Translations under genes and position numbers: made by a program | Source of the DNA: Acidobacteriota bacterium | GTDB lineage: Bacteria; Acidobacteriota; Terriglobia; Bryobacterales; UBA6623 | Direction: 5' to 3' | DNA length: 64,000 nucleotides | Assembly: GCA_016125275.1 (NCBI GenBank) | Contig: WGMB01000007.1 | Coordinates: 124,001 to 188,000 of the forward strand | Notes under the pieces: generated by a model | Databases searched by the model: none | What the model was told of the DNA's origin: nothing | The model's input: the letters and a program-made list of their open reading frames with translations, nothing else | Shown: positions 1-64,000 of the stretch, piece after piece | How the letters are laid out: the number at the start of each line of letters is the position of its first letter | Position numbering within the stretch: position 1 is the first letter of the stretch

Positions 1-42
1 GATCCGCCATCGCTGCCGAATATTGTGGCAGACGCCGCCTAG
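1..42 (+). CDS. possible 3' end of an upstream gene (partial)
   Basis: Frame 1 is open from the window edge to a TAG at 40-42, giving 13 residues ending IVADAA. It would converge with the VWFA gene, sharing a few bases of overlapping stop codons. The piece is far too short to recognise, so a chance open frame is equally possible. Confidence 0.25.
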   Translation, partial: DPPSLPNIVADAA

Positions 43-1169
43 GGCGCGTCCTCGCCGTCGGCCACCGGACGGGGTCCGTAGAAGTAGCCGGGCCGCGTCC
101 GCACCTTGGCGTTCGTGTAGGGCACCTGAACCTCCACGCGATGGTAGATGCCCTGCGAGTTGAGGTTGTTCGGCTGATAGGAGAGCAGGTACTGGCTGCG
201 CAGGTCCTCGCCGATCTTCACGATCGCATCCTCGATGCCCTCATCGGTCATCGGCTTGTAGTGCTCGCCGCCGGTGGCGGTGGAGAGCGCGGCCAGAGCG
301 TCCTTGAACACCAGATTCTTCACGCCGATGATCAGGTCGGTCACCAGCGGAATCATGTTCGGCGTAGCGTTGTTGTGGCTCTGCTGATAGGTGGTCGGCG
401 TGGAGACCGTGCCCGGGGTGGTCGGCAGCGGGTTGATCCCGGGAGGGAAGGGGCCGCCCGGCACCGGCGGCGGATTCTTCAGCCGCGCCTTCAGCGTGCT
501 CAGGTAGATCGGGTAGACCATGATGTTGTAGAGCTGCGCGGTGCGCATGGTCTCTCCCAAGCTGATCTTGCTGCCGTTGTCCTGGCCTTCGGCGATCACC
601 ACGATCACGCGCTTGTGGTTCTCCGGCCGGCGATTGAGCATGCGGATGGCTTCATAGACGGCGTCGCTCACGCGGATGCCGCCCGCCCCGATGCGAAAGC
701 TGTTGAGGGCTTTCTCGACTTCCTTGGTGTCGCCGGTGAACTCGCTGAGCAGCTTCAAGCGCGAGTCGAAGCTGATCAGGGCCGTCTCGCCGAACTCGCC
801 GAGCACCGCGTCGGTAAACAGCACAGCCATCCCCTTCACGCGGTCGACCATGCCCTCCACCCGGTCGCTGGTCTGGATGCAGATGACCATCGAGATGGGC
901 TGAAAGCTCACGTCGAAGTTGTCGATCTTCTGCTGGACCTCGTTGTCCCAGATGGTGAAGTCGCTCTTTTCCAGGCCGTTGACGTACTCGCCCTTCGGTC
1001 CCCGCACCACGACCGGCAGGCTGACCATGTTGATCTCCGTCCGAAAGTTGATCAGATCGGGATCGTCGGAGATCGTCAGCGCTTCATCGACGTTCGGCTC
1101 CTGGAGGTTCTGCTCCTGGCCCGGCAGGAGGACGGCGGAGAGCAGCAGCAAGGCCAGAATTTGACGCAT
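39..1169 (-). CDS. VWFA-related secreted protein (acidobacterial type)
   Basis: 376 residues with an N-terminal signal peptide (MRQILALLLLSAVLLPG). A von Willebrand A-like fold follows from about residue 85, with the strand VSMVICIQTS-type core, then a Pro/Gly/Thr-rich insertion (about 230-265) and a C-terminal part containing YLLSYQP, typical of the acidobacterial VWFA-related family. Members of this family are exported proteins of unknown role that occur in many copies in Acidobacteriota. The first metal-ion-site motif (DxSxS) is not intact: the strand ends IQTSD, so metal-dependent adhesion is doubtful. The start at 1169 is supported by the signal peptide; the ribosome site is weak. It lies 24 bp downstream of moaC on the same strand but has no obvious functional tie to it. 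Confidence 0.85.
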   Translation of the reverse strand: MRQILALLLLSAVLLPGQEQNLQEPNVDEALTISDDPDLINFRTEINMVSLPVVVRGPKGEYVNGLEKSDFTIWDNEVQQKIDNFDVSFQPISMVICIQTSDRVEGMVDRVKGMAVLFTDAVLGEFGETALISFDSRLKLLSEFTGDTKEVEKALNSFRIGAGGIRVSDAVYEAIRMLNRRPENHKRVIVVIAEGQDNGSKISLGETMRTAQLYNIMVYPIYLSTLKARLKNPPPVPGGPFPPGINPLPTTPGTVSTPTTYQQSHNNATPNMIPLVTDLIIGVKNLVFKDALAALSTATGGEHYKPMTDEGIEDAIVKIGEDLRSQYLLSYQPNNLNSQGIYHRVEVQVPYTNAKVRTRPGYFYGPRPVADGEDAP

Positions 1170-1192
1170 GATCTTTAAGTCTCTCAGATGTT

Positions 1193-1669
1193 TCAGGCGG
1201 TCTCGGCGTTACGGCGAAAGTCGCCGCTCTTGCCGCCGGTCTTCTCGAGCAGGCGGATCGGTCCGATCTCGATGGCCTTGTCCAACGCCTTGCACATGTC
1301 GTAGATCGTGAGGGCTGCGACCGAGGCGGCCGTCATGGCCTCCATCTCCACGCCCGTGGGTCCCATCGTGCGCGCGCTGGCGGTGATCCGCACCCCGCCG
1401 TCCGTCAGATCGCACTGCACGTCGGCGTGCGTCAGCGGCAGCGGATGGCACAGCGGAATCAGCTCGGCGGTCCGCTTGGCCGCCTGGATGCCGGCGATGC
1501 GCGCAATTTCGAGCGGATTGCCCTTGGGGTTGTGCGGCAGGGCCGCGATCGTCTCCTCGGAGAGAGATACGAACGCGCCGGCGATTGCGGTTCGGCGCGT
1601 CGGCGTTTTGTCGCCGACATCCACCATGCGGATGGCGCCGTCGTCGTCGAAGTGGGATAGCTTGCTCAC
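1193..1669 (-). CDS. moaC: cyclic pyranopterin monophosphate synthase MoaC
   Basis: 158 residues, the usual MoaC length. MoaC converts the cyclised GTP product of MoaA into cyclic pyranopterin monophosphate in molybdenum-cofactor synthesis. Family motifs are present: the block [25 protein letters not shown] and IYDMCKA. An open frame extends upstream to 1993, but that part overlaps moeA and is not MoaC-like. I place the start at GTG 1667-1669, which gives [11 protein letters not shown] and a 4-bp GTGA overlap with the moeA stop, the pattern of translational coupling. The pair moeA-moaC is a cofactor operon fragment; no moaA is in the window. Confidence 0.93.
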
Positions 1670-2880
1670 AGCGGCAACACCGGGATGGCTTCCCCGGCGC
1701 TCCAGCCTTCCCGCTCGGCGGAGGCGACCAGATAACAGTTCGCTTGCGCCACGGCGGCCAGATCGCCGGACCCCTGCCATTGTATCGGCTCGACTCGCGC
1801 GTCGTGGTAGTCGCCGCTCAGCCGCGCCGGCAGGAAGCGCGTCAGTACGGGCTTGTGCCGGAAGTCCTTCGTCAAGCGGGCTTCGACGAACGGCAGCGGA
1901 GACTCCGGTCTTCCCGCCAGCCGGTCGAGGGCGAGCCGCGCGAACAGCTCGAAGGTGACCATCGTCGAAATCGGGTTGCCCGGCAGCCCGCAAACCGGCT
2001 TGTCGCCCGCCAGGCCGAACACGAAGGGCTTGCCGGGCTGGATCAGCACCTGGGTGATCGAGATCTCCACCCCCAGGTCGGCCAGGGCCTGCTCCACCAG
2101 GTCGTGCTTGCCCATCGAGACGCCGCCGGAGAGCAGCAGCAGGTCGGACTCCAGGCCCAGCCGGATCAGGTCCCGCGTCTCCTCCAGCCGGTCGGGAGCG
2201 ATCGGCAGCACCCGCGCCTCCCCGCCGCGGCGCTCGACTTGAGCGGCCAGCGAGTAGGCGTTCGAGTTGCGGATCTGGAAGCTCTCCGGCGTGCGGTCGA
2301 TGTCGACCACCTCGTCGCCGGTCGAAAGGATCGCCGCCGTCGGTCGCCGATGGACCGCCACACGGTGGCAGCCGACCGCGGCCAGCAGGGCGATCTGCGG
2401 ATAGTCCAGGCGCACGCCCCGCGCCAGGACCAGCGACCCGGCCGGGGATTCGGCCCCTTGTGGAATCAGGTTCCGGCCGGCGTCCACACCACGCTCCAGG
2501 ATCACGTCGCCGCCCTCGCGCCGCGAGTACTCGACCATCACCACGCAGTCGGCCCCGGCCGGCCCCGGCGCTCCGGTCATGATTTCGACGGCTTCGCCCG
2601 GCCCGACCTCGAAGCGCGAAGGCTCGCCCGCGCGGGTCTCGCCCAGAACTTTCAGCCGCGCGGGGGGCTCGGCCACGTCGGCGGAACGGACGGCAAAGCC
2701 GTCCCGCGCCGAGCGGGCGAAAGGCGGGTAGTCGCGATCGGCGCGGACATCCTGCGCCAGCACCCGGCCGGCGGCTCGCTCGAGTGGAACGACCTCCGGG
2801 AACGGCGTCTTGACGACGCCGTCGAGCTTGGCGGCGATGAGCGCGCGCGCCTGGTCGAAGGTCAGAGCGGCGGAGGACAC
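1666..2880 (-). CDS. moeA: molybdopterin molybdenumtransferase MoeA
   Basis: 404 residues. MoeA inserts molybdate into adenylylated molybdopterin, the last step of cofactor assembly. The order of domains is typical: N-terminal domain with the signature around [12 protein letters not shown] (cf. SAMDGYA), the MogA-like core with [23 protein letters not shown] and VFGLPGNP-type motif (here [16 protein letters not shown]), and a C-terminal beta domain. It overlaps moaC by 4 bp and is probably co-translated with it. Between it and purA lies a hairpin made of two GGCGCGCC palindromes. Confidence 0.93.
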
Positions 2881-2901
2881 GGCTGGCAGCTTCTTAGTGT
2901 A

Positions 2902-2923
2902 GGCGCGCCGCTCCCGGCGCGCC
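2902..2923. repeat. hairpin of two GGCGCGCC palindromes
   Basis: GGCGCGCC at 2902-2909 and again at 2916-2923, separated by GCTCCC, can form a strong stem between purA and moeA. There is no T-run on either strand, so it is not a classical terminator. It may reduce read-through or be a dispersed GC-rich repeat. Confidence 0.5.
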
Positions 2924-2949
2924 GCATGGGACGGGCCCGTGGAAGGGCC

Positions 2950-4347
<1,398 letters not shown>

Positions 4348-4412
4348 CTACCCTCGATGATACCCCGTCGGCGCAGGTCGTGGAAAGATCGGCGGGCCCG
4401 CGGACCCGTCGC

Positions 4413-4506
4413 CGCGCCCCGCCGAGCGGGAGCGTACGCCCGCACCGCGCCCCCGCCGAGCGGGAGCGTACGCCCGCACCGCGCCCCCGCCGAGCGGGAG
4501 CGTACG
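4413..4506. repeat. 34-bp tandem repeat, about 2.7 copies
   Basis: The block GCCGAGCGGGAGCGTACG occurs at 4421-4438, 4455-4472 and 4489-4506, exactly 34 bp apart. The linker CCCGCACCGCGCCCCC is the same between copies. The array ends right before the start of the acyltransferase at 4511. Each unit contains the palindrome CGTACG. There are no unique spacers, so it is not a CRISPR array. Confidence 0.9.
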
Positions 4507-4510
4507 ATGG

Positions 4511-5440
4511 GTGTCGATGCCGAAGCAGCCGCGCAGCCGTTGGCGAAACCGGGCCGAGGCGGCCCCGGCTTGGCTGTTGCTCACCGCGCTGGCCTGGACG
4601 CCCCTGCCGTTGGCGCGCCGCTTGGCCGAAGGCCTCGCGCTGGGGCTGCGCCGCTGGACGCCGCGCTGGCGCCGCACGGCGCTGCGCAACTTGGAGCTGG
4701 CCTTTCCCGAGCGCGACGCAGCCTGGCGCGAAGGCGTGTTGCGGGAGAGCTACCGCAACCTCGGCCGGGTACTGCTGGCGCTGGCCAAGGCCCCCCGGCT
4801 GACCGCCGCCAACATCGGCGACTGGATCGAGTACGAAGGCTACGAGCACTTTCGCGATGCGCTGGCGAAGGGGCGCGGCGTCTTGTTCCTCACGGCCCAT
4901 CTGGGCAACTGGGAGCTCAGCGTGGCCGCCCACGCGCTGTTCGGCCACCCCATGCGCATGCTCGTCCGGCCGCTCGACAATCCCTTGCTGGACCGGCTGA
5001 TCGAACGCCGGCGAACCCTGCACGGCAACCGGCCGATAGACAAGAACAACGCCGCCCGCGAGGCCCTCAAGGCCCTGCGGGCCAACCAAGCCGTAGGGAT
5101 CTTGGCGGACCAGAACGCAGCCGGCGACGACGGCCTGTTCGTCGACTTCTTCGGCCGCCCGGCCCGCTCGACCAAGTCGGTGGCGCTGCTGGCGGCCCGC
5201 ACCGGCGCCGCCGTCATCCCCGGGTTTGCGTTCTGGAACCCCCTGCGGTCCCGCTACGTCCTCAAGTTCTATCCGCCGCTCGTCATGGCTGACGGCGGCG
5301 ACCGGGAAGCCGATTTGCGCGAAAACACACAGCGCTGCCAGACGGCCATCGAAAGGGCCGTGCGGGAGAGGCCCGAGCAGTGGCTGTGGATGCACCGCCG
5401 CTGGAAGAGCCGCCCTCCCGGCGAGGAGATCCTCTATTGA
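4511..5440 (+). CDS. LpxL/HtrB-family lysophospholipid/lipid A acyltransferase
   Basis: 309 residues from GTG 4511 (an ATG at 4517 is an alternative two codons in). The family transfers acyl chains to lipid A or related lipids at the inner face of the cytoplasmic membrane. The catalytic HX4E motif is visible as HLGNWE around residue 135, followed by the LADQN and DFFGRPARSTK blocks and the C-terminal WMHRRWKSRP signature. A hydrophobic N-terminal segment (AWLLLTALAWTPLPLA) suits membrane anchoring. It implies a Gram-negative outer membrane. A 34-bp tandem repeat sits immediately upstream and could contain the control region. The acyl donor and the exact acceptor cannot be told from sequence. 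Confidence 0.88.
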   Translation: MSMPKQPRSRWRNRAEAAPAWLLLTALAWTPLPLARRLAEGLALGLRRWTPRWRRTALRNLELAFPERDAAWREGVLRESYRNLGRVLLALAKAPRLTAANIGDWIEYEGYEHFRDALAKGRGVLFLTAHLGNWELSVAAHALFGHPMRMLVRPLDNPLLDRLIERRRTLHGNRPIDKNNAAREALKALRANQAVGILADQNAAGDDGLFVDFFGRPARSTKSVALLAARTGAAVIPGFAFWNPLRSRYVLKFYPPLVMADGGDREADLRENTQRCQTAIERAVRERPEQWLWMHRRWKSRPPGEEILY

Positions 5441-5480
5441 CAAACTGCCCGGAGTTGAGGTCGGCTTCCGGTGTGCAGGC

Positions 5481-5486
5481 TATACT
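5481..5486 (+). promoter_or_regulatory. possible -10 box for the TPR gene
   Basis: TATACT lies about 50 bp before the ATG at 5537. I found no convincing -35 at normal spacing: a TTGACA at 5437-5442 is too far away. Transcription starting near 5493 would leave the ribosome site GGGAGG (5526-5531) in the leader. Confidence 0.35.
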
Positions 5487-5536
5487 GACCTATGTTTCAA
5501 TGCTGTCGCTTGCACGGCGGGATCTGGGAGGCACGA

Positions 5537-7609
5537 ATGGCAATGCGGGCGCGCTGGTCGCAAATCGTTGGAATTAGCTTGTTTCTGGGCCTGACGGCGG
5601 TCGGCGCCGCGGCTCCGCAGCAGGCGGCTCCGTCCACCACGGATCGCGCCGAGGCCTACTACCACTTCTCGTTGGGGCATCTCTACCGCCAGTTGGCGAT
5701 GCAGTTCGTGCGCCAGGAGTATGTGGAACGCGCGATCGAAGAGTACAAGCTGGCGGCCGCGGCCGATCCGCAGGCGGAGTACGTGCGCGAGGAGCTCGTC
5801 AAGCTCTACGCCAGCGTCAACCGCCTGGACGACGCCGTGGCCGAGGCCAACAAGGCGATCGAGCAGCAGCCCGACAACCCCGAGCTGCGCAAGCTGCTGG
5901 CGCGCATCTACACCACCTACGCCCGGGACCGCGAGAACGCCTCCGCCGAGGCCATGCTCAACAGCGCCATTGAGTCCTATGAGAAGGCTCTGGAGCTCGA
6001 CCCCAACGACTTCGAGGCGCTCACCGAGATCTCCGGCCTCTACCGCGCCGCCGGCCGCGACGGCGATGCGTTGAAGTCGCTCGAGAAGGCCCTGTCGATC
6101 AACCCCAACTCGCCGGAAGCCCTGGGACGCATCGCCTCGCTCTACCGCGAGACCGGCGACTCGCAGAAGAGCATCGAGGCGCTGGAGAAGGCCCTCTCCA
6201 ACGCCGACGCCAGCCCCACTCTGTTGCAGGAGCTGGCCCAGAGCTACCAGCAGGCCGGCCGCCACAAGGAAGCCGCCGAGGCGCTCCAGACCCTGCTCGA
6301 CCTGGTGACCGAGCGCGGCGGAAACTCCCTCCCCATTCGCCGTCAATTGGCCGAGAGCCTGACGCTATCCGGCGAGTACGAGAAGGCTCGCGAGCAGTAC
6401 GAGACGCTGCTGCAAGCCGAACCGAACAATGCCGAGTACCACTTGCGGCTGTCCCAGATTGCCCGCGAGCGCCGCCGCTATGACGACGCCTGGAAGTCCC
6501 TCAAGCGGGCTCAGGAGCTGGAGCCGGATTCGCTCGAGATCAAGTACAACACCGTCCTGCTGTTGCAGACCGAGCGCCGCTTCGACGAAGCCATCCAGGC
6601 CCTGGAAGCGATCCTGACCGACACCGAGCAGCCCAGCTACGAGGGCCGCGACCGGGCGACCCGCACCATGTTCCTGGAGCAGTTGGGCGCTCTCTACCGC
6701 GAGAAGGAAGACTACGACGGCGCCATCGCCACCTACCAGCGCATCGGCGAGCTCAACCCCGAGACCGCGCCGCACGTGCAGTTGCTGACCGTCGACGCCT
6801 TGCGCGCCGCCCGCGAGTTCGACGCGGCCGACCAGGCCTCCGCGGCCGCCATCCAGCGCTTTCCGGACAACCGCGCCCTCACGATTCAGCGCGCCATGGT
6901 CCTGGCCGAGACCGGCCGGGCCGACGAAGGCGCGAGCCTGCTGCAGACTCTGCTCAACGGCGGCGACGGCGATCTCGAGATCCAGTTGCAGTTGGGGCAG
7001 GTCTACGAGAAGGGCAACGAGTTCGACAAGGCCGTGGCCGCCGTCGCCAAGGCGCAGAAGCTGGCCGAGGGCGAGCGCCAGGAGCTGACCGTGCTGTTCA
7101 CGTACGGCTCGGTGCTCGAGCGCGCCAAGCGCTTCGACGAGGCCGAGGCCAAGTTCCGCGAGCTGCTGGCCAAGGACCCCGACAACTCCTCGGCTCTGAA
7201 CTACCTGGGCTACATGCTGGCCGATCGCAATACCGACCTCACGGAAGCGCACGACATGGTGCAGAAAGCGCTCGACCTCGAACCCGACAACGGGGCCTAC
7301 CTCGACAGCCTGGGCTGGATCTACTACCGCCAGGACAAGCTCGAGCTGGCCGAGCGCTACCTGTTGCGCTCGCTCGAGCAGTTCGGGCGCGACCCGGTCG
7401 TCCACACCCACCTGGGAGACGTCTACTTCGCCATGGACCGCAAGGACGACGCCCGCAAGCACTGGGTGCGCGGCTTGGAGGAGTGGAACAAGTCGCCGGT
7501 CTCCGACCAGGACCCGGCCGAGATCGAGAAGCTCAAGGAAAAGCTGGCCAAACTGGGCGTCAAGGTCTCCCGCGCCGACGACGAGAAGAACGAGAAGAAG
7601 AAGCCCTGA
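5537..7609 (+). CDS. secreted tetratricopeptide-repeat protein
   Basis: 690 residues from ATG 5537, chosen over an in-frame ATG at 5492 because GGGAGG lies 5 bp upstream and the new N-terminus is a clean signal peptide (SQIVGISLFLGLTAVGAAAP). The rest is a nearly continuous array of TPR units, recognisable by repeated A-x-x-x-Y/L and LDPNDFEAL, INPNSPEALGRIA, LEPDNGAYLDSLGWIYY-type helices. TPR arrays are protein-protein scaffolds; this one should act in the periplasm or on the outer membrane. The C-terminus is Lys/Glu-rich. No enzyme domain is seen, so partner and role are unknown. It is followed by a terminator at 7654-7684. Confidence 0.88.
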   Translation: MAMRARWSQIVGISLFLGLTAVGAAAPQQAAPSTTDRAEAYYHFSLGHLYRQLAMQFVRQEYVERAIEEYKLAAAADPQAEYVREELVKLYASVNRLDDAVAEANKAIEQQPDNPELRKLLARIYTTYARDRENASAEAMLNSAIESYEKALELDPNDFEALTEISGLYRAAGRDGDALKSLEKALSINPNSPEALGRIASLYRETGDSQKSIEALEKALSNADASPTLLQELAQSYQQAGRHKEAAEALQTLLDLVTERGGNSLPIRRQLAESLTLSGEYEKAREQYETLLQAEPNNAEYHLRLSQIARERRRYDDAWKSLKRAQELEPDSLEIKYNTVLLLQTERRFDEAIQALEAILTDTEQPSYEGRDRATRTMFLEQLGALYREKEDYDGAIATYQRIGELNPETAPHVQLLTVDALRAAREFDAADQASAAAIQRFPDNRALTIQRAMVLAETGRADEGASLLQTLLNGGDGDLEIQLQLGQVYEKGNEFDKAVAAVAKAQKLAEGERQELTVLFTYGSVLERAKRFDEAEAKFRELLAKDPDNSSALNYLGYMLADRNTDLTEAHDMVQKALDLEPDNGAYLDSLGWIYYRQDKLELAERYLLRSLEQFGRDPVVHTHLGDVYFAMDRKDDARKHWVRGLEEWNKSPVSDQDPAEIEKLKEKLAKLGVKVSRADDEKNEKKKP

Positions 7610-7942
7610 GCCGCTGCGCCGCGGACGGCGCCCGCTCCGCTTCGACCTGCTTCGAGCCCGCGACGGGGTCCCCGCCGCGGGCTCTTCCCTTTCCTGTCCT
7701 CCTATCCCTCGGCCAGCCACCCCTTCTCGAGGGAGCCCTGTAAGCGATCGCACCTGCGGTCACTCTTTCCAAACACCCGTCTTTGCTTTGTGTTTCCTAG
7801 CCCGTGTAAGAGTTTGCATCCCCTCCGAGGCATTTGCTAGGGTCTAGATCAGGCGTAGTGACTCAGGGGTCTTTGCGTCCAAAAACAGCTTGCCATGACT
7901 TCGTTGGTCATGGGTGAAAGAGCCATCCCAAGAGGGGGGATT
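7610..7942. other. intergenic region between the TPR gene and receptor 1
   Basis: 333 bp without a gene. It holds the terminator at 7654-7684. Beyond that I see AT-richer sequence and, just before the receptor start, the purine-rich ribosome site AGAGGGGGGA (7931-7940). No confident -35/-10 pair was found. Confidence 0.6.
7654..7694 (+). terminator. rho-independent-like terminator after the TPR gene
   Basis: GAGCCCGCG (7654-7662) pairs with CGCGGGCTC (7676-7684) and is followed by the pyrimidine tract TTCCCTTTCC. The T-run is interrupted by C, so efficiency is uncertain. Confidence 0.7.
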
Positions 7943-10900
7943 ATGTGGAAAGATTCCGTTCGGTTAGCGGGTCTGCTCCTCGTCGTCGCTGTGACGGCGT
8001 TCGGACAGGCTCAGGGTACGATTCAAGGGGTCGTTAGCGACAACTCGGGCGCCGTCATTCCCGGCGCCACAGTAACAATCACCAATGTGGACACCGGCGT
8101 CGAACGGACGACGCAGTCCAACCAGGTCGGCTTCTACTCGGTTCCGGCGTTGAATCCGGGCCCCTACAAGGCGACGGCGGCGTCCGACGGCTTTGCCCCG
8201 ACGGAGCTGGCGAATCTGCGGCTCGAGGTCAGCCAGACCTTGCGTGCGGACTTCCAGCTCAGCGTCGGTTCGGTCACAGAGGTCGTCGAGGTCTCGGCGG
8301 CGGCGCAGCTCGTGCAGTCGGAGAAGACCGAGGTCGGCCAGGTCATCGATTCCAAGCGCATCCTCGAGATGCCTCTCAATGGTCGGAACTACCTGGAGCT
8401 TGCCAAATTCTCGGTCGGCGTGTTGCCGGCGCGAGACCTGGGCAAGGGCACCCGGCAGGACGGCGAGGGCGGCGGCGAAGGCGGCCTGCTCGCGATGGGC
8501 ATGCACGCCGCCCAGACGAACGTACTGGTCGACGGCGCCGACAACTCGTCGCGCAACTCCGGCGGCGCCCTGGGCTTCCAGGCGCAGGCCACCAAGCCCT
8601 CGGTGGACGCCGTCGGCGAGTTCAAGGTCATTACCAACAACATCAGCGCCGAGTACGGCTACCGCATGGGCGCCAAGGTGATCGTTTCCACCAAGTCCGG
8701 CACCAACAAGCTCCACGGCTCGGCCTACGAGTTCCTGCGCAACTCCAACCTCGACGGCACGAACTTCTTCGCCAACCGCTCGGGAGCTCCGAAGCCGACC
8801 CTGCGCCGCAACCAGTTCGGCGCCACCGTCGGCGGTCCGATTATCAAGAACAAGATGTTCGGCTTCTTCTCCTGGCAGACGACCAAGGAGCGGCTGGGCC
8901 AGAGCTTCCTGTCGTCGGTTCCGACCGCGGCCGTCAAGAACGGCGATTTCTCCGGCGAGCCGAACCCGAACATGGCGATCTATGATCCGCTGACGCTAGC
9001 CGGCGGCAAGCGCGAAGCCTTCCCCAACTTCATGATCCCGTCCACGCGGTTCGACCCGGTCGCCAAGGGCATCGTGGATCTCTATCCCGATCCGAACCTG
9101 GGCGGAACGCGCAACAACTACTTCAACTCGCCCTCGGACACGATCGACTCGAATCAGTACGACATGAAGTGGGACTACAACGTCAACGACAACAATCGAG
9201 CCTTCATCCGCTACTCGATCCGCGACGAGAACGTGCTCAACAACTGCCCCCTGCCGCTGCCGGCCTGCGGCGGTACGGGTCAGACCGTGAAGTTGCCGGG
9301 CAACAACGTGGCGGCGGCGTTCCAGTCGACCTTCGGCGCCTCGATGTTCAACGAGCTGCGCTTCGGCTACACCCACTTCCCGACGGCGTTCGACATCCCG
9401 TTCACGGAGAACCTGAACTCGACCTACGGCATCAAGGGCGCCCCGGGCGACTCGCTCGGCGACGGCCTCGACCAGGGCTTCTCCTTGTTCGTGCCGGGCA
9501 GCAACTTCACCAGCGCCGGTCCGCGGGCGTTCTGGCCGAACATCAACAACTTGGATAACCTGCAGATCTCCGACAACTTCTCGATCATCAAGGGCAACCA
9601 CACGATCAAGCTCGGGTTCGAGTATCGCCGGACCGACGTGCCCCGGTATCCTTCCCGCTTCCGGCGCGGCCAGTTCAACTTCAGCGGTCAGTTCACGGCG
9701 GAACAGCCGGGCAGCGGCGCCAGCCGCGGCGCCACCGGCTCCGGCATGGCGGACATGCTGCTGGGTTGGGCCAATAACGAAACCTGGGGCTTCCCCAACG
9801 GCGAAGAGATCATCTCGCCGTACATGGGCACATTCGTGCAAGACGACTGGAAGGTCACCAACAAGCTGACCATCAACATGGGCATTCGGTACGAGCGGTT
9901 CCTGCCGCCCACGTTCCCGAATCCTTCCACCCAGACGGTGTCGCGCTTCCTGACCGAGATCAACGGCCGTCCGTTCGGCGACGGCGAGGGTCTCCCGGTC
10001 GGAGCTCCGGGCGCTTGGGGTGAGGCCGAGTACCTGCCGTACTTCGTGCAGCCCACCAGCAGCAGTGACTCCGGCGGCAAGACCGACAACAACAACTTCG
10101 CGCCGCGGCTGGGCCTGGCCTACCGCGCGACCGAGAAGACGGTGATCCGCGTCGGCGGAGGGCTGTTCTACGGCGAGTCGGACAACGTGCAGGGCGAGAG
10201 CGCCCGCTTCTTTACCGGCGCTCCGCTGGCGAATGAGTTCAACGCGCAGCAGCCGTTCACGCAGACCTCTCTGTTCGTCAAGGACGGCTTCGCGCCGGTC
10301 ACCCCGGAAGGCTTCCCCGCTCCCGGTCTGAGCGCCACCACGGCCCAGGACGGCGCCTGGCCGCAGTTCTACTCCGGGCAGTGGTTCCTCGATCTGCAGC
10401 AGCAGTTGCCGCTCGACACGCTGCTGACCATCGGCTACAACGGGACCTCGACCTCACAGTTGGCGTCCGGCATCAACATCAACCGGCCCTTGACGCTGGG
10501 CGACGGCTCGGTCAACGTCAACAACCGCCGCATCCGGCCGTTCTTCAACAACGTCAACCTGGTGGGCGCCCAGTTCATGAACGCGAACTACAACTCGCTC
10601 ACGGTCAAGGCCGAAAAGCGCTTGACCAAGGGCTTCACGTTCCTGAGCTCGTTCACCTGGTCGCACAATATCGACTACGGCAACGAGAACCTGTTCCAGG
10701 GAGCGGCCAGCCAGGAGCGCTTCACCTACAACAAGTCGATCGAGCGCGGCAACGCCTCCCTCGACCGGCGCTTGGCGTACGTCCTGAGCACGGTGTACGA
10801 GCTGCCGTTCGGCAAGGGCAAGTCCTTCCTCAACGGCAACGGCGTGGGCCGCTGGGTCTTGGGCGACTGGCAGATCGGCGGCATCCTGTCGCTGCTGCGC

Positions 10901-11302
10901 GGCACCCCGGATACGAACACCTTCAACCAGAACACCACCGGCGTCGGCGGCGCCAACCGCGGCGATGTGGTCCGCGATCCGAACCTGCCGAGCTCGGAGC
11001 GTTCGATCGATCGCTGGTTCGATACCGGCTTCGTGGTGGCGGGCCAGCCCGGCCAACTCGACAACGCCGGCCGCAACCTGATCGTGGGACCGCCGACGCA
11101 CAACTTCGACTTCTCGCTGTCGCGGCGCTTCTTCCTGCCTTTCGAAGGGCACATGATCCAGTTCCGCTTCGAGTCGTTCAACTTCACCAACACGGCCAAC
11201 TTCGGCCGTCCGAACACCGCGGTGGGCAGCGCCAACGCCGGCATCATCACGACTGCCAGCCAGCCGCGCCGCATCCAGTTCGGCCTGAAGTACATCTTCT
11301 AG
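7943..11302 (+). CDS. Oar-like TonB-dependent receptor, copy 1
   Basis: 1119 residues from ATG 7943, which follows a strong GGGGGGA site and gives a signal peptide (SVRLAGLLLVVAVTAFG). An upstream in-frame start at 7895 is less likely because it lacks such a site. After the leader comes a carboxypeptidase-regulatory-like beta domain (about 25-115: TIQGVVSDNSGAVIPGATVTI), then a plug with MPLNGRNYLELAKF and VLVDGADNSSRN, then a long beta-barrel ending FGLKYIF with the terminal aromatic typical of outer-membrane barrels. This Oar-like family is very abundant in Acidobacteriota and is thought to import large substrates with TonB energy; the substrate is unknown. It is a tandem near-copy of the next gene and has its own terminator. 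Confidence 0.93.
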   Translation: MWKDSVRLAGLLLVVAVTAFGQAQGTIQGVVSDNSGAVIPGATVTITNVDTGVERTTQSNQVGFYSVPALNPGPYKATAASDGFAPTELANLRLEVSQTLRADFQLSVGSVTEVVEVSAAAQLVQSEKTEVGQVIDSKRILEMPLNGRNYLELAKFSVGVLPARDLGKGTRQDGEGGGEGGLLAMGMHAAQTNVLVDGADNSSRNSGGALGFQAQATKPSVDAVGEFKVITNNISAEYGYRMGAKVIVSTKSGTNKLHGSAYEFLRNSNLDGTNFFANRSGAPKPTLRRNQFGATVGGPIIKNKMFGFFSWQTTKERLGQSFLSSVPTAAVKNGDFSGEPNPNMAIYDPLTLAGGKREAFPNFMIPSTRFDPVAKGIVDLYPDPNLGGTRNNYFNSPSDTIDSNQYDMKWDYNVNDNNRAFIRYSIRDENVLNNCPLPLPACGGTGQTVKLPGNNVAAAFQSTFGASMFNELRFGYTHFPTAFDIPFTENLNSTYGIKGAPGDSLGDGLDQGFSLFVPGSNFTSAGPRAFWPNINNLDNLQISDNFSIIKGNHTIKLGFEYRRTDVPRYPSRFRRGQFNFSGQFTAEQPGSGASRGATGSGMADMLLGWANNETWGFPNGEEIISPYMGTFVQDDWKVTNKLTINMGIRYERFLPPTFPNPSTQTVSRFLTEINGRPFGDGEGLPVGAPGAWGEAEYLPYFVQPTSSSDSGGKTDNNNFAPRLGLAYRATEKTVIRVGGGLFYGESDNVQGESARFFTGAPLANEFNAQQPFTQTSLFVKDGFAPVTPEGFPAPGLSATTAQDGAWPQFYSGQWFLDLQQQLPLDTLLTIGYNGTSTSQLASGININRPLTLGDGSVNVNNRRIRPFFNNVNLVGAQFMNANYNSLTVKAEKRLTKGFTFLSSFTWSHNIDYGNENLFQGAASQERFTYNKSIERGNASLDRRLAYVLSTVYELPFGKGKSFLNGNGVGRWVLGDWQIGGILSLLRGTPDTNTFNQNTTGVGGANRGDVVRDPNLPSSERSIDRWFDTGFVVAGQPGQLDNAGRNLIVGPPTHNFDFSLSRRFFLPFEGHMIQFRFESFNFTNTANFGRPNTAVGSANAGIITTASQPRRIQFGLKYIF

Positions 11303-11327
11303 GCCACGCCTCCAACCCACGACCCGG

Positions 11328-11363
11328 AACCGCTGCCGAGACACCCTCGGCAGCGGTTTCTGC
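11328..11363 (+). terminator. terminator after receptor copy 1
   Basis: A perfect 13-bp stem, AACCGCTGCCGAG (11328-11340) with CTCGGCAGCGGTT (11346-11358), a 5-nt loop, and a following TCTGCTT tract. Confidence 0.85.
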
Positions 11364-11586
11364 TTGATGTCGTCCGGACCCTTTTCGTACGGGGTTGGTT
11401 CTCACGAAATCATGGGTCTCTCCTATCCGATTCCATGGGTAGCGATCCCAGGGTTGCATCGGAGCTGTTTCGTACAAATCCTCGCTTCGACCAGGCGCCG
11501 CGCCCGGCTCTAAAACCATCGCAAGCAGCAGAAACAAAAGAACTTCCGGCCGCCGCAAAACAACCGCTCCCGAACCGCTCCCGGAG

Positions 11587-11613
11587 CCCCCGGAGAGCCC
11601 GAAACTCCGGGGG
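11587..11613 (+). promoter_or_regulatory. hairpin in the leader of receptor copy 2
   Basis: CCCCCGGAG (11587-11595) pairs perfectly with CTCCGGGGG (11605-11613) around a 9-nt loop, about 160 bp before the start codon. There is no T-run. It could be an RNA structure in the 5' leader or a DNA site; its function is not shown by the sequence. Confidence 0.4.
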
Positions 11614-11773
11614 CGGGGGACTCTGGTTCCATTGCTGCAAGCCTTTGCAGCCTGCTAGCTTTCAAACTGCGCCTTTCCGGGGATGGGGGTCTCTGGAAGG
11701 CGAGTTTTGGGTCGAGTGGTCGCCTCCCACGTGGGAGGGCAAACGGCTGCCATGAGGATAGTCGAGAAAGCTT

Positions 11774-14700
11774 ATGTGGAACGCAACCGTTCGAGGAGTC
11801 GGACTGTTCCTCGTCGCCGCGATTGCGGCGTTCGGACAGTCTCAGGGAACGATCCAAGGGGTCGTGACCGACGATAGCGCCGCGGTCATTCCGGGCGCAG
11901 AAGTTACGTTGACTAATTTGGACACCGGCGTCGCGCGTACGACGCAGTCCAACCAAGTCGGTTTTTACTCGGTTCCGGGCTTGAACCCGGGGCCCTACAA
12001 GGCGACGGCGACGGCGGAAGGCTTTGCGCCGACCGAGCTGTCGAACCTGCGGCTCGAGGTCGGCCAGACCTTGCGCGCGGACTTTCAGCTCAGCCTCGGT
12101 TCGGTGACCGAGGTCGTCGAAGTTTCGGCCGCCGCTCAGTTGGTGCAGTCAGAAAAGACGGAAGTCGGTCAGGTGATCGACTCCAAGCGCATCCTCGAGA
12201 TGCCGCTCAACGGCCGCAACTACCTGGAGCTTGCCAAGTTCTCCGTCGGCGTGTTGCCGGCGCGCGACCTGGGCAAGGGCACCCGCCAGGACGGCGAGAG
12301 CGGCGGCGAAGGCGGCCTGCTCGCGATGGGCATGCACGCCGCCCAGACCAACGTGCTGCTGGACGGCGCGGACAACTCCTCGCGCAACTCCGGCGGCGCC
12401 CTGGGCTTCCAGGCGCAGGCCACCAAGCCTTCGGTCGACGCCGTGGGCGAGTTCCGCGTCATCACCAACAACATCAGCGCCGAGTACGGCTACCGTATGG
12501 GCGCCAAGGTCATCGTTTCCACCAAGTCCGGCACCAACCAGTTGCACGGCTCGGCTTACGAGTTCCTGCGCAACTCCAGCCTCGACGGCTCGAACTTCTT
12601 CGCCAACCGCTCCGGCGCGCCCAAGCCGACCCTGCGCCGCAACCAGTTCGGCGCCACCGTCGGCGGCCCGATCATCAAGAACAAGATGTTCGGCTTCTTC
12701 TCGTGGCAGACGACCAAACAGCGCCTGGGCCAGAGCTTCCTGTCGTCGGTTCCGACCGCGGCGGTCAAGAACGGCGACTTCTCCGGCGAGCCGAACCCGA
12801 ACATGGCGATCTTCGATCCGCTGACGCTGGCCGGCGGCAAGCGCACGGCTTTCCCGAACTTCATGATTCCCTCGACGCGGTTCGACCCGGTCGCCAAGGG
12901 CATCGTGGACCTGTACCCCGATCCGAACCTGCCCGGAACGCGCAACAACTACTTCTACTCGCCGTCGGACACCATCGACTCGAATCAGTACGACATGAAG
13001 TGGGACTACAACGTCAACGACGCCCACCGCGCCTTCATTCGCTACTCGATTCGTGACGAGAACGTGCTCAACAACTGCCCGCTGCCGTTGCCGGCCTGCG
13101 GCGGTACGGGTCAGACCGTGAAGCTGCCGGGCAACAACGTGGCGGCGGCGTTCCAGTCGACCTTCGGCGCCTCGATGTTCAACGAGCTGCGCTTCGGCTA
13201 CACGCACTTCCCCACCGCGTTCGACATCCCGTTCACCGAGAACCTGAATTCGAGCCTCGGCATCAAGGGCGCCCCGGGCGACTCGCTCGGTGACGGCCTG
13301 GATCAGGGCTACTCGCTGTTCGTGCCGGGCAGCAACTTCACCAGCGTCGGCCCGCGGGCGTTCTGGCCGAACATCAACAACCTGGATAACCTGCAGATCT
13401 CGGACAACTTCGCGATCATCAAGGGCAACCACACGGTGAAGTTCGGCGTGGAGTACCGCCGCACCGACGTGCCGCGCTACCCGTCGCGCTTCCGCCGCGG
13501 TCAGTTCAACTTCAACGGCCAGTTCACTGCCGAGCAGCCGGCCAGCGGCGCCAGCCGCGGCGCCACGGGCTCGAGCATGGCGGACATGCTGTTGGGCTGG
13601 GCCAACAACGAGACCTGGGGCTTCCCCAACGGCGAAGAGATCATCTCGCCCTACCTCGGCACGTTCGTGCAGGACGACTGGAAGGTCACCAACAAGCTGA
13701 CCATCAACATGGGCATCCGCTATGAGCGGTTCCTGCCCCCGACGTTCCCGAATCCTTCCACCCAGACGGTGTCGCGCTTCCTGACCGAGATCAACGGCCG
13801 TCCGTTCGGCGACGGCGAGGGACTTCCCGTCGGCGCCCCCGGCGCCTGGGGTGAAGCCCAGTACCTGCCGTACTTCGTGCAGCCGACCAGCAGCAGCGAT
13901 TCCGGCGGCAAGACCGACAACAACAACTTCGCGCCGCGGTTGGGCATCGCCTACCGCGTGACCGAGAAGACCGTGCTCCGCGCCGGCGGCGGCATCTTCT
14001 ACGGCGAGTCCGACAACGTGCAGGGCGAGAGCGCCCGCTTCTTCACCGGCGCTCCGCTGGCGAACGAGTTCACCGCGCAGCAGCCCTTCACTCAGACCTC
14101 TCTGTTCGTGCAGGACGGCTTCGCGCCGGTCACCCCCCAGGGCTTCCCGGCTCCGGGTCTGGGCGCCACGACCGCCAAGGACGGCGCCTGGCCGCAGTTC
14201 TACTCCGGGCAGTGGTTCTTCGACCTGCAGCAGCAGTTGCCGTTCGACACGCTGCTGACCGTCGGCTACAACGGGACGTCGACGTCGCAGTTGGCCTCCG
14301 GCATCAATATCAACCGGCCCGTGACGCTGGGCGACGGTTCGATCAACGTCAACAACCGCCGCATCCGGCCGTTCTTCAACGGCGTGACGATGGTCGGTTC
14401 GCAGTTCAACAACGCCAACTACAACTCGCTGACGGTGAAGGCCGAGAAACGCCTGACCAAGGGCTTCACCTTCCTGAGCTCGTTCACCTGGTCGCACAAC
14501 ATCGACTACGGCGACGAGAACCTGTTCCAGGGAGACACCGGCCAGGAGCGCTACACCTACAACCAGTCGATCGAGCGCGGCAACGCCTCCCTCGACCGGC
14601 GCTTGGCGTACGTGCTCAGCACCGTCTACGAGCTGCCGTTCGGCAAGGGCAAGTCCTACCTCAACGGCAACGGCGTGGGCCGCTGGATCCTGGGCGACTG

Positions 14701-15133
14701 GCAGATCGGCGGCATCCTGTCGCTACTGCGCGGCACCCCCGACAGCCACACCTTCAACGCCGACACCACCGGCGTGGGCGGCGCCAACCGCGGCGACGTG
14801 GTCAGCAACCCGAACCTGCCTGCCTCGGAGCGCACGATCGATCGCTGGTTCAACACCAGCTTCGTGACGGCGGGCCAGCCCTTCCAACTCGACAACGCCG
14901 GTCGTAACCTGATCGTGGGACCGCCCACCCAGAACTTCGACTTCTCGTTGTCGCGGCGCTTCTTCCTGCCCTTCGAGGGCCACTCGCTCCAGTTCCGGTT
15001 CGAGTCGTTCAACTTCACCAACCACCCGAACTTCGGCCGTCCGAACACCGCGGTGGGCAGCGCCAACGCCGGCGTCATCACCTCGGCTTCGGAGCCGCGG
15101 CGCATTCAGTTCGGTCTGAAGTACATCTTCTAG
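11774..15133 (+). CDS. Oar-like TonB-dependent receptor, copy 2
   Basis: 1119 residues, exactly the length of copy 1 and collinear with it along the whole protein with no visible indel. It shares the signal peptide (GVGLFLVAAIAAFG), the carboxypeptidase-regulatory-like domain, the plug (MPLNGRNYLELAKF, LLDGADNSSRN) and a barrel ending FGLKYIF. Substitutions are scattered and mostly conservative; clusters lie in barrel segments such as VTMVGSQFNN versus VNLVGAQFMN. Tandem duplication is the simplest origin. Different ligands or expression conditions are possible. It ends 40 bp before a strong terminator. Confidence 0.93.
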   Translation: MWNATVRGVGLFLVAAIAAFGQSQGTIQGVVTDDSAAVIPGAEVTLTNLDTGVARTTQSNQVGFYSVPGLNPGPYKATATAEGFAPTELSNLRLEVGQTLRADFQLSLGSVTEVVEVSAAAQLVQSEKTEVGQVIDSKRILEMPLNGRNYLELAKFSVGVLPARDLGKGTRQDGESGGEGGLLAMGMHAAQTNVLLDGADNSSRNSGGALGFQAQATKPSVDAVGEFRVITNNISAEYGYRMGAKVIVSTKSGTNQLHGSAYEFLRNSSLDGSNFFANRSGAPKPTLRRNQFGATVGGPIIKNKMFGFFSWQTTKQRLGQSFLSSVPTAAVKNGDFSGEPNPNMAIFDPLTLAGGKRTAFPNFMIPSTRFDPVAKGIVDLYPDPNLPGTRNNYFYSPSDTIDSNQYDMKWDYNVNDAHRAFIRYSIRDENVLNNCPLPLPACGGTGQTVKLPGNNVAAAFQSTFGASMFNELRFGYTHFPTAFDIPFTENLNSSLGIKGAPGDSLGDGLDQGYSLFVPGSNFTSVGPRAFWPNINNLDNLQISDNFAIIKGNHTVKFGVEYRRTDVPRYPSRFRRGQFNFNGQFTAEQPASGASRGATGSSMADMLLGWANNETWGFPNGEEIISPYLGTFVQDDWKVTNKLTINMGIRYERFLPPTFPNPSTQTVSRFLTEINGRPFGDGEGLPVGAPGAWGEAQYLPYFVQPTSSSDSGGKTDNNNFAPRLGIAYRVTEKTVLRAGGGIFYGESDNVQGESARFFTGAPLANEFTAQQPFTQTSLFVQDGFAPVTPQGFPAPGLGATTAKDGAWPQFYSGQWFFDLQQQLPFDTLLTVGYNGTSTSQLASGININRPVTLGDGSINVNNRRIRPFFNGVTMVGSQFNNANYNSLTVKAEKRLTKGFTFLSSFTWSHNIDYGDENLFQGDTGQERYTYNQSIERGNASLDRRLAYVLSTVYELPFGKGKSYLNGNGVGRWILGDWQIGGILSLLRGTPDSHTFNADTTGVGGANRGDVVSNPNLPASERTIDRWFNTSFVTAGQPFQLDNAGRNLIVGPPTQNFDFSLSRRFFLPFEGHSLQFRFESFNFTNHPNFGRPNTAVGSANAGVITSASEPRRIQFGLKYIF

Positions 15134-15157
15134 GCCGCACCGAAAAGACCAACCCAA

Positions 15158-15199
15158 AACGGGCGTCGCGGATCTCCGCGGCGCCCGTTTCCTTTTTCC
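15158..15199 (+). terminator. terminator after receptor copy 2
   Basis: A near-perfect 14-bp stem, AACGGGCGTCGCGG (15158-15171) with CCGCGGCGCCCGTT (15176-15189), a 4-nt loop and a following TCCTTTTT tract. Confidence 0.88.
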
Positions 15200-15209
15200 G
15201 ACACGGGGG

Positions 15210-16907
15210 CTAGGAGAAGCGGCGCCGGGCGACGTGCTCGCGGGCGCGGGCGGCGGTCTTTTGGTCGATGCGGCCGTCGGCGGCGTAGTACTCGATCATC
15301 TCGCTCACGTTGTAGAGCGCATGGACGGGATAGCCCTGCTCGCGCAGAATCCTGGCGCCGCCCTGCTCGCGGTCCACCACCACCAGGATGCGGGTCACTG
15401 ACAGGCCGTCCTTGGCCAGCTCTTCGATCGACCACAGCTTGGTCCGGCCGGAAGCCATCACGTCGTCGAGGAGCGTGATCTCCCGGCTGCGGTCGCCGAT
15501 GCCCATATAGGCGCTGGCGCCGGAGCGGCCGCCGGGGTAGTTGGCCGGCTTCTTGCGGAGCTGCCCGTAGGCGATGGCGCGGTCGCGGCCTCGCGAGGCC
15601 AGCGCCGTGGCCAGGGCGATGGGCGTGGCCGTGTCCGGAATGCCGATGACCTGCTGCGCTGCCTCCGGCGGAGCCAGCTCGCAGATCTTGTCGCACAGCG
15701 CCTTGCCCAACGCCGACAGCGTCTCCAGGTGATCGTAGAGCCTGTGCCGCAGGTCGATGAAGATCGGCGTATGCAGGGCGTACTCTTCGGCCACGCGGTC
15801 GCCGAACAGCACCAGGCCCTCGTCCCAAAAGGCTTCCAGCAGCGGATCGGCAGCGGTCTTGGGCGCGGCGGACATCGAGAGGTAGCGGCGTTCGCCGGCG
15901 CGACGGCGCAGGTACTCGATCACCGGCGGCGGCACGGCCAAGGCTTCCAGTCTAGTATCGTCGTCGAGCTCCAGGCGGAGGGAGTCGCTTTGCCCGGCCG
16001 ACACCTTGCGGGGCCAGTCCGGCTCGCCCAGCAGCACCCGCCCCAGCCCGATCAGCGCCGGGCCTTGCTCCAGCGCCCGGACGCCCTGCTCGGGCAGCCC
16101 CAGGCCTCCCACTGCCATCACCGCGCAACGCTCCCCCAGGCTCTCGGCCAGCGCCGCGGCGCGCGGCCTGGCGTCGTCCGGGTCGCGCACGGAGCCCGCA
16201 AAGTAGTCCTTGGCGGCTACATCCAGCGCTTCCACGCCGGCCGCGCACAGCAGCTCCGCCAGCTCGAGCGTCTGGTCGAGGGCGATGCCGCCTTCCCCGG
16301 GCTCCTCGGGGTCGAGACGGTACCAGCAGGGCCCGCCGAAGGCCTCGCACACCGCTTCGACCACGGCTCGGGGAAACCGCGCGCGGTCCGCCAGCCGCGG
16401 TCCGCCCCAACGCCAAGCGCGGCTGTTGGTCTTGGCCGAGAAGAGCTGCTGGAGCAGCTCGCGGTGGCCGCCATGCAGCGCCACTCCGTCGAAGCCAGCT
16501 TGGCGGACGCGCCGCGCGGCGGCCGAGAAGGACCCGATCAGCCGGGCCGCGTCGGCCTCGTCGAGCGAGCCCGCGCCGGCGCCGGCGTGCGAGAGCTGTG
16601 CGATCGCCAACGCGCCGCCCTCGCGGATCGCCGCCGCGCAGCGCTCCAGCGACCCCGTCAGGCCGTCGTGGTCGCAGCGCCAGTTGCCCGGGAACGCCAC
16701 GCCGTCCTCGGCGACGGCGCAGCCGGCCGTCACGATCGCAGCCAGCCCGCCCTCGGCCCGGCGGCGGTAGTAGGCCAACTCCGACGCTCCCGCCGAGCCG
16801 TCGGCGTCGGCCCCGAAGGTCGGCATCGGCGCCATCACCAGGCGGTTCTTCAGGAGCTTGCCCGACCGCGGCAGCCGGAACGGCTCGAACAGCTTCGCAA
16901 AGCTCAC
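15210..16907 (-). CDS. fusion of an Old Yellow Enzyme-like flavin oxidoreductase and an orotate-phosphoribosyltransferase-like domain
   Basis: 565 residues in one uninterrupted frame. Residues 1-343 form an Old Yellow Enzyme-like FMN barrel: KNRLVMAPM at 20-28, AQLSHAG at 103-109, the active-site pair HGGH at 145-148, LLQQLFSAKTNSR at 151-163, and the C-terminal phosphate motif LGRVLLGEPDWPRK at 288-301. The usual YGGS-N-R block is altered (WGGPRLADRARF). Residues 344-565 resemble orotate phosphoribosyltransferase: IDLRHRLY at 384-391, IPDTATPIALATALA, the loop LRKKPANYPGG near 450-460, the PRPP motif ITLLDDVMASGRTK at 477-490 and DREQGG at 512-517. In the loop the second catalytic Lys of OPRT is replaced. 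Start ATG 16907 lies 4 bp from the acyl-CoA ligase stop, so the two are likely co-transcribed. What the enzyme does is unknown; coupling a flavin redox step to nucleotide formation is an inference. Confidence 0.85.
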   Translation of the reverse strand: MSFAKLFEPFRLPRSGKLLKNRLVMAPMPTFGADADGSAGASELAYYRRRAEGGLAAIVTAGCAVAEDGVAFPGNWRCDHDGLTGSLERCAAAIREGGALAIAQLSHAGAGAGSLDEADAARLIGSFSAAARRVRQAGFDGVALHGGHRELLQQLFSAKTNSRAWRWGGPRLADRARFPRAVVEAVCEAFGGPCWYRLDPEEPGEGGIALDQTLELAELLCAAGVEALDVAAKDYFAGSVRDPDDARPRAAALAESLGERCAVMAVGGLGLPEQGVRALEQGPALIGLGRVLLGEPDWPRKVSAGQSDSLRLELDDDTRLEALAVPPPVIEYLRRRAGERRYLSMSAAPKTAADPLLEAFWDEGLVLFGDRVAEEYALHTPIFIDLRHRLYDHLETLSALGKALCDKICELAPPEAAQQVIGIPDTATPIALATALASRGRDRAIAYGQLRKKPANYPGGRSGASAYMGIGDRSREITLLDDVMASGRTKLWSIEELAKDGLSVTRILVVVDREQGGARILREQGYPVHALYNVSEMIEYYAADGRIDQKTAARAREHVARRRFS

Positions 16908-16911
16908 CCGT

Positions 16912-18525
16912 TCATCCTTGCACGCGCTTGGCGAGCCCGGCCCAGTACGGCTCCCGCAGAGCCCGCTTGAGGATCTTGCCGGTGGCGCCCTTCGGCAGCT
17001 CGTCGCGGATCTCCACCGAGCTGGGGACCTTGAAGTGCGCCAGGTGCGCCCGCACGTGATCGCGAATCTCCTGCTCGGTCGCGGTGCAGCCGGGCTTGAG
17101 CGTCACGATCGCCTTGGGCGTCTCGCCCCACTTGGCGTCCGGCACCCCGATGACGGCGCACTCGCCCACCGCGGCGAGCTCTGCGATGACCTTTTCGATC
17201 TCCAGCGATGAGATGTTCTCGCCGCCGGAGATGATGATGTCCTTCTTGCGGTCCACGATCAGGACGTAGCGCTCGGAGTCCCAGCAAGCCATGTCGCCGG
17301 TCCGGAGCCACGTCCCATCCATGGCCTCGGCGGTCGCCTCGGGCTCGGCCCAGTAGCCGTCCATCACCAGGTCGCCGCGAATCTGCACCTCGCCGATGGT
17401 GTGGAGGTCGCGCGGAACCTCCGCGCCCTGCTCGTCCACCACGCGCATCTCCGCGCCGGGCAGGCCCACGCCCGTCATCGCCTGCCGCCGGATGCGCTCC
17501 TCGTCGTCCAGAGGCCCCAGCGAGGACTTGGCATGGGCCGTGGCCGCTACCGGGCCGGATTCGGTCAAGCCGTAGCCGGCGACCGCCCGGCAGCCCAGCC
17601 GCTGCTCCAGCGCGCGGATCAGCGCCGGCGACGAGGCCGCCCCGCCGAGGGTGATCTCCTCCAGGCTCGACAGATCGTAGCGGTCCAGCTCCTCGCAATG
17701 CAGCAAAGCGGTCGCCATCGTCGGCACCATCGAGAACGACGTCACGCCCTCGCGCTCGATCAGCTCGCAGACGACCTTCGGCTCAAAGCGCTTCAGCATC
17801 ACGTGGCGTCCGCCCACCAGCGTGACCGTGTGCGCGCGGCCCCAGCCGTTGGCGTGGAACAGCGGGATCGAGTGCATCTCCACCCGCTTGTCGGCCGCCC
17901 TGAGCCCGTCGAGCCGCTGCGCCCCCAGCAGCACCCCGATCGCGTGCATGTAGAGCGTACGGTGGCTCAGCATCACGCCCTTGGGGCGGCCGGTGGAGCC
18001 GCTGGTGTAGAACAGCTCCGCGATGGCGTCTTCGTCGTAGCCGGTGAAGTCCGGCTCGCTCGGCTCGGCCGCGGCGAGCAGCCCCTCATAGCCGGGCCGT
18101 TCGACCCAGTCGGGCAGGTCGGCGCGCTCCTGCAACGAGAGCCAGCGCAGCTCCGGGCGCTGCGCCCGCAATGCTTCCGCCAGGGGCAGAAACTCCGGGT
18201 CGAACAGCACCAGCTTGGAGCCGGAGTGCCGCAGGATATAGGTCTGCTCTTCCGGCGCCAGCCGGACGTTCAATGACAGCAGGATCGCCCGGGCCATCGG
18301 CGCGCCGTAGTAGAGCTCCAGCAGGTGGTGGCAATTGAAGCTCAGGCTCGCCACCCGGTCGCCCGGGCCGATCCCCAGCGCCTTCAGCCCGGCGGCCAGT
18401 CGGCAGGTTCGGTCCAGGAATTCGGAGTAGGGGATGCGCCGGTCGCCGTCCACCACGCCGACCTTCGAGGGGTACTCCTGCGCGGCGCGCAACAGGCAGC
18501 GGAGGGGAGTCAACGGTAGCTTCAT
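16912..18525 (-). CDS. fatty acyl-CoA ligase (ANL superfamily)
   Basis: 537 residues, full length for an acyl-CoA synthetase, which activates a carboxylic acid with ATP and then CoA. The AMP-binding motif YTSGSTGRPKGV is near residue 175, followed by GYGLTESGPV, the hinge-region TGDMACWD and IVDRKKDIIISGGENIS, and the catalytic C-terminal Lys in LPKGATGKILKR. The sequence looks closest to medium/long-chain acid ligases, but chain length cannot be fixed. It is 4 bp upstream of the OYE-OPRT fusion gene and 97 bp downstream of the FGE-AMIN gene, all on the same strand. Confidence 0.9.
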   Translation of the reverse strand: MKLPLTPLRCLLRAAQEYPSKVGVVDGDRRIPYSEFLDRTCRLAAGLKALGIGPGDRVASLSFNCHHLLELYYGAPMARAILLSLNVRLAPEEQTYILRHSGSKLVLFDPEFLPLAEALRAQRPELRWLSLQERADLPDWVERPGYEGLLAAAEPSEPDFTGYDEDAIAELFYTSGSTGRPKGVMLSHRTLYMHAIGVLLGAQRLDGLRAADKRVEMHSIPLFHANGWGRAHTVTLVGGRHVMLKRFEPKVVCELIEREGVTSFSMVPTMATALLHCEELDRYDLSSLEEITLGGAASSPALIRALEQRLGCRAVAGYGLTESGPVAATAHAKSSLGPLDDEERIRRQAMTGVGLPGAEMRVVDEQGAEVPRDLHTIGEVQIRGDLVMDGYWAEPEATAEAMDGTWLRTGDMACWDSERYVLIVDRKKDIIISGGENISSLEIEKVIAELAAVGECAVIGVPDAKWGETPKAIVTLKPGCTATEQEIRDHVRAHLAHFKVPSSVEIRDELPKGATGKILKRALREPYWAGLAKRVQG

Positions 18526-18622
18526 GCGTCGCGCCCCGGGACTCAGCCGCCTTGGGGCTCGACAGATTCCAACAGATTGCGCCCTCCGCTGTCCAGGATC
18601 GGCGGGGCTTTCCGAACGCCGG

Positions 18623-19888
18623 TTAGGGTTTGGGCCGCAATTGGATGCGCAGGCCCGAGGCCGAGGCGTCCACCGAGGCGTCCATCGGCTTCTCGAGGTC
18701 GATGACGACGCGCACCGTCGGCGGGTCGAGCTTGAACTGCGAATAGCGTACGCGCTGCACGCCGTTGCGGCCGACCTCGACGGCGCCGACCTTGCGGTCG
18801 GTCGTCAGGGTTCCGCCGGGCAGGTCCACGACCAGCCGCTCCGGGCTCCGCAGCGCCATGGTCTTGTACTGGGCGGCGCCGCTGGAGGCGAGCAGCACGC
18901 TGACCCCGTCGCCGGCCTCCTCGAACGAGACCGCCGTGACGTCGACGCCTCCCGTGGCGGGCGGCGGAGCCGGCGGACGGCTCTCCGCGGCCGGCTTCGG
19001 CGCGGGTTTGGGCGCCGGTTTGGGGGCTGCGCTCGGCGCGGGCCGAGCCGGCGGCGGGCCTTCGGCCTTGGCCGCCGTGCGGACGACCGTCGGCTGGGCG
19101 GCCAGGGCTCGGTCGGCGCCGCCCGAGGGAGCCTTGGGGGCCGGTTCGGCCTTGGTCAGCGTGGGAGGAGGCGCCTCGCCTTGCAGCGGACGGGCGATGC
19201 GGAAGGTGATGGAGGCGCTGCGCGTGTCCGGGCGAGCGCTGCCGCGGTTGAAGACCGTGGCGCTCGAGGGGTCGTTGCGGTAGCCGCCGCCGCGCAGCAC
19301 CCGGTACACGCCCCGGTCCGGCCCCCGCGGATCGAGCGCCGGAGCCACCGCGTAGTAGTTCGGGGAGTACCAGTCGGCGGTCCACTCCCACAGGTTGTAG
19401 CCGACCGCCCGCAGGCCGAAGGCGTTCTCCGGCGGCGCGGGCGCCGCGTCGGCGTCGGCGGTTTCGAGCGGCTCTTCGCCCCAGGGGTAGCGCGCGCCGT
19501 CCAAGCCGCCGCGGGCCGCCCGCTCCCACCAAGCTTCGGGGGGCAGGCGGATCTCGAGCCCCGTCCGGGCGCTGAGCCAGGCGCAGTAATCCACGGCGTC
19601 CTGCCAGCTCACGTCGGTGACCGCCGCCGCTGGCGTTTGGTCGCTGCTCACGTGGGCGGGCTTGAACTGCCAGAACTCCTCATTCGTCACCGGTTGGGCG
19701 CCGATCTCGAAGGGAGGCGTGCGGACGCGGTGCGCCGGGCGCTCCCACCCCGCGCCGCGGTTCGAGCCCATCTCGAACTCGCCGGCCGGAATTGAGACCA
19801 TCGCCGGAGCGTCGATTTTTTGGCTTTGCGCGGAACAAAACAGACCGCACGCCAGCGCCAACGCGCAGGCCGATATGGGGCGCTTCAT
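18623..19888 (-). CDS. secreted formylglycine-generating-enzyme-like protein with C-terminal AMIN domain
   Basis: About 421 residues from ATG 19888. The frame is open further upstream to 20071, but only this start, or the adjacent ATG at 19891, gives a signal peptide (MKRPISACALALACGLFCSAQ). Residues about 30-245 are a FGE/sulfatase-modifying-factor domain: MVSIPAGEFEMGS, PVTNEEFWQF, VSWQDAVDYCAWLSARTG, LPPEAWWERAARGG, YPWGEEP and RGGGYRND. The catalytic Cys pair of true FGE is absent near the end (SASITFRIARPL). A Pro/Ala/Lys-rich linker leads to an AMIN domain (about 320-421: VTAVSFEEAGDGVSVLLAS, PERLVVDLPGG), a module that binds the cell wall or periplasmic partners. A structural or binding role is more likely than oxidation. 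It diverges from the TPR gene at 20084. Confidence 0.85.
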   Translation of the reverse strand: MKRPISACALALACGLFCSAQSQKIDAPAMVSIPAGEFEMGSNRGAGWERPAHRVRTPPFEIGAQPVTNEEFWQFKPAHVSSDQTPAAAVTDVSWQDAVDYCAWLSARTGLEIRLPPEAWWERAARGGLDGARYPWGEEPLETADADAAPAPPENAFGLRAVGYNLWEWTADWYSPNYYAVAPALDPRGPDRGVYRVLRGGGYRNDPSSATVFNRGSARPDTRSASITFRIARPLQGEAPPPTLTKAEPAPKAPSGGADRALAAQPTVVRTAAKAEGPPPARPAPSAAPKPAPKPAPKPAAESRPPAPPPATGGVDVTAVSFEEAGDGVSVLLASSGAAQYKTMALRSPERLVVDLPGGTLTTDRKVGAVEVGRNGVQRVRYSQFKLDPPTVRVVIDLEKPMDASVDASASGLRIQLRPKP

Positions 19889-20083
19889 CATGGGCGCTAT
19901 CGATTGTATAACCTTCGTTCTAGGCGGCATAGGAGACGTCGGGTCCCTCCTCCGAGTTTTGCAAGCTCTAGCGAAAAAGAACTTGTAATTTAGGTGACAT
20001 GCCTGAGACTCTGTCTTTAGAGAATTCGTCAGAATCACACTGGACCTAGAGTCCTCCGATGTAGTTCCCAAGGAGTTGAGTCA

Positions 20084-21301
20084 ATGCCCCCCCCATTGCA
20101 CAACCTCCTCGCGACTCAATTCCTGCCGCTGTGCCTGCTGGGGCTGGCGGTTTTGCAGGCGCCGGCGCAGGTTACTGCGCCGCCCGCCGCGCCGGATGTT
20201 TGGCGCGAGAAGATCGAGGAAGGTCAGAAGCTGCGCAACCAGGAGCGCTTTGACGAAGCCGAGAAGGCCTTCGTCGAGGCGCTGGAGGCTGCGCGGCGTT
20301 TCGGTCCCGGCGACGTCCGTCTCGGGGCCTGCCAGAACACCCTCGCCCTGTTTTACCACTCTCGCGGCAAGCTCGAAGCTGCTGAAAAGCTCTATCTGCA
20401 AGCAATCGAGACGCTCGACGAGGCCGTGGGCGAGAACCACCCGGACATCGCTAAGGTGCTCAGCAGCCTCTCGGCGCTGTACCTGAGCCAGGAGCGCTCC
20501 GCCGAGGCCCGGCCGATCGCCGAACGCCGGCTGCGGCTTGTGGAGTCGGCCGCGGGGCCGGATGACCTCAAGCTCGTCGACCCGCTCAACAGTCTCTCGC
20601 TGATCGCCTTCATCGCCGGCGACTTCGATGAGGCGGAGAAGTGGCAGCTCCGCTCGCTCCAGATCCTCGAAGGGCACTACGCCCAGAGCAGCCTGGAGAT
20701 CGCCGCGGCGCTGAGCAACCTCGGCGTGATCTACGCCGCCGACGACAAGTACCAGCGAGCGGCCAGGGCGCTGGAGCGCTCGCTCGAGATTCGCGGCAAG
20801 GCCGGCGACGTGGAGAGCGCCGCCGCCGCGCGCGACAAGGGGCACCTGGCCGAGGCCTACGCCGCCCGTCTGCAGTACGCCGAAGCCGAGATGTTGCTGC
20901 AGGATTCCCTGCGGCTGCGGGAGAAGGCCATCCCCGAAGAGCACCCGGAGATGGCCACGGCGCTGAACAACCTGGGGGAGATCTACCGCTCCCAAGGTAT
21001 GCCCAAGGAGGCCGAGCAGAGCTTCCGCCGGGCGCTGAAGATCTGGATGGCGATCGCCGGACCCGATCACCTGGAGACCGCCGTGGCCGCCCACAACTTG
21101 GCGACGGCGCTGCGGGACCAGAAGCGCTACAGCGAAGCCGAACAGCTCTTCGAGCGCTCCCTGCGGGCGTTCACCGCCGAGCTCGGCCCCACCCACCCAA
21201 AGGTGACCCAAGTCAGCGAGGCCTATGAGGAGACGCGGCGGCTGGCGCGGATCGCCGCCGCGGCAGGCCCCATGTTCTCGCGGGGTGTCCTGGCGCCCTG
21301 A
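20084..21301 (+). CDS. secreted kinesin-light-chain-type TPR protein
   Basis: 405 residues. ATG 20084 is preceded by AAGGAG at 20070-20075 and gives a signal peptide (LLATQFLPLCLLGLAVLQAPAQ). Eight or so TPR units of about 42 residues follow, of the kinesin-light-chain type (NNLGEIYRSQGMPKEAEQSF, HPDIAKVLSSLSALY, ALSNLGVIYAADDKY). Such repeats bind partner proteins. The next gene is another secreted TPR protein of the same type on the same strand, so the two may form a pair, although the second appears to have its own -10 element. Confidence 0.85.
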   Translation: MPPPLHNLLATQFLPLCLLGLAVLQAPAQVTAPPAAPDVWREKIEEGQKLRNQERFDEAEKAFVEALEAARRFGPGDVRLGACQNTLALFYHSRGKLEAAEKLYLQAIETLDEAVGENHPDIAKVLSSLSALYLSQERSAEARPIAERRLRLVESAAGPDDLKLVDPLNSLSLIAFIAGDFDEAEKWQLRSLQILEGHYAQSSLEIAAALSNLGVIYAADDKYQRAARALERSLEIRGKAGDVESAAAARDKGHLAEAYAARLQYAEAEMLLQDSLRLREKAIPEEHPEMATALNNLGEIYRSQGMPKEAEQSFRRALKIWMAIAGPDHLETAVAAHNLATALRDQKRYSEAEQLFERSLRAFTAELGPTHPKVTQVSEAYEETRRLARIAAAAGPMFSRGVLAP

Positions 21302-21340
21302 ACAGTACCTTGCACCGATGGTTCACGGCCCCGGCCCTGA

Positions 21341-21346
21341 TACACT
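21341..21346 (+). promoter_or_regulatory. extended -10 element before the TPR-TonB gene
   Basis: TACACT preceded by TGA (extended -10 pattern TG-n-TAnnnT) at 21338-21346. Initiation near 21353 would leave a leader of about 25 nt before GTG 21378 and excludes the upstream ATG at 21225 as the start. Confidence 0.45.
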
Positions 21347-21377
21347 GAGGGTGTTTCAGGGGTTGGTCAAGATCGGA

Positions 21378-22430
21378 GTGACAAACTGGGGAGGTTCCGG
21401 GCTGATTCGCCGAAGGCGCTATCCGGCCATGGTCTTGGCATTGCTCGCAGCGCTCGTCGCGGCGGGCTTTGAGCCCTTGGCGCGCGCTCAGCCGGCGGAT
21501 TGGGATTCGGTGTTCGAGCAGGGCTCGGAAGCCTTGGCGGGCGGCGATCTGGCGCGAGCCGAGTCGTCGCTGACCCTGGCCGAGGAGCTGAGCCGCAATC
21601 TGCCCGCCAACGACCCCCGCCGCGCCCGTTCGCTGATCAGCTTGGCGCGGCTGCATCGCGCCGAGGGCGACTACGCCAAGCCCGAGGACCTCTATCGCGC
21701 CGCCGACCCGGTCGCGCGGGCGGCCTACGGCCCCGACAGCGTCGAATACGCCCGCTTCCTCAACGAGGTCGGCCGCTACTACCACACCCGCCGCAAGTAC
21801 GAGCTGGCGGACCAGTTCTACATGCAGGCCTTCAAGCTCCGCGTGGCCGCCCTGGGCAAGGAGAACGTGGAGGTCGCCGAGTCGATCAACAACCTGGCCG
21901 TGCTCTATGAGAACGAGGTGCGGCTGGAGAAGGCCCGGGTCTACTATGAGCACGCTCTCCAGATCCGCTCCAAGCTGCTCGGCCCTACGGACCTGAAGAC
22001 AGTGGAGACCGAGGAGCACTTCGCCCGCCTGCTCGCCAAGCTGCAACGCAGCGAGGAGGCCGCCGAGCTCGCCTCCAAAGCGATTGCGGCCCGCCGTCCG
22101 CGGCTGCTGGAGATGATCGGCGACGCCAAGCCCTCGCCGGACGCCGTCCGCGCCGGCATCGGCGTGAAGGGGCCCGAGTTGATCGAGCAAGCCGACCCGG
22201 ACTACACCGAAGAGGCGCGCATCGCCCACCACGAAGGCAGCGTGGCGCTCGACGTGGAGATCGACCGCGAAGGCCGGCCGCGCATCCTGGGTGTGGTGAA
22301 GAGCCTGGGACTGGGCCTGGACGAGAACGCCATCGTGGCGGCCCGCAAGTGGCGCTTCCGCCCGGCCCGCAAAGGGTCGGAAAAGGTCGACTACCGGGCG
22401 ACCCTGGAGATCAACTTCCGATTGTTGTAG
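21378..22430 (+). CDS. secreted TPR protein with C-terminal TonB-type domain
   Basis: About 350 residues from GTG 21378. The open frame reaches back to 21225 but that part overlaps the preceding gene. The chosen start gives a signal peptide with an Arg cluster and a hydrophobic core (RRRRYPAMVLALLAALVAAGF), and a -10 element lies between the two starts; ATG 21429 is another option. Residues about 45-240 are kinesin-light-chain-type TPRs (EVAESINNLAVLYENEVRLEKA). The last 90 residues match the TonB C-terminal energy-transducing domain: DPDYTEEARIAHHEGSVALD, GLDENAIVAARKWRFRPARK. A secreted TonB-like domain on a TPR protein is common in Acidobacteriota; it may couple to outer-membrane receptors, but no cytoplasmic-membrane anchor other than the leader is visible. 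Confidence 0.83.
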   Translation: MTNWGGSGLIRRRRYPAMVLALLAALVAAGFEPLARAQPADWDSVFEQGSEALAGGDLARAESSLTLAEELSRNLPANDPRRARSLISLARLHRAEGDYAKPEDLYRAADPVARAAYGPDSVEYARFLNEVGRYYHTRRKYELADQFYMQAFKLRVAALGKENVEVAESINNLAVLYENEVRLEKARVYYEHALQIRSKLLGPTDLKTVETEEHFARLLAKLQRSEEAAELASKAIAARRPRLLEMIGDAKPSPDAVRAGIGVKGPELIEQADPDYTEEARIAHHEGSVALDVEIDREGRPRILGVVKSLGLGLDENAIVAARKWRFRPARKGSEKVDYRATLEINFRLL

Positions 22431-22630
22431 GTCCGTGAACCGTGAGCCGTAAGCGGGTCAACGGATCAACCGTCCACGGTCAACGGGCCTTGACACGCCG
22501 GGCTACCCTGGAGCTGGGAAGGGCGCCTCGGTCGGGGGCTCTGGCCCATTGCAGGCCCGTCGCGCTCGACCGCCATCCGCCGGCAAGTTTCAGCCCGCCG
22601 CCGTCATGGAGGCCGTCAAACCGAGCCAAG

Positions 22631-22670
22631 AAAGTCTCACTTTGGCTCAGTTTGGCTCACTCTGGCTCAC
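22631..22670. repeat. 10-bp tandem repeat, 4 imperfect copies
   Basis: Units AAAGTCTCAC, TTTGGCTCAG, TTTGGCTCAC and TCTGGCTCAC occupy 22631-22670 without gaps. All share the CTCA core, which is also the core of the 7-bp array 40 bp downstream. Confidence 0.8.
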
Positions 22671-22708
22671 TTTTCGAGAAAAAACGCCGAACCGCTAACG
22701 ACCGATCC

Positions 22709-22750
22709 GCTCACTGCTCACTGCTCACCGCTCACTGCTCACTGCTCACC
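22709..22750. repeat. 7-bp tandem repeat, 6 copies
   Basis: GCTCACT, GCTCACT, GCTCACC, then the same three again, fill 22709-22750 exactly. The variant T/C at the last base makes a 21-bp superunit present twice. It lies just before the 3' end of the ADOP permease gene. Confidence 0.92.
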
Positions 22751-22754
22751 GCCC

Positions 22755-25490
22755 TCAAGCATCATCCCTGAGCGCCTCCGCCGGGTCCACGCGCAGGGCC
22801 CGCAGGGTCGGGCCCACGCACGCCAACCCGCAGACGCCCAACACGGTCACGCCGTAGAGCAGGAGCGCCGCGGCCTGTCTGGCCATGTCCGCGCCCGATT
22901 CGCTCCTCGCGAACATCACCACGGCCAACAGGCCGCATCCCGTCACGACGCCGGCCGCCACCTGCAGGAGCGGCCCGCGAAAGATCGCGCCGACCAGACG
23001 CGGGGCCGAAGCCCCCAGCGCCAGCCGCACGCCGATCTCCCGCGTGCGGCGCGAGACCGTGCAGGACGTCACCGAGTAGATCCCCGCCAGAGAGAGAAGC
23101 AGCACGACCCCGCTGCCGAACAGGAAGACATCGGCGAAGACGCGCCAGTACTCGGCGTCCTCGTTGACCGCATGGTCCAGTGGCAGAATGTCGTGGAGCT
23201 GGAGCAGTGGGCTCGCCTCCGTCGCGTTGCGGCGCAGGGTGGGCGCCAGCGTGGCCGGATCGGTCCTCGCGCGCACCGCGAGGTAGAGCGATTCGCTCGC
23301 TTGGCTGACGTCCAAGCAGTAGTACATGCGGGGCCGAGCGGGGTTGTCCAGGTTCAGCGGAGGTCCGTCGTCCGGCGCCAGGTCGCGTACTACGCCGACG
23401 ATCTCCAGCCACGGGCCGGGTTCCGCCGGGGACCGAGGGTCGCCCGTCTGGTCGACGGAGGCGTACCGGATGCGCCGGCCGATCGCGTTCCGGCCGCCCA
23501 GGAGCCGGTCCACGAACTGGTTGTTGACGATCACCGTGTTCGCGTTCTCGCGCAAGTCCCGCGAATCGAAGGTGCGGCCGGCGAGGACGGGCATCTGAAA
23601 AACCTCGAAGAAGTCCGGCGCGACGGCGGAAGGGGCCACGGTCGAACGGCCCGAGGGCGCCCCGTCCTGCTCACCGCTCACCTCGATCGCGCGAGCGTTC
23701 GTCGTCGCCGCCAGAGGCAGCTGCTCCGCCAATGTGACGCCGGCCACCATGGACTCGTCCGCCAGCCGCCGCGTGAGCTCGTCGATCGCCGCCGCATAGG
23801 CTTGCCCGTTGCCCTTCTTCGCCGCGTCGGTCGCTTCCGCGCGCGCTCTCTCCGGCTCCTTCTCGAGGCGCACCGAGAGGTATTGGTCCGTGGGAAAGAT
23901 CGTCTTCACCGACGCGATGTACGTGGCTTGGCGATGCACCACATAGGCGCTCGCGGTGAACAGGACGGTCGCGGCGATCTGAGCGACCACCAGGCCTTGC
24001 CACACCCTGCCCATCCGCAGGCCTCCGGCTCCGGCCGTCGACTGGCGGAGCCGATCCGGCATTCCCCGGCCCATCACCTCCAGCCCCGGCGCGACCCCCA
24101 CCAGGAGCGCCGCCAAGAACGTGAGCGCCGCGGCATAGACCGCCGTCGCGCCCGAGAGCCCGCCGTCGAGCCAGAACGGCCAGCGGTCCGGCCCCGCGCT
24201 GAGCTTTTCCGTCGCGAGCGTCAACGCGACATGCGCCCCGGCGAGACCCAGTGCGGCGGCCAGTGCGGCCAGCAGGAGCGCCTCCAGTAAGAGCTGCGTC
24301 AGAATCCGACCGCGCGTGGCGCCGAGCGCCGCCCGCACCAGGATCTCCTTCTCCCGGGTCGCCGTCCGCGTCAGCATCAGGAGGGCGACGTTGCCACAAA
24401 TGACGACCAGCAGCAGCATGGCGAAGGCGTTGATCGAGTGGATGCCGGCCTGCACGAAGAAGTCGAGCGGAATCGAGAGGAACGAGTTGGCATACGGCAT
24501 CACCTGGGGCGTCAATTGCGCGTAGCGGTCCGGAAATCTCGCCGCCGCGCGCGCGGCGACCACCGCCGCCTCCGCCTGCGCTTCGGCCAGGGTCGCGCCC
24601 GGAGCCAGCCGGCCAAACACCTTCAGCGCGTCATGGCCGGGTTCCCGCGCCAATTCGCCCGAAGCGAGCGGCGTCCACAGATTGTCGTCCACGGGGAACG
24701 CGTAGTCCTCCGGCATCACGCCGACGACCGTGGCCTGCGCTTCGCCCAGCCGCATCGTGCGGCCCACGACCATGGGGTCTCCGCCAAAGCGCGTCTGCCA
24801 CAAGCGATGCCCCAAGACCGCCACCGCCGGCGCGCCCGGCGCCTCGTCGGCTTCCACCAGAACCCGGCCGAGCAGCGGAGGCACGCGCGTCATCCGAAAG
24901 GCCGCAGCGCTGATCTCCACCGCCATCATGGGCTCGGCGACTTCTCCTTCCGGCGCCACGTTCCGCTCCACGAGCCGGAAGGCGCCGATGCTCTGGAGCG
25001 ACTTCAGCTCGTCGCGCCAGGTGAGAAAGTCGTAGGAGCCTGCGGGCTTCCGAGCGTTCTCCACCCGGTCCCAGTAGGTCAGAGCGACGATCTGTTCTCC
25101 ATCCGGCAGTGGCAGGACGGGATCGATCACTCGCTGAACGATCTCGAAGGAGGTCGCGCCGACCAAGATCGCGAAGGCCATCGCCAATCCACCGACCACC
25201 GTCAGCCCCGGGTACCGCACGAGCATTCGGGCGCCCAGCCGGAGCTCCATCATCCAGCCGGTGAGGCCGCGGAACGAGCGCATGTCGCGTTGAAGCTCCT
25301 TGGTGTGCTCGACGTTGCCGAACGCGCGCCTCGCCGCAAAACGCGCCTCCCGAGGGCTCATGCCCTTGCTGACGAACTCCTCTTCGAGAAACCGGAGGTG
25401 CGATTGAATCTCCCGCGCGAGGTCGGCGTCGGCGCGGCGCCTGCGAAGCGGCTCAGCGAGGCGGTGGAAGAAGCGGCGAAGGTCCGACAT
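22755..25490 (-). CDS. ADOP-type orphan ABC permease (MacB/FtsX fold)
   Basis: 911 residues. It has the acidobacterial duplicated orphan permease layout: a short cytoplasmic prefix (about 1-75, helices with LAREIQSHLRFLEEEFVSKG and ARFAARRAFGNVEHTKELQRD), a first membrane helix, a large MacB-like periplasmic domain, an FtsX three-helix block (MLLLVVICGNVALLMLTRTATREKEILVRAALGATRG), then a second periplasmic domain and a second FtsX block (REIGVRLALGASAPRLVGAI). No ATPase is encoded nearby, as is usual for this family. Substrate and function are unknown; MacB relatives act in mechanotransmission and efflux. It starts 3 bp after its PadR regulator gene and is surely in one operon with it. Confidence 0.9.
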   Translation of the reverse strand: MSDLRRFFHRLAEPLRRRRADADLAREIQSHLRFLEEEFVSKGMSPREARFAARRAFGNVEHTKELQRDMRSFRGLTGWMMELRLGARMLVRYPGLTVVGGLAMAFAILVGATSFEIVQRVIDPVLPLPDGEQIVALTYWDRVENARKPAGSYDFLTWRDELKSLQSIGAFRLVERNVAPEGEVAEPMMAVEISAAAFRMTRVPPLLGRVLVEADEAPGAPAVAVLGHRLWQTRFGGDPMVVGRTMRLGEAQATVVGVMPEDYAFPVDDNLWTPLASGELAREPGHDALKVFGRLAPGATLAEAQAEAAVVAARAAARFPDRYAQLTPQVMPYANSFLSIPLDFFVQAGIHSINAFAMLLLVVICGNVALLMLTRTATREKEILVRAALGATRGRILTQLLLEALLLAALAAALGLAGAHVALTLATEKLSAGPDRWPFWLDGGLSGATAVYAAALTFLAALLVGVAPGLEVMGRGMPDRLRQSTAGAGGLRMGRVWQGLVVAQIAATVLFTASAYVVHRQATYIASVKTIFPTDQYLSVRLEKEPERARAEATDAAKKGNGQAYAAAIDELTRRLADESMVAGVTLAEQLPLAATTNARAIEVSGEQDGAPSGRSTVAPSAVAPDFFEVFQMPVLAGRTFDSRDLRENANTVIVNNQFVDRLLGGRNAIGRRIRYASVDQTGDPRSPAEPGPWLEIVGVVRDLAPDDGPPLNLDNPARPRMYYCLDVSQASESLYLAVRARTDPATLAPTLRRNATEASPLLQLHDILPLDHAVNEDAEYWRVFADVFLFGSGVVLLLSLAGIYSVTSCTVSRRTREIGVRLALGASAPRLVGAIFRGPLLQVAAGVVTGCGLLAVVMFARSESGADMARQAAALLLYGVTVLGVCGLACVGPTLRALRVDPAEALRDDA

Positions 25491-25493
25491 CGC

Positions 25494-25835
25494 TCAGAAC
25501 TCCAGCAGCAGCTTGTCGACGAGGCCGGCAAGGCGCCGCCAGCTCTCGACCTTGTCGGCCAAGGCGCTCTCTCCCGCCTTGGTCAGGGCGTAGAACTTGG
25601 CCTCGCGATTGTTGTCGGTCTTCCCCCAGGAACCCTTGATCCAGCCCTTCTGCTCCAGCCGGACGAGGGCGGGATAGAGCGTTCCCTGATTGAGGGCGAG
25701 CGGATGGTCCGAAACTTGCTCGAGCCGCGTCGCCAGCGCGTAGGCGTGGAGCGGTCCCATGGTGGATAGGGCCCGCAGGACGATGAGGTCGAGCGTCCCC
25801 TGCAGCAGCTCGACGCGCGGCTCTTCACTTGGCAT
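25494..25835 (-). CDS. PadR-family transcriptional regulator 1
   Basis: 113 residues, a compact PadR repressor. The winged helix covers about 8-85 with the family pattern LLQGTLDLIVLRALS, GPLHAYALATRLEQ, LNQGTLYPALVRLEQKGWIKG and AKFYALTKAGE, followed by a short C-terminal dimer helix. These regulators usually repress their own operon and are relieved by a ligand. It sits directly before an ADOP permease, a pairing seen twice in this window. An inverted repeat 20-45 bp before its start is the probable operator. Confidence 0.92.
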   Translation of the reverse strand: MPSEEPRVELLQGTLDLIVLRALSTMGPLHAYALATRLEQVSDHPLALNQGTLYPALVRLEQKGWIKGSWGKTDNNREAKFYALTKAGESALADKVESWRRLAGLVDKLLLEF

Positions 25836-25855
25836 GCCAGTGATGATGGCGCGAG

Positions 25856-25878
25856 CTTCACTTGGTTGTCAAGTGAAG
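25856..25878. promoter_or_regulatory. probable PadR operator (inverted repeat)
   Basis: CTTCACTTG (25856-25864) and CAAGTGAAG (25870-25878) form a perfect 9-bp inverted repeat around GTTGT, 21 bp before the start codon of the minus-strand padR gene. A further half-site, CTTCACTTGG, lies inside the first codons of the gene at 25823-25832. The position fits autorepression. Confidence 0.65.
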
Positions 25879-25984
25879 AGCGGTGGAGGCGTTGCGGTCC
25901 GGCCGCCGCTCTTGGGCCGTGCGGCCGTGGTCTCGCCCTCACGGGCGCGACTCCGATCCTCGGGGAGCCGGCGGCGGTTGGGGG

Positions 25985-26923
25985 TTACCTGACTTCGTGG
26001 AGGAGCGGCTCGCCGCGGAGGCCTCGCAGGAGGTTCTCGACCGACAGGCGGGCCATCTCGCGCCGGGTCTCGACCGTGGCCGAGCCCAGGTGCGGCATGA
26101 TCGTCACGTTGTCGAGCTTCAGCAGCGGATGGTCGCGAGGCAGGGGCTCCGGCTCGGTCACGTCCAGGCCGGCGGCGTAGATTTTGCGCGTGGAGAGGGC
26201 CTCGTACAAGGCGTCGGTATCGACAACGCCGCCCCGGGCGATGTTGACCAGGGTAGCCGTGGGCTTCATCTTGTCGAAGGCCGCGGCGTTGATCAGGTTG
26301 CGGGTCTCGGCCGTCAGCGGGCAGGAGAGCAGCACGTAGTCGGCTTCGCCGAGCAGCGCGTCGAAGCCGCGGTACTCGACGCCGAGCTCCTGCTCCACCT
26401 GTTCACGGCGCCGGCGGTTGAAGTACAGGACCTTCATATCGAAGGCCTTGGCGCGGCGCGCGACCTGTCGCCCGATGGCGCCCATGCCGATGATGCCGAG
26501 CGTGGCGGAATGGACCTCGCGGCCGAGCATATAGCCGGGGTCATGAACCAAGAACTCCGGGGAACGAGCATAGCGTTCGCCTTCGGCCATGCGGCGGCCG
26601 GCGGCGAGCATCAGCGCGATCCCCATGTCGGCCGTGGCGCCATCGAGCACTGACGGCGTATTGCCCACCGGGATGTTGCGCGCCACCGCGTCGGCCACGC
26701 GGATGTGATCCACGCCCACGCCGTAGTTGCTGATGACCTTGACCCCCGGCAGCCGATCGAGCATCGCGCCGTCCACCGGGACGTGTCCGTAGGTGTAGAT
26801 GCCGTCGACCGGTTCGCTGGAGCCGTCCAGGGCGACCTGCCAGGGCAGCAGCTCCACCTGATCGTTCATGAATTCGAGCACGGCCGCGGCGAGGGGCCCA
26901 TCGGAGACGACGCGAGGTTTCAT
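25985..26923 (-). CDS. D-isomer-specific 2-hydroxyacid dehydrogenase
   Basis: 312 residues, the length of single-domain-pair members such as hydroxypyruvate/glyoxylate reductase and short phosphoglycerate dehydrogenases. The NAD(P)-binding motif is GIIGMGAIGRQVARRAKAF near 145-165; the catalytic Arg is in VNIARGGVVDTDAL, Glu in DVTEPEP, and His in IMPHLGSAT. No C-terminal ACT or regulatory domain is present, so it is not a long SerA. The basic residues after the second strand (FNRRRR) suggest NADPH preference, which is an inference. It lies 12 bp after the MBL hydrolase on the same strand, at the end of the heme operon. Confidence 0.88.
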   Translation of the reverse strand: MKPRVVSDGPLAAAVLEFMNDQVELLPWQVALDGSSEPVDGIYTYGHVPVDGAMLDRLPGVKVISNYGVGVDHIRVADAVARNIPVGNTPSVLDGATADMGIALMLAAGRRMAEGERYARSPEFLVHDPGYMLGREVHSATLGIIGMGAIGRQVARRAKAFDMKVLYFNRRRREQVEQELGVEYRGFDALLGEADYVLLSCPLTAETRNLINAAAFDKMKPTATLVNIARGGVVDTDALYEALSTRKIYAAGLDVTEPEPLPRDHPLLKLDNVTIMPHLGSATVETRREMARLSVENLLRGLRGEPLLHEVR

Positions 26924-26935
26924 AGGCGGTGCGAA

Positions 26936-27922
26936 CTAGATTGCCTGCCAGAGCAGGGCGCCGTCAACCTCGTCGCGGCGCACGCGACCCGAGCGCGCCA
27001 GAAACTCGAGGTGCGCGATCGCCTCGGCCATCGCCAAGCGCCGCTGGCCGATCGGCCGCCGGTCGCCCCAGATGAGGGCGGCCACGGTCCAGGCGTCGAG
27101 CGCCCGCACGCGGACGGATTCCTCGATGGAGTCGCAGCGGCGGCGATGGTGGGCGCGCGTGGCGGCGATCCACTCGTGGTGGCCGGAGAAGGGCTCGCCG
27201 TGGGACGGCACGACCGTGCGGATGTCCAACGCTTCGAGCTTGGCCAGCGAGTCGAAGTACTCGCCCAGGGGGTTGCCCTCGTAGAAGGCGTGGACGCCGA
27301 TGTTGGGCGAGATGCGCTCGAGCATCGCGTCGGTGGAGTACAGGATCTTCCGGTCGCGGTCGTAGAAGCACAGCAGGGCCGGCGAGTGGCCCGGCGCCTG
27401 GAAGGTTTCGAGACGGCCGCCGGCGTACTCCAGCACGTCCCCCTCGTCGATGGGGTCGTCGGCCACGAAGCGGTCCGAGCCGGAGGCCATCTTGCGGGCT
27501 TCGCCCTCGATCTCGTGGATCGTCTCTTCGGGCACGCCGTGGCGGCGCAGGTAGGCCTCGGCGCGCGCGAAGAAGGCTTCGCCGGGCTCCCGCGGCGCGA
27601 TGAGGGCGGCTTCGCGGGGCTGCATGGCGATGGGCGCGCCGGAGAGGCGGCGGATGTGCGCGGCGGCGCCGGCGTGGTCCGGGTGCAGGTGCGAGACGAC
27701 GATGCGGCGCAGGGAGCGCCAGTCCAAATGCAACTGCGCCAGAGCCTCTTCCAGCGCGGCCAGGCTGGCCGGGGTGTGGAGGCCACAGTCGAGCAGCAGC
27801 CAACCGTCGGAGCGGCGGAATAGGAAGGCGTTGACGCTGGCCAGCGCCCAGGGCAGCGGCAAACGGATGCGCCAGGCGCCTTCGGCGACCTGCGTCAGCA
27901 GCGCTGGAGTCGGTTCGCTCAT
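26936..27922 (-). CDS. metallo-beta-lactamase-fold hydrolase
   Basis: 328 residues from ATG 27922, chosen because MSEPTPALLTQVAEGAW begins a typical MBL protein and because its ATGA overlaps the cobA-hemD stop by 4 bp. The metal-binding motif is VVSHLHPDHAGAA, with later ligands in QAPGHSPALL, YSTDAM and PSHGEPF. The extended C-terminal helical part (LDAWTVAALIWGD) resembles glyoxalase II-like/LACTB2-like MBL proteins. It is translationally coupled to heme genes, but the substrate cannot be predicted. Confidence 0.88.
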   Translation of the reverse strand: MSEPTPALLTQVAEGAWRIRLPLPWALASVNAFLFRRSDGWLLLDCGLHTPASLAALEEALAQLHLDWRSLRRIVVSHLHPDHAGAAAHIRRLSGAPIAMQPREAALIAPREPGEAFFARAEAYLRRHGVPEETIHEIEGEARKMASGSDRFVADDPIDEGDVLEYAGGRLETFQAPGHSPALLCFYDRDRKILYSTDAMLERISPNIGVHAFYEGNPLGEYFDSLAKLEALDIRTVVPSHGEPFSGHHEWIAATRAHHRRRCDSIEESVRVRALDAWTVAALIWGDRRPIGQRRLAMAEAIAHLEFLARSGRVRRDEVDGALLWQAI

Positions 27923-29433
27923 GAGGTTCGAACCGCTTGGAGCAGCGCTTCGAGGACTCCTTCCATCGTATAAGGGTTGGCCTCGGCGGCGACGGGCAGG
28001 CCCAGCTCGCGCGCGGTCTGGGAGGTGATCGGGCCGATGGAGCACAGGCGGACGCCGGCCAATCGCTCCGGCCCGACCAGCTTGGCCAGGTTCCGCACGG
28101 TGGAGGAGCTGGTGCAGACGGCCCAATCCGGCTTGTCCTCCCCCTCGAAGATCGCTTGGAGGCGCTCGGCGGCGTCAGGCGGCTCGACGGTTTGGTAGGC
28201 CGGCACGACGTCGACGAGGGCGCCGCGGGCGGCGAGCTCCGCCGGCAGCGTCTCGCGAGCCTGCAAGGCGCGCGGAATGAGGATGCGCTGGCCGCGCAGG
28301 TCCTCCGCATCCAGTGCGGCGAGCAGGCCTTCGGCCACGAAGTCGTCCGGCAAAACGTCGACCTTCAGGTGCAACTGCTCCAGCCGCTGCGCGGTGGCCG
28401 GGCCGATGGCGGCGATCTTGCCGCGCACCGCCCGCAGGTCGCGCGGCGAGGCGTCCAGGCGCTCCAGAAAGCGGTCGACGCCGTTGCGGCTGGTGAAGAT
28501 CAGCCAGTCGTAGTCGCCGAGGGCGGCGATGGCGGCGTCCAGCGGCGCCCAGTCGTCGGGCGGACGGATCTCGATGGTCGGGGCTTCGATGGGTTCGGCC
28601 CCCAGCCGCCGCAGCCGCGCGGCGAAGTCGGCGGCCTGGCCGGCCGGGCGCGTGATCAGGATGCGCCGGCCGAACAGCGGCAGCCGTTCGTACCAGTCGA
28701 GCTTCTCGCGTAGGGCGACGACTTCGCCCACGACGATCAGCGCCGGCGGACGCAGCCCGGCGGCCTCGATCTTGGCGCCCAGGTCGTCCAGCCGTCCGAC
28801 GACGGTCTGCTGGCAGGGGCGGGTGGCCCAGCGGACGGCCATGGCGGGGGTATGGGGCGCCCGGCCGGCGGCGATCAGGCGATCGGCGATGGCGTCGAAG
28901 GCGGTGAGGCCCATGAAGATGACCAGGGTCTCGGTGTGCCCCAGCCGCTGCCAGTCGATGGCGTCAGCCTCGTGGCCGGTAACGAAGGTGACGGCGGAGG
29001 TGCGCGAGCGATGCGTAAGCGGCACGCCGGCGTAGGCGGCCGCGCCGAGGGCCGAGCTGACGCCGGGCACCACCTCGAACTCGACGCCGGCGGCGATCAG
29101 GGCCTCGGCTTCCTCGCCCCCCCGGCCGAAGACGTAGGGGTCGCCGCCCTTGAGCCGCACCACGGCCAGGCCCTGCCGGGCCTTGGCGGCCAGCAGCTCG
29201 TTGATCTGCTGCTGGCTCAACTGGTGCAGGGCGCGTTTCTTGCCGACGTAGAGCGTCTCGGCGTCCGGCCGGGCGTGGCTCAGCAGGCTGGGGGAGGCCA
29301 GGTTGTCATAGAGGATGACGTCGGCGGAGCGGATCAGCTCCAGGCCTCGCCAGGTGATCAGGTCGGGGTCCCCCGGACCCGCTCCCACCAGATACACCTT
29401 GCCCTTCTCGGCGGCTTGCGCGGCGGCGGACAT
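27919..29433 (-). CDS. cobA-hemD: uroporphyrinogen-III C-methyltransferase / uroporphyrinogen-III synthase fusion
   Basis: 504 residues combining two tetrapyrrole enzymes. Residues about 8-250 are the SAM-dependent methyltransferase CobA: GKVYLVGAGPGDPDLIT, VRLKGGDPYVFGRGGEEAEAL, PGVSSALGAAAYAGVPLTHR. Residues about 255-504 are HemD: GRRILITRPAGQAADFAARL, DWLIFTSRNGVDRFLERL, AIGPATAQRL, DWAVCTSSSTVRNLA. HemD closes hydroxymethylbilane to uroporphyrinogen III and CobA methylates that product toward siroheme and cobalamin, so the fusion sits at the branch point. Such fusions are known in several phyla. It lies 9 bp after hemC and overlaps the MBL gene by 4 bp. It could feed the B12 used by the CarH protein at 57486, though that link is only inferred. 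Confidence 0.95.
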   Translation of the reverse strand: MSAAAQAAEKGKVYLVGAGPGDPDLITWRGLELIRSADVILYDNLASPSLLSHARPDAETLYVGKKRALHQLSQQQINELLAAKARQGLAVVRLKGGDPYVFGRGGEEAEALIAAGVEFEVVPGVSSALGAAAYAGVPLTHRSRTSAVTFVTGHEADAIDWQRLGHTETLVIFMGLTAFDAIADRLIAAGRAPHTPAMAVRWATRPCQQTVVGRLDDLGAKIEAAGLRPPALIVVGEVVALREKLDWYERLPLFGRRILITRPAGQAADFAARLRRLGAEPIEAPTIEIRPPDDWAPLDAAIAALGDYDWLIFTSRNGVDRFLERLDASPRDLRAVRGKIAAIGPATAQRLEQLHLKVDVLPDDFVAEGLLAALDAEDLRGQRILIPRALQARETLPAELAARGALVDVVPAYQTVEPPDAAERLQAIFEGEDKPDWAVCTSSSTVRNLAKLVGPERLAGVRLCSIGPITSQTARELGLPVAAEANPYTMEGVLEALLQAVRTS

Positions 29434-29442
29434 CCCTTTGGG

Positions 29443-30348
29443 CTAGGTTAACAGCGCGTCCGCCCCGGCGCGGCGGAGGGTCAGGGCGGTCCGCCGGCCG
29501 AGCTCGACCGGGTCGGCGCCCTGCTCGACGGCGCGCACCAGGCGGGAGCCGTCCGGGGCGGCGACGACGGCCTGGAGCTCCAGAGTCCCGTCCGGCAGGC
29601 CCACGGCGAGGGCGCCCAGCGGCGTTTGGCAGCCGCCGCCCAGCGCCGCCAGCAAGGCCCGCTCGGCGTCCGTGCAGGCCCGCGTGAGGGCGTCCTCGAG
29701 GGGGGCGATCGCGGCCAGCACGGCGGCGTCGCCCTCGCGGATCTCGATGCCCAGTGCGCCTTGGCCGACGGCGGGCGTCATCACCGCGGGCTCCAGAACT
29801 TGGGCGATGCGCTCGCCCAGTCCCAGCCGCTCCAGGCCGGCGCGGGCGAGCACGATGGCGTCGTAGTCGCCTTGGTCGCGCTTGCGCAGCCGGGTATCGA
29901 CGTTGCCGCGAATGCCGCGCACTTCCACGCCGGGGCGCGCCGCCAGAATCTGCGCCGCCCGCCGCGGCGAGCCGCTGCCCACCACGTCGCCGGGCTGCAA
30001 CTCGTCGAGCGTCTTGCCGACCAGCGCGTCGTGCGGCTGCGCCCGCTCGGGAACGACGCCCAGCGCCAGCCCGGGCGGCAGCTCGGTCGGCAGGTCCTTC
30101 AGGCTGTGTACAGCTAGGTCGATCGTTCCGGCCAGCAGGGCGTCCTCGATCTCCTTGGTGAACACGCCTTTGCCGCCGGTCTTGCGGCCGACCTCGGCCA
30201 GGGTCACGTCGACGATCTGGTCGCCGGAGGTCTTGATGATCTCGATGCGGCTTTCGCGGCCGAGCGCTGCGAGGCGCGCGGAGATCCAGCGGGCTTGCCA
30301 GAGCGCGAGCTGCGAGCCCCGGGAACCAATGACGAGGGGTTTGTTCAT
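29443..30348 (-). CDS. hemC: hydroxymethylbilane synthase (porphobilinogen deaminase)
   Basis: 301 residues, standard for HemC, which polymerises four porphobilinogens to hydroxymethylbilane. The N-terminus IGSRGSQLALWQA, the block AVHSLKDLPTELP, GSGSPRRAAQ and RGIRGNVDTRL are all present. The cofactor-attachment Cys is Cys240 in LGGGCQTPLGALA. Its ATG overlaps the hemA stop by 4 bp (ATGA), so translation is coupled. Confidence 0.96.
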   Translation of the reverse strand: MNKPLVIGSRGSQLALWQARWISARLAALGRESRIEIIKTSGDQIVDVTLAEVGRKTGGKGVFTKEIEDALLAGTIDLAVHSLKDLPTELPPGLALGVVPERAQPHDALVGKTLDELQPGDVVGSGSPRRAAQILAARPGVEVRGIRGNVDTRLRKRDQGDYDAIVLARAGLERLGLGERIAQVLEPAVMTPAVGQGALGIEIREGDAAVLAAIAPLEDALTRACTDAERALLAALGGGCQTPLGALAVGLPDGTLELQAVVAAPDGSRLVRAVEQGADPVELGRRTALTLRRAGADALLT

Positions 30349-31613
30349 CGTGGACGCAGATTGAAGATGCGTTTGACGATCTCGACGAAGCGGTCGCCGT
30401 CGGGATGTCCCGCCATGCTCTTCATCTCAGTAATAGGGGTGTGGGCGATCTTGCGGACGAGCCCGCGGGTGATGCCGTCGATGGCTTGTTCCTGCTCGGG
30501 CGAGAGCGCGCCGAGCTTGGAGCGAAAGCGCTCGATCTCGGCCAGGCGCAGCGCGTCGAGCTCCTGCTGCAACTGCACGATCGTGGGCTTGACCATGTAG
30601 CCGCGGATGCGGTGCAGCACCTTGTCGACCTCTTCGTCGACGATCTGCTCGGCCAAGTCGGCTTCCTTGCGACGCTGCTTGAGGTTGGCCTCGGCCACCT
30701 GTTGGAGGTCGTCGATGTCGTAGACGAACATCTCGTCGAGAGAGTTGATGTCCGGGTCCACGTCGCGCGGCACGGCGATGTCGACCAGGAACAAGGGGCG
30801 TCCGCGGCGGGCGGAGGCCACCGGGGCCAGCGCCTCGCGGGTGAGCACGTAGCCGGGGGCGCCGGTGGACGAGATGACGACGTCGACCTTGGAGAGCAGC
30901 TCGTGGAGGCGGTCGTAGGAGACGGCCTCGCCTTGGAACAGCGTCGCCATCTCCTGGGCGCGCTCGAACGTCCGGTTGACGACGTAGAGCCGTTCGGCGC
31001 CGGCGCCTTGCAGGTGGCGCGCGGTCGCCTCGGACATCTTGCCGGCGCCGATGATGAGCACCTGCAAGCCGTCGAGGTCGCCGAAGATCTTGCGGGCCAG
31101 CTCCACGGCCACGTAGCTGATCGAGACGGCCATCTGGCCGATGCCGGTCTCGTTGCGGACCCGGCGCGCGACGCGGAAGGCTGCGGTGAGCAACTGGTCG
31201 AGGGGGCCGCGGATCGTGCCGGCCTGCTTGGCCGCCTGGTAGGCGTCCTTGACCTGGCCGAGGATCTGGGGCTCGCCGACGACCATCGAGTCCAGGCTCG
31301 AGGCGACCCGAAAGATGTGCCGAATCGCTTCCCGGTCAGCGTAGCGGTACAGGTAGGGCGTGGCCTCGAGGACGGGCGCGTGGTGGTCTTCGTTGAGGAA
31401 GGTGAGCAGGGACGATTCCGCGTCGTGGGCGTCGTCGCTGCGCACCATGAACTCCACGCGATTGCAGGTGGAGAGGATGCAGGCTTCTTCGATGCCGGGG
31501 CGGCCGGCGAGCAGGGCGACCAAGGCCTCGGCGCGATCGCCCGGCAAGGCGAACCGCTCCCGCACTTCCACCGGAGCCGTCTTGTGGCTCAAGCCCAGGA
31601 TGAGCACGCTCAT
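30345..31613 (-). CDS. hemA: glutamyl-tRNA reductase
   Basis: 422 residues. HemA reduces glutamyl-tRNA to glutamate-1-semialdehyde, the first step of heme synthesis by the C5 route. The open frame continues upstream to 32516, but the true start is ATG 31613 (MSVLILGLSHKTAPVEVRE). The catalytic Cys50 is in ILSTCNRVEF, followed by GEPQILGQVKDAY, GAGKMSEATARHL (NADPH domain) and VVNRTFERA. It overlaps the ccsA/hemX-like gene and hemC by 4 bp each. Confidence 0.96.
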   Translation of the reverse strand: MSVLILGLSHKTAPVEVRERFALPGDRAEALVALLAGRPGIEEACILSTCNRVEFMVRSDDAHDAESSLLTFLNEDHHAPVLEATPYLYRYADREAIRHIFRVASSLDSMVVGEPQILGQVKDAYQAAKQAGTIRGPLDQLLTAAFRVARRVRNETGIGQMAVSISYVAVELARKIFGDLDGLQVLIIGAGKMSEATARHLQGAGAERLYVVNRTFERAQEMATLFQGEAVSYDRLHELLSKVDVVISSTGAPGYVLTREALAPVASARRGRPLFLVDIAVPRDVDPDINSLDEMFVYDIDDLQQVAEANLKQRRKEADLAEQIVDEEVDKVLHRIRGYMVKPTIVQLQQELDALRLAEIERFRSKLGALSPEQEQAIDGITRGLVRKIAHTPITEMKSMAGHPDGDRFVEIVKRIFNLRPR

Positions 31614-32428
31614 GGCTGCATGAAGCCGTGGGCCCCTCGGTTGACGATCCACGTCAACGCCGCTCCGCAGAAGCCCGCGATGGCGAAGTATGCGCTCTTG
31701 CGGCCGCGCCAACCCGCGGCTAACCGGCTGAACATCATCGCCAAGTAGATGGCCCAAGTCGCGAAAGCCAAGGCGATGGTGGGATCGACGATCCAGTTGC
31801 GGCCCCAGTGTGAAGCGGCGTAGACGCTGGCGACCACCAGCCCCAGCGTGACGGCCACGAAGCCGACCGCCAGCGTCTGGTGCTGCACCTGGTCGAGCTT
31901 GCGCAGCGGCGGCAGCCGGTAGTAGAAGGCCCGCGGCTTCTTGGATTTGAGCTCGCGTTCCTGGATCAGGTACATCACCCCGGCGATAAACGTGATGAAC
32001 AGGGCCGCGAAGCCGAGCAGGAAAAGGGCCACGTGCACCCAGAGCCACCAACTGCCCACCGAGTGCTGCAGCCAGGGCTGCAACGGCGCGCCGAGGCTGC
32101 CGACCAGCGTCAGCAGAAAGACGATGGGGAACACGAACACCGCGACGCTCTCGTACCGAAAGCGCCAGTAGACCCACAGGAAGACCGACGTGATCAGAAA
32201 CGCCGTCAGCGAAGCCATCTCGTACAGAGAGCCCACCGGCGGCGCGCCGGTCTGCCAGATCTCCGCGCCGATCGAAACGGCGTGAAAGAAGAGGCCGACG
32301 GAGATGGAGGTCAGCGCCGCCAGAAATGTCTTCGGCCGCTGCTGAACCACGGTCACCAGGGCGTGCCAAAGGCCGACGGAATAGAGCGCCAGAGCGATCC
32401 GCAGCCAAAATACGCCCCAGGAATCCAT
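31610..32428 (-). CDS. CcsA/HemX-like cytochrome c assembly membrane protein
   Basis: 272 residues with about eight membrane helices and the central Trp-rich segment VGSWWLWVHVALFLLGFAALF, corresponding to the WWD region of the CcsA/CcmC superfamily that handles heme for cytochrome c. Genes of this type directly upstream of hemA are often named hemX and are thought to influence HemA level or heme delivery. The canonical WGSYWxWDPKET form is not complete here. It is the first gene of the heme operon, and a TATAAT lies just before its start codon. Confidence 0.85.
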   Translation of the reverse strand: MDSWGVFWLRIALALYSVGLWHALVTVVQQRPKTFLAALTSISVGLFFHAVSIGAEIWQTGAPPVGSLYEMASLTAFLITSVFLWVYWRFRYESVAVFVFPIVFLLTLVGSLGAPLQPWLQHSVGSWWLWVHVALFLLGFAALFITFIAGVMYLIQERELKSKKPRAFYYRLPPLRKLDQVQHQTLAVGFVAVTLGLVVASVYAASHWGRNWIVDPTIALAFATWAIYLAMMFSRLAAGWRGRKSAYFAIAGFCGAALTWIVNRGAHGFMQP

Positions 32429-32436
32429 CTGCCGTC

Positions 32437-32442
32437 ATTATA
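32437..32442 (-). promoter_or_regulatory. -10 box of the heme operon
   Basis: A perfect TATAAT on the minus strand (32442 to 32437), 8 bp before the ATG at 32428. Initiation near 32430 would give an almost leaderless mRNA. No good -35 was found at 16-18 bp. Confidence 0.6.
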
Positions 32443-32465
32443 GCCGCGAGGGTGGGCGACGGCCC

Positions 32466-32494
32466 TTGACAGAGGGGGTCGGATCGTTGATGAT
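32466..32494 (+). promoter_or_regulatory. promoter of the second padR-ADOP operon
   Basis: A perfect -35 TTGACA (32466-32471), 17 bp, then GATGAT (32489-32494), which matches TATAAT at four of six bases. Predicted initiation near 32501 coincides with the ATG at 32500, so translation would be leaderless or begin at the second ATG, 32515. Confidence 0.55.
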
Positions 32495-32496
32495 TC

Positions 32497-32519
32497 GACA
32501 TGTCGGTTATAGACATGTC
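32497..32519. promoter_or_regulatory. probable PadR operator (paired GACATGTC palindromes)
   Basis: The palindrome GACATGTC occurs at 32497-32504 and 32512-32519. The inner halves form ATGT-n9-ACAT (32500-32516), close to the ATGT-n8-ACAT operator known for Bacillus PadR. It overlaps the predicted transcription start and the first codons of the regulator gene, as expected for autorepression. Confidence 0.6.
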
Positions 32520-32847
32520 GAAACCAAAAGCCCTCGTCCCCTACGGGACGCTCGATCTGTTGATTCTCAAGACCCTGGAGACCATGGGCCCACTGCACGG
32601 CTACGGCCTCGCGCGCCGCATCGAGCAGGTTTCCAAGGAGGCCTTGCAGTTGAGCCAAGGGTCGATCTACCCGGCTCTGATCGGCCTGGAGCAGGAGGGC
32701 TGGATCCGCGCCGATTGGGGCGTCTCCGAGACCAACCGCAAGGTGAAGGTGTACGCGCTGACCGAGGCGGGGCGCCGACAGGTGGCCGTCGAGGTAGAGA
32801 AGTGGGAGCAAGCGACGGCTCTGGTGGCCCGCTTTCTGGAGGCCTGA
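32500..32847 (+). CDS. PadR-family transcriptional regulator 2
   Basis: 115 residues from ATG 32500; ATG 32515 (MSKPKALVPYG) is an alternative and may be the real start since the first five codons overlap the operator. The winged helix is typical: YGTLDLLILKTLE, GPLHGYGLARRIEQ, LSQGSIYPALIGLEQEGWIRA, VKVYALTEAGR, with one C-terminal dimer helix. It precedes an ADOP permease by 4 bp and should repress this operon. It is clearly similar to the PadR at 25494, but the proposed operators differ in sequence, suggesting separate signals. Confidence 0.92.
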   Translation: MSVIDMSKPKALVPYGTLDLLILKTLETMGPLHGYGLARRIEQVSKEALQLSQGSIYPALIGLEQEGWIRADWGVSETNRKVKVYALTEAGRRQVAVEVEKWEQATALVARFLEA

Positions 32848-32851
32848 GGCC

Positions 32852-35491
32852 ATGTCGTTGCGTCGTACCGCCGCCCGGCTGCTGGCCCTGCTGCGTCCGG
32901 GGCGTTTGGATCGAGAGCTCGACGACGAGATCCGGGCTCATCTGGAGATGGCCGAGCAGGACGCCCTCGCCGCCGGCATGACGCCGGAGCAGGCCCGCCG
33001 CGCCGCCCGCCGCCAGTTTGGAGGGATCGAGCCGATGAAGCAAGAGCATCGCGACAGCCGCAGCCTGCGCTGGATCGAGTCGCTGCTGCGGGACTTCCGC
33101 CACGGTTTGGCAGGGCTGGTCCGTGACCCCGGCTTCACGGTCGTCGCCGTCAGCGTGCTGGCGCTGGGCATCGGCGCCAATGTCGCGGTGTTCAGCCTGG
33201 TGGACGCCGTCCTGCTGCAGCCGCTGCCGTTTCCGGAGCCGGATCGCATCGTGCGCGTCTGGCAGGCGCCGCGTCCGGGCGTGACCAACGCGACCAGCGT
33301 CCTCGACTTCTTGGACTGGCGGAGGCTGGCGGATTCGTTCGAAGCGTTGGCCGCCGAGCAGACCGTGTCGGTGGCGCTGACCGGCGCCGGCGAGCCCCAG
33401 AGGCTGACGGCCAAGGCGGTGACCTCGGACTACTTTCGGGTTTTCCCGGCAACGCCGCTGCTGGGCCGCACCTTTCTGCCCGGAGAGGACCAGCCCGGCG
33501 CGGCCCGGGTGGCGCTGCTCAGCCACGCCGCCTGGCAGACCTACTTCGGCGGCGACCCCGACATCCTTTCCCGGCGGCCGGTCCTCGACGGGGAGCCGCA
33601 CCAGGTGATCGGCGTGCTGCCGCCCGGGCCGTTCGACCGCGACCGCGCCGAGCTGTGGGAACCGCTGGCGTTCGAGCCCGGCCAGCAGACCCGCGACTTC
33701 CATTGGCCGGAGGTTCACGGCCGGCTGCGGCGCGGCGCCACGCTGGCGCGGGCGAGGGAGCAGATGGAGACGCTCAACGCGGCCCTGGTGGAGCTTGCGC
33801 CGCCCTGGAAGCGCGACTGGGGCGTGGTGGTGGAGCCGCTGCAGACGCTGCTGGTGGGCGACAACCTGCGGCAGTCGATCTTCGTCGCCTTCGGCGCCGT
33901 GGCGATGGTTCTGCTGATCGCCTGCGCCAACGTGGCCAACCTGCTGCTGGCCAAGGGCGCGGCGCGCCGCAAGGAGCTGGCCATGCGGGCCGCCCTGGGC
34001 GCCGGACGCGGCCGGTTGGCCGCCCAGTTGCTGACCGAGAGTTTTGTGCTTTGCCTGCTGGGGGGCGTGGCCGGAGTCGCCGTGGCGGCCCTGCTGCTGC
34101 AAGTGGCCAAGCCGGTGCTGCCGGCCATGGCCCCCTTTGCCGCCGCGATCAGCCTGAATCTCCGCGCGCTCGGCTTCGCCGCCGCCGTGGCCCTGGGCGT
34201 GACGCTGCTGATCGGCGCGCTGCCGGCCTTGCAGACCAACCTGGGCAAGCTGTCGCTGCTGCTGAATCAGGCGTCGCGGGGCTTCTCGGACGGGCGCTCC
34301 GGCGTGCGCCGCGCCATCGTGGTCGGCGAGATCGCGCTGTCGCTGGTGCTGCTGTGCGGAGCGGTGCTGTTCCTGCGCAGCCTGGTCGCGCTCCAGAGCC
34401 TCGAGACCGGCGTGCGCATCGACCACGTCATCACCCTGTCGATGAATCTGCCGCTGACGACCTACCCCGACGCCGAGGCCGCCGGCCGCTTCTACGCGGC
34501 CGTCGCCGAGCGGCTCGACGGGGCGCCGGGGGTGGAGAAGGCCGCGCTGGCGTCGCACCTGCCGCTGCGCTGGATCGGCAACGGCGAAGGTTTGGTGCTG
34601 CCGGGCCTGGAGAAACCGGTCAACGTGCGGTTGAAGCGCGTGAACCCGGGGTACTTCGACCTGCTCGAGGTTCCCGTGCTCAGCGGCAGAGACGTCCAGG
34701 AGACGGATCGCCTGGGCGCCCCGCACGTGATCTTGATCAACGAGACCCTGGCCGCGCAGTTGGCGGATGTAGCCGGCGTGACGGACCCGATCGGCAAGAT
34801 GGTCAAGCTCTCCTACCCGTTCTATGAGACCAAGGGCGGCTCGCTGGAGGATGTGGAGATCGTGGGCGTGATCCGCAACGAAAAAGTCAGCTCGCCGGGC
34901 AGCGCGGACCCGGCCGTGGCCTACGCCCCGATGGCGCAACTGCCGCGGCCGAGCTCGAGCTTGCTGGTCCGCACGCCCTCCGACCCCTACGCCGTCCTCC
35001 CCACGATCCGCGCGGCGATTGGCGAGATCGACCCGAACCTGCCGCTGGGCGACATCATCACGCTGCAGCAGGTCCGTGACGGAACGCTGTCCGGCGCCAG
35101 CCGGCCGACCTGGGTCGTCGGCGTGTTCGCCGCGGTGGCTGCGCTGCTGGCGGCGGTGGGTTTGTACGGCGTGCTGTCGCAGACGGTGGCGCAACGGCGG
35201 CGGGAGATCGGCATCCGGATGGCGCTGGGCGCGCGATCGCAGGACGTGGTGGCGCAGGTGCTGCGCAACGCCCTGCGGCTGGCGCTAATCGGCGTGGCGG
35301 TGGGGCTGGCCGGCGTGGTCTCGCTGACCCGCCTGGTCCAGAGCTTACTGTTCGGCGTCTCCGCGTTGGACCCCTTGGCCATCGCCTGCGCCTGCGTGGC
35401 GATGACGCTGCTGGGGCTGCTGGCGGGGTTCGTGCCGGCGCGCCGGGCTTCCCGCGTGGAACCCACGGTGGCGCTGCGTGAGGAGGGCTGA
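32852..35491 (+). CDS. ADOP-type orphan ABC permease (MacB/FtsX fold), second copy
   Basis: 879 residues with the same layout as the permease at 22755: cytoplasmic prefix (DDEIRAHLEMAEQDALAAGMTPEQARRAARRQFG), first helix (FTVVAVSVLALGIGANVAVFSLVDAVLLQPLPFPEPDRIV, the hallmark N-terminal block), MacB-like periplasmic domain, FtsX block (CANVANLLLAKGAARRKELAMRAALGAGRGRLAAQLL), a second periplasmic domain and a last FtsX block (REIGIRMALGARSQDVVAQVL). No ATPase partner is nearby. It is co-transcribed with the PadR gene just upstream. Confidence 0.92.
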   Translation: MSLRRTAARLLALLRPGRLDRELDDEIRAHLEMAEQDALAAGMTPEQARRAARRQFGGIEPMKQEHRDSRSLRWIESLLRDFRHGLAGLVRDPGFTVVAVSVLALGIGANVAVFSLVDAVLLQPLPFPEPDRIVRVWQAPRPGVTNATSVLDFLDWRRLADSFEALAAEQTVSVALTGAGEPQRLTAKAVTSDYFRVFPATPLLGRTFLPGEDQPGAARVALLSHAAWQTYFGGDPDILSRRPVLDGEPHQVIGVLPPGPFDRDRAELWEPLAFEPGQQTRDFHWPEVHGRLRRGATLARAREQMETLNAALVELAPPWKRDWGVVVEPLQTLLVGDNLRQSIFVAFGAVAMVLLIACANVANLLLAKGAARRKELAMRAALGAGRGRLAAQLLTESFVLCLLGGVAGVAVAALLLQVAKPVLPAMAPFAAAISLNLRALGFAAAVALGVTLLIGALPALQTNLGKLSLLLNQASRGFSDGRSGVRRAIVVGEIALSLVLLCGAVLFLRSLVALQSLETGVRIDHVITLSMNLPLTTYPDAEAAGRFYAAVAERLDGAPGVEKAALASHLPLRWIGNGEGLVLPGLEKPVNVRLKRVNPGYFDLLEVPVLSGRDVQETDRLGAPHVILINETLAAQLADVAGVTDPIGKMVKLSYPFYETKGGSLEDVEIVGVIRNEKVSSPGSADPAVAYAPMAQLPRPSSSLLVRTPSDPYAVLPTIRAAIGEIDPNLPLGDIITLQQVRDGTLSGASRPTWVVGVFAAVAALLAAVGLYGVLSQTVAQRRREIGIRMALGARSQDVVAQVLRNALRLALIGVAVGLAGVVSLTRLVQSLLFGVSALDPLAIACACVAMTLLGLLAGFVPARRASRVEPTVALREEG

Positions 35492-35572
35492 AAGGGCGGC
35501 CGGGTTTCCTCGCCGTGACAAACTCCAATTTGATTGCAATCCGACGAAAAATCGCGGGACACTGGGACACAC

Positions 35573-36457
35573 ATGAGACGCAAAGTCCGCAAAGCCGTCT
35601 TCCCAGCCGCCGGAATGGGCACGCGATTCCTACCCGCGACCAAGGCGCAACCCAAGGAAACGCTGCCTCTGGTCGACAAGCCGCTGATCCAATATGGCGT
35701 GGAAGAGGCCCTGGATTCGGGCGTCGAGAACATCATCGTAGTGACCGGCCGCGGCAAGGCCGCCATTGAGGATCATTTCGACCGCAATGCCGAGCTGGAA
35801 CACGAGCTGGAGGCCAAGGGCAAGGCCGACGAGCTGGCGATGGTGCGCCGCATCTCGGACCTGGCGCGCCTGGCCTACGTCCGCCAGAAGGAGCCGCTGG
35901 GGCTGGGCCACGCCGTGGGCGTGACGCGCGAGCTGGTGGGCGACGAGCCCTTCGCGGTGGTGCTGGCCGACGACGTGATTCGCGCCGAGACGCCCTGCAT
36001 CAAGCAACTGCTCAACATCTACGAGTTCTTCGGGGCGACGGTGCTGGCCGTGATGGAGGTCCCGCCGGAGAACATCTCGGCCTACGGCGTGGTCGACGCC
36101 AAGCCGGTGGAGTTCCAGGGCGCCACCGACCGCCTCTTCCAGGTGAACAACCTGGTGGAGAAGCCCAAGGCCGAGGATGCTCCTTCGAACCTGGCGATCA
36201 TCGGCCGCTACGTGCTGGCGCCGGAGATCTTCACCGCGCTCGACAATACCAAGCCCGGCCGAGGCGGGGAGATCCAGCTCACCGACGCGATCCGCAATCT
36301 GATGAGTACCGCGCCGGTGTACGCCTACCGCTTCAAGGGCCAGCGCTTCGACGCCGGCGACAAGCTGGGCTTTTTGAAAGCCACGGTGGAGTTCGCCCTG
36401 GAACGCGAGGACTTGGGCGGGCCGTTCCGCGAGTACCTGAAGACGCTGGCGCTCTAG
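35573..36457 (+). CDS. galU: UTP-glucose-1-phosphate uridylyltransferase
   Basis: 294 residues from ATG 35573 (MRRKVRKAVFPAAGMGTRF); the frame is open a little further upstream but GalU proteins begin here. GalU makes UDP-glucose, a precursor of lipopolysaccharide and exopolysaccharide sugars. The nucleotide-binding motif GMGTRFLPATKAQPKETLP and the blocks VDKPLIQYGVEEA, REPLGLGHAV-type (here KEPLGLGHAVGV) and LADDV are intact. It stands alone but could serve the glycosyltransferase cluster at 43.6-48.6 kb. Confidence 0.95.
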   Translation: MRRKVRKAVFPAAGMGTRFLPATKAQPKETLPLVDKPLIQYGVEEALDSGVENIIVVTGRGKAAIEDHFDRNAELEHELEAKGKADELAMVRRISDLARLAYVRQKEPLGLGHAVGVTRELVGDEPFAVVLADDVIRAETPCIKQLLNIYEFFGATVLAVMEVPPENISAYGVVDAKPVEFQGATDRLFQVNNLVEKPKAEDAPSNLAIIGRYVLAPEIFTALDNTKPGRGGEIQLTDAIRNLMSTAPVYAYRFKGQRFDAGDKLGFLKATVEFALEREDLGGPFREYLKTLAL

Positions 36458-36472
36458 CCGGCGGCGGGATCT

Positions 36473-36907
36473 TCAGTTGAGGTGGTCGGGGAAGGCGTCG
36501 GCGCACTCCTGCGCCACAGGACGGATCTGCTCGACCGGCAGGATCTCGCCTTCGCCCACGCCGGGGCAGAAGCGCCGCAAGGCGCGCCAGGCGTGGCGCG
36601 AGCCCACGTTCTCCGGCCAGAAGGGGAAGGCCCGGCACTGCAGCGGCTTGACCGGATGGATCGAGCAGCCGTTGGGCTCCAAAAAGACGCAGGAGTCCGA
36701 CGAGGGGATCGCCAGGCGCAGCCCCTCCTCGTCTTCCACACAGAACTGGCGTTGAAAGCCCTCGGGCTCCATCCCGAGCCAAGCGGCGATGCGCGAGACG
36801 TCCTCGGGGGTGATCCAGACTTCGCCGGGCTGCTTGCAGCACTCGGTGCAGCCGGGTTGGCACTGAAAACGAAAGGCGAACCGTCCGATCTCGACTGGTT
36901 CGCCCAT
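36473..36907 (-). CDS. YkgJ-family cysteine-cluster protein
   Basis: 144 residues. The family is defined by conserved cysteines likely to bind zinc or an iron-sulfur centre. Here the pattern is FQCQPGCTECCKQPGEVWIT near the N-terminus, then CVFLEPNGCSIHPVKPLQCRAFPFWPE, which is the family signature. Its biochemical role is not established. It is convergent with galU with a 15-bp gap. Confidence 0.87.
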   Translation of the reverse strand: MGEPVEIGRFAFRFQCQPGCTECCKQPGEVWITPEDVSRIAAWLGMEPEGFQRQFCVEDEEGLRLAIPSSDSCVFLEPNGCSIHPVKPLQCRAFPFWPENVGSRHAWRALRRFCPGVGEGEILPVEQIRPVAQECADAFPDHLN

Positions 36908-36938
36908 CGCGATGCGCTCCTCGGGTTCCGGACCGTCC

Positions 36939-37337
36939 CTACTGGCCCAGGATGTCGTAGGTGGTGGTGCCGGGGACGCGGACCTTCTCGTAGGCCTTCA
37001 CCCACTCGGCGTGGGCGGGGTGCTCGCCGTAGGCGGTGTAGGCGGCCTCGTCCTTCATCTCCATGCAGACGCCCCACTGGCGCAGCGCGCGCTTGCCTTC
37101 GCGGTCGTACTGGCCGAGGGGCCGCTTGAGCTTGCCGTACCAGACCTTGTTGAGGCCGTCGATCTTGCCCACCATGTCGTCGGTGGCCTTGAAGAAGGCC
37201 TGCCAGTCAGCGTCTTTCGCGTCTTCGATCTCGGTGAAGGCGAAGCAGTGCATGAGGGCCTTTTCACCGGCGAAAGCGCTTCCCGTGAGAATGCAGAGAG
37301 CGCCGGCCAGAGTGGCGGCTCGAACCAATCGAATCAT
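36939..37337 (-). CDS. secreted Dabb-domain protein
   Basis: 132 residues with a signal peptide (ATLAGALCILTGSAFAG). The mature part looks like a stress-responsive dimeric alpha/beta-barrel (Dabb) domain: KALMHCFAFTEIEDAKDADW at the N-terminal strand, a central helix, then EMKDEAAYTAYGEHPAHAEWVK, the usual C-terminal strand and helix of that fold. Most Dabb proteins are cytoplasmic, so export is notable. Ligand and function are unknown. Divergent from the amidohydrolase gene. Confidence 0.8.
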   Translation of the reverse strand: MIRLVRAATLAGALCILTGSAFAGEKALMHCFAFTEIEDAKDADWQAFFKATDDMVGKIDGLNKVWYGKLKRPLGQYDREGKRALRQWGVCMEMKDEAAYTAYGEHPAHAEWVKAYEKVRVPGTTTYDILGQ

Positions 37338-37435
37338 GTCTATGGGTCTCCTTCCGTTCTTCGAGGCGCAGCGCGTTCGGGCGCCGAACCGAGTCTAGAT
37401 TGTATCAACGTGTCCAAACGCCCCTTCGGCTCGGA

Positions 37436-37441
37436 TACAAT
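37436..37441 (+). promoter_or_regulatory. -10 box for the amidohydrolase gene
   Basis: TACAAT 12 bp before ATG 37454, predicting initiation near 37448 and a very short leader. No clear -35 was seen. Confidence 0.4.
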
Positions 37442-37453
37442 CCCGGGGAAAGC

Positions 37454-38764
37454 ATGCGCGTCGTGGCCTGTCTGGTTCTGCTGTTCGGCGCGTGCGTCCA
37501 GGCGCCGCCGTTGGAAGGGCCCACGCCGCTGGCGCTGGTGGGCGCCCGGCTGATCGACGGGACCGACGCGCCGCCGACCCACGACGCCGTCGTGCTGATC
37601 CAGGGCGACCGCATTCTGGCCGCCGGGTCGCGCTCGGCCGTCCGGATTCCCTCCAATGCCGAGACGCTGGATCTGGCCGGCAAGTACATCCTGCCCGGCC
37701 TGATCGACCTGCACGTGCACTACGCGCCGCCGGCCGAGCAGTTGCCGAAAATCCTGGGAGCGCAGCTCGCCTTCGGCGTGACGGCCGTGCGGAGCGTGGG
37801 CACGGACGACGAGACGCGCATGGAGGTCCTGCGGCAAGCCGGCGAAGGAGCCTTCCCGGCGCCGGAGATCTGGACCTCGGGGCTGGGCTTTACGGCGCCG
37901 GGCGGCCATCCGCTGGACCAGCCGGCGGTCTACCGCCCGAATGCGCCCGACGAGGCGCGGGCGTTGGTGCGCGAGCTGGCCGCGCAGCAGGCGGACTTCG
38001 TGAAGATGTGGGTCGATTCGAAATACGGCTCGCTGCCGAAGATTCCGCTGCTGGTGCGGGAGGCGATCGTCGACGAAGCGGTGGAGCAGGTGATCCCGGT
38101 GGTGGCGCACATCTTCGACGAGGCCGACGTCTACCACCTGGGCGAGCTGGGCGTGACGGACTTTCTGCACTCGGTCCGCGACAAGGAGCCGATGGACCGT
38201 AAGTTCATCGACTATGCGCTGTCGAAGGGGATCTGGTTCACGCCGACGCTCAACGTCATCGAGTCCAACTGGCTGTTCGCCGAGAACCCCGGGCTGCTGG
38301 AGGGGGACAAGGAGGCCCAGGCGGCGATGAGCCCCGAGGCCTTGGCGCAGGCGCGCGACCCCGAAGCCCGGCGGCGCAAGCTGGAGATGGCGCCGCTGGA
38401 CATCTTGAAGCCGGAGCTGGGGCGTTCGCAGCGCTTCGTCAAACAAATGCACGACGCGGGCGTCTACATCGGGCTCGGCTCGGACAGCAACGGAGCCTCG
38501 ATTCCGGCGGGCTGGGGAACGCACAACGAGCTGCGCCTGCTGGTGGAAGCCGGGCTGACGCCGCAGGAGGCGATCCTGGCCGGCACGGCGCGGGCCGCGA
38601 TGCGGCTGGGCGTGGGGGCCGAGCGGGGGCGTCTGGTTCCGGGCTACCGCGCGGACCTGCTGGTGCTCGACGCCGATCCGCTGGCCGACATCGCTAACTC
38701 CCGCAGTATCGCGCGGGTGATGCAGGGCGGCCACTGGGTCGACCGCGAGGCGCTGCTGCGCTGA
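37454..38764 (+). CDS. exported amidohydrolase-family metal-dependent hydrolase
   Basis: 436 residues from ATG 37454, the start that yields a leader MRVVACLVLLFGAC; Cys15 may be a lipoprotein site, although the residue at -3 (Phe) is atypical. The family signature is complete: LVGARLIDGTDAPPTHDAVVLI, LPGLIDLHVH (metal HxH), FVKMWVD with the bridging Lys, VVAHIFDE and LGSDSNGASIPAGWGTHNEL with the catalytic Asp, and a C-terminal GRLVPGYRADLLVLDADPL. Such enzymes (imidazolonepropionase/prolidase-like) hydrolyse amide or ester bonds; the substrate is not predictable. Confidence 0.9.
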   Translation: MRVVACLVLLFGACVQAPPLEGPTPLALVGARLIDGTDAPPTHDAVVLIQGDRILAAGSRSAVRIPSNAETLDLAGKYILPGLIDLHVHYAPPAEQLPKILGAQLAFGVTAVRSVGTDDETRMEVLRQAGEGAFPAPEIWTSGLGFTAPGGHPLDQPAVYRPNAPDEARALVRELAAQQADFVKMWVDSKYGSLPKIPLLVREAIVDEAVEQVIPVVAHIFDEADVYHLGELGVTDFLHSVRDKEPMDRKFIDYALSKGIWFTPTLNVIESNWLFAENPGLLEGDKEAQAAMSPEALAQARDPEARRRKLEMAPLDILKPELGRSQRFVKQMHDAGVYIGLGSDSNGASIPAGWGTHNELRLLVEAGLTPQEAILAGTARAAMRLGVGAERGRLVPGYRADLLVLDADPLADIANSRSIARVMQGGHWVDREALLR

Positions 38765-38818
38765 CCCGGAGCGGCGCCGCCGGCCTGGGAGCGGCGTGGA
38801 ACCCCGGCGGCGGCTTGT

Positions 38819-38824
38819 TATGCT
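38819..38824 (+). promoter_or_regulatory. possible extended -10 before the AAA ATPase gene
   Basis: TATGCT preceded by TGT (extended -10) at 38816-38824, 36 bp before the start codon. A small hairpin CGGGCG-CT-CGCCCG lies between at 38833-38846. Confidence 0.35.
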
Positions 38825-38860
38825 GAAAGCTTCGGGCGCTCGCCCGACCGAGCCCCCGCG

Positions 38861-39460
38861 ATGTTCCTCAAAGTTCTCAGCCACCCCATCTTCATCAACC
38901 TCAACTTTCACATGCCGATGATCGTGGACCTTTCGCATCCGCTGATCATGCTGGAGGGGGAGAACGGGTCCGGCAAATCCACGCTGCTGCACACGCTGTA
39001 TCTGGCGCTGAAGGGCGAGCAGGTGGACGGGTTCGCCTACAAGCTCGACACGCGGGGCGTGGAGCTGGGCCGCGTGCTCCTGTTCGACGCCGAGCAGCAC
39101 AACCCGCGCAACAGCCCGGAGCTGTTCGACGACGATCCGGCGATGAAGGAGTTCATCACCACGGCCAGCCACGGCCAAGTGATGCTGTCGCTGTTCTCGA
39201 ACACGTTCCCGACGCTGCCGGACGGCTCCGTGCTGCTGCTCGACGAGCCGGAGATGGCTCTGTCGCAGACGAACCAGCGGCGCATCCTGAAGATGCTCAA
39301 GGAGCTGGTGGACCAGAAGAACTTCCGGATCATCGCCGCGACGCATTCGCCGCACCTGCTGGCGGCGCCGGAGACGTACGTGATCAACCTCGACCGCCAC
39401 GTGAACCGGAACGTCACGACCGGGCCGATGGGCGTGGAAGGGGCCAGCACGATTCAGTAG
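38861..39460 (+). CDS. small AAA/ABC-type ATP-binding protein
   Basis: 199 residues forming a compact SMC/AAA_21-like nucleotide-binding domain. Walker A is LEGENGSGKSTLL near 30-42, Walker B is SVLLLDEPEMAL near 123-134, and the switch His is in IAATHSPHLLAAPE. No coiled coil, membrane segment or nuclease (TOPRIM) domain follows, so it is shorter than OLD-type proteins. It precedes a toxin-antitoxin pair by 41 bp, but that pair has its own promoter. A role in DNA metabolism or defence is possible but unsupported. Confidence 0.82.
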   Translation: MFLKVLSHPIFINLNFHMPMIVDLSHPLIMLEGENGSGKSTLLHTLYLALKGEQVDGFAYKLDTRGVELGRVLLFDAEQHNPRNSPELFDDDPAMKEFITTASHGQVMLSLFSNTFPTLPDGSVLLLDEPEMALSQTNQRRILKMLKELVDQKNFRIIAATHSPHLLAAPETYVINLDRHVNRNVTTGPMGVEGASTIQ

Positions 39461-39466
39461 CTTTGA

Positions 39467-39498
39467 TTGACGTACGCTTCTGCTGGTGTTAGCGTACG
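39467..39498 (+). promoter_or_regulatory. promoter and operator of the toxin-antitoxin pair
   Basis: -35 TTGACG (39467-39472), 17 bp, extended -10 TGT-TAGCGT (39487-39495). Overlaid on it is an inverted repeat, CGTACGCT (39471-39478) and AGCGTACG (39491-39498), 12 bp apart, covering both promoter boxes. This is the expected site for antitoxin autorepression. Initiation should fall at about 39502, the A of the antitoxin ATG. Confidence 0.7.
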
Positions 39499-39501
39499 CC
39501 C

Positions 39502-39777
39502 ATGGCCGTCAAGGTCAATCCAACGCAACTGCGCAAGAATCTCTATGCGCTGCTCGACCGCGTGATCGAGACCGGGGAGCCGGTTGAGATCGAGCGGCGC
39601 GGCGTGACTTTGCAGATTACGCCAAGGGCCAATTTGTCGAAGCTCGAAAATGCGCGGTTGATGGCTCGTCCCGATGTGTGGGCGGGCGATCCCGACGACA
39701 TCTTCAACTTGGATCACCTCGAGGAGTGGCGCGAGGAATGGGGTCTCACCCGAGACGAGACAGCGGGCGAGCGATAG
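39502..39777 (+). CDS. Phd/YefM-type antitoxin
   Basis: 91 residues with the Phd/YefM pattern: VNPTQLRKNLYALLDRVIETGEPVEIERRGVTLQI in the N-terminal DNA-binding half, then a polar C-terminal tail that would cover the toxin (WAGDPDDIFNLDHLEEWREEWG). Antitoxins of this type neutralise a PIN toxin and repress their own promoter. The ATG coincides with the predicted transcription start, so the message may be leaderless. It overlaps the toxin gene by 40 bp. Confidence 0.87.
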   Translation: MAVKVNPTQLRKNLYALLDRVIETGEPVEIERRGVTLQITPRANLSKLENARLMARPDVWAGDPDDIFNLDHLEEWREEWGLTRDETAGER

Positions 39778-40145
39778 CCTACCTCGACACCCACGCGGCG
39801 GTCTGGCTGCGGCGCGGCCCGGACTGGCTGAGCGAGCGGGCGGCGGAGGTGGTGGAGACGCACGATCTGCTGGTCTCGCCCATGGTCTTGTTCGAACTGC
39901 AGTACCTGCACGAGCTGGGGAGGGTGAGGGACGCTCCCGAGGAGCTGCTGGCCTTCCTGCGGACTTCGATGGGCGTCTCGGTGTGCGACCTGCCCTGGGA
40001 GACCGTGGTGCAGGCCGCGGCGCAGGAGCAGTGGACCCGTGATCCGTTCGACCGGTTGATCGTGGCGAACGCGAAAACCCGGGGCGGGCTCCTACTGACG
40101 TCGGACCGGCACATCCTCTCTCACTTTACGGGCGCGTTTTGTTAG
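39738..40145 (+). CDS. VapC-like PIN-domain ribonuclease toxin
   Basis: 135 residues from ATG 39738, preceded by GCGAGGA and nested in the end of the antitoxin gene; a longer frame from 39678 is less likely. PIN-domain acidic residues are present: Asp in AYLDTHAAVW, Glu in SPMVLFELQYL, and Asp in TRDPFDRLIVANAK plus LLLTSD. VapC toxins cleave specific tRNAs or rRNA; the target here is unknown. The overlap with the antitoxin gene indicates coupled translation. Confidence 0.87.
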   Translation: MGSHPRRDSGRAIAYLDTHAAVWLRRGPDWLSERAAEVVETHDLLVSPMVLFELQYLHELGRVRDAPEELLAFLRTSMGVSVCDLPWETVVQAAAQEQWTRDPFDRLIVANAKTRGGLLLTSDRHILSHFTGAFC

Positions 40146-40166
40146 AGAGCCGGCCGCCGACTCGCC

Positions 40167-40172
40167 TACAAT
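40167..40172 (+). promoter_or_regulatory. -10 box for the DUF1592 gene
   Basis: TACAAT 18 bp before ATG 40191, predicting a leader of about 12 nt. No clear -35. Confidence 0.35.
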
Positions 40173-40190
40173 ACGCATGGTCTTTTCGCC

Positions 40191-42458
40191 ATGCGCATTC
40201 TCTTGCTCGCCTTCGCCGTGGCCGCGGCGGCCCCCGCCGCCGATGAGTTCCAGCAGTCGATCCGGCCCGTGCTGGCGGAGAACTGCTCCGGCTGCCACGA
40301 CCCTTCGAACCCCAAGCAGAAGGTCCCCTTCCTCCGGGACCAGACGGCCGAGGACGTGGCGTCCCACCGGCGGCTGTGGGCCAATGTGGCCGAGCAGCTC
40401 CACAACCGCACCATGCCGCCGGGAGACTCGAAGCTCGGCGAGGAGGCGCGGTTTCGGGTGGCTGAGTGGATTCGCGGGACCCTGCGCGAGACCGCCTGCC
40501 GCTTGGGCGACTATGCCGGCGAAGTGACGGTGCGGCGCCTCAACCGGCGCGAGTACCGCAACACGATCCGCGACCTGCTGGGGGTGGATCTGGAAGTCTC
40601 CGAGATCTTTCCGGTCGACAACACCGGCGGCGAGGGCTTCGACACCAACGGCGAGACGCTCTTCCTGCCGCCGATGCTGCTGGAGCGCTACATGGAAGCC
40701 GCCCAGCAGGTGTTGGACCGGGCCATCGTGACGCCGCCGCTGAATCGGCAGTTTCCAGCGGCGACGATGGACCCGCCGGCGCAGGTGGAAAAGGACGAGC
40801 CGCGGGCGCTGGCGGCAAAGCAGGAGCTGGGTTTTGAGCTCTCGGTGTATCTGGAGGACGAGTACGAGGTCCGGCTGAACTACGAGCGGCCCGCGGACGC
40901 CGGCCGCCTGCTGCTGGTGAAGGCGGACGGCCTGAAGGTCGCCGAGCTGGCCATCGGCAAGGACGCCAACGGCGGAGCCACGGCGCGGTCGGCCAAGGTG
41001 CGGCTGGCGCGGGGCGTCCACCGCCTCTCGATCGTCGGCGACGCGGCCCTGCCGCTGGGCGTGCACAGCGTCCAGGTGACGCAGCAGGCGCCGGAGCCCA
41101 GCGCGGAGAAGCGGGCGGTGCACTACCGGCTGTTCCGGATGGAGCCGGGCCAGCCGCCGTTGCAGCCGCGCCGGGCCGCGCGCATCTTGATCGAAGATTT
41201 TCTGCCCAAGGCCTTTCGGCGGCCGGCGGAGGCGGCAGAGGCCGAGCGCTTCCTGGCGCTGTTCGACCGGGCGATCGAGCGCGGCGACCCCTACGAGGAG
41301 TCCGTGAAGCTGGCGCTCAAAGGCGTGCTGCTGTCGCCGGACTTCCTGTTCCGCAATGAGCAGGCTCCCACGACGCCGGGGCTGCATCCGCTGTCGGACT
41401 ACGAGCTCGCCGTGCGCTTGTCGTACTTTCTGTGGTCCACGGCGCCGGATGAGCGGCTGACGCGGCTGGCGTCCGAGGGCAAGCTGCAGGACGAAGCGGT
41501 GCTGGCGGGCGAGGTGGAGCGGATGCTCGACGATCCGCGCTCGCGCGTCTTCGCCGAGACCTTCATGGGCCAGTGGCTGGGCACGAAGGACGTCGGCGGC
41601 CGGGTGGCGCCCACGGTGAACGCCGTGCAGCACTTCTACACGCCGGAAGTGGCCAAGGACATGCGCGAGGAGCCGGTGCTGCTGTTCGCGCACATGCTGG
41701 GAGAAAATCGCAGCCTGCTGGACTTCCTGGACGCCGACTACGGCTTTCTGACCGAGCGGCTGGTGAAGTTCTACGAGATGGAGAGCGAAGTCCGCGGGGT
41801 GGAGGGCGCCGGCTTTCAGCTCGTGCGCTGGCCCGACGCCCGGCGCGGCGGCATCTTGGGCCTGGGGGCCGTGCTGGCGATGACCTCGCACTTCGAGCAG
41901 ACCAGCCCGGTGCTGCGGGGTGCGTATGTGCTGGAGACGGTGCTGGGCGCCAGCGTGCCGAGCCCTCCGCCGGACGTGCCGCCGCTGGAAACCGGCGAGA
42001 GCTCCGAGAAAGGCCTGACGATTCGGCAGAAGCTGCAGCGGCACCGCGCCGACCCTTCGTGCTCGGCTTGCCACAACATGATCGACCCCATGGGCTTTGG
42101 GCTCGAAAATTTCGACTGGCTGGGCCGCTGGCGCTCCAACGAGAACGGTTCGCCGGTGGACGCCAGCGGCGTGACGCCGGACGGGGAGACCTTCGAAGGG
42201 CCTGCCGAGCTGCGCCAAGTGCTGCTGGGGCGCAAGGACGAGCTCGTGCGGCACGTGACGGCGAAAGTTTTGGGGTACGCCCTCGGCCGCAGCCTGCTGG
42301 ACGAAGACCAGTGCGTGATTCAGCAGATCACTGACAAGCTGGCGCGGGAAGGCTATCCGACCCGGGGGCTGGTGCGCGAGGTCGTGCTGAGCAAGCCGTT
42401 CCGCTACGCGCAACTGCTCGAGCAGCCGGCGCCGCAGCGACTCGCCGAGGAAGAGTAG
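40191..42458 (+). CDS. secreted cytochrome-c-like DUF1592/DUF1588 protein
   Basis: 755 residues with a short signal peptide (ILLLAFAVAAAAPAA). An N-terminal planctomycete-type cytochrome module carries the heme motif CSGCH near 33-37 with the distal LHNRTMPPGD. It is followed by the DUF1587 (VRRLNRREYRNTIRDLLGVD), DUF1595, DUF1592 (LSDYELAVRLSYFLWSTAPDERL), DUF1588 (RRGGILGLGAVLAMTSHFEQTSPVLRG) and DUF1585 blocks. A second CxxCH occurs near the end (CSACHNMIDPMGFGLENFD). The family is abundant in Planctomycetota and Acidobacteriota; in other genomes it is paired with a DUF1552 gene, which is missing here. Redox partner and substrate are unknown. Confidence 0.92.
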   Translation: MRILLLAFAVAAAAPAADEFQQSIRPVLAENCSGCHDPSNPKQKVPFLRDQTAEDVASHRRLWANVAEQLHNRTMPPGDSKLGEEARFRVAEWIRGTLRETACRLGDYAGEVTVRRLNRREYRNTIRDLLGVDLEVSEIFPVDNTGGEGFDTNGETLFLPPMLLERYMEAAQQVLDRAIVTPPLNRQFPAATMDPPAQVEKDEPRALAAKQELGFELSVYLEDEYEVRLNYERPADAGRLLLVKADGLKVAELAIGKDANGGATARSAKVRLARGVHRLSIVGDAALPLGVHSVQVTQQAPEPSAEKRAVHYRLFRMEPGQPPLQPRRAARILIEDFLPKAFRRPAEAAEAERFLALFDRAIERGDPYEESVKLALKGVLLSPDFLFRNEQAPTTPGLHPLSDYELAVRLSYFLWSTAPDERLTRLASEGKLQDEAVLAGEVERMLDDPRSRVFAETFMGQWLGTKDVGGRVAPTVNAVQHFYTPEVAKDMREEPVLLFAHMLGENRSLLDFLDADYGFLTERLVKFYEMESEVRGVEGAGFQLVRWPDARRGGILGLGAVLAMTSHFEQTSPVLRGAYVLETVLGASVPSPPPDVPPLETGESSEKGLTIRQKLQRHRADPSCSACHNMIDPMGFGLENFDWLGRWRSNENGSPVDASGVTPDGETFEGPAELRQVLLGRKDELVRHVTAKVLGYALGRSLLDEDQCVIQQITDKLAREGYPTRGLVREVVLSKPFRYAQLLEQPAPQRLAEEE

Positions 42459-42544
42459 GCCGCCAGGCGGGCCCGGCTTAGGCTGCGTTCTCCTGTAGCG
42501 CCGGCGTGGGGCTCCGTTTGAGAATGGGGCGAGCTCCTGTTGCG

Positions 42545-43642
42545 ATGAAATCCCTGCTCAAGCCCTCTCTGGACTGGTTCCTGGTCTGCATCCCCGCGAC
42601 GCTCGTCGCCGAGTGGACGCATGCGTCGCCGACGCTCATCTTCTTTCTGGCCTGCCTGTCGATCTTGCCCCTGGCGGGCTGGATGGGGACGGCGACTGAA
42701 CACGTCGCCAAGCACACCGGCGAAGGCGTGGGCGGACTGCTCAACGCCACCTTCGGCAACGCCGCCGAGCTGATCATCGCGCTGGCGGCCTTGCGCGACG
42801 GGCTGACGAGCGTGGTGAAGGCGTCGCTGACCGGATCGATCATCGGCAACATCCTGCTGGTGTTGGGCGCGTCGATTCTGGGCGGCGGGTTGAAGTACAA
42901 GCAGCAGTCGTTCAACGCGGTGGGCGCGCGGGTGCAATCCACGCTGCTGACGCTGGCGGCGGTAGGGCTGGTGGCCCCGGCGGCCTTCCACCACCTAGGC
43001 GGCCCCAACGCCGTGGCGGCGGAGAAGGACCTGAGCCTGGAGATCTCGGTGGTGCTGCTGGTCGCCTACGGGCTGAGCCTGCTGTTCTCGCTGCACACGC
43101 ACAAGGCTCTGTTCGAGGGCGGCGGGCATGGGCACGGCGACGACGACCACGCGCCGTGGTCGATGACCAAGGCGCTGCTGGTGCTGGGCGGGGCGACGGC
43201 TTTGGTTGCTGTGGTGAGCGAGATCCTGGTGGGCTCGGTGGAGCACGCCGCCGAGGCGCTGGGGATGACGAGCGTGTTCGTGGGCGTGATCGTGGTGGCG
43301 ATCGTCGGCAACGCCGCCGAGCACTCCACGGCGGTGCTGATGGCGCTGAAGAACCAGATGGACTTGAGCCTGTCGATCGCGATCGGCTCGAGCCTGCAGA
43401 TCGCCTTGTTCGTGGCGCCGGTGCTCGTGATGGCGAGCTACTTCGTGGCGCCGCAGCCGATGGATTTGGTGTTCTCTCCGGCGGAGGTGCTGGCGGTGGT
43501 GTTGGCCGTGTTCATCACCTACCAGATCGCGGCGGACGGCGAGTCCAACTGGCTGGAGGGGGCGCTGCTGCTGGCCGTCTATCTGATCCTGGCGATCGTG
43601 TTCTTCTTTCTGCCCGAGGTCGAGGTCGCGGGCGCGCACTAA
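42545..43642 (+). CDS. cax: Ca2+/H+ antiporter (Cax family)
   Basis: 365 residues from ATG 42545, with 11 or so membrane helices. Both ion-selectivity repeats are present: [18 protein letters not shown] in the first half and [21 protein letters not shown] in the second. A cytosolic His/Asp-rich loop ([12 protein letters not shown]) separates the halves. Such proteins move Ca2+ (or Mn2+) out of the cytoplasm in exchange for protons. It stands between the DUF1592 gene and the deacetylase gene on the same strand. Confidence 0.94.
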
Positions 43643-43648
43643 CGGAGC

Positions 43649-44509
43649 TTGCCGAGAAGGGCTGGGAGAAAGATTTCGCTGCGCCGCCTCATTGTCAACG
43701 CCGACGACTTCGGCTTCACCCGCGACGTCAACCGCGGCATCGTGGAGGCCTGTGAGCGCGGCATTCTGCGCGCCACCACGTTGATGGCCAACGGCGACGC
43801 CTTCGATGACGCCGTGGAGCAGGCCGCCCGCACGCCGAGCCTCGACGTCGGCTGCCACCTGACCCTGGTGGGCGGGCGCTCGGTGGCTGACCCCGGCAAG
43901 AGCTTGCCCGGCTCGGTGGGCGAGCTGCTGCCGGGGCTGCTTGGGCGCTGGAGCCTGGCGGCTCTCGAGGAAGAGCTCAGCGCACAAGTCGAGAAGATCC
44001 GCGCGGCGGGCCTACGGCCGTCCCACGTGGACACTCACAAGCACACCCACTTGGCGCCGCCGGTGCTCGACGCCGTGCTGGCCGTGGCGAAACGCTACGG
44101 GATCGCCTGGGTGCGTCGGCCGTTCGACCTGCCGCTGACGGCCGCCGCGGCGGGCGCGCCGTGGAAGAGGCGCGTGGTGAGCCGCCTGCTGGGAGGGCTG
44201 AACGGGCGTTTCGAGCGCAAGCTGGCCGCCGCCGGGCGGCGCTCCACCGACCATTTCGCGGGGTTCCAGATCACCGGGCTGTTTCGCGCGGCCGAGATCG
44301 CGGCGCTGCTACGGGCGCTGCCGGAAGGCTTGACGGAGCTGATGACCCACCCGGGGTTCTGCACCGCCGAGCTCAACGCCGCGCCGACCCGGCTGCGACA
44401 GAGCCGGCAAATCGAGCTGGAGGCGCTGACGTCGCCGGTGGCGCTGCGCGCGGCGGAGGAAGCGGGGGTCGAGATCACGAGCTACGCTGCGCTCGAACCC
44501 GCTCGATGA
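43649..44509 (+). CDS. ChbG/HpnK (YdjC-type) carbohydrate deacetylase
   Basis: About 286 residues. The start is uncertain: TTG 43649 opens the frame, and a GGGAG site at 43663 points to a rarer codon about seven codons in (before LRRLIVNADDFG). The family removes acetyl groups from N-acetylated sugars using a bound metal. Metal and catalytic residues appear in LIVNADDFGFT and SHVDTHKHTHLAP, with the later MTHPGF block. Hopanoid HpnK belongs to the same family, but no hopanoid gene is nearby. It heads a glycan-type cluster and overlaps the convergent GT4 gene by 35 bp. Confidence 0.85.
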   Translation: MPRRAGRKISLRRLIVNADDFGFTRDVNRGIVEACERGILRATTLMANGDAFDDAVEQAARTPSLDVGCHLTLVGGRSVADPGKSLPGSVGELLPGLLGRWSLAALEEELSAQVEKIRAAGLRPSHVDTHKHTHLAPPVLDAVLAVAKRYGIAWVRRPFDLPLTAAAAGAPWKRRVVSRLLGGLNGRFERKLAAAGRRSTDHFAGFQITGLFRAAEIAALLRALPEGLTELMTHPGFCTAELNAAPTRLRQSRQIELEALTSPVALRAAEEAGVEITSYAALEPAR

Positions 44510-45677
44510 TTTCCACGTAGCGCCGAATGTGGGGGTCGGGCGTCCACTTCGCCAGAAAGGCCTCGTAGCCCTGGCGGCCCAGAGTTTGGCGCAGGTCGGC
44601 GTCGTCGGCGAGTCGGTCGAGATGGCGGCGGAGCTCGTCCTGGTCGCCGAAGACCAGCCCGCCGCGACCCTCCTCGATAACCTCGGGCAAGGGGCCCAGC
44701 CGGCGGGCGATGACAGGGGTTTGGCGGGCGTAGGCTTCGATGACCACCAGCCCGAAGGTCTCGTAGGTGACCGAGGGCGCCACGACGGCCAGGGCGTGGC
44801 GGTAGTAGGGGTCGATCTGGGTCTGGTTCTTCCAGCCGGCGAAGTGGACCCGCGACTGTCCGGCGGCCTGGGCCCGCAGCTCGGCTTCGTAGCCGCCGGC
44901 GCCGACCACCAACAGGTCGTAGCCGCCGTCGCCCTCGAAGGCGCGCAGCAGATCCTGCAAGCCCTTGTACTTCTCCAGCCGGCCCACGAAGAGAAAGTAG
45001 GGCCGGGGGTGGGGCGGCGTTGATTCGGCAGGCTCGGGCGCTGGTTGCAGGAAGTAGTTGAGCACCTCGATGGGGCGCGAAAAGCCTCGTTGGCGGTGCA
45101 TCTCGGCGCAGAAACGGCTCGGCGCCAGGAAGGCGTCGACGGCCGCGGCCGAACGGTTGAGCAACGAGCCGTAGCGCCACCACTGCGGCGGGCGGTGCGA
45201 CCGGATGGTGCAGCTCAGGCAGGTGGGCCGGTCGCAGGCCTGCCGGCGGTTCTTCCACAGCACGCTCATCGGGCAGACCAGCCAGTGGTCATGGGCGGTG
45301 TAGAGCCGCACGGCGCCGGCGGGCAGCGGAAGCTGCAACACCTGCGGGCCGAACAGAGAGATGTTGTGGAAGTGCACCACGTCGAACGGCGCGCTGTTGA
45401 GGATGCGGCTCAACCGTCGCCGGTACAGCAGCGGCCGGCCGGTCTGGTGCGCCGCCAAGGGCCCTAGGGGACCCCAGGGGGTTTCGAGCCGGTGGACGGT
45501 GATGCCTTCGCTGTCAGGGAACGCGGAAGGGTCCACGTCCTTGCGGAACAGATGGAACGCGTCGGCGCAATGCACCACGTCGACCTGGTGGCCGCGACGC
45601 GCCAGTTCCTTGCAAAGCCGATGAAGATAGATCGCATCCCCGCCGAACGCATAGGGCGGATAGAAGATGCTGACCAT
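44475..45677 (-). CDS. glycosyltransferase family 4 (GT-B)
   Basis: 400 residues. The N-terminal half has the acceptor-side features IFYPPYAFGGDAIYLHRLCKELARRGH and a Cys-rich insertion (CPMSVLWKNRRQACDRPTCLSCT) seen in some cell-wall GT4 enzymes. The C-terminal donor half has FLFVGRLEKYKGLQDLLRAF, VGAGGYEAEL and the EX7E-like sugar-nucleotide site SVTYETFGLVVIEAYARQTPVI. It likely builds a surface glycan. Its start codon overlaps the divergent GT2-like gene, and its 3' end overlaps the deacetylase gene. Confidence 0.9.
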   Translation of the reverse strand: MVSIFYPPYAFGGDAIYLHRLCKELARRGHQVDVVHCADAFHLFRKDVDPSAFPDSEGITVHRLETPWGPLGPLAAHQTGRPLLYRRRLSRILNSAPFDVVHFHNISLFGPQVLQLPLPAGAVRLYTAHDHWLVCPMSVLWKNRRQACDRPTCLSCTIRSHRPPQWWRYGSLLNRSAAAVDAFLAPSRFCAEMHRQRGFSRPIEVLNYFLQPAPEPAESTPPHPRPYFLFVGRLEKYKGLQDLLRAFEGDGGYDLLVVGAGGYEAELRAQAAGQSRVHFAGWKNQTQIDPYYRHALAVVAPSVTYETFGLVVIEAYARQTPVIARRLGPLPEVIEEGRGGLVFGDQDELRRHLDRLADDADLRQTLGRQGYEAFLAKWTPDPHIRRYVEIIERVRAQRSS

Positions 45678-46587
45678 GCAAAAGCGCAGCGGGAGAGCCT
45701 CCTGGGAGCAAGACCGTCATGGTACCGTAGGTCCAATCAGCGCCACGGATCAACAGCGGCTCGCGATCGTGATCGTTGCGGAAATCGGCTCGGGAGGATG
45801 GCCGCGGGCGCTGGAGGCAGTGCGCCGGGCGGGCTTCGAAGGGGAGACGATTCTGGTAGGCTCCGCCGCATTGCAGCCAGCCGCCGAGGGGCTGCGGGCG
45901 CGCTTCGTACCAGCCGAACCAGGGGCCTCGGCGCAGCGGCAGCGGGCCCAGGGCTTGGCGGCAAGTCGGGCCGAGCTGGCTGCTTCCGTCAGTGAAGACT
46001 ACATTGTGGACGCGGCTTGGCTGGCGGCGGCGCGATCCGCCGAGGCGGACGTGACCTGCGGCCCGGTGACGCCTCCGGCGGGCGCCGGCTGGGCGGCGCG
46101 GGCGGCTTGGATGTGGGAGTACGCCCACCTGCCCGCGGCGGAGGCTGCCGGGCCGATCGCGGCGCGGGAGGCAGCCTGGATTCCGGCCGGCAACGTGGTC
46201 TACCGCCGCGCGGCGCTGCCGCTGGACGAGTTGGCGGCGGCGGCTTCAGAGATCGAAGCGCACGGGGCTCTGGCGGCGCGCGGGCTGCGGTTCGTGAGGG
46301 ACCCGCGGTTGCGGGCCGGCTACCGGCCGCCTTCGCCGGCGGCTTTTCTGCGAGACCGGAAGCGCTGGTCGGCGGAGTGGGCGCGACGGGCGGGCCGGAG
46401 CCGGCCGATCGCCGTGGCGGCTGCTTTGGCGCTGCCGCTGGTGTTGCCGGCGCGTCAGGCGCGCTGGTGGCTCCCGCGGCCGGGCTGGCGGCTGCGGTTC
46501 GCGGCGGCGCTGCCGGCGTTTCTGGCGTTCTCGGTCGCGCAGGCGCTGGGCGAGCTCTCGGTCGCGCTGGGACCGCGGCGTCCCTGA
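45676..46587 (+). CDS. degenerate GT2-like glycosyltransferase
   Basis: About 303 residues; the start (ATG 45676) is uncertain because no ribosome site is visible and the first 35 residues look unlike any family. The core is GT-A-like: QQRLAIVIVAEIGSGGWPRALEAVRR, then WMWEYAHLPAAEAAGPIAAREAAWIPAGNVVYRRAAL, which parallels the block EYGAFTPPVAEGPAPALSGANLSYKRRDL of the next gene. No DxD metal motif is seen. A hydrophobic C-terminal tail suggests membrane attachment. It may be an inactive or divergent paralog of the next gene, 5 bp downstream. Confidence 0.7.
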   Translation: MQKRSGRASWEQDRHGTVGPISATDQQRLAIVIVAEIGSGGWPRALEAVRRAGFEGETILVGSAALQPAAEGLRARFVPAEPGASAQRQRAQGLAASRAELAASVSEDYIVDAAWLAAARSAEADVTCGPVTPPAGAGWAARAAWMWEYAHLPAAEAAGPIAAREAAWIPAGNVVYRRAALPLDELAAAASEIEAHGALAARGLRFVRDPRLRAGYRPPSPAAFLRDRKRWSAEWARRAGRSRPIAVAAALALPLVLPARQARWWLPRPGWRLRFAAALPAFLAFSVAQALGELSVALGPRRP

Positions 46588-46592
46588 AGACA

Positions 46593-47486
46593 ATGGCGGG
46601 CGGAAGACCCAAGCTGGCCGTCATCGTGACGTCCTTCGACTCCCACCAGGTGCTGCGGCGGGGGTTGCAGTCGCTTTCGCAACAGCCCGACGTGGGGGAG
46701 ATCGTGGTGGCGGATTGTTCGCCGGACGACCCGGAGCCGTTGCTGGGGCCGGAGTTTCCGGCCGTACGGTTTGTGCACTTTGCGGAGCCGAAGGTCGTGC
46801 CGGTGTTGCGCTGGGCGGCCTTGCCGCTGACCGCCGCGCCGCTGGTGGGGGCGCTGGAGTCGCGCTGCGTTGCCGCGCCGGACTGGGCCCGCCGCATCGT
46901 GGAGGCGCACGAGGCCCACCCGGACTGCCCTGCCGTCGGCGGCCCGGTGGCGCCGGGAGACTCCTCGTCGGGCTTCGAGCTGGGGCTGTACTTCTGCGAG
47001 TACGGCGCCTTCACGCCTCCCGTGGCCGAGGGGCCGGCGCCGGCTCTTTCCGGCGCGAACCTCTCCTACAAGCGGCGGGATCTGGAGGCCGAGCGGGACT
47101 ACCTGGAGTCCGGGCGCTGGGAGACCTTTCTGCACGAGCGCTGGCTCGCCCAAGGGCGCGAGCTGCGCCTGTGCGACGCGCGGATCGCCTTTCACAACAC
47201 CATGGCGCCGGCTACGGCCCTGCGGCAGCGCTACCACTACGGGCGCGGCTACGCCGCCGAACGCGTGGAGGCGCTGCCGCGGCCGAAGGCCTGGCTGTAT
47301 GCGGCCTTCTGCCCGGCGCTCCCGGTTCTGCTGACGCTGCGCAGCGGCCGGACGGCGGCGGCGAAGGGCCTGGGCTGGGCGTTTGTGCGGGCGCTGCCTT
47401 GGACGCTCCTGCTCAACGCGGCGTGGTCGGCGGGCGAGCTGGTCGGCTACTCGCGCGGGCCGGACCGCAGAGCGCGTATCTTCTGA
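46593..47486 (+). CDS. GT2-family glycosyltransferase-like protein
   Basis: 297 residues from ATG 46593. The beginning is a standard GT2 fold (KLAVIVTSFDSHQVLRRGLQSL, EIVVADCSPDDPEPL), but the usual catalytic DxD is replaced by GALESRCVA. The later block SGANLSYKRRDLEAERDYLESGRWETFLHERW and C-terminal membrane helices (AWLYAAFCPALPVLL, GLGWAFVRALPW) resemble membrane-linked glycosyltransferases. Activity is therefore doubtful or metal-independent. It lies between a GT2-like paralog and a GT4 gene in the same direction. Confidence 0.82.
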   Translation: MAGGRPKLAVIVTSFDSHQVLRRGLQSLSQQPDVGEIVVADCSPDDPEPLLGPEFPAVRFVHFAEPKVVPVLRWAALPLTAAPLVGALESRCVAAPDWARRIVEAHEAHPDCPAVGGPVAPGDSSSGFELGLYFCEYGAFTPPVAEGPAPALSGANLSYKRRDLEAERDYLESGRWETFLHERWLAQGRELRLCDARIAFHNTMAPATALRQRYHYGRGYAAERVEALPRPKAWLYAAFCPALPVLLTLRSGRTAAAKGLGWAFVRALPWTLLLNAAWSAGELVGYSRGPDRRARIF

Positions 47487-47508
47487 AGGGAGATTTCTCG
47501 AAGGGACG

Positions 47509-48639
47509 ATGCGAATCGGGATCGACGGCGGCGCTTGGACCAACCGCAGAGGCTACGGACGCTTCCTGCGCGAGCTGGTCGCCGCTCTGGCCGCCCTCGG
47601 AACGGAGCACCGCTACGTGGTCTTCCTCGACTCTTCGGCGGACCGCGACGAGCGCTGGCCGGCGGGCTTTGAGCCGCGCTTTGTGGGAACCTCCACGCCG
47701 GTGGGAGAGGCGGCCCGCGCCGACGGGCGCCGCTCCCTAGCGGACATGGCCCGCATGAGCCTGGCGGCGGCCCGCGAGCGCCTGGACGTCTTCTTCTTCC
47801 CCACCGTCTACTCGTACTTCCCGCTGCTGCGGCCGGTTCGGACGGTGGTCGGCGTACACGACACCATTGCGGAGGATTTTCCGGAGCTGGCGTTCGCCTC
47901 GCCGCGCAACGAGCGCTTCTGGCGCTGGAAGGTGCGTGCGGCGCTGTGGCAGGCCGACGCCTGCTTGACGGTTTCCGAGCACTCGCGGAGCTGCATCGAG
48001 AGGGTCTACGGCTACCCGGGCGCGCAGATCCACGTGGCTCGCGAGGCGCCGGCGGCCACCTTCACCCCCGGCCCGGAGCCGCGCGAGGACTTTCTGCTCT
48101 ACGTGGGCGGCATCAGCCCCACCAAGAATCTCGAGACGCTGCTGCGGGCCTTCGCGGCGTCCGCGGCCCCCGGCCTCGGCCTGCGCTTGCTGCTGGTGGG
48201 AGACTACGCCGGCGACCGCTTCAAGACCTGCCACGCGGCCCTGGCGGAGCTGGCGCGCGAGCTGGGCGTGGCCGAGAGCGTGACCTTCGCCGGCTACGTC
48301 CCGGACGAGGAGCTGGCGGGCCTCTACCGCCGGACGCGGCTGTTCGTGATGCCTTCCTGGGACGAGGGGTTCGGGCTGCCGGCGGTGGAGGCGATGGCCT
48401 GCGGCGCGCCGGTGCTGGTGAGCCGCGGGCACGCCCTGGAAGAGGCGGTGGGCGACGCCGGCCTGCTCGCCGACACGCACTCGCCGGAGAGCTTCCGCGA
48501 GCAGATCGACCGGGCGCTGGCCGACGACGCTCTGCGGGCCGAGCTTTCGCGCCGGGCGGTGGAGCGCGCCGGGACGTTTTCGTGGGAGGAGACGGCGCGC
48601 CGGACGCTGGAGCTGCTCACGCTAGACTCGAAGCGATGA
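47509..48639 (+). CDS. glycosyltransferase family 4 (GT-B)
   Basis: 376 residues from ATG 47509, after an AAGGGACG site. Starts MRIGIDGGAWTNRRGYGRFLREL, then VGVHDTIAEDFPE and LTVSEHSRSCIERVYG in the acceptor half, and the donor-side blocks FLLYVGGISPTKNLETLLRAF, FAGYVPDEELAGLYRR and PSWDEGFGLPAVEAMACGAPVL. This is the mannosyltransferase-like GT4 pattern. The sugar and acceptor are unknown. Its TGA overlaps the ATG of the hydrolase gene (ATGA). Confidence 0.92.
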   Translation: MRIGIDGGAWTNRRGYGRFLRELVAALAALGTEHRYVVFLDSSADRDERWPAGFEPRFVGTSTPVGEAARADGRRSLADMARMSLAAARERLDVFFFPTVYSYFPLLRPVRTVVGVHDTIAEDFPELAFASPRNERFWRWKVRAALWQADACLTVSEHSRSCIERVYGYPGAQIHVAREAPAATFTPGPEPREDFLLYVGGISPTKNLETLLRAFAASAAPGLGLRLLLVGDYAGDRFKTCHAALAELARELGVAESVTFAGYVPDEELAGLYRRTRLFVMPSWDEGFGLPAVEAMACGAPVLVSRGHALEEAVGDAGLLADTHSPESFREQIDRALADDALRAELSRRAVERAGTFSWEETARRTLELLTLDSKR

Positions 48640-49436
48640 GCCTCGATTCGCCGACGTTCGGCCTGCTCGACGAGGGCGCCGGAGAGCCCGTGATCTGGCT
48701 GCACAGCTCGGCGGCGTCGAAGCGTCAGTGGCGCAGGATCCTCGACGGGTTGCCGCCGGGCTACCGCTTTCTCGCGATCGACCTTTGGGGGTATGGCGAG
48801 ACGCCCCTGCCGGCGGGCGGAGAGGGGTTTTCGCTCGAGGACGAGGCCGACCTGGTCGAGCGGCTGTTCGAGCGCTTCGAGGGCCCCTGCCGGCTGGTGG
48901 GCCACTCCTACGGCGGAGCCGTGGCGCTGAAGGCGGCGCAGCGGCAGCCGGAGCGCATCCGCAGCGTGTTCGTCTATGAACCGGTCCTGTTCCACCTGCT
49001 GCGGGACCGTGCGGACGCCGTGGCGGAGCGCGCCGAGATCGAGGCCGTTGCCCATCGCACGCGGGACCTGTCGGCGGCCGGCGACTTCGAGGGAGCCGCG
49101 GAGACGTTCGTGCGCTACTGGAGCGGCGACGCCATGTGGGACGCTCTGTCGGCGGAGCGGCGGGCGCAACTGGCGGCTTTCGCGCCGAAGGCCGCCCTGG
49201 ACTTTCAGGCGCTCGACGCCGAGACGGCTCCGGCGAGCGCCTACGGGCCCAAGGGCGTCTCGCTGCGGATCGTCGCGGGGGCGCTCAGCCCGGCTCCGGC
49301 GCGCAAGGTGTCAGAGATCCTGGGCGAGGCCTTTCCGGGGCGGCTGCAGATGCTGGAGGGGCTGGGGCACATGGCGCCGCTGACCCATCCCGAGCCGGTC
49401 CGCGCGGCCATCGAGGAGCATTGGGCGGAGGCCTGA
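48636..49436 (+). CDS. alpha/beta hydrolase
   Basis: 266 residues from ATG 48636, coupled by a 4-bp overlap to the GT4 gene. The nucleophile elbow is VGHSYGGAVAL (Ser near residue 89), the oxyanion region is VIWLHSSAASKRQW, and the catalytic His is in EGLGHMAPLTHPEP near the end. The cap domain covers about 115-195. The fold covers esterases, lipases and C-C hydrolases; the substrate is unknown, but coupling to glycosyltransferases suggests an acyl or ester group on a glycan. Confidence 0.88.
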   Translation: MSLDSPTFGLLDEGAGEPVIWLHSSAASKRQWRRILDGLPPGYRFLAIDLWGYGETPLPAGGEGFSLEDEADLVERLFERFEGPCRLVGHSYGGAVALKAAQRQPERIRSVFVYEPVLFHLLRDRADAVAERAEIEAVAHRTRDLSAAGDFEGAAETFVRYWSGDAMWDALSAERRAQLAAFAPKAALDFQALDAETAPASAYGPKGVSLRIVAGALSPAPARKVSEILGEAFPGRLQMLEGLGHMAPLTHPEPVRAAIEEHWAEA

Positions 49437-49528
49437 ACGGCGTTTTCCTCTATACTCGACTCCAGAAGCGTTCGCCGCAATCCCGCTAGCGGCGGCCGGG
49501 CCGTATCCAAGCTCTAGGAGCGACAGCC

Positions 49529-50119
49529 ATGACCGTCAACTGGCTCGATCTCACGATCGGCGGGATTCTCTTGCTTTCCGTTCTGGGCGCCGTGCGCAAC
49601 GGCTTTACCAAGGAAGTCGTGCGTCTGGTGGCGCTCGTCTTCGGCCTGATCGCAGCCATGTGGGGCTATGAGGCCGTCGCGCGGCAGTACCTGGCTCCCT
49701 ACATCGACAATCCGCAGATCGCCCGCTTCACGGCGTTTGGCGGCATCGTGCTCGGCTGTTTGATCGTGGGCGGCCTGGTCGCCTGGCTGCTCGCCAAGCT
49801 GTGGGGCGCGACGGGTTTGCGCTGGGTGGACCGCCTGCTGGGGGCGGCCTTCGGTCTGGTGCGGGGCCTGGTGGTGACCACGGCGCTGGTGCTGGCCGTG
49901 GTGGCGTTTGCGCCGGTGACCGGGGCCGAGGCGGCGGTGGCCGAGTCGCAACTGGCGCCGCTGGTGTTACACGGCGCCAAGGCGGCTTCGCTGGTGGCGC
50001 CGCCGGCCTTGCGGGACGCTTACGGGCAAGGCTTCGAGCGCGTCCGCTCGGCCTGGATCGCCGGACCGTCGGCCGCCGCCGAGCCGGATGAGAAGCCCTC
50101 GCCGGCCGCCAAACCCTAG
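49529..50119 (+). CDS. CvpA-family membrane protein
   Basis: 196 residues with four membrane helices (ILLLSVLGAVRNGFTKEVVRLVALVFGLIAAMW, FGGIVLGCLIVGGLVAWLLAKL, LGAAFGLVRGLVVTTALVLAVVAFAP). The order and the GLRWVDRLLGAAFGLVRG motif are those of colicin-V-production protein CvpA, whose cellular job is still unclear (envelope stress has been suggested). Its Pro/Ala-rich tail overlaps the convergent FG-GAP gene by 4 bp. Confidence 0.88.
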   Translation: MTVNWLDLTIGGILLLSVLGAVRNGFTKEVVRLVALVFGLIAAMWGYEAVARQYLAPYIDNPQIARFTAFGGIVLGCLIVGGLVAWLLAKLWGATGLRWVDRLLGAAFGLVRGLVVTTALVLAVVAFAPVTGAEAAVAESQLAPLVLHGAKAASLVAPPALRDAYGQGFERVRSAWIAGPSAAAEPDEKPSPAAKP

Positions 50120-51228
50120 CGCAGGGGGTTCTCGTACCAGGTCACGTTGTTCGAGGTCTGCCCGGCGATGAGCACGTCGAGGTCGCCGTCGGCGTCCATG
50201 TCGACCAGGCGGATGTCATACGCCGCCTGATCGTTGTGGATCACGTGCTTGCGGAACCCGCCGCGGCCGTCGTTTTCGTACCAGGCGGCCTGATGGGAGT
50301 CCTTGCCGCAGGTGGCGGCGTCGATGTCGCCGTCCTGGTCGATGTCGCCGAGGGCCAGGTCGTGGGGCCCTTCGAGGTCGGGGTCGATCTCGTGCAGGCG
50401 GAAGCTTTCGGCCGGCCCCTCGAACCACAGCACGCCCTTGCCGTGGCCGCGGGTCGCGAACAGATCCATAGCGCCATCGCCGTTGAGGTCGGCGGGCAGG
50501 ATGTTGGTGGCGCCGACCTGGCGGACGGCGATAGTGCGCTTGAGCCAAGGCGTGGAGCCGTCCTTGGGCTGCTTCCACCAAGCGAACCAGTTGCCGCCGC
50601 CGGTGGGGTCGTCCTTGCCTGCGGCGGCCACGTCGGCCACGCCGTCGCCGTCGATGTCGCCGATGCCCATGTAATGGCTCAGGCCGGGGGCGTCCTGGTC
50701 CGCGAGCACGTGGCGGTCCCACTCGGCGGCGGTCTTGGGGTCGCGGGGGACAGACCACCAGACGATGGAGTCGGGGAACTCGTCCTTGGGCTGGGCGCTG
50801 TTGCCGACCAGATCCGGCCGGCCGTCGCCGTTGACGTCGCCGACGATCAGCCCGTGCGTGCCGTTGACCTTGTCGTCGACGATGCGCAGCGGCCAGGGCT
50901 CGCTGAGCGGCTTGGCCGGCTGCTCGAGCCAGAAGACAGGGCCCGGGGAGTAGACCGCGCCGATGTAGTCCATGTCGCCGTCGCCGTCCACGTCGAGCAT
51001 CTCGGAGTGGATGGTGTCGCGGCCTTCGTCGAGCACGACCTGCTTCCAGTCCGGCGCGACGAGCAGGATGGTCTTGCCGTTGCCGTCGACGATCACGTCG
51101 ACCAAGCCGTCGCCGGTGAAGTCGGCGGCGATGGCGGATTGGCAGGGAAAGCCTTCGGCGATGACGTGGCGCTGCCAGTCGGCGGCGGGGACGACGGCGG
51201 GCAGAAGCAGCAGGAGGAGGGCTCGCAT
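50116..51228 (-). CDS. secreted FG-GAP/VCBS repeat beta-propeller protein
   Basis: 370 residues from ATG 51228, which gives the leader MRALLLLLLPAVVPAADW; the frame runs on to 51552 but that part is not conserved. Seven calcium-binding repeats can be counted, each with a DxDxDGxxD core: DFTGDGLVDVI, DVDGDGDMDYI, DVNGDGRPDLV, DIDGDGVADVA, DLNGDGAMDLF, DIDQDGDIDAA and DMDADGDLDVL. Seven repeats fit a seven-bladed propeller. No enzyme motif is visible; such proteins bind ligands or other proteins outside the cell. Confidence 0.9.
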   Translation of the reverse strand: MRALLLLLLPAVVPAADWQRHVIAEGFPCQSAIAADFTGDGLVDVIVDGNGKTILLVAPDWKQVVLDEGRDTIHSEMLDVDGDGDMDYIGAVYSPGPVFWLEQPAKPLSEPWPLRIVDDKVNGTHGLIVGDVNGDGRPDLVGNSAQPKDEFPDSIVWWSVPRDPKTAAEWDRHVLADQDAPGLSHYMGIGDIDGDGVADVAAAGKDDPTGGGNWFAWWKQPKDGSTPWLKRTIAVRQVGATNILPADLNGDGAMDLFATRGHGKGVLWFEGPAESFRLHEIDPDLEGPHDLALGDIDQDGDIDAATCGKDSHQAAWYENDGRGGFRKHVIHNDQAAYDIRLVDMDADGDLDVLIAGQTSNNVTWYENPLR

Positions 51229-51379
51229 CGCCGGTATTCTAACGATTTCCGCCGAGCGCGAAACATCTGGTCGCATCGAGGACTCTTCTTGGCGAGCGCG
51301 CCGCGCCCAGCCAGGCCGTAAGGCCCGAGAGGCCGGGGTAGAATCGAGAACGCGCGCCCCAGAAATCAAGGAGATGTAC

Positions 51380-52750
51380 ATGTTGCGAGCCCTTATTTGG
51401 ACAGCCGCGCTTTCGGTGACCGCCGGGCTGTTCGCCAGCGAGAACGGTCTGCCGGTCGCCCACACGGGAGCATTCGGAGAGATGACTTGCGCCGCCTCCG
51501 GCTGCCACCGTCCGGAGCCGCTCAATACGGGCAAGAGCGCAAAAGTCTCCATTGAGGTGGGCCCCTACGTGCCCGGCGCCACCCAGCCCGTGGTGGTCTC
51601 TATTGACAGCCGCTCGGGCAACCGCTGGGGCTTTCAGCTCACCGCGCGCCGCGCCGACGATACGACTCTGCCAGCCGGGACTTTTGAGGCCGTGAACCAG
51701 TTTGCCGCCGTGCGCTGCCCGGACGGCCGCTTCGGTCCGTGCAACGCCGGCGAGGTGGAGTATGTGACGCACACCTCGGTAGGCACCGCTCCGGGCGGCC
51801 AGCCCGGCGTGAAGATGTTCTTTTTCAACTGGACTCCGCCGGATTCGGACGTGGGCGAGGTGGTGTTCGCGGCGGCGGCCCTGGCGGCCGACGGCGACCG
51901 CGGCACCAACAGCGACATCACCGCCACCACGATGACGACCTCGCGCTATGCGCCGTCGAACATGCCGACCATCAGCGCCGGCGGCGTGGTGAGCGCGGCG
52001 GCCGTGCAGCGGACCGGGCAGACGATCGCCTCCAAGCAGATCATCTCGATTTTCGGCAGCAACCTGAACGCTCCGGACGCGGCAATCGAGGTCGGCACGG
52101 CGGACTTCGACGAGCTGGGCCTGATTCCTGACACGCTCGGACGGCTGAGCTTCGTGTTCACCGTCCCGGGGGACCCGATGTCGTATTTGGGCCGGATGCT
52201 CTACGTCAGCGACACGCAGGCGAACCTGCAAGTGCCGGACTTGCCGTCGGGGGCTACGACCGCAATGGTGCAGCCGGTGATCAACCGCCAGGGCGGCTCC
52301 AGCGAGGTGCGCGGCAACCAAATCCAGGTGGACGTGCGGCCGTACTCCCCGGGCTTGTTCACGTTCGGCTCGACCGGAGTGGGCGCGCCGGCGGCGGTGA
52401 ACGGCTCGACCGGGCAGATCGTGGCGCCGAGCTCGGCCGGCATCGCCGGATCGGTGCTCGCCAAGCCGGGCGACGTGATTCTGCTCTACGGCACGGGTTT
52501 CGGGGCAACGATGCCGGCCTTCGAAGCCGGCCGGCTGGCCGACCAAGCGGCGGACCTGAGCCAGACCGTGACGGTGGAGATCGGCGGCATGGCGGCGGAA
52601 GTGCTCTATGCCGGGGCGGCCCCGAACTACGCCGGGCTGGAGCAGTTCAACATCAAGGTCCCCGATCTGCCGGTCGGCGAGCATGACATCATCATTCGCT
52701 CGTCGACGTTTGCCACGCAGGCCGGCGTGAAGCTCTCGGTCGGCCCCTAG
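51380..52750 (+). CDS. secreted Reeler-like protein with Solibacter-type C-terminal domain
   Basis: 456 residues from ATG 51380; the AAGGAG at 51368-51373 favours this ATG over the one at 51374, which would leave no spacing. A signal peptide (LRALIWTAALSVTAGLFAS) is followed by a Reeler/choice-of-anchor-V-like domain (about 25-185): PVAHTGAFGEMTCAASGCHRPEPLN, WGFQLTARRADD, YVTHTSVG and MFFFNWTPP. The C-terminal 250 residues match the family known as the Solibacter C-terminal domain: GGVVSAAAVQRTGQ, IISIFGSNL, VQPVINRQGG, YSPGLFTF and GDVILLYGTGFG. That family is nearly restricted to this lineage. Function is unknown. Confidence 0.88.
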   Translation: MLRALIWTAALSVTAGLFASENGLPVAHTGAFGEMTCAASGCHRPEPLNTGKSAKVSIEVGPYVPGATQPVVVSIDSRSGNRWGFQLTARRADDTTLPAGTFEAVNQFAAVRCPDGRFGPCNAGEVEYVTHTSVGTAPGGQPGVKMFFFNWTPPDSDVGEVVFAAAALAADGDRGTNSDITATTMTTSRYAPSNMPTISAGGVVSAAAVQRTGQTIASKQIISIFGSNLNAPDAAIEVGTADFDELGLIPDTLGRLSFVFTVPGDPMSYLGRMLYVSDTQANLQVPDLPSGATTAMVQPVINRQGGSSEVRGNQIQVDVRPYSPGLFTFGSTGVGAPAAVNGSTGQIVAPSSAGIAGSVLAKPGDVILLYGTGFGATMPAFEAGRLADQAADLSQTVTVEIGGMAAEVLYAGAAPNYAGLEQFNIKVPDLPVGEHDIIIRSSTFATQAGVKLSVGP

Positions 52751-54873
52751 GGCCGGCCCTGGGCGGCGGCTTCGTAGTAGGCGCGCGCCTGCTGGAACAG
52801 CTCCACGGCGGCTTGGCGGCGCTGCTCGTTGGGGAACTTGCCGCGCTCGCGCACGCCGGCGATGAGCCGGTCGATCCAGCCGACGAAGAACCGCGCCGCG
52901 GCGGGGTCCACGTAGCGCCGCCCGGCGACGGTCGCCCAGACGGGCGTGGAGTGCGCGAACAGGCGCGCGTCATTGACCACCAGCGGGTCGTAGCCGCCGT
53001 CGGCCCGCACGGCGATCCAAGCCGGGCCGTCGAGTTGGAGCAGGTGGTCCAGCTCGAGCTCGCGCGCCGGCTTCGAGCCCCTGGCCTCGGCCACGACTTG
53101 GCCGTTGACCACCAACTCGAGAGCGCTCAGCGGCGCCAGGGAGCGCGCCGAAGCCCTTACGCGGAGCTTGCGGCCGGGCTCGACGGCGATCTCCTCGCCC
53201 GGCAGGTTGCCGTCCACGGAGAAGGTCAGCAGCGGTCCGTTGCTGGCGAAGCTGCGTCCGGCGCGGTAGCCGTCGATCCAGGCGCGCTCGTCGAAAGTGG
53301 CGTCGCCGGTGTGGACGTAGACGCGTTGGCCTCCGGCCAGCCAGTGGCGGCGGCGGTTGGTAAAGCTGTCGCTGCCGCCGGAGATGACCAGGCGCAAGCC
53401 GCTGTCGAGCAGACGGTAGTAGTAGGGAACCACGGCGCGCTCGTTGGAATTGCTGAGCACGTCCATGGCTTCCACGGCGCCGAGGGCTGCATCCACGGGC
53501 AGCTCGCGGGCGCTCATCGTGAAGGGGTCGTCCGTGAAGCGGTAGCCCGGGTGCGCATAGCTAGCGACGCCGCCGGCTTCCTGGGTGGCCTTGGCCATGT
53601 AGTAGTTGGGCGGGTCGTCCCAGGGCTGGGGCGAGTCGCTGAAGCCGGTGTAGAGCGGCTTGACGAGCCGCTGGATGCCGGGCAGGCACATGTGGCCGTA
53701 GAAGTTGGAGCGCATCTCCTCGATCCAGCGCAGGACGTGCCGCTCGGTGCTGAGCGCGTGCGGTTTGCCCTCGAAGTAGGCTTCGTCATGGATCTGCGGG
53801 CCGGTCGAGTTGGCCACCATCAGGTTCGCCAGGTTGAGGTCTTCGCCGGCGGTCTGCAGCAGCATGTCCGTCGGCGTCATGATCTCGTGGTCGTTGTAGT
53901 TGGCGTGGATGTGCGAATCGGCGCTCCACCAGCCGTCGGCGGCCATGTCGGCAAAACGGTGCAGCTCCACGGTGGCCTCGGCGGTCCGGCCCGGGAGGAT
54001 CTCGGCGTCGGCTTCGCCGGGCTCGGTTTCAAAGCCGCGCACGACCCGCACGCGGGCAGGACCGGCGGGCAGCGCGATCTCGTGGTCGCCGAGGCCGTAG
54101 TAGAACGGCTCTCCGGCGGACCAGGTGATCTTGGAGAGCGTGGCGCCGTCGTCGGGCGCGTAGGCCAGGCCGTCGGAGCCGAAGACGGTGATGCGGGCGG
54201 CGACGGGTCGGCCGTCCTGGAGCACGCGCAGCCGCAGGCGGCCGGCGCCGACGGTTTCGGCGGGAATGGTCGCGGAGACCATCCTAAGGCTCTCCGGCGG
54301 CGCCCCTTCGTCCGGCGCGTCGATCCCGACGTACGTTTCGAGCTTCAGCGCGGACCGGCCGGTGCGGGTGGGCCGCAGGTTGAGCAGCAGGTAGCTGAAC
54401 CCCGGGCGGAGCTCGAAGCGGTCCGCGAAGGCTTCGCCGGCCAAGACAGCGAGCGTCTTGATCTCCACGGGGTGACCGGTGTCGTTGCGAGCCAGCAGCG
54501 GCAGGTTGTAGGTTCGGCCGGCGGTGAGCCGCAGCTCCGCCGGGGCGCGTTCGAGGCGGACCGAGGCGTCGGCGATGCGCAGCTTGGCGACGCCGGGCAG
54601 CTCGGCTTCCCACAGGTCCGCCGGCTCGGCCATGCGCCATTCGCGGTAGTTGATGGTGGCGGGGATGCGCCAGTCGCCTTCGCGCCGCAGCAGGACGGTG
54701 AGGAAGTCCTCGCGCGTCAGAGGCCCCGGGTAGCGCACGGGCTCAAAGCCGTGGCGGGAGGCCTCAAAGGCGTACTCGTCCGCGGGCGTGGGGTTGCGGC
54801 TGCTCCAGGCTTCCGGCGCGCCGGCCTGCCAGAGCAGCAGCGCAAACGCGAGCAGGGCGAGCGGGCGGCGCAT
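52747..54873 (-). CDS. secreted CehA/McbA-type PHP-domain metallohydrolase
   Basis: 708 residues with a signal peptide (PLALLAFALLLWQAGAPEAW). The first 300 residues are beta-rich accessory domains. The PHP-type catalytic part begins WWSADSHIHANYNDHE (HxH metal ligands), followed by VANSTGPQIHDEAYFEG, YAHPGYRF and VISGGSDSFTNRRRHW, the CehA/McbA arrangement. Carbaryl hydrolase CehA is a characterised relative; here the substrate is unknown. The C-terminus has a helical extension (FVGWIDRLIAGVRERGKF). It overlaps the convergent gene at 51380-52750 by 4 bp. Confidence 0.87.
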   Translation of the reverse strand: MRRPLALLAFALLLWQAGAPEAWSSRNPTPADEYAFEASRHGFEPVRYPGPLTREDFLTVLLRREGDWRIPATINYREWRMAEPADLWEAELPGVAKLRIADASVRLERAPAELRLTAGRTYNLPLLARNDTGHPVEIKTLAVLAGEAFADRFELRPGFSYLLLNLRPTRTGRSALKLETYVGIDAPDEGAPPESLRMVSATIPAETVGAGRLRLRVLQDGRPVAARITVFGSDGLAYAPDDGATLSKITWSAGEPFYYGLGDHEIALPAGPARVRVVRGFETEPGEADAEILPGRTAEATVELHRFADMAADGWWSADSHIHANYNDHEIMTPTDMLLQTAGEDLNLANLMVANSTGPQIHDEAYFEGKPHALSTERHVLRWIEEMRSNFYGHMCLPGIQRLVKPLYTGFSDSPQPWDDPPNYYMAKATQEAGGVASYAHPGYRFTDDPFTMSARELPVDAALGAVEAMDVLSNSNERAVVPYYYRLLDSGLRLVISGGSDSFTNRRRHWLAGGQRVYVHTGDATFDERAWIDGYRAGRSFASNGPLLTFSVDGNLPGEEIAVEPGRKLRVRASARSLAPLSALELVVNGQVVAEARGSKPARELELDHLLQLDGPAWIAVRADGGYDPLVVNDARLFAHSTPVWATVAGRRYVDPAAARFFVGWIDRLIAGVRERGKFPNEQRRQAAVELFQQARAYYEAAAQGRP

Positions 54874-54938
54874 CGGCCGGATGATAGCGGAGTTGCCGCT
54901 TGCCCTCCAAGCGCTCGGATCAGGTCAGGAGCCGGTGA

Positions 54939-55316
54939 CTAGTGCGGGCGATCGAGGCCGGCGGGCTCGTCGGCGTCCGGGCTCAGCTCGAGGGCGGGAC
55001 CCAGGGAGGCGGGCGGTACGCCAGGGACGGGCTGGGTCGGCACGGTCTTGCCGCCGAAGCGCCATCCGATGCCCAGTGACTCCGGACCGCGGTACACGCC
55101 GCGCTCGGCCACGTAGTGACGCTTGGGTCCGTCGCCCAGCAGATCGACCACCAAGTGCTCCAGGCCGATCGGCTGACGTTCGGCCAGCGGCAACAAAAAG
55201 ACCAGAGCGCCCTGCGTCGCCGGATCGCCGAGCATGCTGCCCTCGGGCACGAACGGCAGGAACTGCAATTCGCTCTCCGGGCGATCCGCAAAGACATCCG
55301 ACTTCTTGAATGGCAT
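54939..55316 (-). CDS. hypothetical protein
   Basis: 125 residues. I do not recognise the family. ATG 55316 is preceded by AAAAGGAGT (minus strand, 55323-55331), a strong ribosome site, which supports a real gene. No signal peptide or membrane helix. The sequence is globular in the first 85 residues (ELQFLPFVPEGSMLG, GALVFLLPLAERQPIGLEHLVVDLLG, KRHYVAERGVYRGPES) and Pro-rich at the end. It sits between the PHP hydrolase and the photolyase gene on the same strand. Confidence 0.7.
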   Translation of the reverse strand: MPFKKSDVFADRPESELQFLPFVPEGSMLGDPATQGALVFLLPLAERQPIGLEHLVVDLLGDGPKRHYVAERGVYRGPESLGIGWRFGGKTVPTQPVPGVPPASLGPALELSPDADEPAGLDRPH

Positions 55317-55361
55317 GACGACTCCTTTTAGCGCCCCTTGCGGGGTCGGTCTCGGGCCCTT

Positions 55362-56822
55362 CTAGGCGTCCGGCTGGGACTTCAACTCATCCCAGGCCTC
55401 CAGGGCGCGCTGTCGGGCCTCTGAGTGATTGACGCTGGGGAGGGGGTAATCGGTTGCAGGATTTACGCCACAACCCCGTAGTACCTTCATCGGCGCCTCC
55501 CAGGGTTTATGTAACCAACGATCGGGAACAGCGGCGAGCTCGGGGACCCAGCGCCGCACGTAGACCCCTCGCGGGTCGAAGCGTTCGCCTTGCAGGATGG
55601 GGTTGAAGATGCGGAAGTACGGCGCGGCGTCGGCGCCGCAGCCCCCGGCCCATTGCCACCCGAGGGTGTTGTTGGCCAGATCGGCGTCGACGAGGGTGTC
55701 CCAGAACCAGCGGGCGCCTTCCTGCCAGGGGAGCAGCAAGTCCTTCACCAGAAATGAGGCGACGATCATCCGAACCCGGTTGTGCATCCAGCCGGTGGCC
55801 CAGAGCTCGCGCATGCCGGCGTCGACGATCGGGTAGCCCGTGCGGCCCTTTTGCCAGCGGCGGAGATTTTCCGGGTCGTCGGCCCAGGGGAAGCGGGCGA
55901 ACTCCGGCCGCAGCGGTTCCAGGGGCGTGTGCGGGAAGTGGTAGAGCAGGTGGTGCCCGAACTCGCGCCAAGCCAGCTCCGCGAGATACTTCTGGGCGCT
56001 CTTGGCGACCGCTCCGCGGGGAGGCTCCTGCCGGTCCAAGCGCTCGCGGACGGCTCGCCAAATCGTGCGCGGGCTGATCTCGCCAAAGTGCAGGTGCGGC
56101 GACAGGCGCGAGGTGCCGTCACGGTCCGGGCGGTCCCGGGACTCGGCGTAGTCGTCGACGATCTCTTCGACGAAGCGACTGAGCCGCTCCGCGGCGCCGG
56201 CCTCGCCCGGGCGCCAGGCCTCGCGGATGCCCGCGGCCCAGTCGATGGCGGGCTCCAGACCGAGCGCGGCGAGCTGGACGGAGCAGGGCCAGATCGCAGG
56301 CGACGGAAGGGACGTGGGGGCCGGCTCGGGCTCGCCCGGCGGCTCGGCGGCTTGGCAGGCGCGCCAGAAGGGGCTGAAGACTTTGTAGGGCCCGCCGGAC
56401 TGCGTCCGGATCGTCCAGGGCTCCCACAGCAAGGCGGCGCTGAAGCTGCGGCAGTCCAGCCCTTCGGACCGCAACGATTGCTTGACGCCCTGGTCGCGCT
56501 CGATCGAAGCGGGCTCGTACCGGCGGTTCCAATAGACGGCCTCTGCGCCGGTCTCGCGCGCCAGCGCGGCGAGCGTTTCGGCGGCGGGCCCCTGACGCAA
56601 GATCAGGCGGGAACCGAGCGCGCGCAAATCAGCGTCGAGCCGTTCGAGCGACTGGTGCAGCCACCACTTCGACGCCCCCCCGGCCGGCCAGTCGCCTTCT
56701 TCGGCGGGTTCCCACAGAAAGACCGGAACCACCGGCCCGCCGCGCGCCGTGGCCGCCGCCAGCGCAGGGTTGTCGGCCAAGCGGAAGTCGTGCCGGAACC
56801 AGACCAGGGTCGAGCCGCTCAT
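55362..56822 (-). CDS. phrB: class I deoxyribodipyrimidine photolyase
   Basis: 486 residues from ATG 56822, starting MSGSTLVWFRHDFRLADNPAL; the frame extends further upstream but overlaps the SRPBCC gene. Photolyases repair UV-induced cyclobutane pyrimidine dimers with blue light and FAD. The antenna-domain start, NRRYEP, the FAD-binding block GRTGYPIVDAGMRELWATGWMHNR and the C-terminal NTLGWQWAGGCGADAAPYFRIFNPILQGERFDP are all intact. It overlaps the SRPBCC gene by 4 bp (ATGA) and is the second gene of a light-regulated operon divergent from carH. Confidence 0.95.
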   Translation of the reverse strand: MSGSTLVWFRHDFRLADNPALAAATARGGPVVPVFLWEPAEEGDWPAGGASKWWLHQSLERLDADLRALGSRLILRQGPAAETLAALARETGAEAVYWNRRYEPASIERDQGVKQSLRSEGLDCRSFSAALLWEPWTIRTQSGGPYKVFSPFWRACQAAEPPGEPEPAPTSLPSPAIWPCSVQLAALGLEPAIDWAAGIREAWRPGEAGAAERLSRFVEEIVDDYAESRDRPDRDGTSRLSPHLHFGEISPRTIWRAVRERLDRQEPPRGAVAKSAQKYLAELAWREFGHHLLYHFPHTPLEPLRPEFARFPWADDPENLRRWQKGRTGYPIVDAGMRELWATGWMHNRVRMIVASFLVKDLLLPWQEGARWFWDTLVDADLANNTLGWQWAGGCGADAAPYFRIFNPILQGERFDPRGVYVRRWVPELAAVPDRWLHKPWEAPMKVLRGCGVNPATDYPLPSVNHSEARQRALEAWDELKSQPDA

Positions 56823-57328
56823 CGGGCCGCCGCGATGACGCCGGACGCTGCCGGGACGGACTGGTCCGGTCGGCGACCGAAGATCTCTTCCAGGCACTTG
56901 CGACGGTAGGCGAAGATCCGCTCTACGTCCTTCTCGACGAAGAGCTTGTGGATCAGCCGCCCGCCATAGACTGCGTACTCCACGTGGTCTTCGCACAGCG
57001 TTCCGCCGTCGGCTTCGCGGAAGCGGTGCGTGTGCGACCACTTCCGGTACGGTCCGCGAATCTGCTCGTCGGCGAAGCCGTAGGGCGGCTCCCAGCGCGT
57101 GATCTCGGTGGTCCAGCGCAGCGGCGCGCCGTGGACGCGAATGGTGTACTCGATCAGAGCTCCCGGACCCATCTCGATCGGCAGGGGCGTGCGGATGCGG
57201 AAATGCACCCAGGGCGGGGTGATGCGCTGGAGATTGCCGGCGTCGGCAAAGAACGGGAAGACCTCCGCCAGTGGTCGCGGCAACCAAACGGAAGATCTGT
57301 GATGAAAGGTTCGCACGGGACGGCTCAT
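56819..57328 (-). CDS. SRPBCC-family (START/Bet v1-like) protein
   Basis: 169 residues with the ligand-pocket fold pattern: FHHRSSVWLPRPLAEVFPFFADAGNLQRITPPW, then GALIEYTIRVHGAPLRWTTEI and a C-terminal long helix (RLIHKLFVEKDVERIFAYRRKCLEEIF). Close relatives are often encoded next to photolyase genes, and the two share a 4-bp overlap here. Ligand and role are unknown. The start codon lies only a few bases from a -10 box, so the message is probably leaderless. Confidence 0.88.
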   Translation of the reverse strand: MSRPVRTFHHRSSVWLPRPLAEVFPFFADAGNLQRITPPWVHFRIRTPLPIEMGPGALIEYTIRVHGAPLRWTTEITRWEPPYGFADEQIRGPYRKWSHTHRFREADGGTLCEDHVEYAVYGGRLIHKLFVEKDVERIFAYRRKCLEEIFGRRPDQSVPAASGVIAAAR

Positions 57329-57332
57329 CTAC

Positions 57333-57361
57333 AGGCTACGGCGAGCGGCCTGGTATGTCAA
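57333..57361 (-). promoter_or_regulatory. promoter of the SRPBCC-photolyase operon
   Basis: On the minus strand, -35 TTGACA (57361-57356) is perfect, followed by 17 bp and -10 TAGCCT (57338-57333). Initiation should fall about 7 bp further, at 57326, within the ATG (57328-57326). The -35 lies inside the first CarH-type repeat. Confidence 0.7.
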
Positions 57362-57387
57362 AATTATGTACAAGTTTTGTGTCGGTT
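57355..57387. promoter_or_regulatory. CarH operator: three tandem 11-bp repeats
   Basis: ATGTCAAAATT (57355-57365), ATGTACAAGTT (57366-57376) and TTGTGTCGGTT (57377-57387) follow one another without gaps. The units share TGT and a terminal TT. The first two fit the published CarH half-site, which reads nnTGTnnAnn on this strand. The third has a mismatch. The perfect -35 box of the photolyase operon lies inside unit 1, as in the Thermus CarH operator that spans a -35. Confidence 0.78.
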
Positions 57388-57485
57388 GCCTCTGCGGCCA
57401 AACGCTTGATGAATCGGCAGCAGCGCGGATGCCTCGCCCGGTGAAATACGATAGAATCGCTACGAAACATGAACAAGGGGCGCCA

Positions 57486-58469
57486 GTGACGGAACGAGGA
57501 CCTTACAAGATGCGCACGATCGCGCGCATCACGGACTTCTCCCCCGCGCTGCTGCGCGCCTGGGAGCGGCGGCATGGGCTGCTGCACCCGCTGCGCGGGC
57601 CCGGCGGGCACCGTCTCTACACCGAAGACGATTTGCGCGTGCTGCAGCGCGTGAAGGAGCTGATCCGGACGGGCCGCTCGATCGGCGAGATTGCCGGCGT
57701 CGGGCGGGACACGCTGTTGCGGCAGAGCTTGCAGTCACCGGAGGCCGATCCGTCGGAGCCGCCTCCGACGATCGAGGCGGCCACGCCGGAGGTGCGCACC
57801 CAGCTCGAGGAGCAGCGGGCGCGGATCGTCCAAGCGGCGCTGAAGATGGACTCCGGCGCGCTCAACCGGGTGCTGGACGAGAGCTTCGCTCGGGTTTCGC
57901 CGGACTTGGTGATCTTTGAGGTGATCGAGCCGGCGGCGCGGGAGATTGGCAACCTGTGGGTGGCGGGGCGGTGCAGCGTGGCGAGCGAGCACTTGGCGAC
58001 CGGCGTTTTCGTGCACCGCCTACGCAAGCTGGTGGAGTCGGCCGAGCCTTCCCGCAGCGACACGCGGCCGACAATCGTGGCCTGCTTTCCGGACGAGTAC
58101 CATCAGCTCGGGGCGCTGGTGCTGGCCTATCAGCTCTGCCGCAACAGTTTACGGGTGAGTTTTTTGGGGGCGGCGTTGCCGTTCGAGGATCTCGAAGGCG
58201 CTTGCCAGGTGGTGCAGCCGGCGGCGGTGCTGCTGTCGGTGACGCGGCAGGCCGTGTTCCAGGTGCATCGCCGCAGCATGCTCGACTCGCTGGCGCGCGT
58301 GGCGCGGGAGACCTTGGTTTACGTCGGAGGGCAAGGCGCGCCCAGCGAGGATCCGCTGATGGCCCGGACCGGCGCACGCCTGGTCGGCCCGCAGGAAGAC
58401 CAGCAGGAGGCGCAACGCGCCATCGTGACGGAGATCCGCAACTCCGCGCGGCTCAAGCGGCAGGAGTAG
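57486..58469 (+). CDS. carH: CarH/LitR-type B12-dependent light-sensing repressor
   Basis: About 327 residues from GTG 57486, placed after AAGGGGCGCCA; ATG 57429 or 57366 would add residues unlike the family and run into the operator. N-terminal MerR-type helix-turn-helix (YKMRTIARITDFSPALLRAWERRHGLL, RLYTEDDLRVLQRVKELI). The light-sensing part carries W158-x9-E168-H169 (LWVAGRCSVASEHL), the adenosylcobalamin cap signature of CarH, and the lower ligand His206 in PDEYHQLGALVLA. In the dark, CarH tetramers repress; light breaks the Co-C bond and releases DNA. It is divergent from the photolyase operon, with operator repeats in between. Confidence 0.92.
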   Translation: MTERGPYKMRTIARITDFSPALLRAWERRHGLLHPLRGPGGHRLYTEDDLRVLQRVKELIRTGRSIGEIAGVGRDTLLRQSLQSPEADPSEPPPTIEAATPEVRTQLEEQRARIVQAALKMDSGALNRVLDESFARVSPDLVIFEVIEPAAREIGNLWVAGRCSVASEHLATGVFVHRLRKLVESAEPSRSDTRPTIVACFPDEYHQLGALVLAYQLCRNSLRVSFLGAALPFEDLEGACQVVQPAAVLLSVTRQAVFQVHRRSMLDSLARVARETLVYVGGQGAPSEDPLMARTGARLVGPQEDQQEAQRAIVTEIRNSARLKRQE

Positions 58470-58481
58470 CCGCGGCGCGGC

Positions 58482-58799
58482 TCAAGCGTCGCCGGACTTG
58501 GACTCCGAGCTCTTGCTCTCTTTGGGGGCTTCCTTGGTCTCGGACTTCTCGGACTTGGCCTTGGAGCCGCTGTCGGAATCCTTGGACTTGCTGTCCCCGG
58601 ACTTACCGGCGTAGTCGGTCACGTACCAGCCCGATCCCTTGAACTGGATGGCGGGAGCGGAGAGCAGGCGGCGGACGGTCCCCTCGCAACCGGGGTTGCC
58701 GTCGCGGCCCTCGCACTTGGTCAACGGCGCGTCGGAGAACTTCTCAATGACTTCGAAGCGTTTCCCGGTGCGGTCGCACTCGTACTCGTAAAGCGGCAT
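58482..58799 (-). CDS. FmdB-family zinc-ribbon regulatory protein
   Basis: 105 residues from ATG 58799 (MPLYEYECDRTGKRFEVIEKF); an in-frame ATG at 58841 is disfavoured because it overlaps the -10 region. FmdB-type domains have a Cys4 zinc ribbon; here only one Cys remains in the first knuckle (CDRTG instead of CxxCG), while the second keeps CEGRDGNPGC. The C-terminal block GSGWYVTDYAGK is typical, and the tail is a disordered Lys/Ser/Asp/Glu-rich segment. The role of these small proteins is unclear. It diverges from the DeoC-like gene. Confidence 0.85.
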   Translation of the reverse strand: MPLYEYECDRTGKRFEVIEKFSDAPLTKCEGRDGNPGCEGTVRRLLSAPAIQFKGSGWYVTDYAGKSGDSKSKDSDSGSKAKSEKSETKEAPKESKSSESKSGDA

Positions 58800-58842
58800 G
58801 CCTTGATACCTTCGGACCCAACTAGATTGAGAATGGAACACT

Positions 58843-58854
58843 CACATTATACCA
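58843..58854 (-). promoter_or_regulatory. extended -10 promoter of the FmdB gene
   Basis: On the minus strand, TGG-TATAAT (58854-58846) is a perfect extended -10. Initiation near 58839 gives a 40-nt leader before ATG 58799. No -35 is visible at usual spacing, as is common with extended -10 promoters. Confidence 0.6.
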
Positions 58855-58885
58855 GCAACGTAGGCCGGCGCCGGAGCGTGATATC

Positions 58886-59737
58886 ATGGCGGATTCGCCC
58901 CGGAGACCGCAGCCCTCGCCTCGGCCGCCGTCCAAAGCCATGAACCCCTCGGAAATGGATGCGCTCGTCGAACGGATTGGCGACGAGATCCTGGCGCGGC
59001 TGGGCCGCGGCCCAGCCCTCGCGACGGGGCCCAACCTGCTCTCAACATCCGGTCCCGCGTCGTGGCCCCGTCCGCAGGACGGCTACGCAGCGCGCCTGGA
59101 AGCCGGCGCGGCGGGCCCCGGAGTGACGGCCGGCGCCGTCGAGGCCGCCTGCGGGCAGGCCGTGGAGCTGGGGCTGCGGGCCGTCTGGACCGCGGGCTCC
59201 TGGACCGCGCGGGCGCTGCGGGTGGTGGGCGGCTCGTCCGTCCGGTTGGGCGCGGTGACGGGCTTCCCCTACGGAGATTCCCCGACGGCGGCGAAGCGGG
59301 TGGAGGCGGAAGTCGCCCTGTCCAACGGGGCGGCGGAGCTGCTGACGAGCTTCGACGCAGGCGCCTGGGCCTCGGGCGAGTGGGACCGCGTCTATGCCGA
59401 CCTGATCGGCGTGGGCGAGGTGGCGACGTCGGCGGGCGCTGCCTGGGGCGTCGCCGTGGAGGCTGCCGCGCTGGACGAGGCGGCGGTGGTCAAGGCCGCC
59501 ATCGCGGCCAAGCTGGCGGGCGCCGGAGCGATCTACCTGGGCGGCTGGGCGAGCCACGCTGCGTTCGGCCCGGCGCGGGTCGGCCACGTCCGCGAAGCCG
59601 TGGGCGATGAAGTCGCCGTCGGTGTTTGGGGCGAGATGGCCGGCTTTGGCGCGGCGGCCGCCTGGGCCGCGGCGGGCGCTTGCCGGCTGTCGTGCCCCGA
59701 TCCGGCGGCGGTGCTCCGCGAAGCTCCTCGGGGCTAG
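58886..59737 (+). CDS. DeoC-like protein lacking the aldolase catalytic residues
   Basis: 283 residues from ATG 58886; ATG 58940 (MNPSEMDALVERIG) is a plausible alternative. The fold is deoxyribose-phosphate-aldolase-like: AVELGLRAVWTAGSWTARAL, VRLGAVTGFPYGDSPTAAKRVEAEVALSNGAAEL, DRVYADLIGV and VGHVREAVGDEVAVGV. However, the residues that form the active site are gone: the Schiff-base Lys region reads AGAIYLGGWAS instead of ADFVKTSTG, the second Lys region reads VGVWGEM instead of KASGGI, and the Asp of EIDMV is changed. A basic, Pro-rich leader precedes a helix MDALVERIGDEILARLG that resembles cargo-targeting helices of microcompartment proteins. It ends 2 bp before the phosphatase gene. Confidence 0.72.
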   Translation: MADSPRRPQPSPRPPSKAMNPSEMDALVERIGDEILARLGRGPALATGPNLLSTSGPASWPRPQDGYAARLEAGAAGPGVTAGAVEAACGQAVELGLRAVWTAGSWTARALRVVGGSSVRLGAVTGFPYGDSPTAAKRVEAEVALSNGAAELLTSFDAGAWASGEWDRVYADLIGVGEVATSAGAAWGVAVEAAALDEAAVVKAAIAAKLAGAGAIYLGGWASHAAFGPARVGHVREAVGDEVAVGVWGEMAGFGAAAAWAAAGACRLSCPDPAAVLREAPRG

Positions 59738-59739
59738 CC

Positions 59740-61455
59740 ATGCGCTTGCCCGTGGATTCGCTGCAAGTCCTCACGGAAGCGTCCGAGGTCGTCGCCAACC
59801 ATCCCCTCAGCCTCGATGAGCTGTTGCGCGCCCTGGCGGAGCTGGTGCGCAAGGTCGCTGACTATCAGCTCTTCGCCGTGCTGCTGGCGGAAGCCAACGG
59901 CGACCTGGCGATCCGCTACTCGATCGGCTACCGGCCGGAGCTCGCCGAGCGGCTGCGGGTGCGCCGGGGCGAGGGCATTACCGGCGACGCCGCCAAACGC
60001 CGCCGGACGGTGATCGTGGGCGACGTGCGCAAGGACCGCCGCTATCTGATGGCGGTGGAGGCGGTGCGCTCGGAGATCGCCGTTCCGCTGGTGGCCCGCG
60101 GCAAGCTGGTCGGCGTAATCGACTTGCAGTCAGCGCGCCCGGCGGCCTTCGACGAGGATTCCCGCAACGTACTGGAGCTGATCGCCTCGCGCTTCTCGCT
60201 GGCGATCGACGCCGCGCTGCTGTTCGAGCAGAGCATGCGGCAGAACGCCACGCTGAAGACGCTGGCCGACGCCGCCCAGGAGTTCTCGACGATCCTGGCC
60301 CTGGACGAGCTGCTGCACAAGATCTCCGGGCTGGTGCGGCAGTTGGCGCGCTACGACGCTTTTTCGATCTACCTACTCGAAGGGCAGAGCCTGCAGCACT
60401 ACTTCGGCGTGCGCTTCGACGAGCGCGTGCAGTGGCAGTCGATGCCGCTGGGCGAGGGCATCGTGGGCGCGGCCGGCGCCGACCGCAAGACGATTCTGGC
60501 GCGGGACACGAGCCGAGACCCTCGCTACGTGCAAGCCGTCGAAGGGATTCGCTCGGAGGTGGCGGTTCCGCTGATCCTGAAGGACGCCGTGATCGGCGTG
60601 TTGGATCTCGAGTCCGAGCGGCTGGCGGCTTTCGACGAGGAGCACGTGCAGGCGCTGGAGCTGCTGGCGCCGCAGGTGGCGGCGGCGATCGACAACGCGC
60701 GGCTGTATGAGCAGTTGGCGCGGGAACAGGCCCGCCTGCGGCAGGACCTGACGGCGGCGAGGCACCTGCAGAAGCTGCTGCTGCCGACCGGGTTTCCGCG
60801 CTTTGAAGGGTTGGAGGTCGCGGCTCGGAACGTGTCGGCCGTGGAGGTCTCGGGCGACTTCTACGACTTCTTCGAGCAGGACGGCGAACGGTTCATGCTG
60901 ATCAACGGCGACGTCACCGGCAAGGGCGCGGCGGCGGCGCTGTATGCGGCGCTGGCGAGCGGCCTGTTGCAGAGCTTGACGGCGAAGTTCCTGGAACCGA
61001 AGGCCTTGCTGGAGGCGCTGAACCAAGGGCTGCTGGCGCGTCCGCTGGATGCGCGCTACCTGGTCGCGATCGTCGCCTGCTGGGTTCCGGCGGAGCGCCG
61101 CTTGTCGGTAGCCAGCTCCGGACAGCCGCGCCCGGCGGTGCGCCGCGGCGGCAAGGCGGAGTTCCTGAGGATCGGCGGCACGCCGCTGGGGATGATCGAT
61201 CCCGGAGTCTATGATGAGGTCAGCCTGGAGCTGGCGCCGGGAGACGTTTTCGTGACGGCTTCCGACGGTCTGCACGAAACCGAAGACGCCGCAGGCCGGC
61301 AGTACGGCGAGCAGCGGCTGGGAGAGCTCCTCGAATCCCTGCCCGACGCCAGCGCGCGAGAGCTTCTGGACGCCATTTTCGAGGACGCCCGAACCTACGG
61401 CGGGATGGAGAGCCCTCCAGACGACCGCACCGTCGTCGTCTTGCGCGCCCTCTGA
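59740..61455 (+). CDS. dual-GAF serine phosphatase (RsbU/PP2C type)
   Basis: 571 residues from ATG 59740; the upstream part of the open frame overlaps the DeoC-like gene. Two GAF sensor domains lie at about 18-160 (RVRRGEGITGDAAKRRRTVIVGDVRKDRRY) and 185-330 (MPLGEGIVGAAGADRKTILARDTSRDPRYV), repeating the same strand pattern. A coiled linker leads to a SpoIIE-type PP2C phosphatase at about 355-571 with VEVSGDFYDFFEQDGERF, INGDVTGKGAAAALYAALASG and DVFVTASDGLHETEDAAGR. This type dephosphorylates anti-sigma-antagonist proteins in stress signalling. No STAS or kinase partner is in the window. It is co-directional with the DeoC-like gene and lysA. Confidence 0.92.
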   Translation: MRLPVDSLQVLTEASEVVANHPLSLDELLRALAELVRKVADYQLFAVLLAEANGDLAIRYSIGYRPELAERLRVRRGEGITGDAAKRRRTVIVGDVRKDRRYLMAVEAVRSEIAVPLVARGKLVGVIDLQSARPAAFDEDSRNVLELIASRFSLAIDAALLFEQSMRQNATLKTLADAAQEFSTILALDELLHKISGLVRQLARYDAFSIYLLEGQSLQHYFGVRFDERVQWQSMPLGEGIVGAAGADRKTILARDTSRDPRYVQAVEGIRSEVAVPLILKDAVIGVLDLESERLAAFDEEHVQALELLAPQVAAAIDNARLYEQLAREQARLRQDLTAARHLQKLLLPTGFPRFEGLEVAARNVSAVEVSGDFYDFFEQDGERFMLINGDVTGKGAAAALYAALASGLLQSLTAKFLEPKALLEALNQGLLARPLDARYLVAIVACWVPAERRLSVASSGQPRPAVRRGGKAEFLRIGGTPLGMIDPGVYDEVSLELAPGDVFVTASDGLHETEDAAGRQYGEQRLGELLESLPDASARELLDAIFEDARTYGGMESPPDDRTVVVLRAL

Positions 61456-61481
61456 TCCCGCTCCGACACACAGAGAACCCC

Positions 61482-62735
61482 ATGACGCCCCTTCAAGGAT
61501 TCGAGCGCCGCGACGGCGCTCTGTACTGCGAGCAGGTCGCGCTGGCGACGATTGCCGCCGAGGTCGGAACGCCGACCTATGTCTACTCCGCCTCGGCGAT
61601 CGCGGCCAACTACCGGGCCTACGACGAAGCCCTGCAGGGGGCGCCGCACGAGGTGCACTACGCCGTGAAGGCCAACAGCTCACTGGCCGTGCTGGCGCTG
61701 CTGGCGCGCGAGGGAGCGGGCTTCGACATCGTCTCCGGCGGCGAACTCTACCGGGTGATCCAGGCAGGCGGAGACCCCCGGCGTACGGTCTTCTCGGGCG
61801 TGGGCAAGACGGCCGAGGAGATCGAGTACGCGCTCGAATCCGGCGTGGGGTCGTTCAACTGCGAGTCCGAGGGCGAGCTGGCGCTGCTGCGCGACCTGGC
61901 TGACCGGCTGGGGCGCCGTCCCAGCGTGGCCTTGCGGGTGAACCCGGACATCAGCGCCGAGACGCACCCCTACATCTCGACCGGGCTGACTGAGCACAAG
62001 TTCGGGATTCCCCTGGAACAGGCCGAACGGATCTACGGGGAGTTTCGCCGCTACGCGCCGCTCGCGCTCGACGGCGTGAGCTGCCACATCGGGTCGCAGA
62101 TTTTCGACCTGGGAGCCTTTCAGGAGGCTTCGGCGAAGATGCTTGGGCTGATTGACAGGCTGGCCGCGGCGGGACTGTCGATCCGCCGTCTGGATCTGGG
62201 CGGCGGCTTAGGCGTGAGCTACAAGCCGGGGCAGATCTCCGGCTCCATCGCCGAGTACGGGCGGCGGCTGCGCGAGGCGTTGGCTGGCCGGGGCTTCGAG
62301 TTGCAGCTCGAACCGGGGCGTTCGATCGTGGGGCAGGCCGGGGCTTTGCTGACCCGATCGCTCTACCGCAAGCAGAACGGCGAGAAGGTCTTTGTGATCG
62401 TCGACGCCGCGATGAACGACCTGATCCGGCCTTCGCTCTACCAGGCGCACCACGAGATTCTGCCGGTCGTCGAGGCGGAGCGCCCGCGGATCCTGGGCGA
62501 CGTGGTGGGGCCGGTCTGCGAGTCTGGCGACTTTCTGGCGCGGGACCGAGCCCTGCCGGACGTACTGCCAGGCGAGCTGTTGGCCGTGGCGACCGCCGGG
62601 GCCTATGGCTTCGTGCTGTCGTCGAACTACAACTCCCGGCCTCGCGCCGCCGAAGTGCTGGTCGAGGGAGACCAGTGGCGCGTGATCCGCGAGCGGGAGA
62701 CCTTCCGCGATCTGATTCGCGGTGAGACCTGCTAG
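61482..62735 (+). CDS. lysA: diaminopimelate decarboxylase
   Basis: 417 residues, the usual length. LysA decarboxylates meso-diaminopimelate to lysine with PLP. The PLP Lys lies in VHYAVKANSSLAVL near residue 62; FDIVSGGELYRV, the glycine loop RRLDLGGGLGVSY, the substrate block ELQLEPGRSIVGQAG and the dimer-interface CESGDFLARDR with GAYGF are all present. It follows the phosphatase gene by 26 bp and abuts the convergent aldolase gene with no gap. Confidence 0.95.
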   Translation: MTPLQGFERRDGALYCEQVALATIAAEVGTPTYVYSASAIAANYRAYDEALQGAPHEVHYAVKANSSLAVLALLAREGAGFDIVSGGELYRVIQAGGDPRRTVFSGVGKTAEEIEYALESGVGSFNCESEGELALLRDLADRLGRRPSVALRVNPDISAETHPYISTGLTEHKFGIPLEQAERIYGEFRRYAPLALDGVSCHIGSQIFDLGAFQEASAKMLGLIDRLAAAGLSIRRLDLGGGLGVSYKPGQISGSIAEYGRRLREALAGRGFELQLEPGRSIVGQAGALLTRSLYRKQNGEKVFVIVDAAMNDLIRPSLYQAHHEILPVVEAERPRILGDVVGPVCESGDFLARDRALPDVLPGELLAVATAGAYGFVLSSNYNSRPRAAEVLVEGDQWRVIRERETFRDLIRGETC

Positions 62736-63644
62736 TCAGGCGGTCCGGATTGCGTCCAGACGGGGCAGCCAGCCTTCGAGCCAACTCCCGAAATCCGCCA
62801 ACTCCTGCCGGCGGATGGGACCGGATTCAAACGGCAAGCGCGCCGGGAACAGCCCGCGGGCTTCGGCGATGAGCTTCAAGGCCCAGGGATAGGGCAGGCG
62901 CTCGAGCCGGCTCAGAGCTTCTCGGAACAGGGCGGCGGCCGCGGCGAAGCGGTCCGTGTCCGAGGCCGCGGCGGCGTCGAACAGCGCCACGACGGCTTCG
63001 GGGATGACGCTGGCGGGGCCGGAGATGACCCCGTCGAGCAGCTTCCGCTCGATGGCTTCCACCAGGACCAGGTCGTTGCCGAGGATGCGGCAGGCGCCGA
63101 GCTCGGGGCGGGCGGTCAATAGCTCGAGGGAGTCGAGCTTGCCGCTGGAGTCCTTGACGCCGACGATGTTCGGGACGGTCTCGATGAGGCGGACGATCAC
63201 GGCAGCGTCGATCGGCGAGGTGAAGCCGGCCAGGTTGTAGACCAGGATGGGGCCGTCGATGCGGGCGGCGGCGGCGCGGAAGAAATCCTCCAGATCCTGC
63301 TGGCCGTAGCGGTAGAAATGCGGCGGAGGCAGCAGGATGGCGTCGGCGCCGGCGCCGAGGGCGTGGGAGGCCAGCTCGGCGGTCTCGTCGAGCCGCATGG
63401 CCCCGCAACTGGCGACGAGCCAAGCGCGCCCGCTGATGGTTTTGGCGGCGTGTTCCAGCAGGGTCTTGCGCTGCTGGAGGCTCAGGTCGGGGTATTCGCC
63501 GGTTCCGCCGGTCAGCACGAAGCCCTTGACGCCGCGCGCGACGCCCAACTCGAGGTTGTCGTCGAGGCCGCCGAGGAAGAGCTCTCCGGAGCGTTCGCGG
63601 GGAGTGAGCAGAGCGGCGAGGGGTCCGGAAAACAAGGGTGTCAT
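62736..63644 (-). CDS. DapA/NanA-family class I aldolase
   Basis: 302 residues from ATG 63644 (MTPLFSGPLAALLTPRERSG). Members form a Schiff base with a keto acid. The catalytic Lys is in VGVKDSSGKLD and the Tyr in ILVYNLAGF. True dihydrodipicolinate synthase has GTTGE and a YNVPGR-type Arg that binds the substrate; here these are TGGTGEYP and YNLAGFT, so the Arg is missing. A different keto-acid aldolase or dehydratase is therefore more likely than DapA, despite the neighbour lysA. The two genes are convergent with stops touching. Confidence 0.85.
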   Translation of the reverse strand: MTPLFSGPLAALLTPRERSGELFLGGLDDNLELGVARGVKGFVLTGGTGEYPDLSLQQRKTLLEHAAKTISGRAWLVASCGAMRLDETAELASHALGAGADAILLPPPHFYRYGQQDLEDFFRAAAARIDGPILVYNLAGFTSPIDAAVIVRLIETVPNIVGVKDSSGKLDSLELLTARPELGACRILGNDLVLVEAIERKLLDGVISGPASVIPEAVVALFDAAAASDTDRFAAAAALFREALSRLERLPYPWALKLIAEARGLFPARLPFESGPIRRQELADFGSWLEGWLPRLDAIRTA

Positions 63645-63764
63645 GGTGAGGAAAAGGAACCCTATTGTCGAGCGTGGCGCGGCATTCCCGCAATAGGCGC
63701 AACGCGATACCGGCTGCGGAACCGCCACTCTTTCCGAGCAAGGGGTTCGGTATTCTGAAGGCGC

Positions 63765-64000
63765 ATGGCTGTTGCTGTTTCAAATGTCTCGCCCGGACGC
63801 CGCGTAACCGGCTCCGAAGCTTCTCGTCCGATCGTTTGTCCCACCGCCGAGCACGGCATCGGCTCGGTGATCACCAACCCGGAGTCCCCGCAGTTGATCG
63901 CGGGCGTCGTGGCGGAGGCGGCCGCGCTGTGGCCGGACGACCGGGGCTACTTTTTGGAAGTGGCCCGCATGGGGAAGGGGTTGGCCGGGCGGATGAATCC
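63765..64000 (+). CDS. possible dTDP-sugar 3,5-epimerase-like protein (5' part, cut by the window)
   Basis: Open from ATG 63765 to the window end, 78 codons. The only recognisable part is WPDDRGYFLEVARMGKGLAG, which resembles the start of dTDP-4-dehydrorhamnose 3,5-epimerase cupins (DDRGFF-x-E-x-x-R). The first 45 residues (MAVAVSNVSPGRRVTG) do not match. The assignment is tentative because most of the protein lies outside the window. Confidence 0.5.
   Translation, partial: MAVAVSNVSPGRRVTGSEASRPIVCPTAEHGIGSVITNPESPQLIAGVVAEAAALWPDDRGYFLEVARMGKGLAGRMN

Follow-up and report, generated by a model that had tools for sequence, protein, structure and literature searches.

Can a flavin barrel of the Old Yellow Enzyme (OYE) type and a module resembling orotate phosphoribosyltransferase (OPRT) be parts of one and the same protein, and what might such a protein do? 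The question is raised by a single gene in the 64,000-nucleotide stretch of acidobacterial DNA analyzed here (the window), for which a preliminary description had proposed an in-frame fusion of the two, of a kind not known to have been described. In the literature searched, we found neither a published fusion of an OYE with a phosphoribosyltransferase (PRTase) nor an earlier account of an operon joining an acyl-CoA ligase with such an OPRT-like gene.

A Single Frame with Two Folded Modules

The fused coding sequence is found at positions 15210–16907 of the minus strand, encoding 565 amino acids followed by a stop codon, with GTG as its start codon, within a stop-free stretch of 630 codons. Both domains are recognized well above chance, by profiles as well as by folds, and the proposed fusion is real at the level of the frame. 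At the junction, PPVIEYLRRRAGERRYLS reads through into MSAAPK in a single frame, with no stop between the modules, and the GC3 values of the two halves (0.910 vs. 0.914) match the expectation for one coding frame. The order of the modules, OYE followed by OPRT, is as proposed, while the border needs a correction, the OPRT-like module beginning with Met345 and not at residue 344. Residues 338–344 (15876–15896, minus strand) make up the junction, and pLDDT is below 50 over residues 338–350. The full-length AlphaFold2 model consists of two folded modules connected by this uncertain linker (338–350), with a pTM of 0.61 and the placement of one module relative to the other not fixed.

The Flavin Barrel

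The N-terminal module, residues 1–307 (15987–16907, minus strand), is an FMN barrel of the YqiG-type branch of OYEs with the lid segment missing, as judged from Pfam, alignments and fold matching. The Oxidored_FMN model (PF00724) is matched with an E value of 9e-42 and 143.9 bits, versus a gathering score of 27, the best stretch extending to residue 307, and comparison with PDB folds returns OYEs (4e-24), with 3l5a from S. aureus at the top. The nearest relatives in the plasmid collection, at 34–38% identity, belong to the YqiG-type “NADH-dependent flavin oxidoreductases.” When residues 308–337 (LEALAVPPPVIEYL; 15897–15986, minus strand) were aligned with these plasmid-borne proteins, they matched the C-terminal extension typical of YqiG-type OYEs, a match preferred over an initial assignment of this segment as a class III “Arg finger.”

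The barrel had been described as complete, which does not hold, as both the lid segment and the active-site tyrosine are absent. Compared with YqiG-type proteins and with 16 acidobacterial OYEs, approximately 30–40 residues are missing after the third strand of the barrel, between QLSHAG (the QLxHxG motif) and the next helix, the deletion falling at residues 113–114 (16566–16571, minus strand), and the same deletion is found in the only close counterpart of this barrel, a separate OYE encoded by another genome of the order, G002. The substrate-binding histidine pair is in place, HGGH occupying residues 145–148 (16464–16475, minus strand) as originally claimed. Position 150, which holds the proton-donor tyrosine of OYEs, is glutamate in the window and tyrosine in G002, and among YqiG-type proteins it is tyrosine, phenylalanine or asparagine. 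Based on alignments, the window protein keeps His145 and His148, the FMN-contacting Gln104, Arg197 and the GLGR phosphate site, while in G002 the latter reads GLGS, the FMN-phosphate arginine being lost. Judging from these residues, the window barrel should bind FMN and probably differs in its chemistry from a standard ene-reductase. The loss of the tyrosine in the window and of the FMN-phosphate arginine in G002 may reflect lost rather than new OYE function.

With the YqiG-type branch (3l5a) the window protein shares the barrel, the FMN pocket residues and the C-terminal extension, but those proteins keep the lid and carry HGAHGY/F or HGANGY, whereas the window protein is lidless, carries HGGHRE and is fused to a PRTase. 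An N-terminal OYE barrel followed by a second module is also known in 2,4-dienoyl-CoA reductase, mycofactocin and bile-acid OYEs, but the second module of those fusions is an Fe-S/FAD/NAD-binding one, not a PRTase.

The OPRT-Like Half and the Canonical Pyrimidine Genes

The C-terminal module, residues 345–565 (15213–15875, minus strand), scores only 13 bits with the Pfam phosphoribosyltransferase model, below its cut-off, while it is recognized by the NCBIfam OPRT models (PRK13809, 2e-14; pyrE, 3e-10) and, when compared alone with PDB sequences, by the OPRT of human UMP synthase (2wns, 6e-17). Its AlphaFold2 model has a mean pLDDT of 91.9, and the top 32 PDB matches of a fold search with it are all OPRTs, the best again being 2wns (E value 1.9e-15). 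The concern that this half may not form a PRTase fold is thus answered. It is, however, no ordinary PyrE, scoring 43.1 bits against the 106.8-bit cut-off of the curated family TIGR00336, versus 114.7 bits for the canonical pyrE of the same genome.

The PRPP-binding loop ITLLDDVMASGRTK is found where it had been placed, at residues 477–490 (15438–15479, minus strand), with DD and SG.T present, and VDREQGG (residues 511–517; 15357–15377, minus strand) contains the invariant Asp-Arg also common to canonical PyrE. Across the OPRT-like family, the PRPP-site residues and this base-proximal Asp-Arg pair are invariant in alignment, and within the order RK, DDV.ASG and VVDR are invariant among proteins of 57–67% identity. 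The catalytic-loop motif RKKPANYPGG (residues 451–460; 15528–15557, minus strand) departs from the RKxxK pattern, the first Arg-Lys being kept and the second lysine, Lys103 of E. coli OPRT, being replaced with alanine. Its absence, already pointed out in the preliminary description, extends to every one of the 17 sequences aligned from the order, in which the loop reads RKxPAxYPGG or RKQRAAYPGG. This loss is probably derived, since several distant members of the family still carry RKEAKVYPG or similar. In E. coli, Lys103 is essential, its acetylation lowering kcat 150–300-fold and preventing complementation (PMC10087573). The equivalent of E. coli Lys26 is lost as well, but this is not diagnostic of altered catalysis and was not counted as further evidence for it, since alanine occupies that position in the canonical PyrE of the genome, too.

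Compared with the UMPS-type OPRTs (human, 2wns; Leishmania UMPS, 3qw4), the OPRT half shares the whole fold, the PRPP loop, the catalytic Arg-Lys and VDREQGG, but differs in lacking the second loop lysine and an OMP decarboxylase fusion, and in being a paralog beside a canonical pyrE. The PyrE of the same genome (C1:254188) belongs to the same superfamily and shares the R, D, G and DR positions, but it is only 20% identical, has the canonical RKEAKGHG loop and scores above the pyrE cut-off. Canonical pyrE and pyrD, which the preliminary description had suggested looking for, are both found elsewhere in the genome of the window, along with pyrF. Another pyrE above the curated cut-off is also encoded in 23 of the 28 genomes carrying the OPRT-like gene; in G372, two pyrE matches fall slightly short of the cut-off, and four genomes (G001, G007, G018, and G396), all of them incomplete assemblies (74–93%), have no pyrE besides the OPRT-like gene. 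The OPRT half is a paralog beside the canonical pyrE and not the pyrE of this genome, and a role for the fused protein in de novo pyrimidine synthesis is unlikely, given the canonical genes elsewhere and the absent loop lysine.

Fused, Split, and Solitary Copies

Of 200 genomes sampled from the order, 19 carry the OPRT-like protein. In 18 of these it is a separate protein of approximately 222 amino acids, 57–67% identical, and only the window presents a fusion, with no second case among the 19 carriers. In G002 the two genes form a split adjacent pair, a separate OYE gene, its product 52% identical to the window barrel, overlapping the ATG of the OPRT-like gene by 11 bases in another frame, while the remaining 17 genomes lack this OYE. 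No OYE of the window/G002 kind was found in any other genome of the 396-genome phylum sample, and the search matches include no further genome of the genus of the window. The OPRT-like family also reaches a second acidobacterial class, in which 9 of 38 genomes encode it at 35–42% identity. In the tree of the OPRT-like proteins, a sister relationship of the window and G002 is neither supported nor rejected. A Hyphomicrobiales metagenome-assembled genome contains a 147-base piece at a contig end (L063, 4001–4147), 82% identical to the OPRT-like protein, which is probably a contamination.

These data do not bear out a new fusion architecture of general occurrence. The fusion is real but, among the genomes surveyed, limited to a single one of Bryobacterales type, and, from the gene arrangements compared, it is a joining of two adjacent operon genes, as the relatives keep the OPRT-like gene separate and G002 holds the overlapping pair. 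As to the argument that an assembly or base-calling error has erased the stop codon that separates two neighboring genes, the separate genes of the relatives and the presence of the fusion in a single genome, known from one assembly, would agree with it. However, no stop closely follows the junction in either of the alternative frames, so that a simple insertion or deletion would not readily hide a split, and the frameshift envisaged in the preliminary description fits poorly; a particular substitution would be needed instead, in an assembly of long contigs (20 contigs, 7.5 Mb, 97.6% complete). We consider such an error highly improbable. A different possibility is that the frame gives rise to two proteins, the OPRT half being also made alone from an internal ATG. 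Met345 does correspond to the first residue of the separately encoded relatives, but it is not preceded by a Shine-Dalgarno-like stretch, nor is there a nearby stop that would allow translational coupling, making internal initiation distinctly unlikely. Since its former start lacks such a stretch, the PRTase half is probably synthesized mostly within the fused protein.

Gene Neighborhood

The fused gene had been said to neighbor an acyl-CoA ligase gene and not a pyrimidine gene, and this is the case. The ligase gene (16912–18525, minus strand; identified through profile matches) is located upstream, separated by 4 bases, and is preceded by a gene for a protein in which a formylglycine-generating-enzyme-like (FGE-sulfatase) domain is fused to an AMIN domain (18623–20071, minus strand; identified through Pfam), a homolog of which is present in G002. 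The window order is thus FGE/AMIN protein, acyl-CoA ligase, 4 bases, OYE-OPRT, and the order in G002 is FGE/AMIN protein, OYE, OPRT-like gene, the latter being followed after 6 bases by an ORF of 593 amino acids (L021, 675–2457 relative to the start of the OPRT-like gene). In four genomes of another family of the order (G005, G007, G009, and G018), an ortholog of the ligase gene directly precedes the OPRT-like gene, with gaps of 7 to approximately 70 bases, and in the distantly related G293, of the other class, a 49%-identical ligase is encoded approximately 2 kb from the OPRT-like gene. The lid-truncated YqiG-type OYE is found directly before the OPRT-like gene in two lineages. Ligase and OPRT-like genes probably represent the older unit, with the OYE gene having come between them. 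The link of the ligase to the OPRT-like gene is suggestive rather than proven, as the remaining neighbors are not the same in all genomes and the ligase is absent from several of them (genus g5). Sulfatase, insulinase and other neighbors were set aside as context evidence due to this variation. A shared pathway for OYE, OPRT and ligase can only be weakly suggested, as the OYE is absent from most genomes carrying the OPRT-like gene, and the ligase from many. One distant OPRT-like gene is positioned tail-to-tail with genes identified by eye as those for an oxidase, apparently of the xanthine dehydrogenase/CO dehydrogenase type, an amidohydrolase and a luciferase-like oxidoreductase (L101:1440–7613), a neighborhood that could hint at heterocycle catabolism.

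Possible Function

Based on the residues kept and lost, the most likely function is a PRPP-dependent reaction of an orotate-like acid, proceeding at a low rate or with another base, combined with a flavin redox step. The fuller reading, to which we give about even odds, is of a real local fusion whose C-terminal half would carry out PRPP chemistry, slowly or on another base, whose N-terminal half would contribute a flavin step, and which would belong to the pathway of the ligase. The C-terminal half would still bind Mg-PRPP, via DDVMASGRTK and Arg451-Lys452, and would probably take a carboxylated N-heterocycle like orotate, as the invariant Asp-Arg suggests; without the loop lysine, it may turn over slowly or use a different base. 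The N-terminal half, keeping the FMN pocket, may carry out a hydride transfer with a substrate that is bulkier or positioned differently, since the lid and the tyrosine are gone. The tether would probably co-localize two steps of a small pathway that includes the ligase rather than create a new reaction. Taken further, a lidless barrel reducing or oxidizing a carboxylated heterocycle, a lysine-less OPRT half adding ribose phosphate, and the ligase might together lead to an undescribed nucleotide-like product, a scenario that we regard as a long shot.

A rather unlikely alternative is decay or lack of catalysis in both halves, with the OPRT-like family acting as a sensor or scaffold that binds PRPP or orotate, and with the OYE as a relic retained through the fusion. 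The absence of the loop lysine across the order, the missing lid and tyrosine in the window and FMN-phosphate arginine in G002, and the 43 bits of the OPRT half, far under the pyrE cut-off, could all be understood this way, but the invariance of RK, DDV.ASG, and VVDR among the diverged proteins of the order fits continued PRPP chemistry, and the OYE frame has stayed open at 52% identity between two genera. The preliminary description favored a bifunctional enzyme, in which the flavin barrel would oxidize a dihydro-base, such as dihydroorotate or similar, to be ribosylated in place by the OPRT half. The two modules do share one chain, and the PRPP loop and the Asp-Arg are kept; against this stand the canonical pyrD, pyrE, and pyrF elsewhere in the genome, the general activity of OYEs as reductases of activated alkenes, and the 17 of 19 genomes of the order in which the PRTase, having no such OYE at its side, does not need it. 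While possible, the proposal finds no support beyond the fusion itself, and we judge it improbable.

The fusion suggests that its two component proteins act together, and so provides a candidate partner for the OPRT paralogs, a small acidobacterial family that has kept the PRPP site and dropped a key loop lysine. If active, these paralogs would either serve as a natural test of the need for the loop lysine or represent phosphoribosyltransferases acting on a new base. The lidless OYE, on its part, represents a minimal ene-reductase scaffold, of interest for open-site chemistry.

Other Features of the Window

A scan against viral contigs returned no match, and no RNA families were found in the window. 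Convergent with the fused gene, two very similar proteins of 1135 and 1119 amino acids are encoded in tandem on the plus strand (7895–11302 and 11774–15133), probably reflecting a duplication; both resemble TonB-dependent receptors whose N-terminus is carboxypeptidase-regulatory-like.
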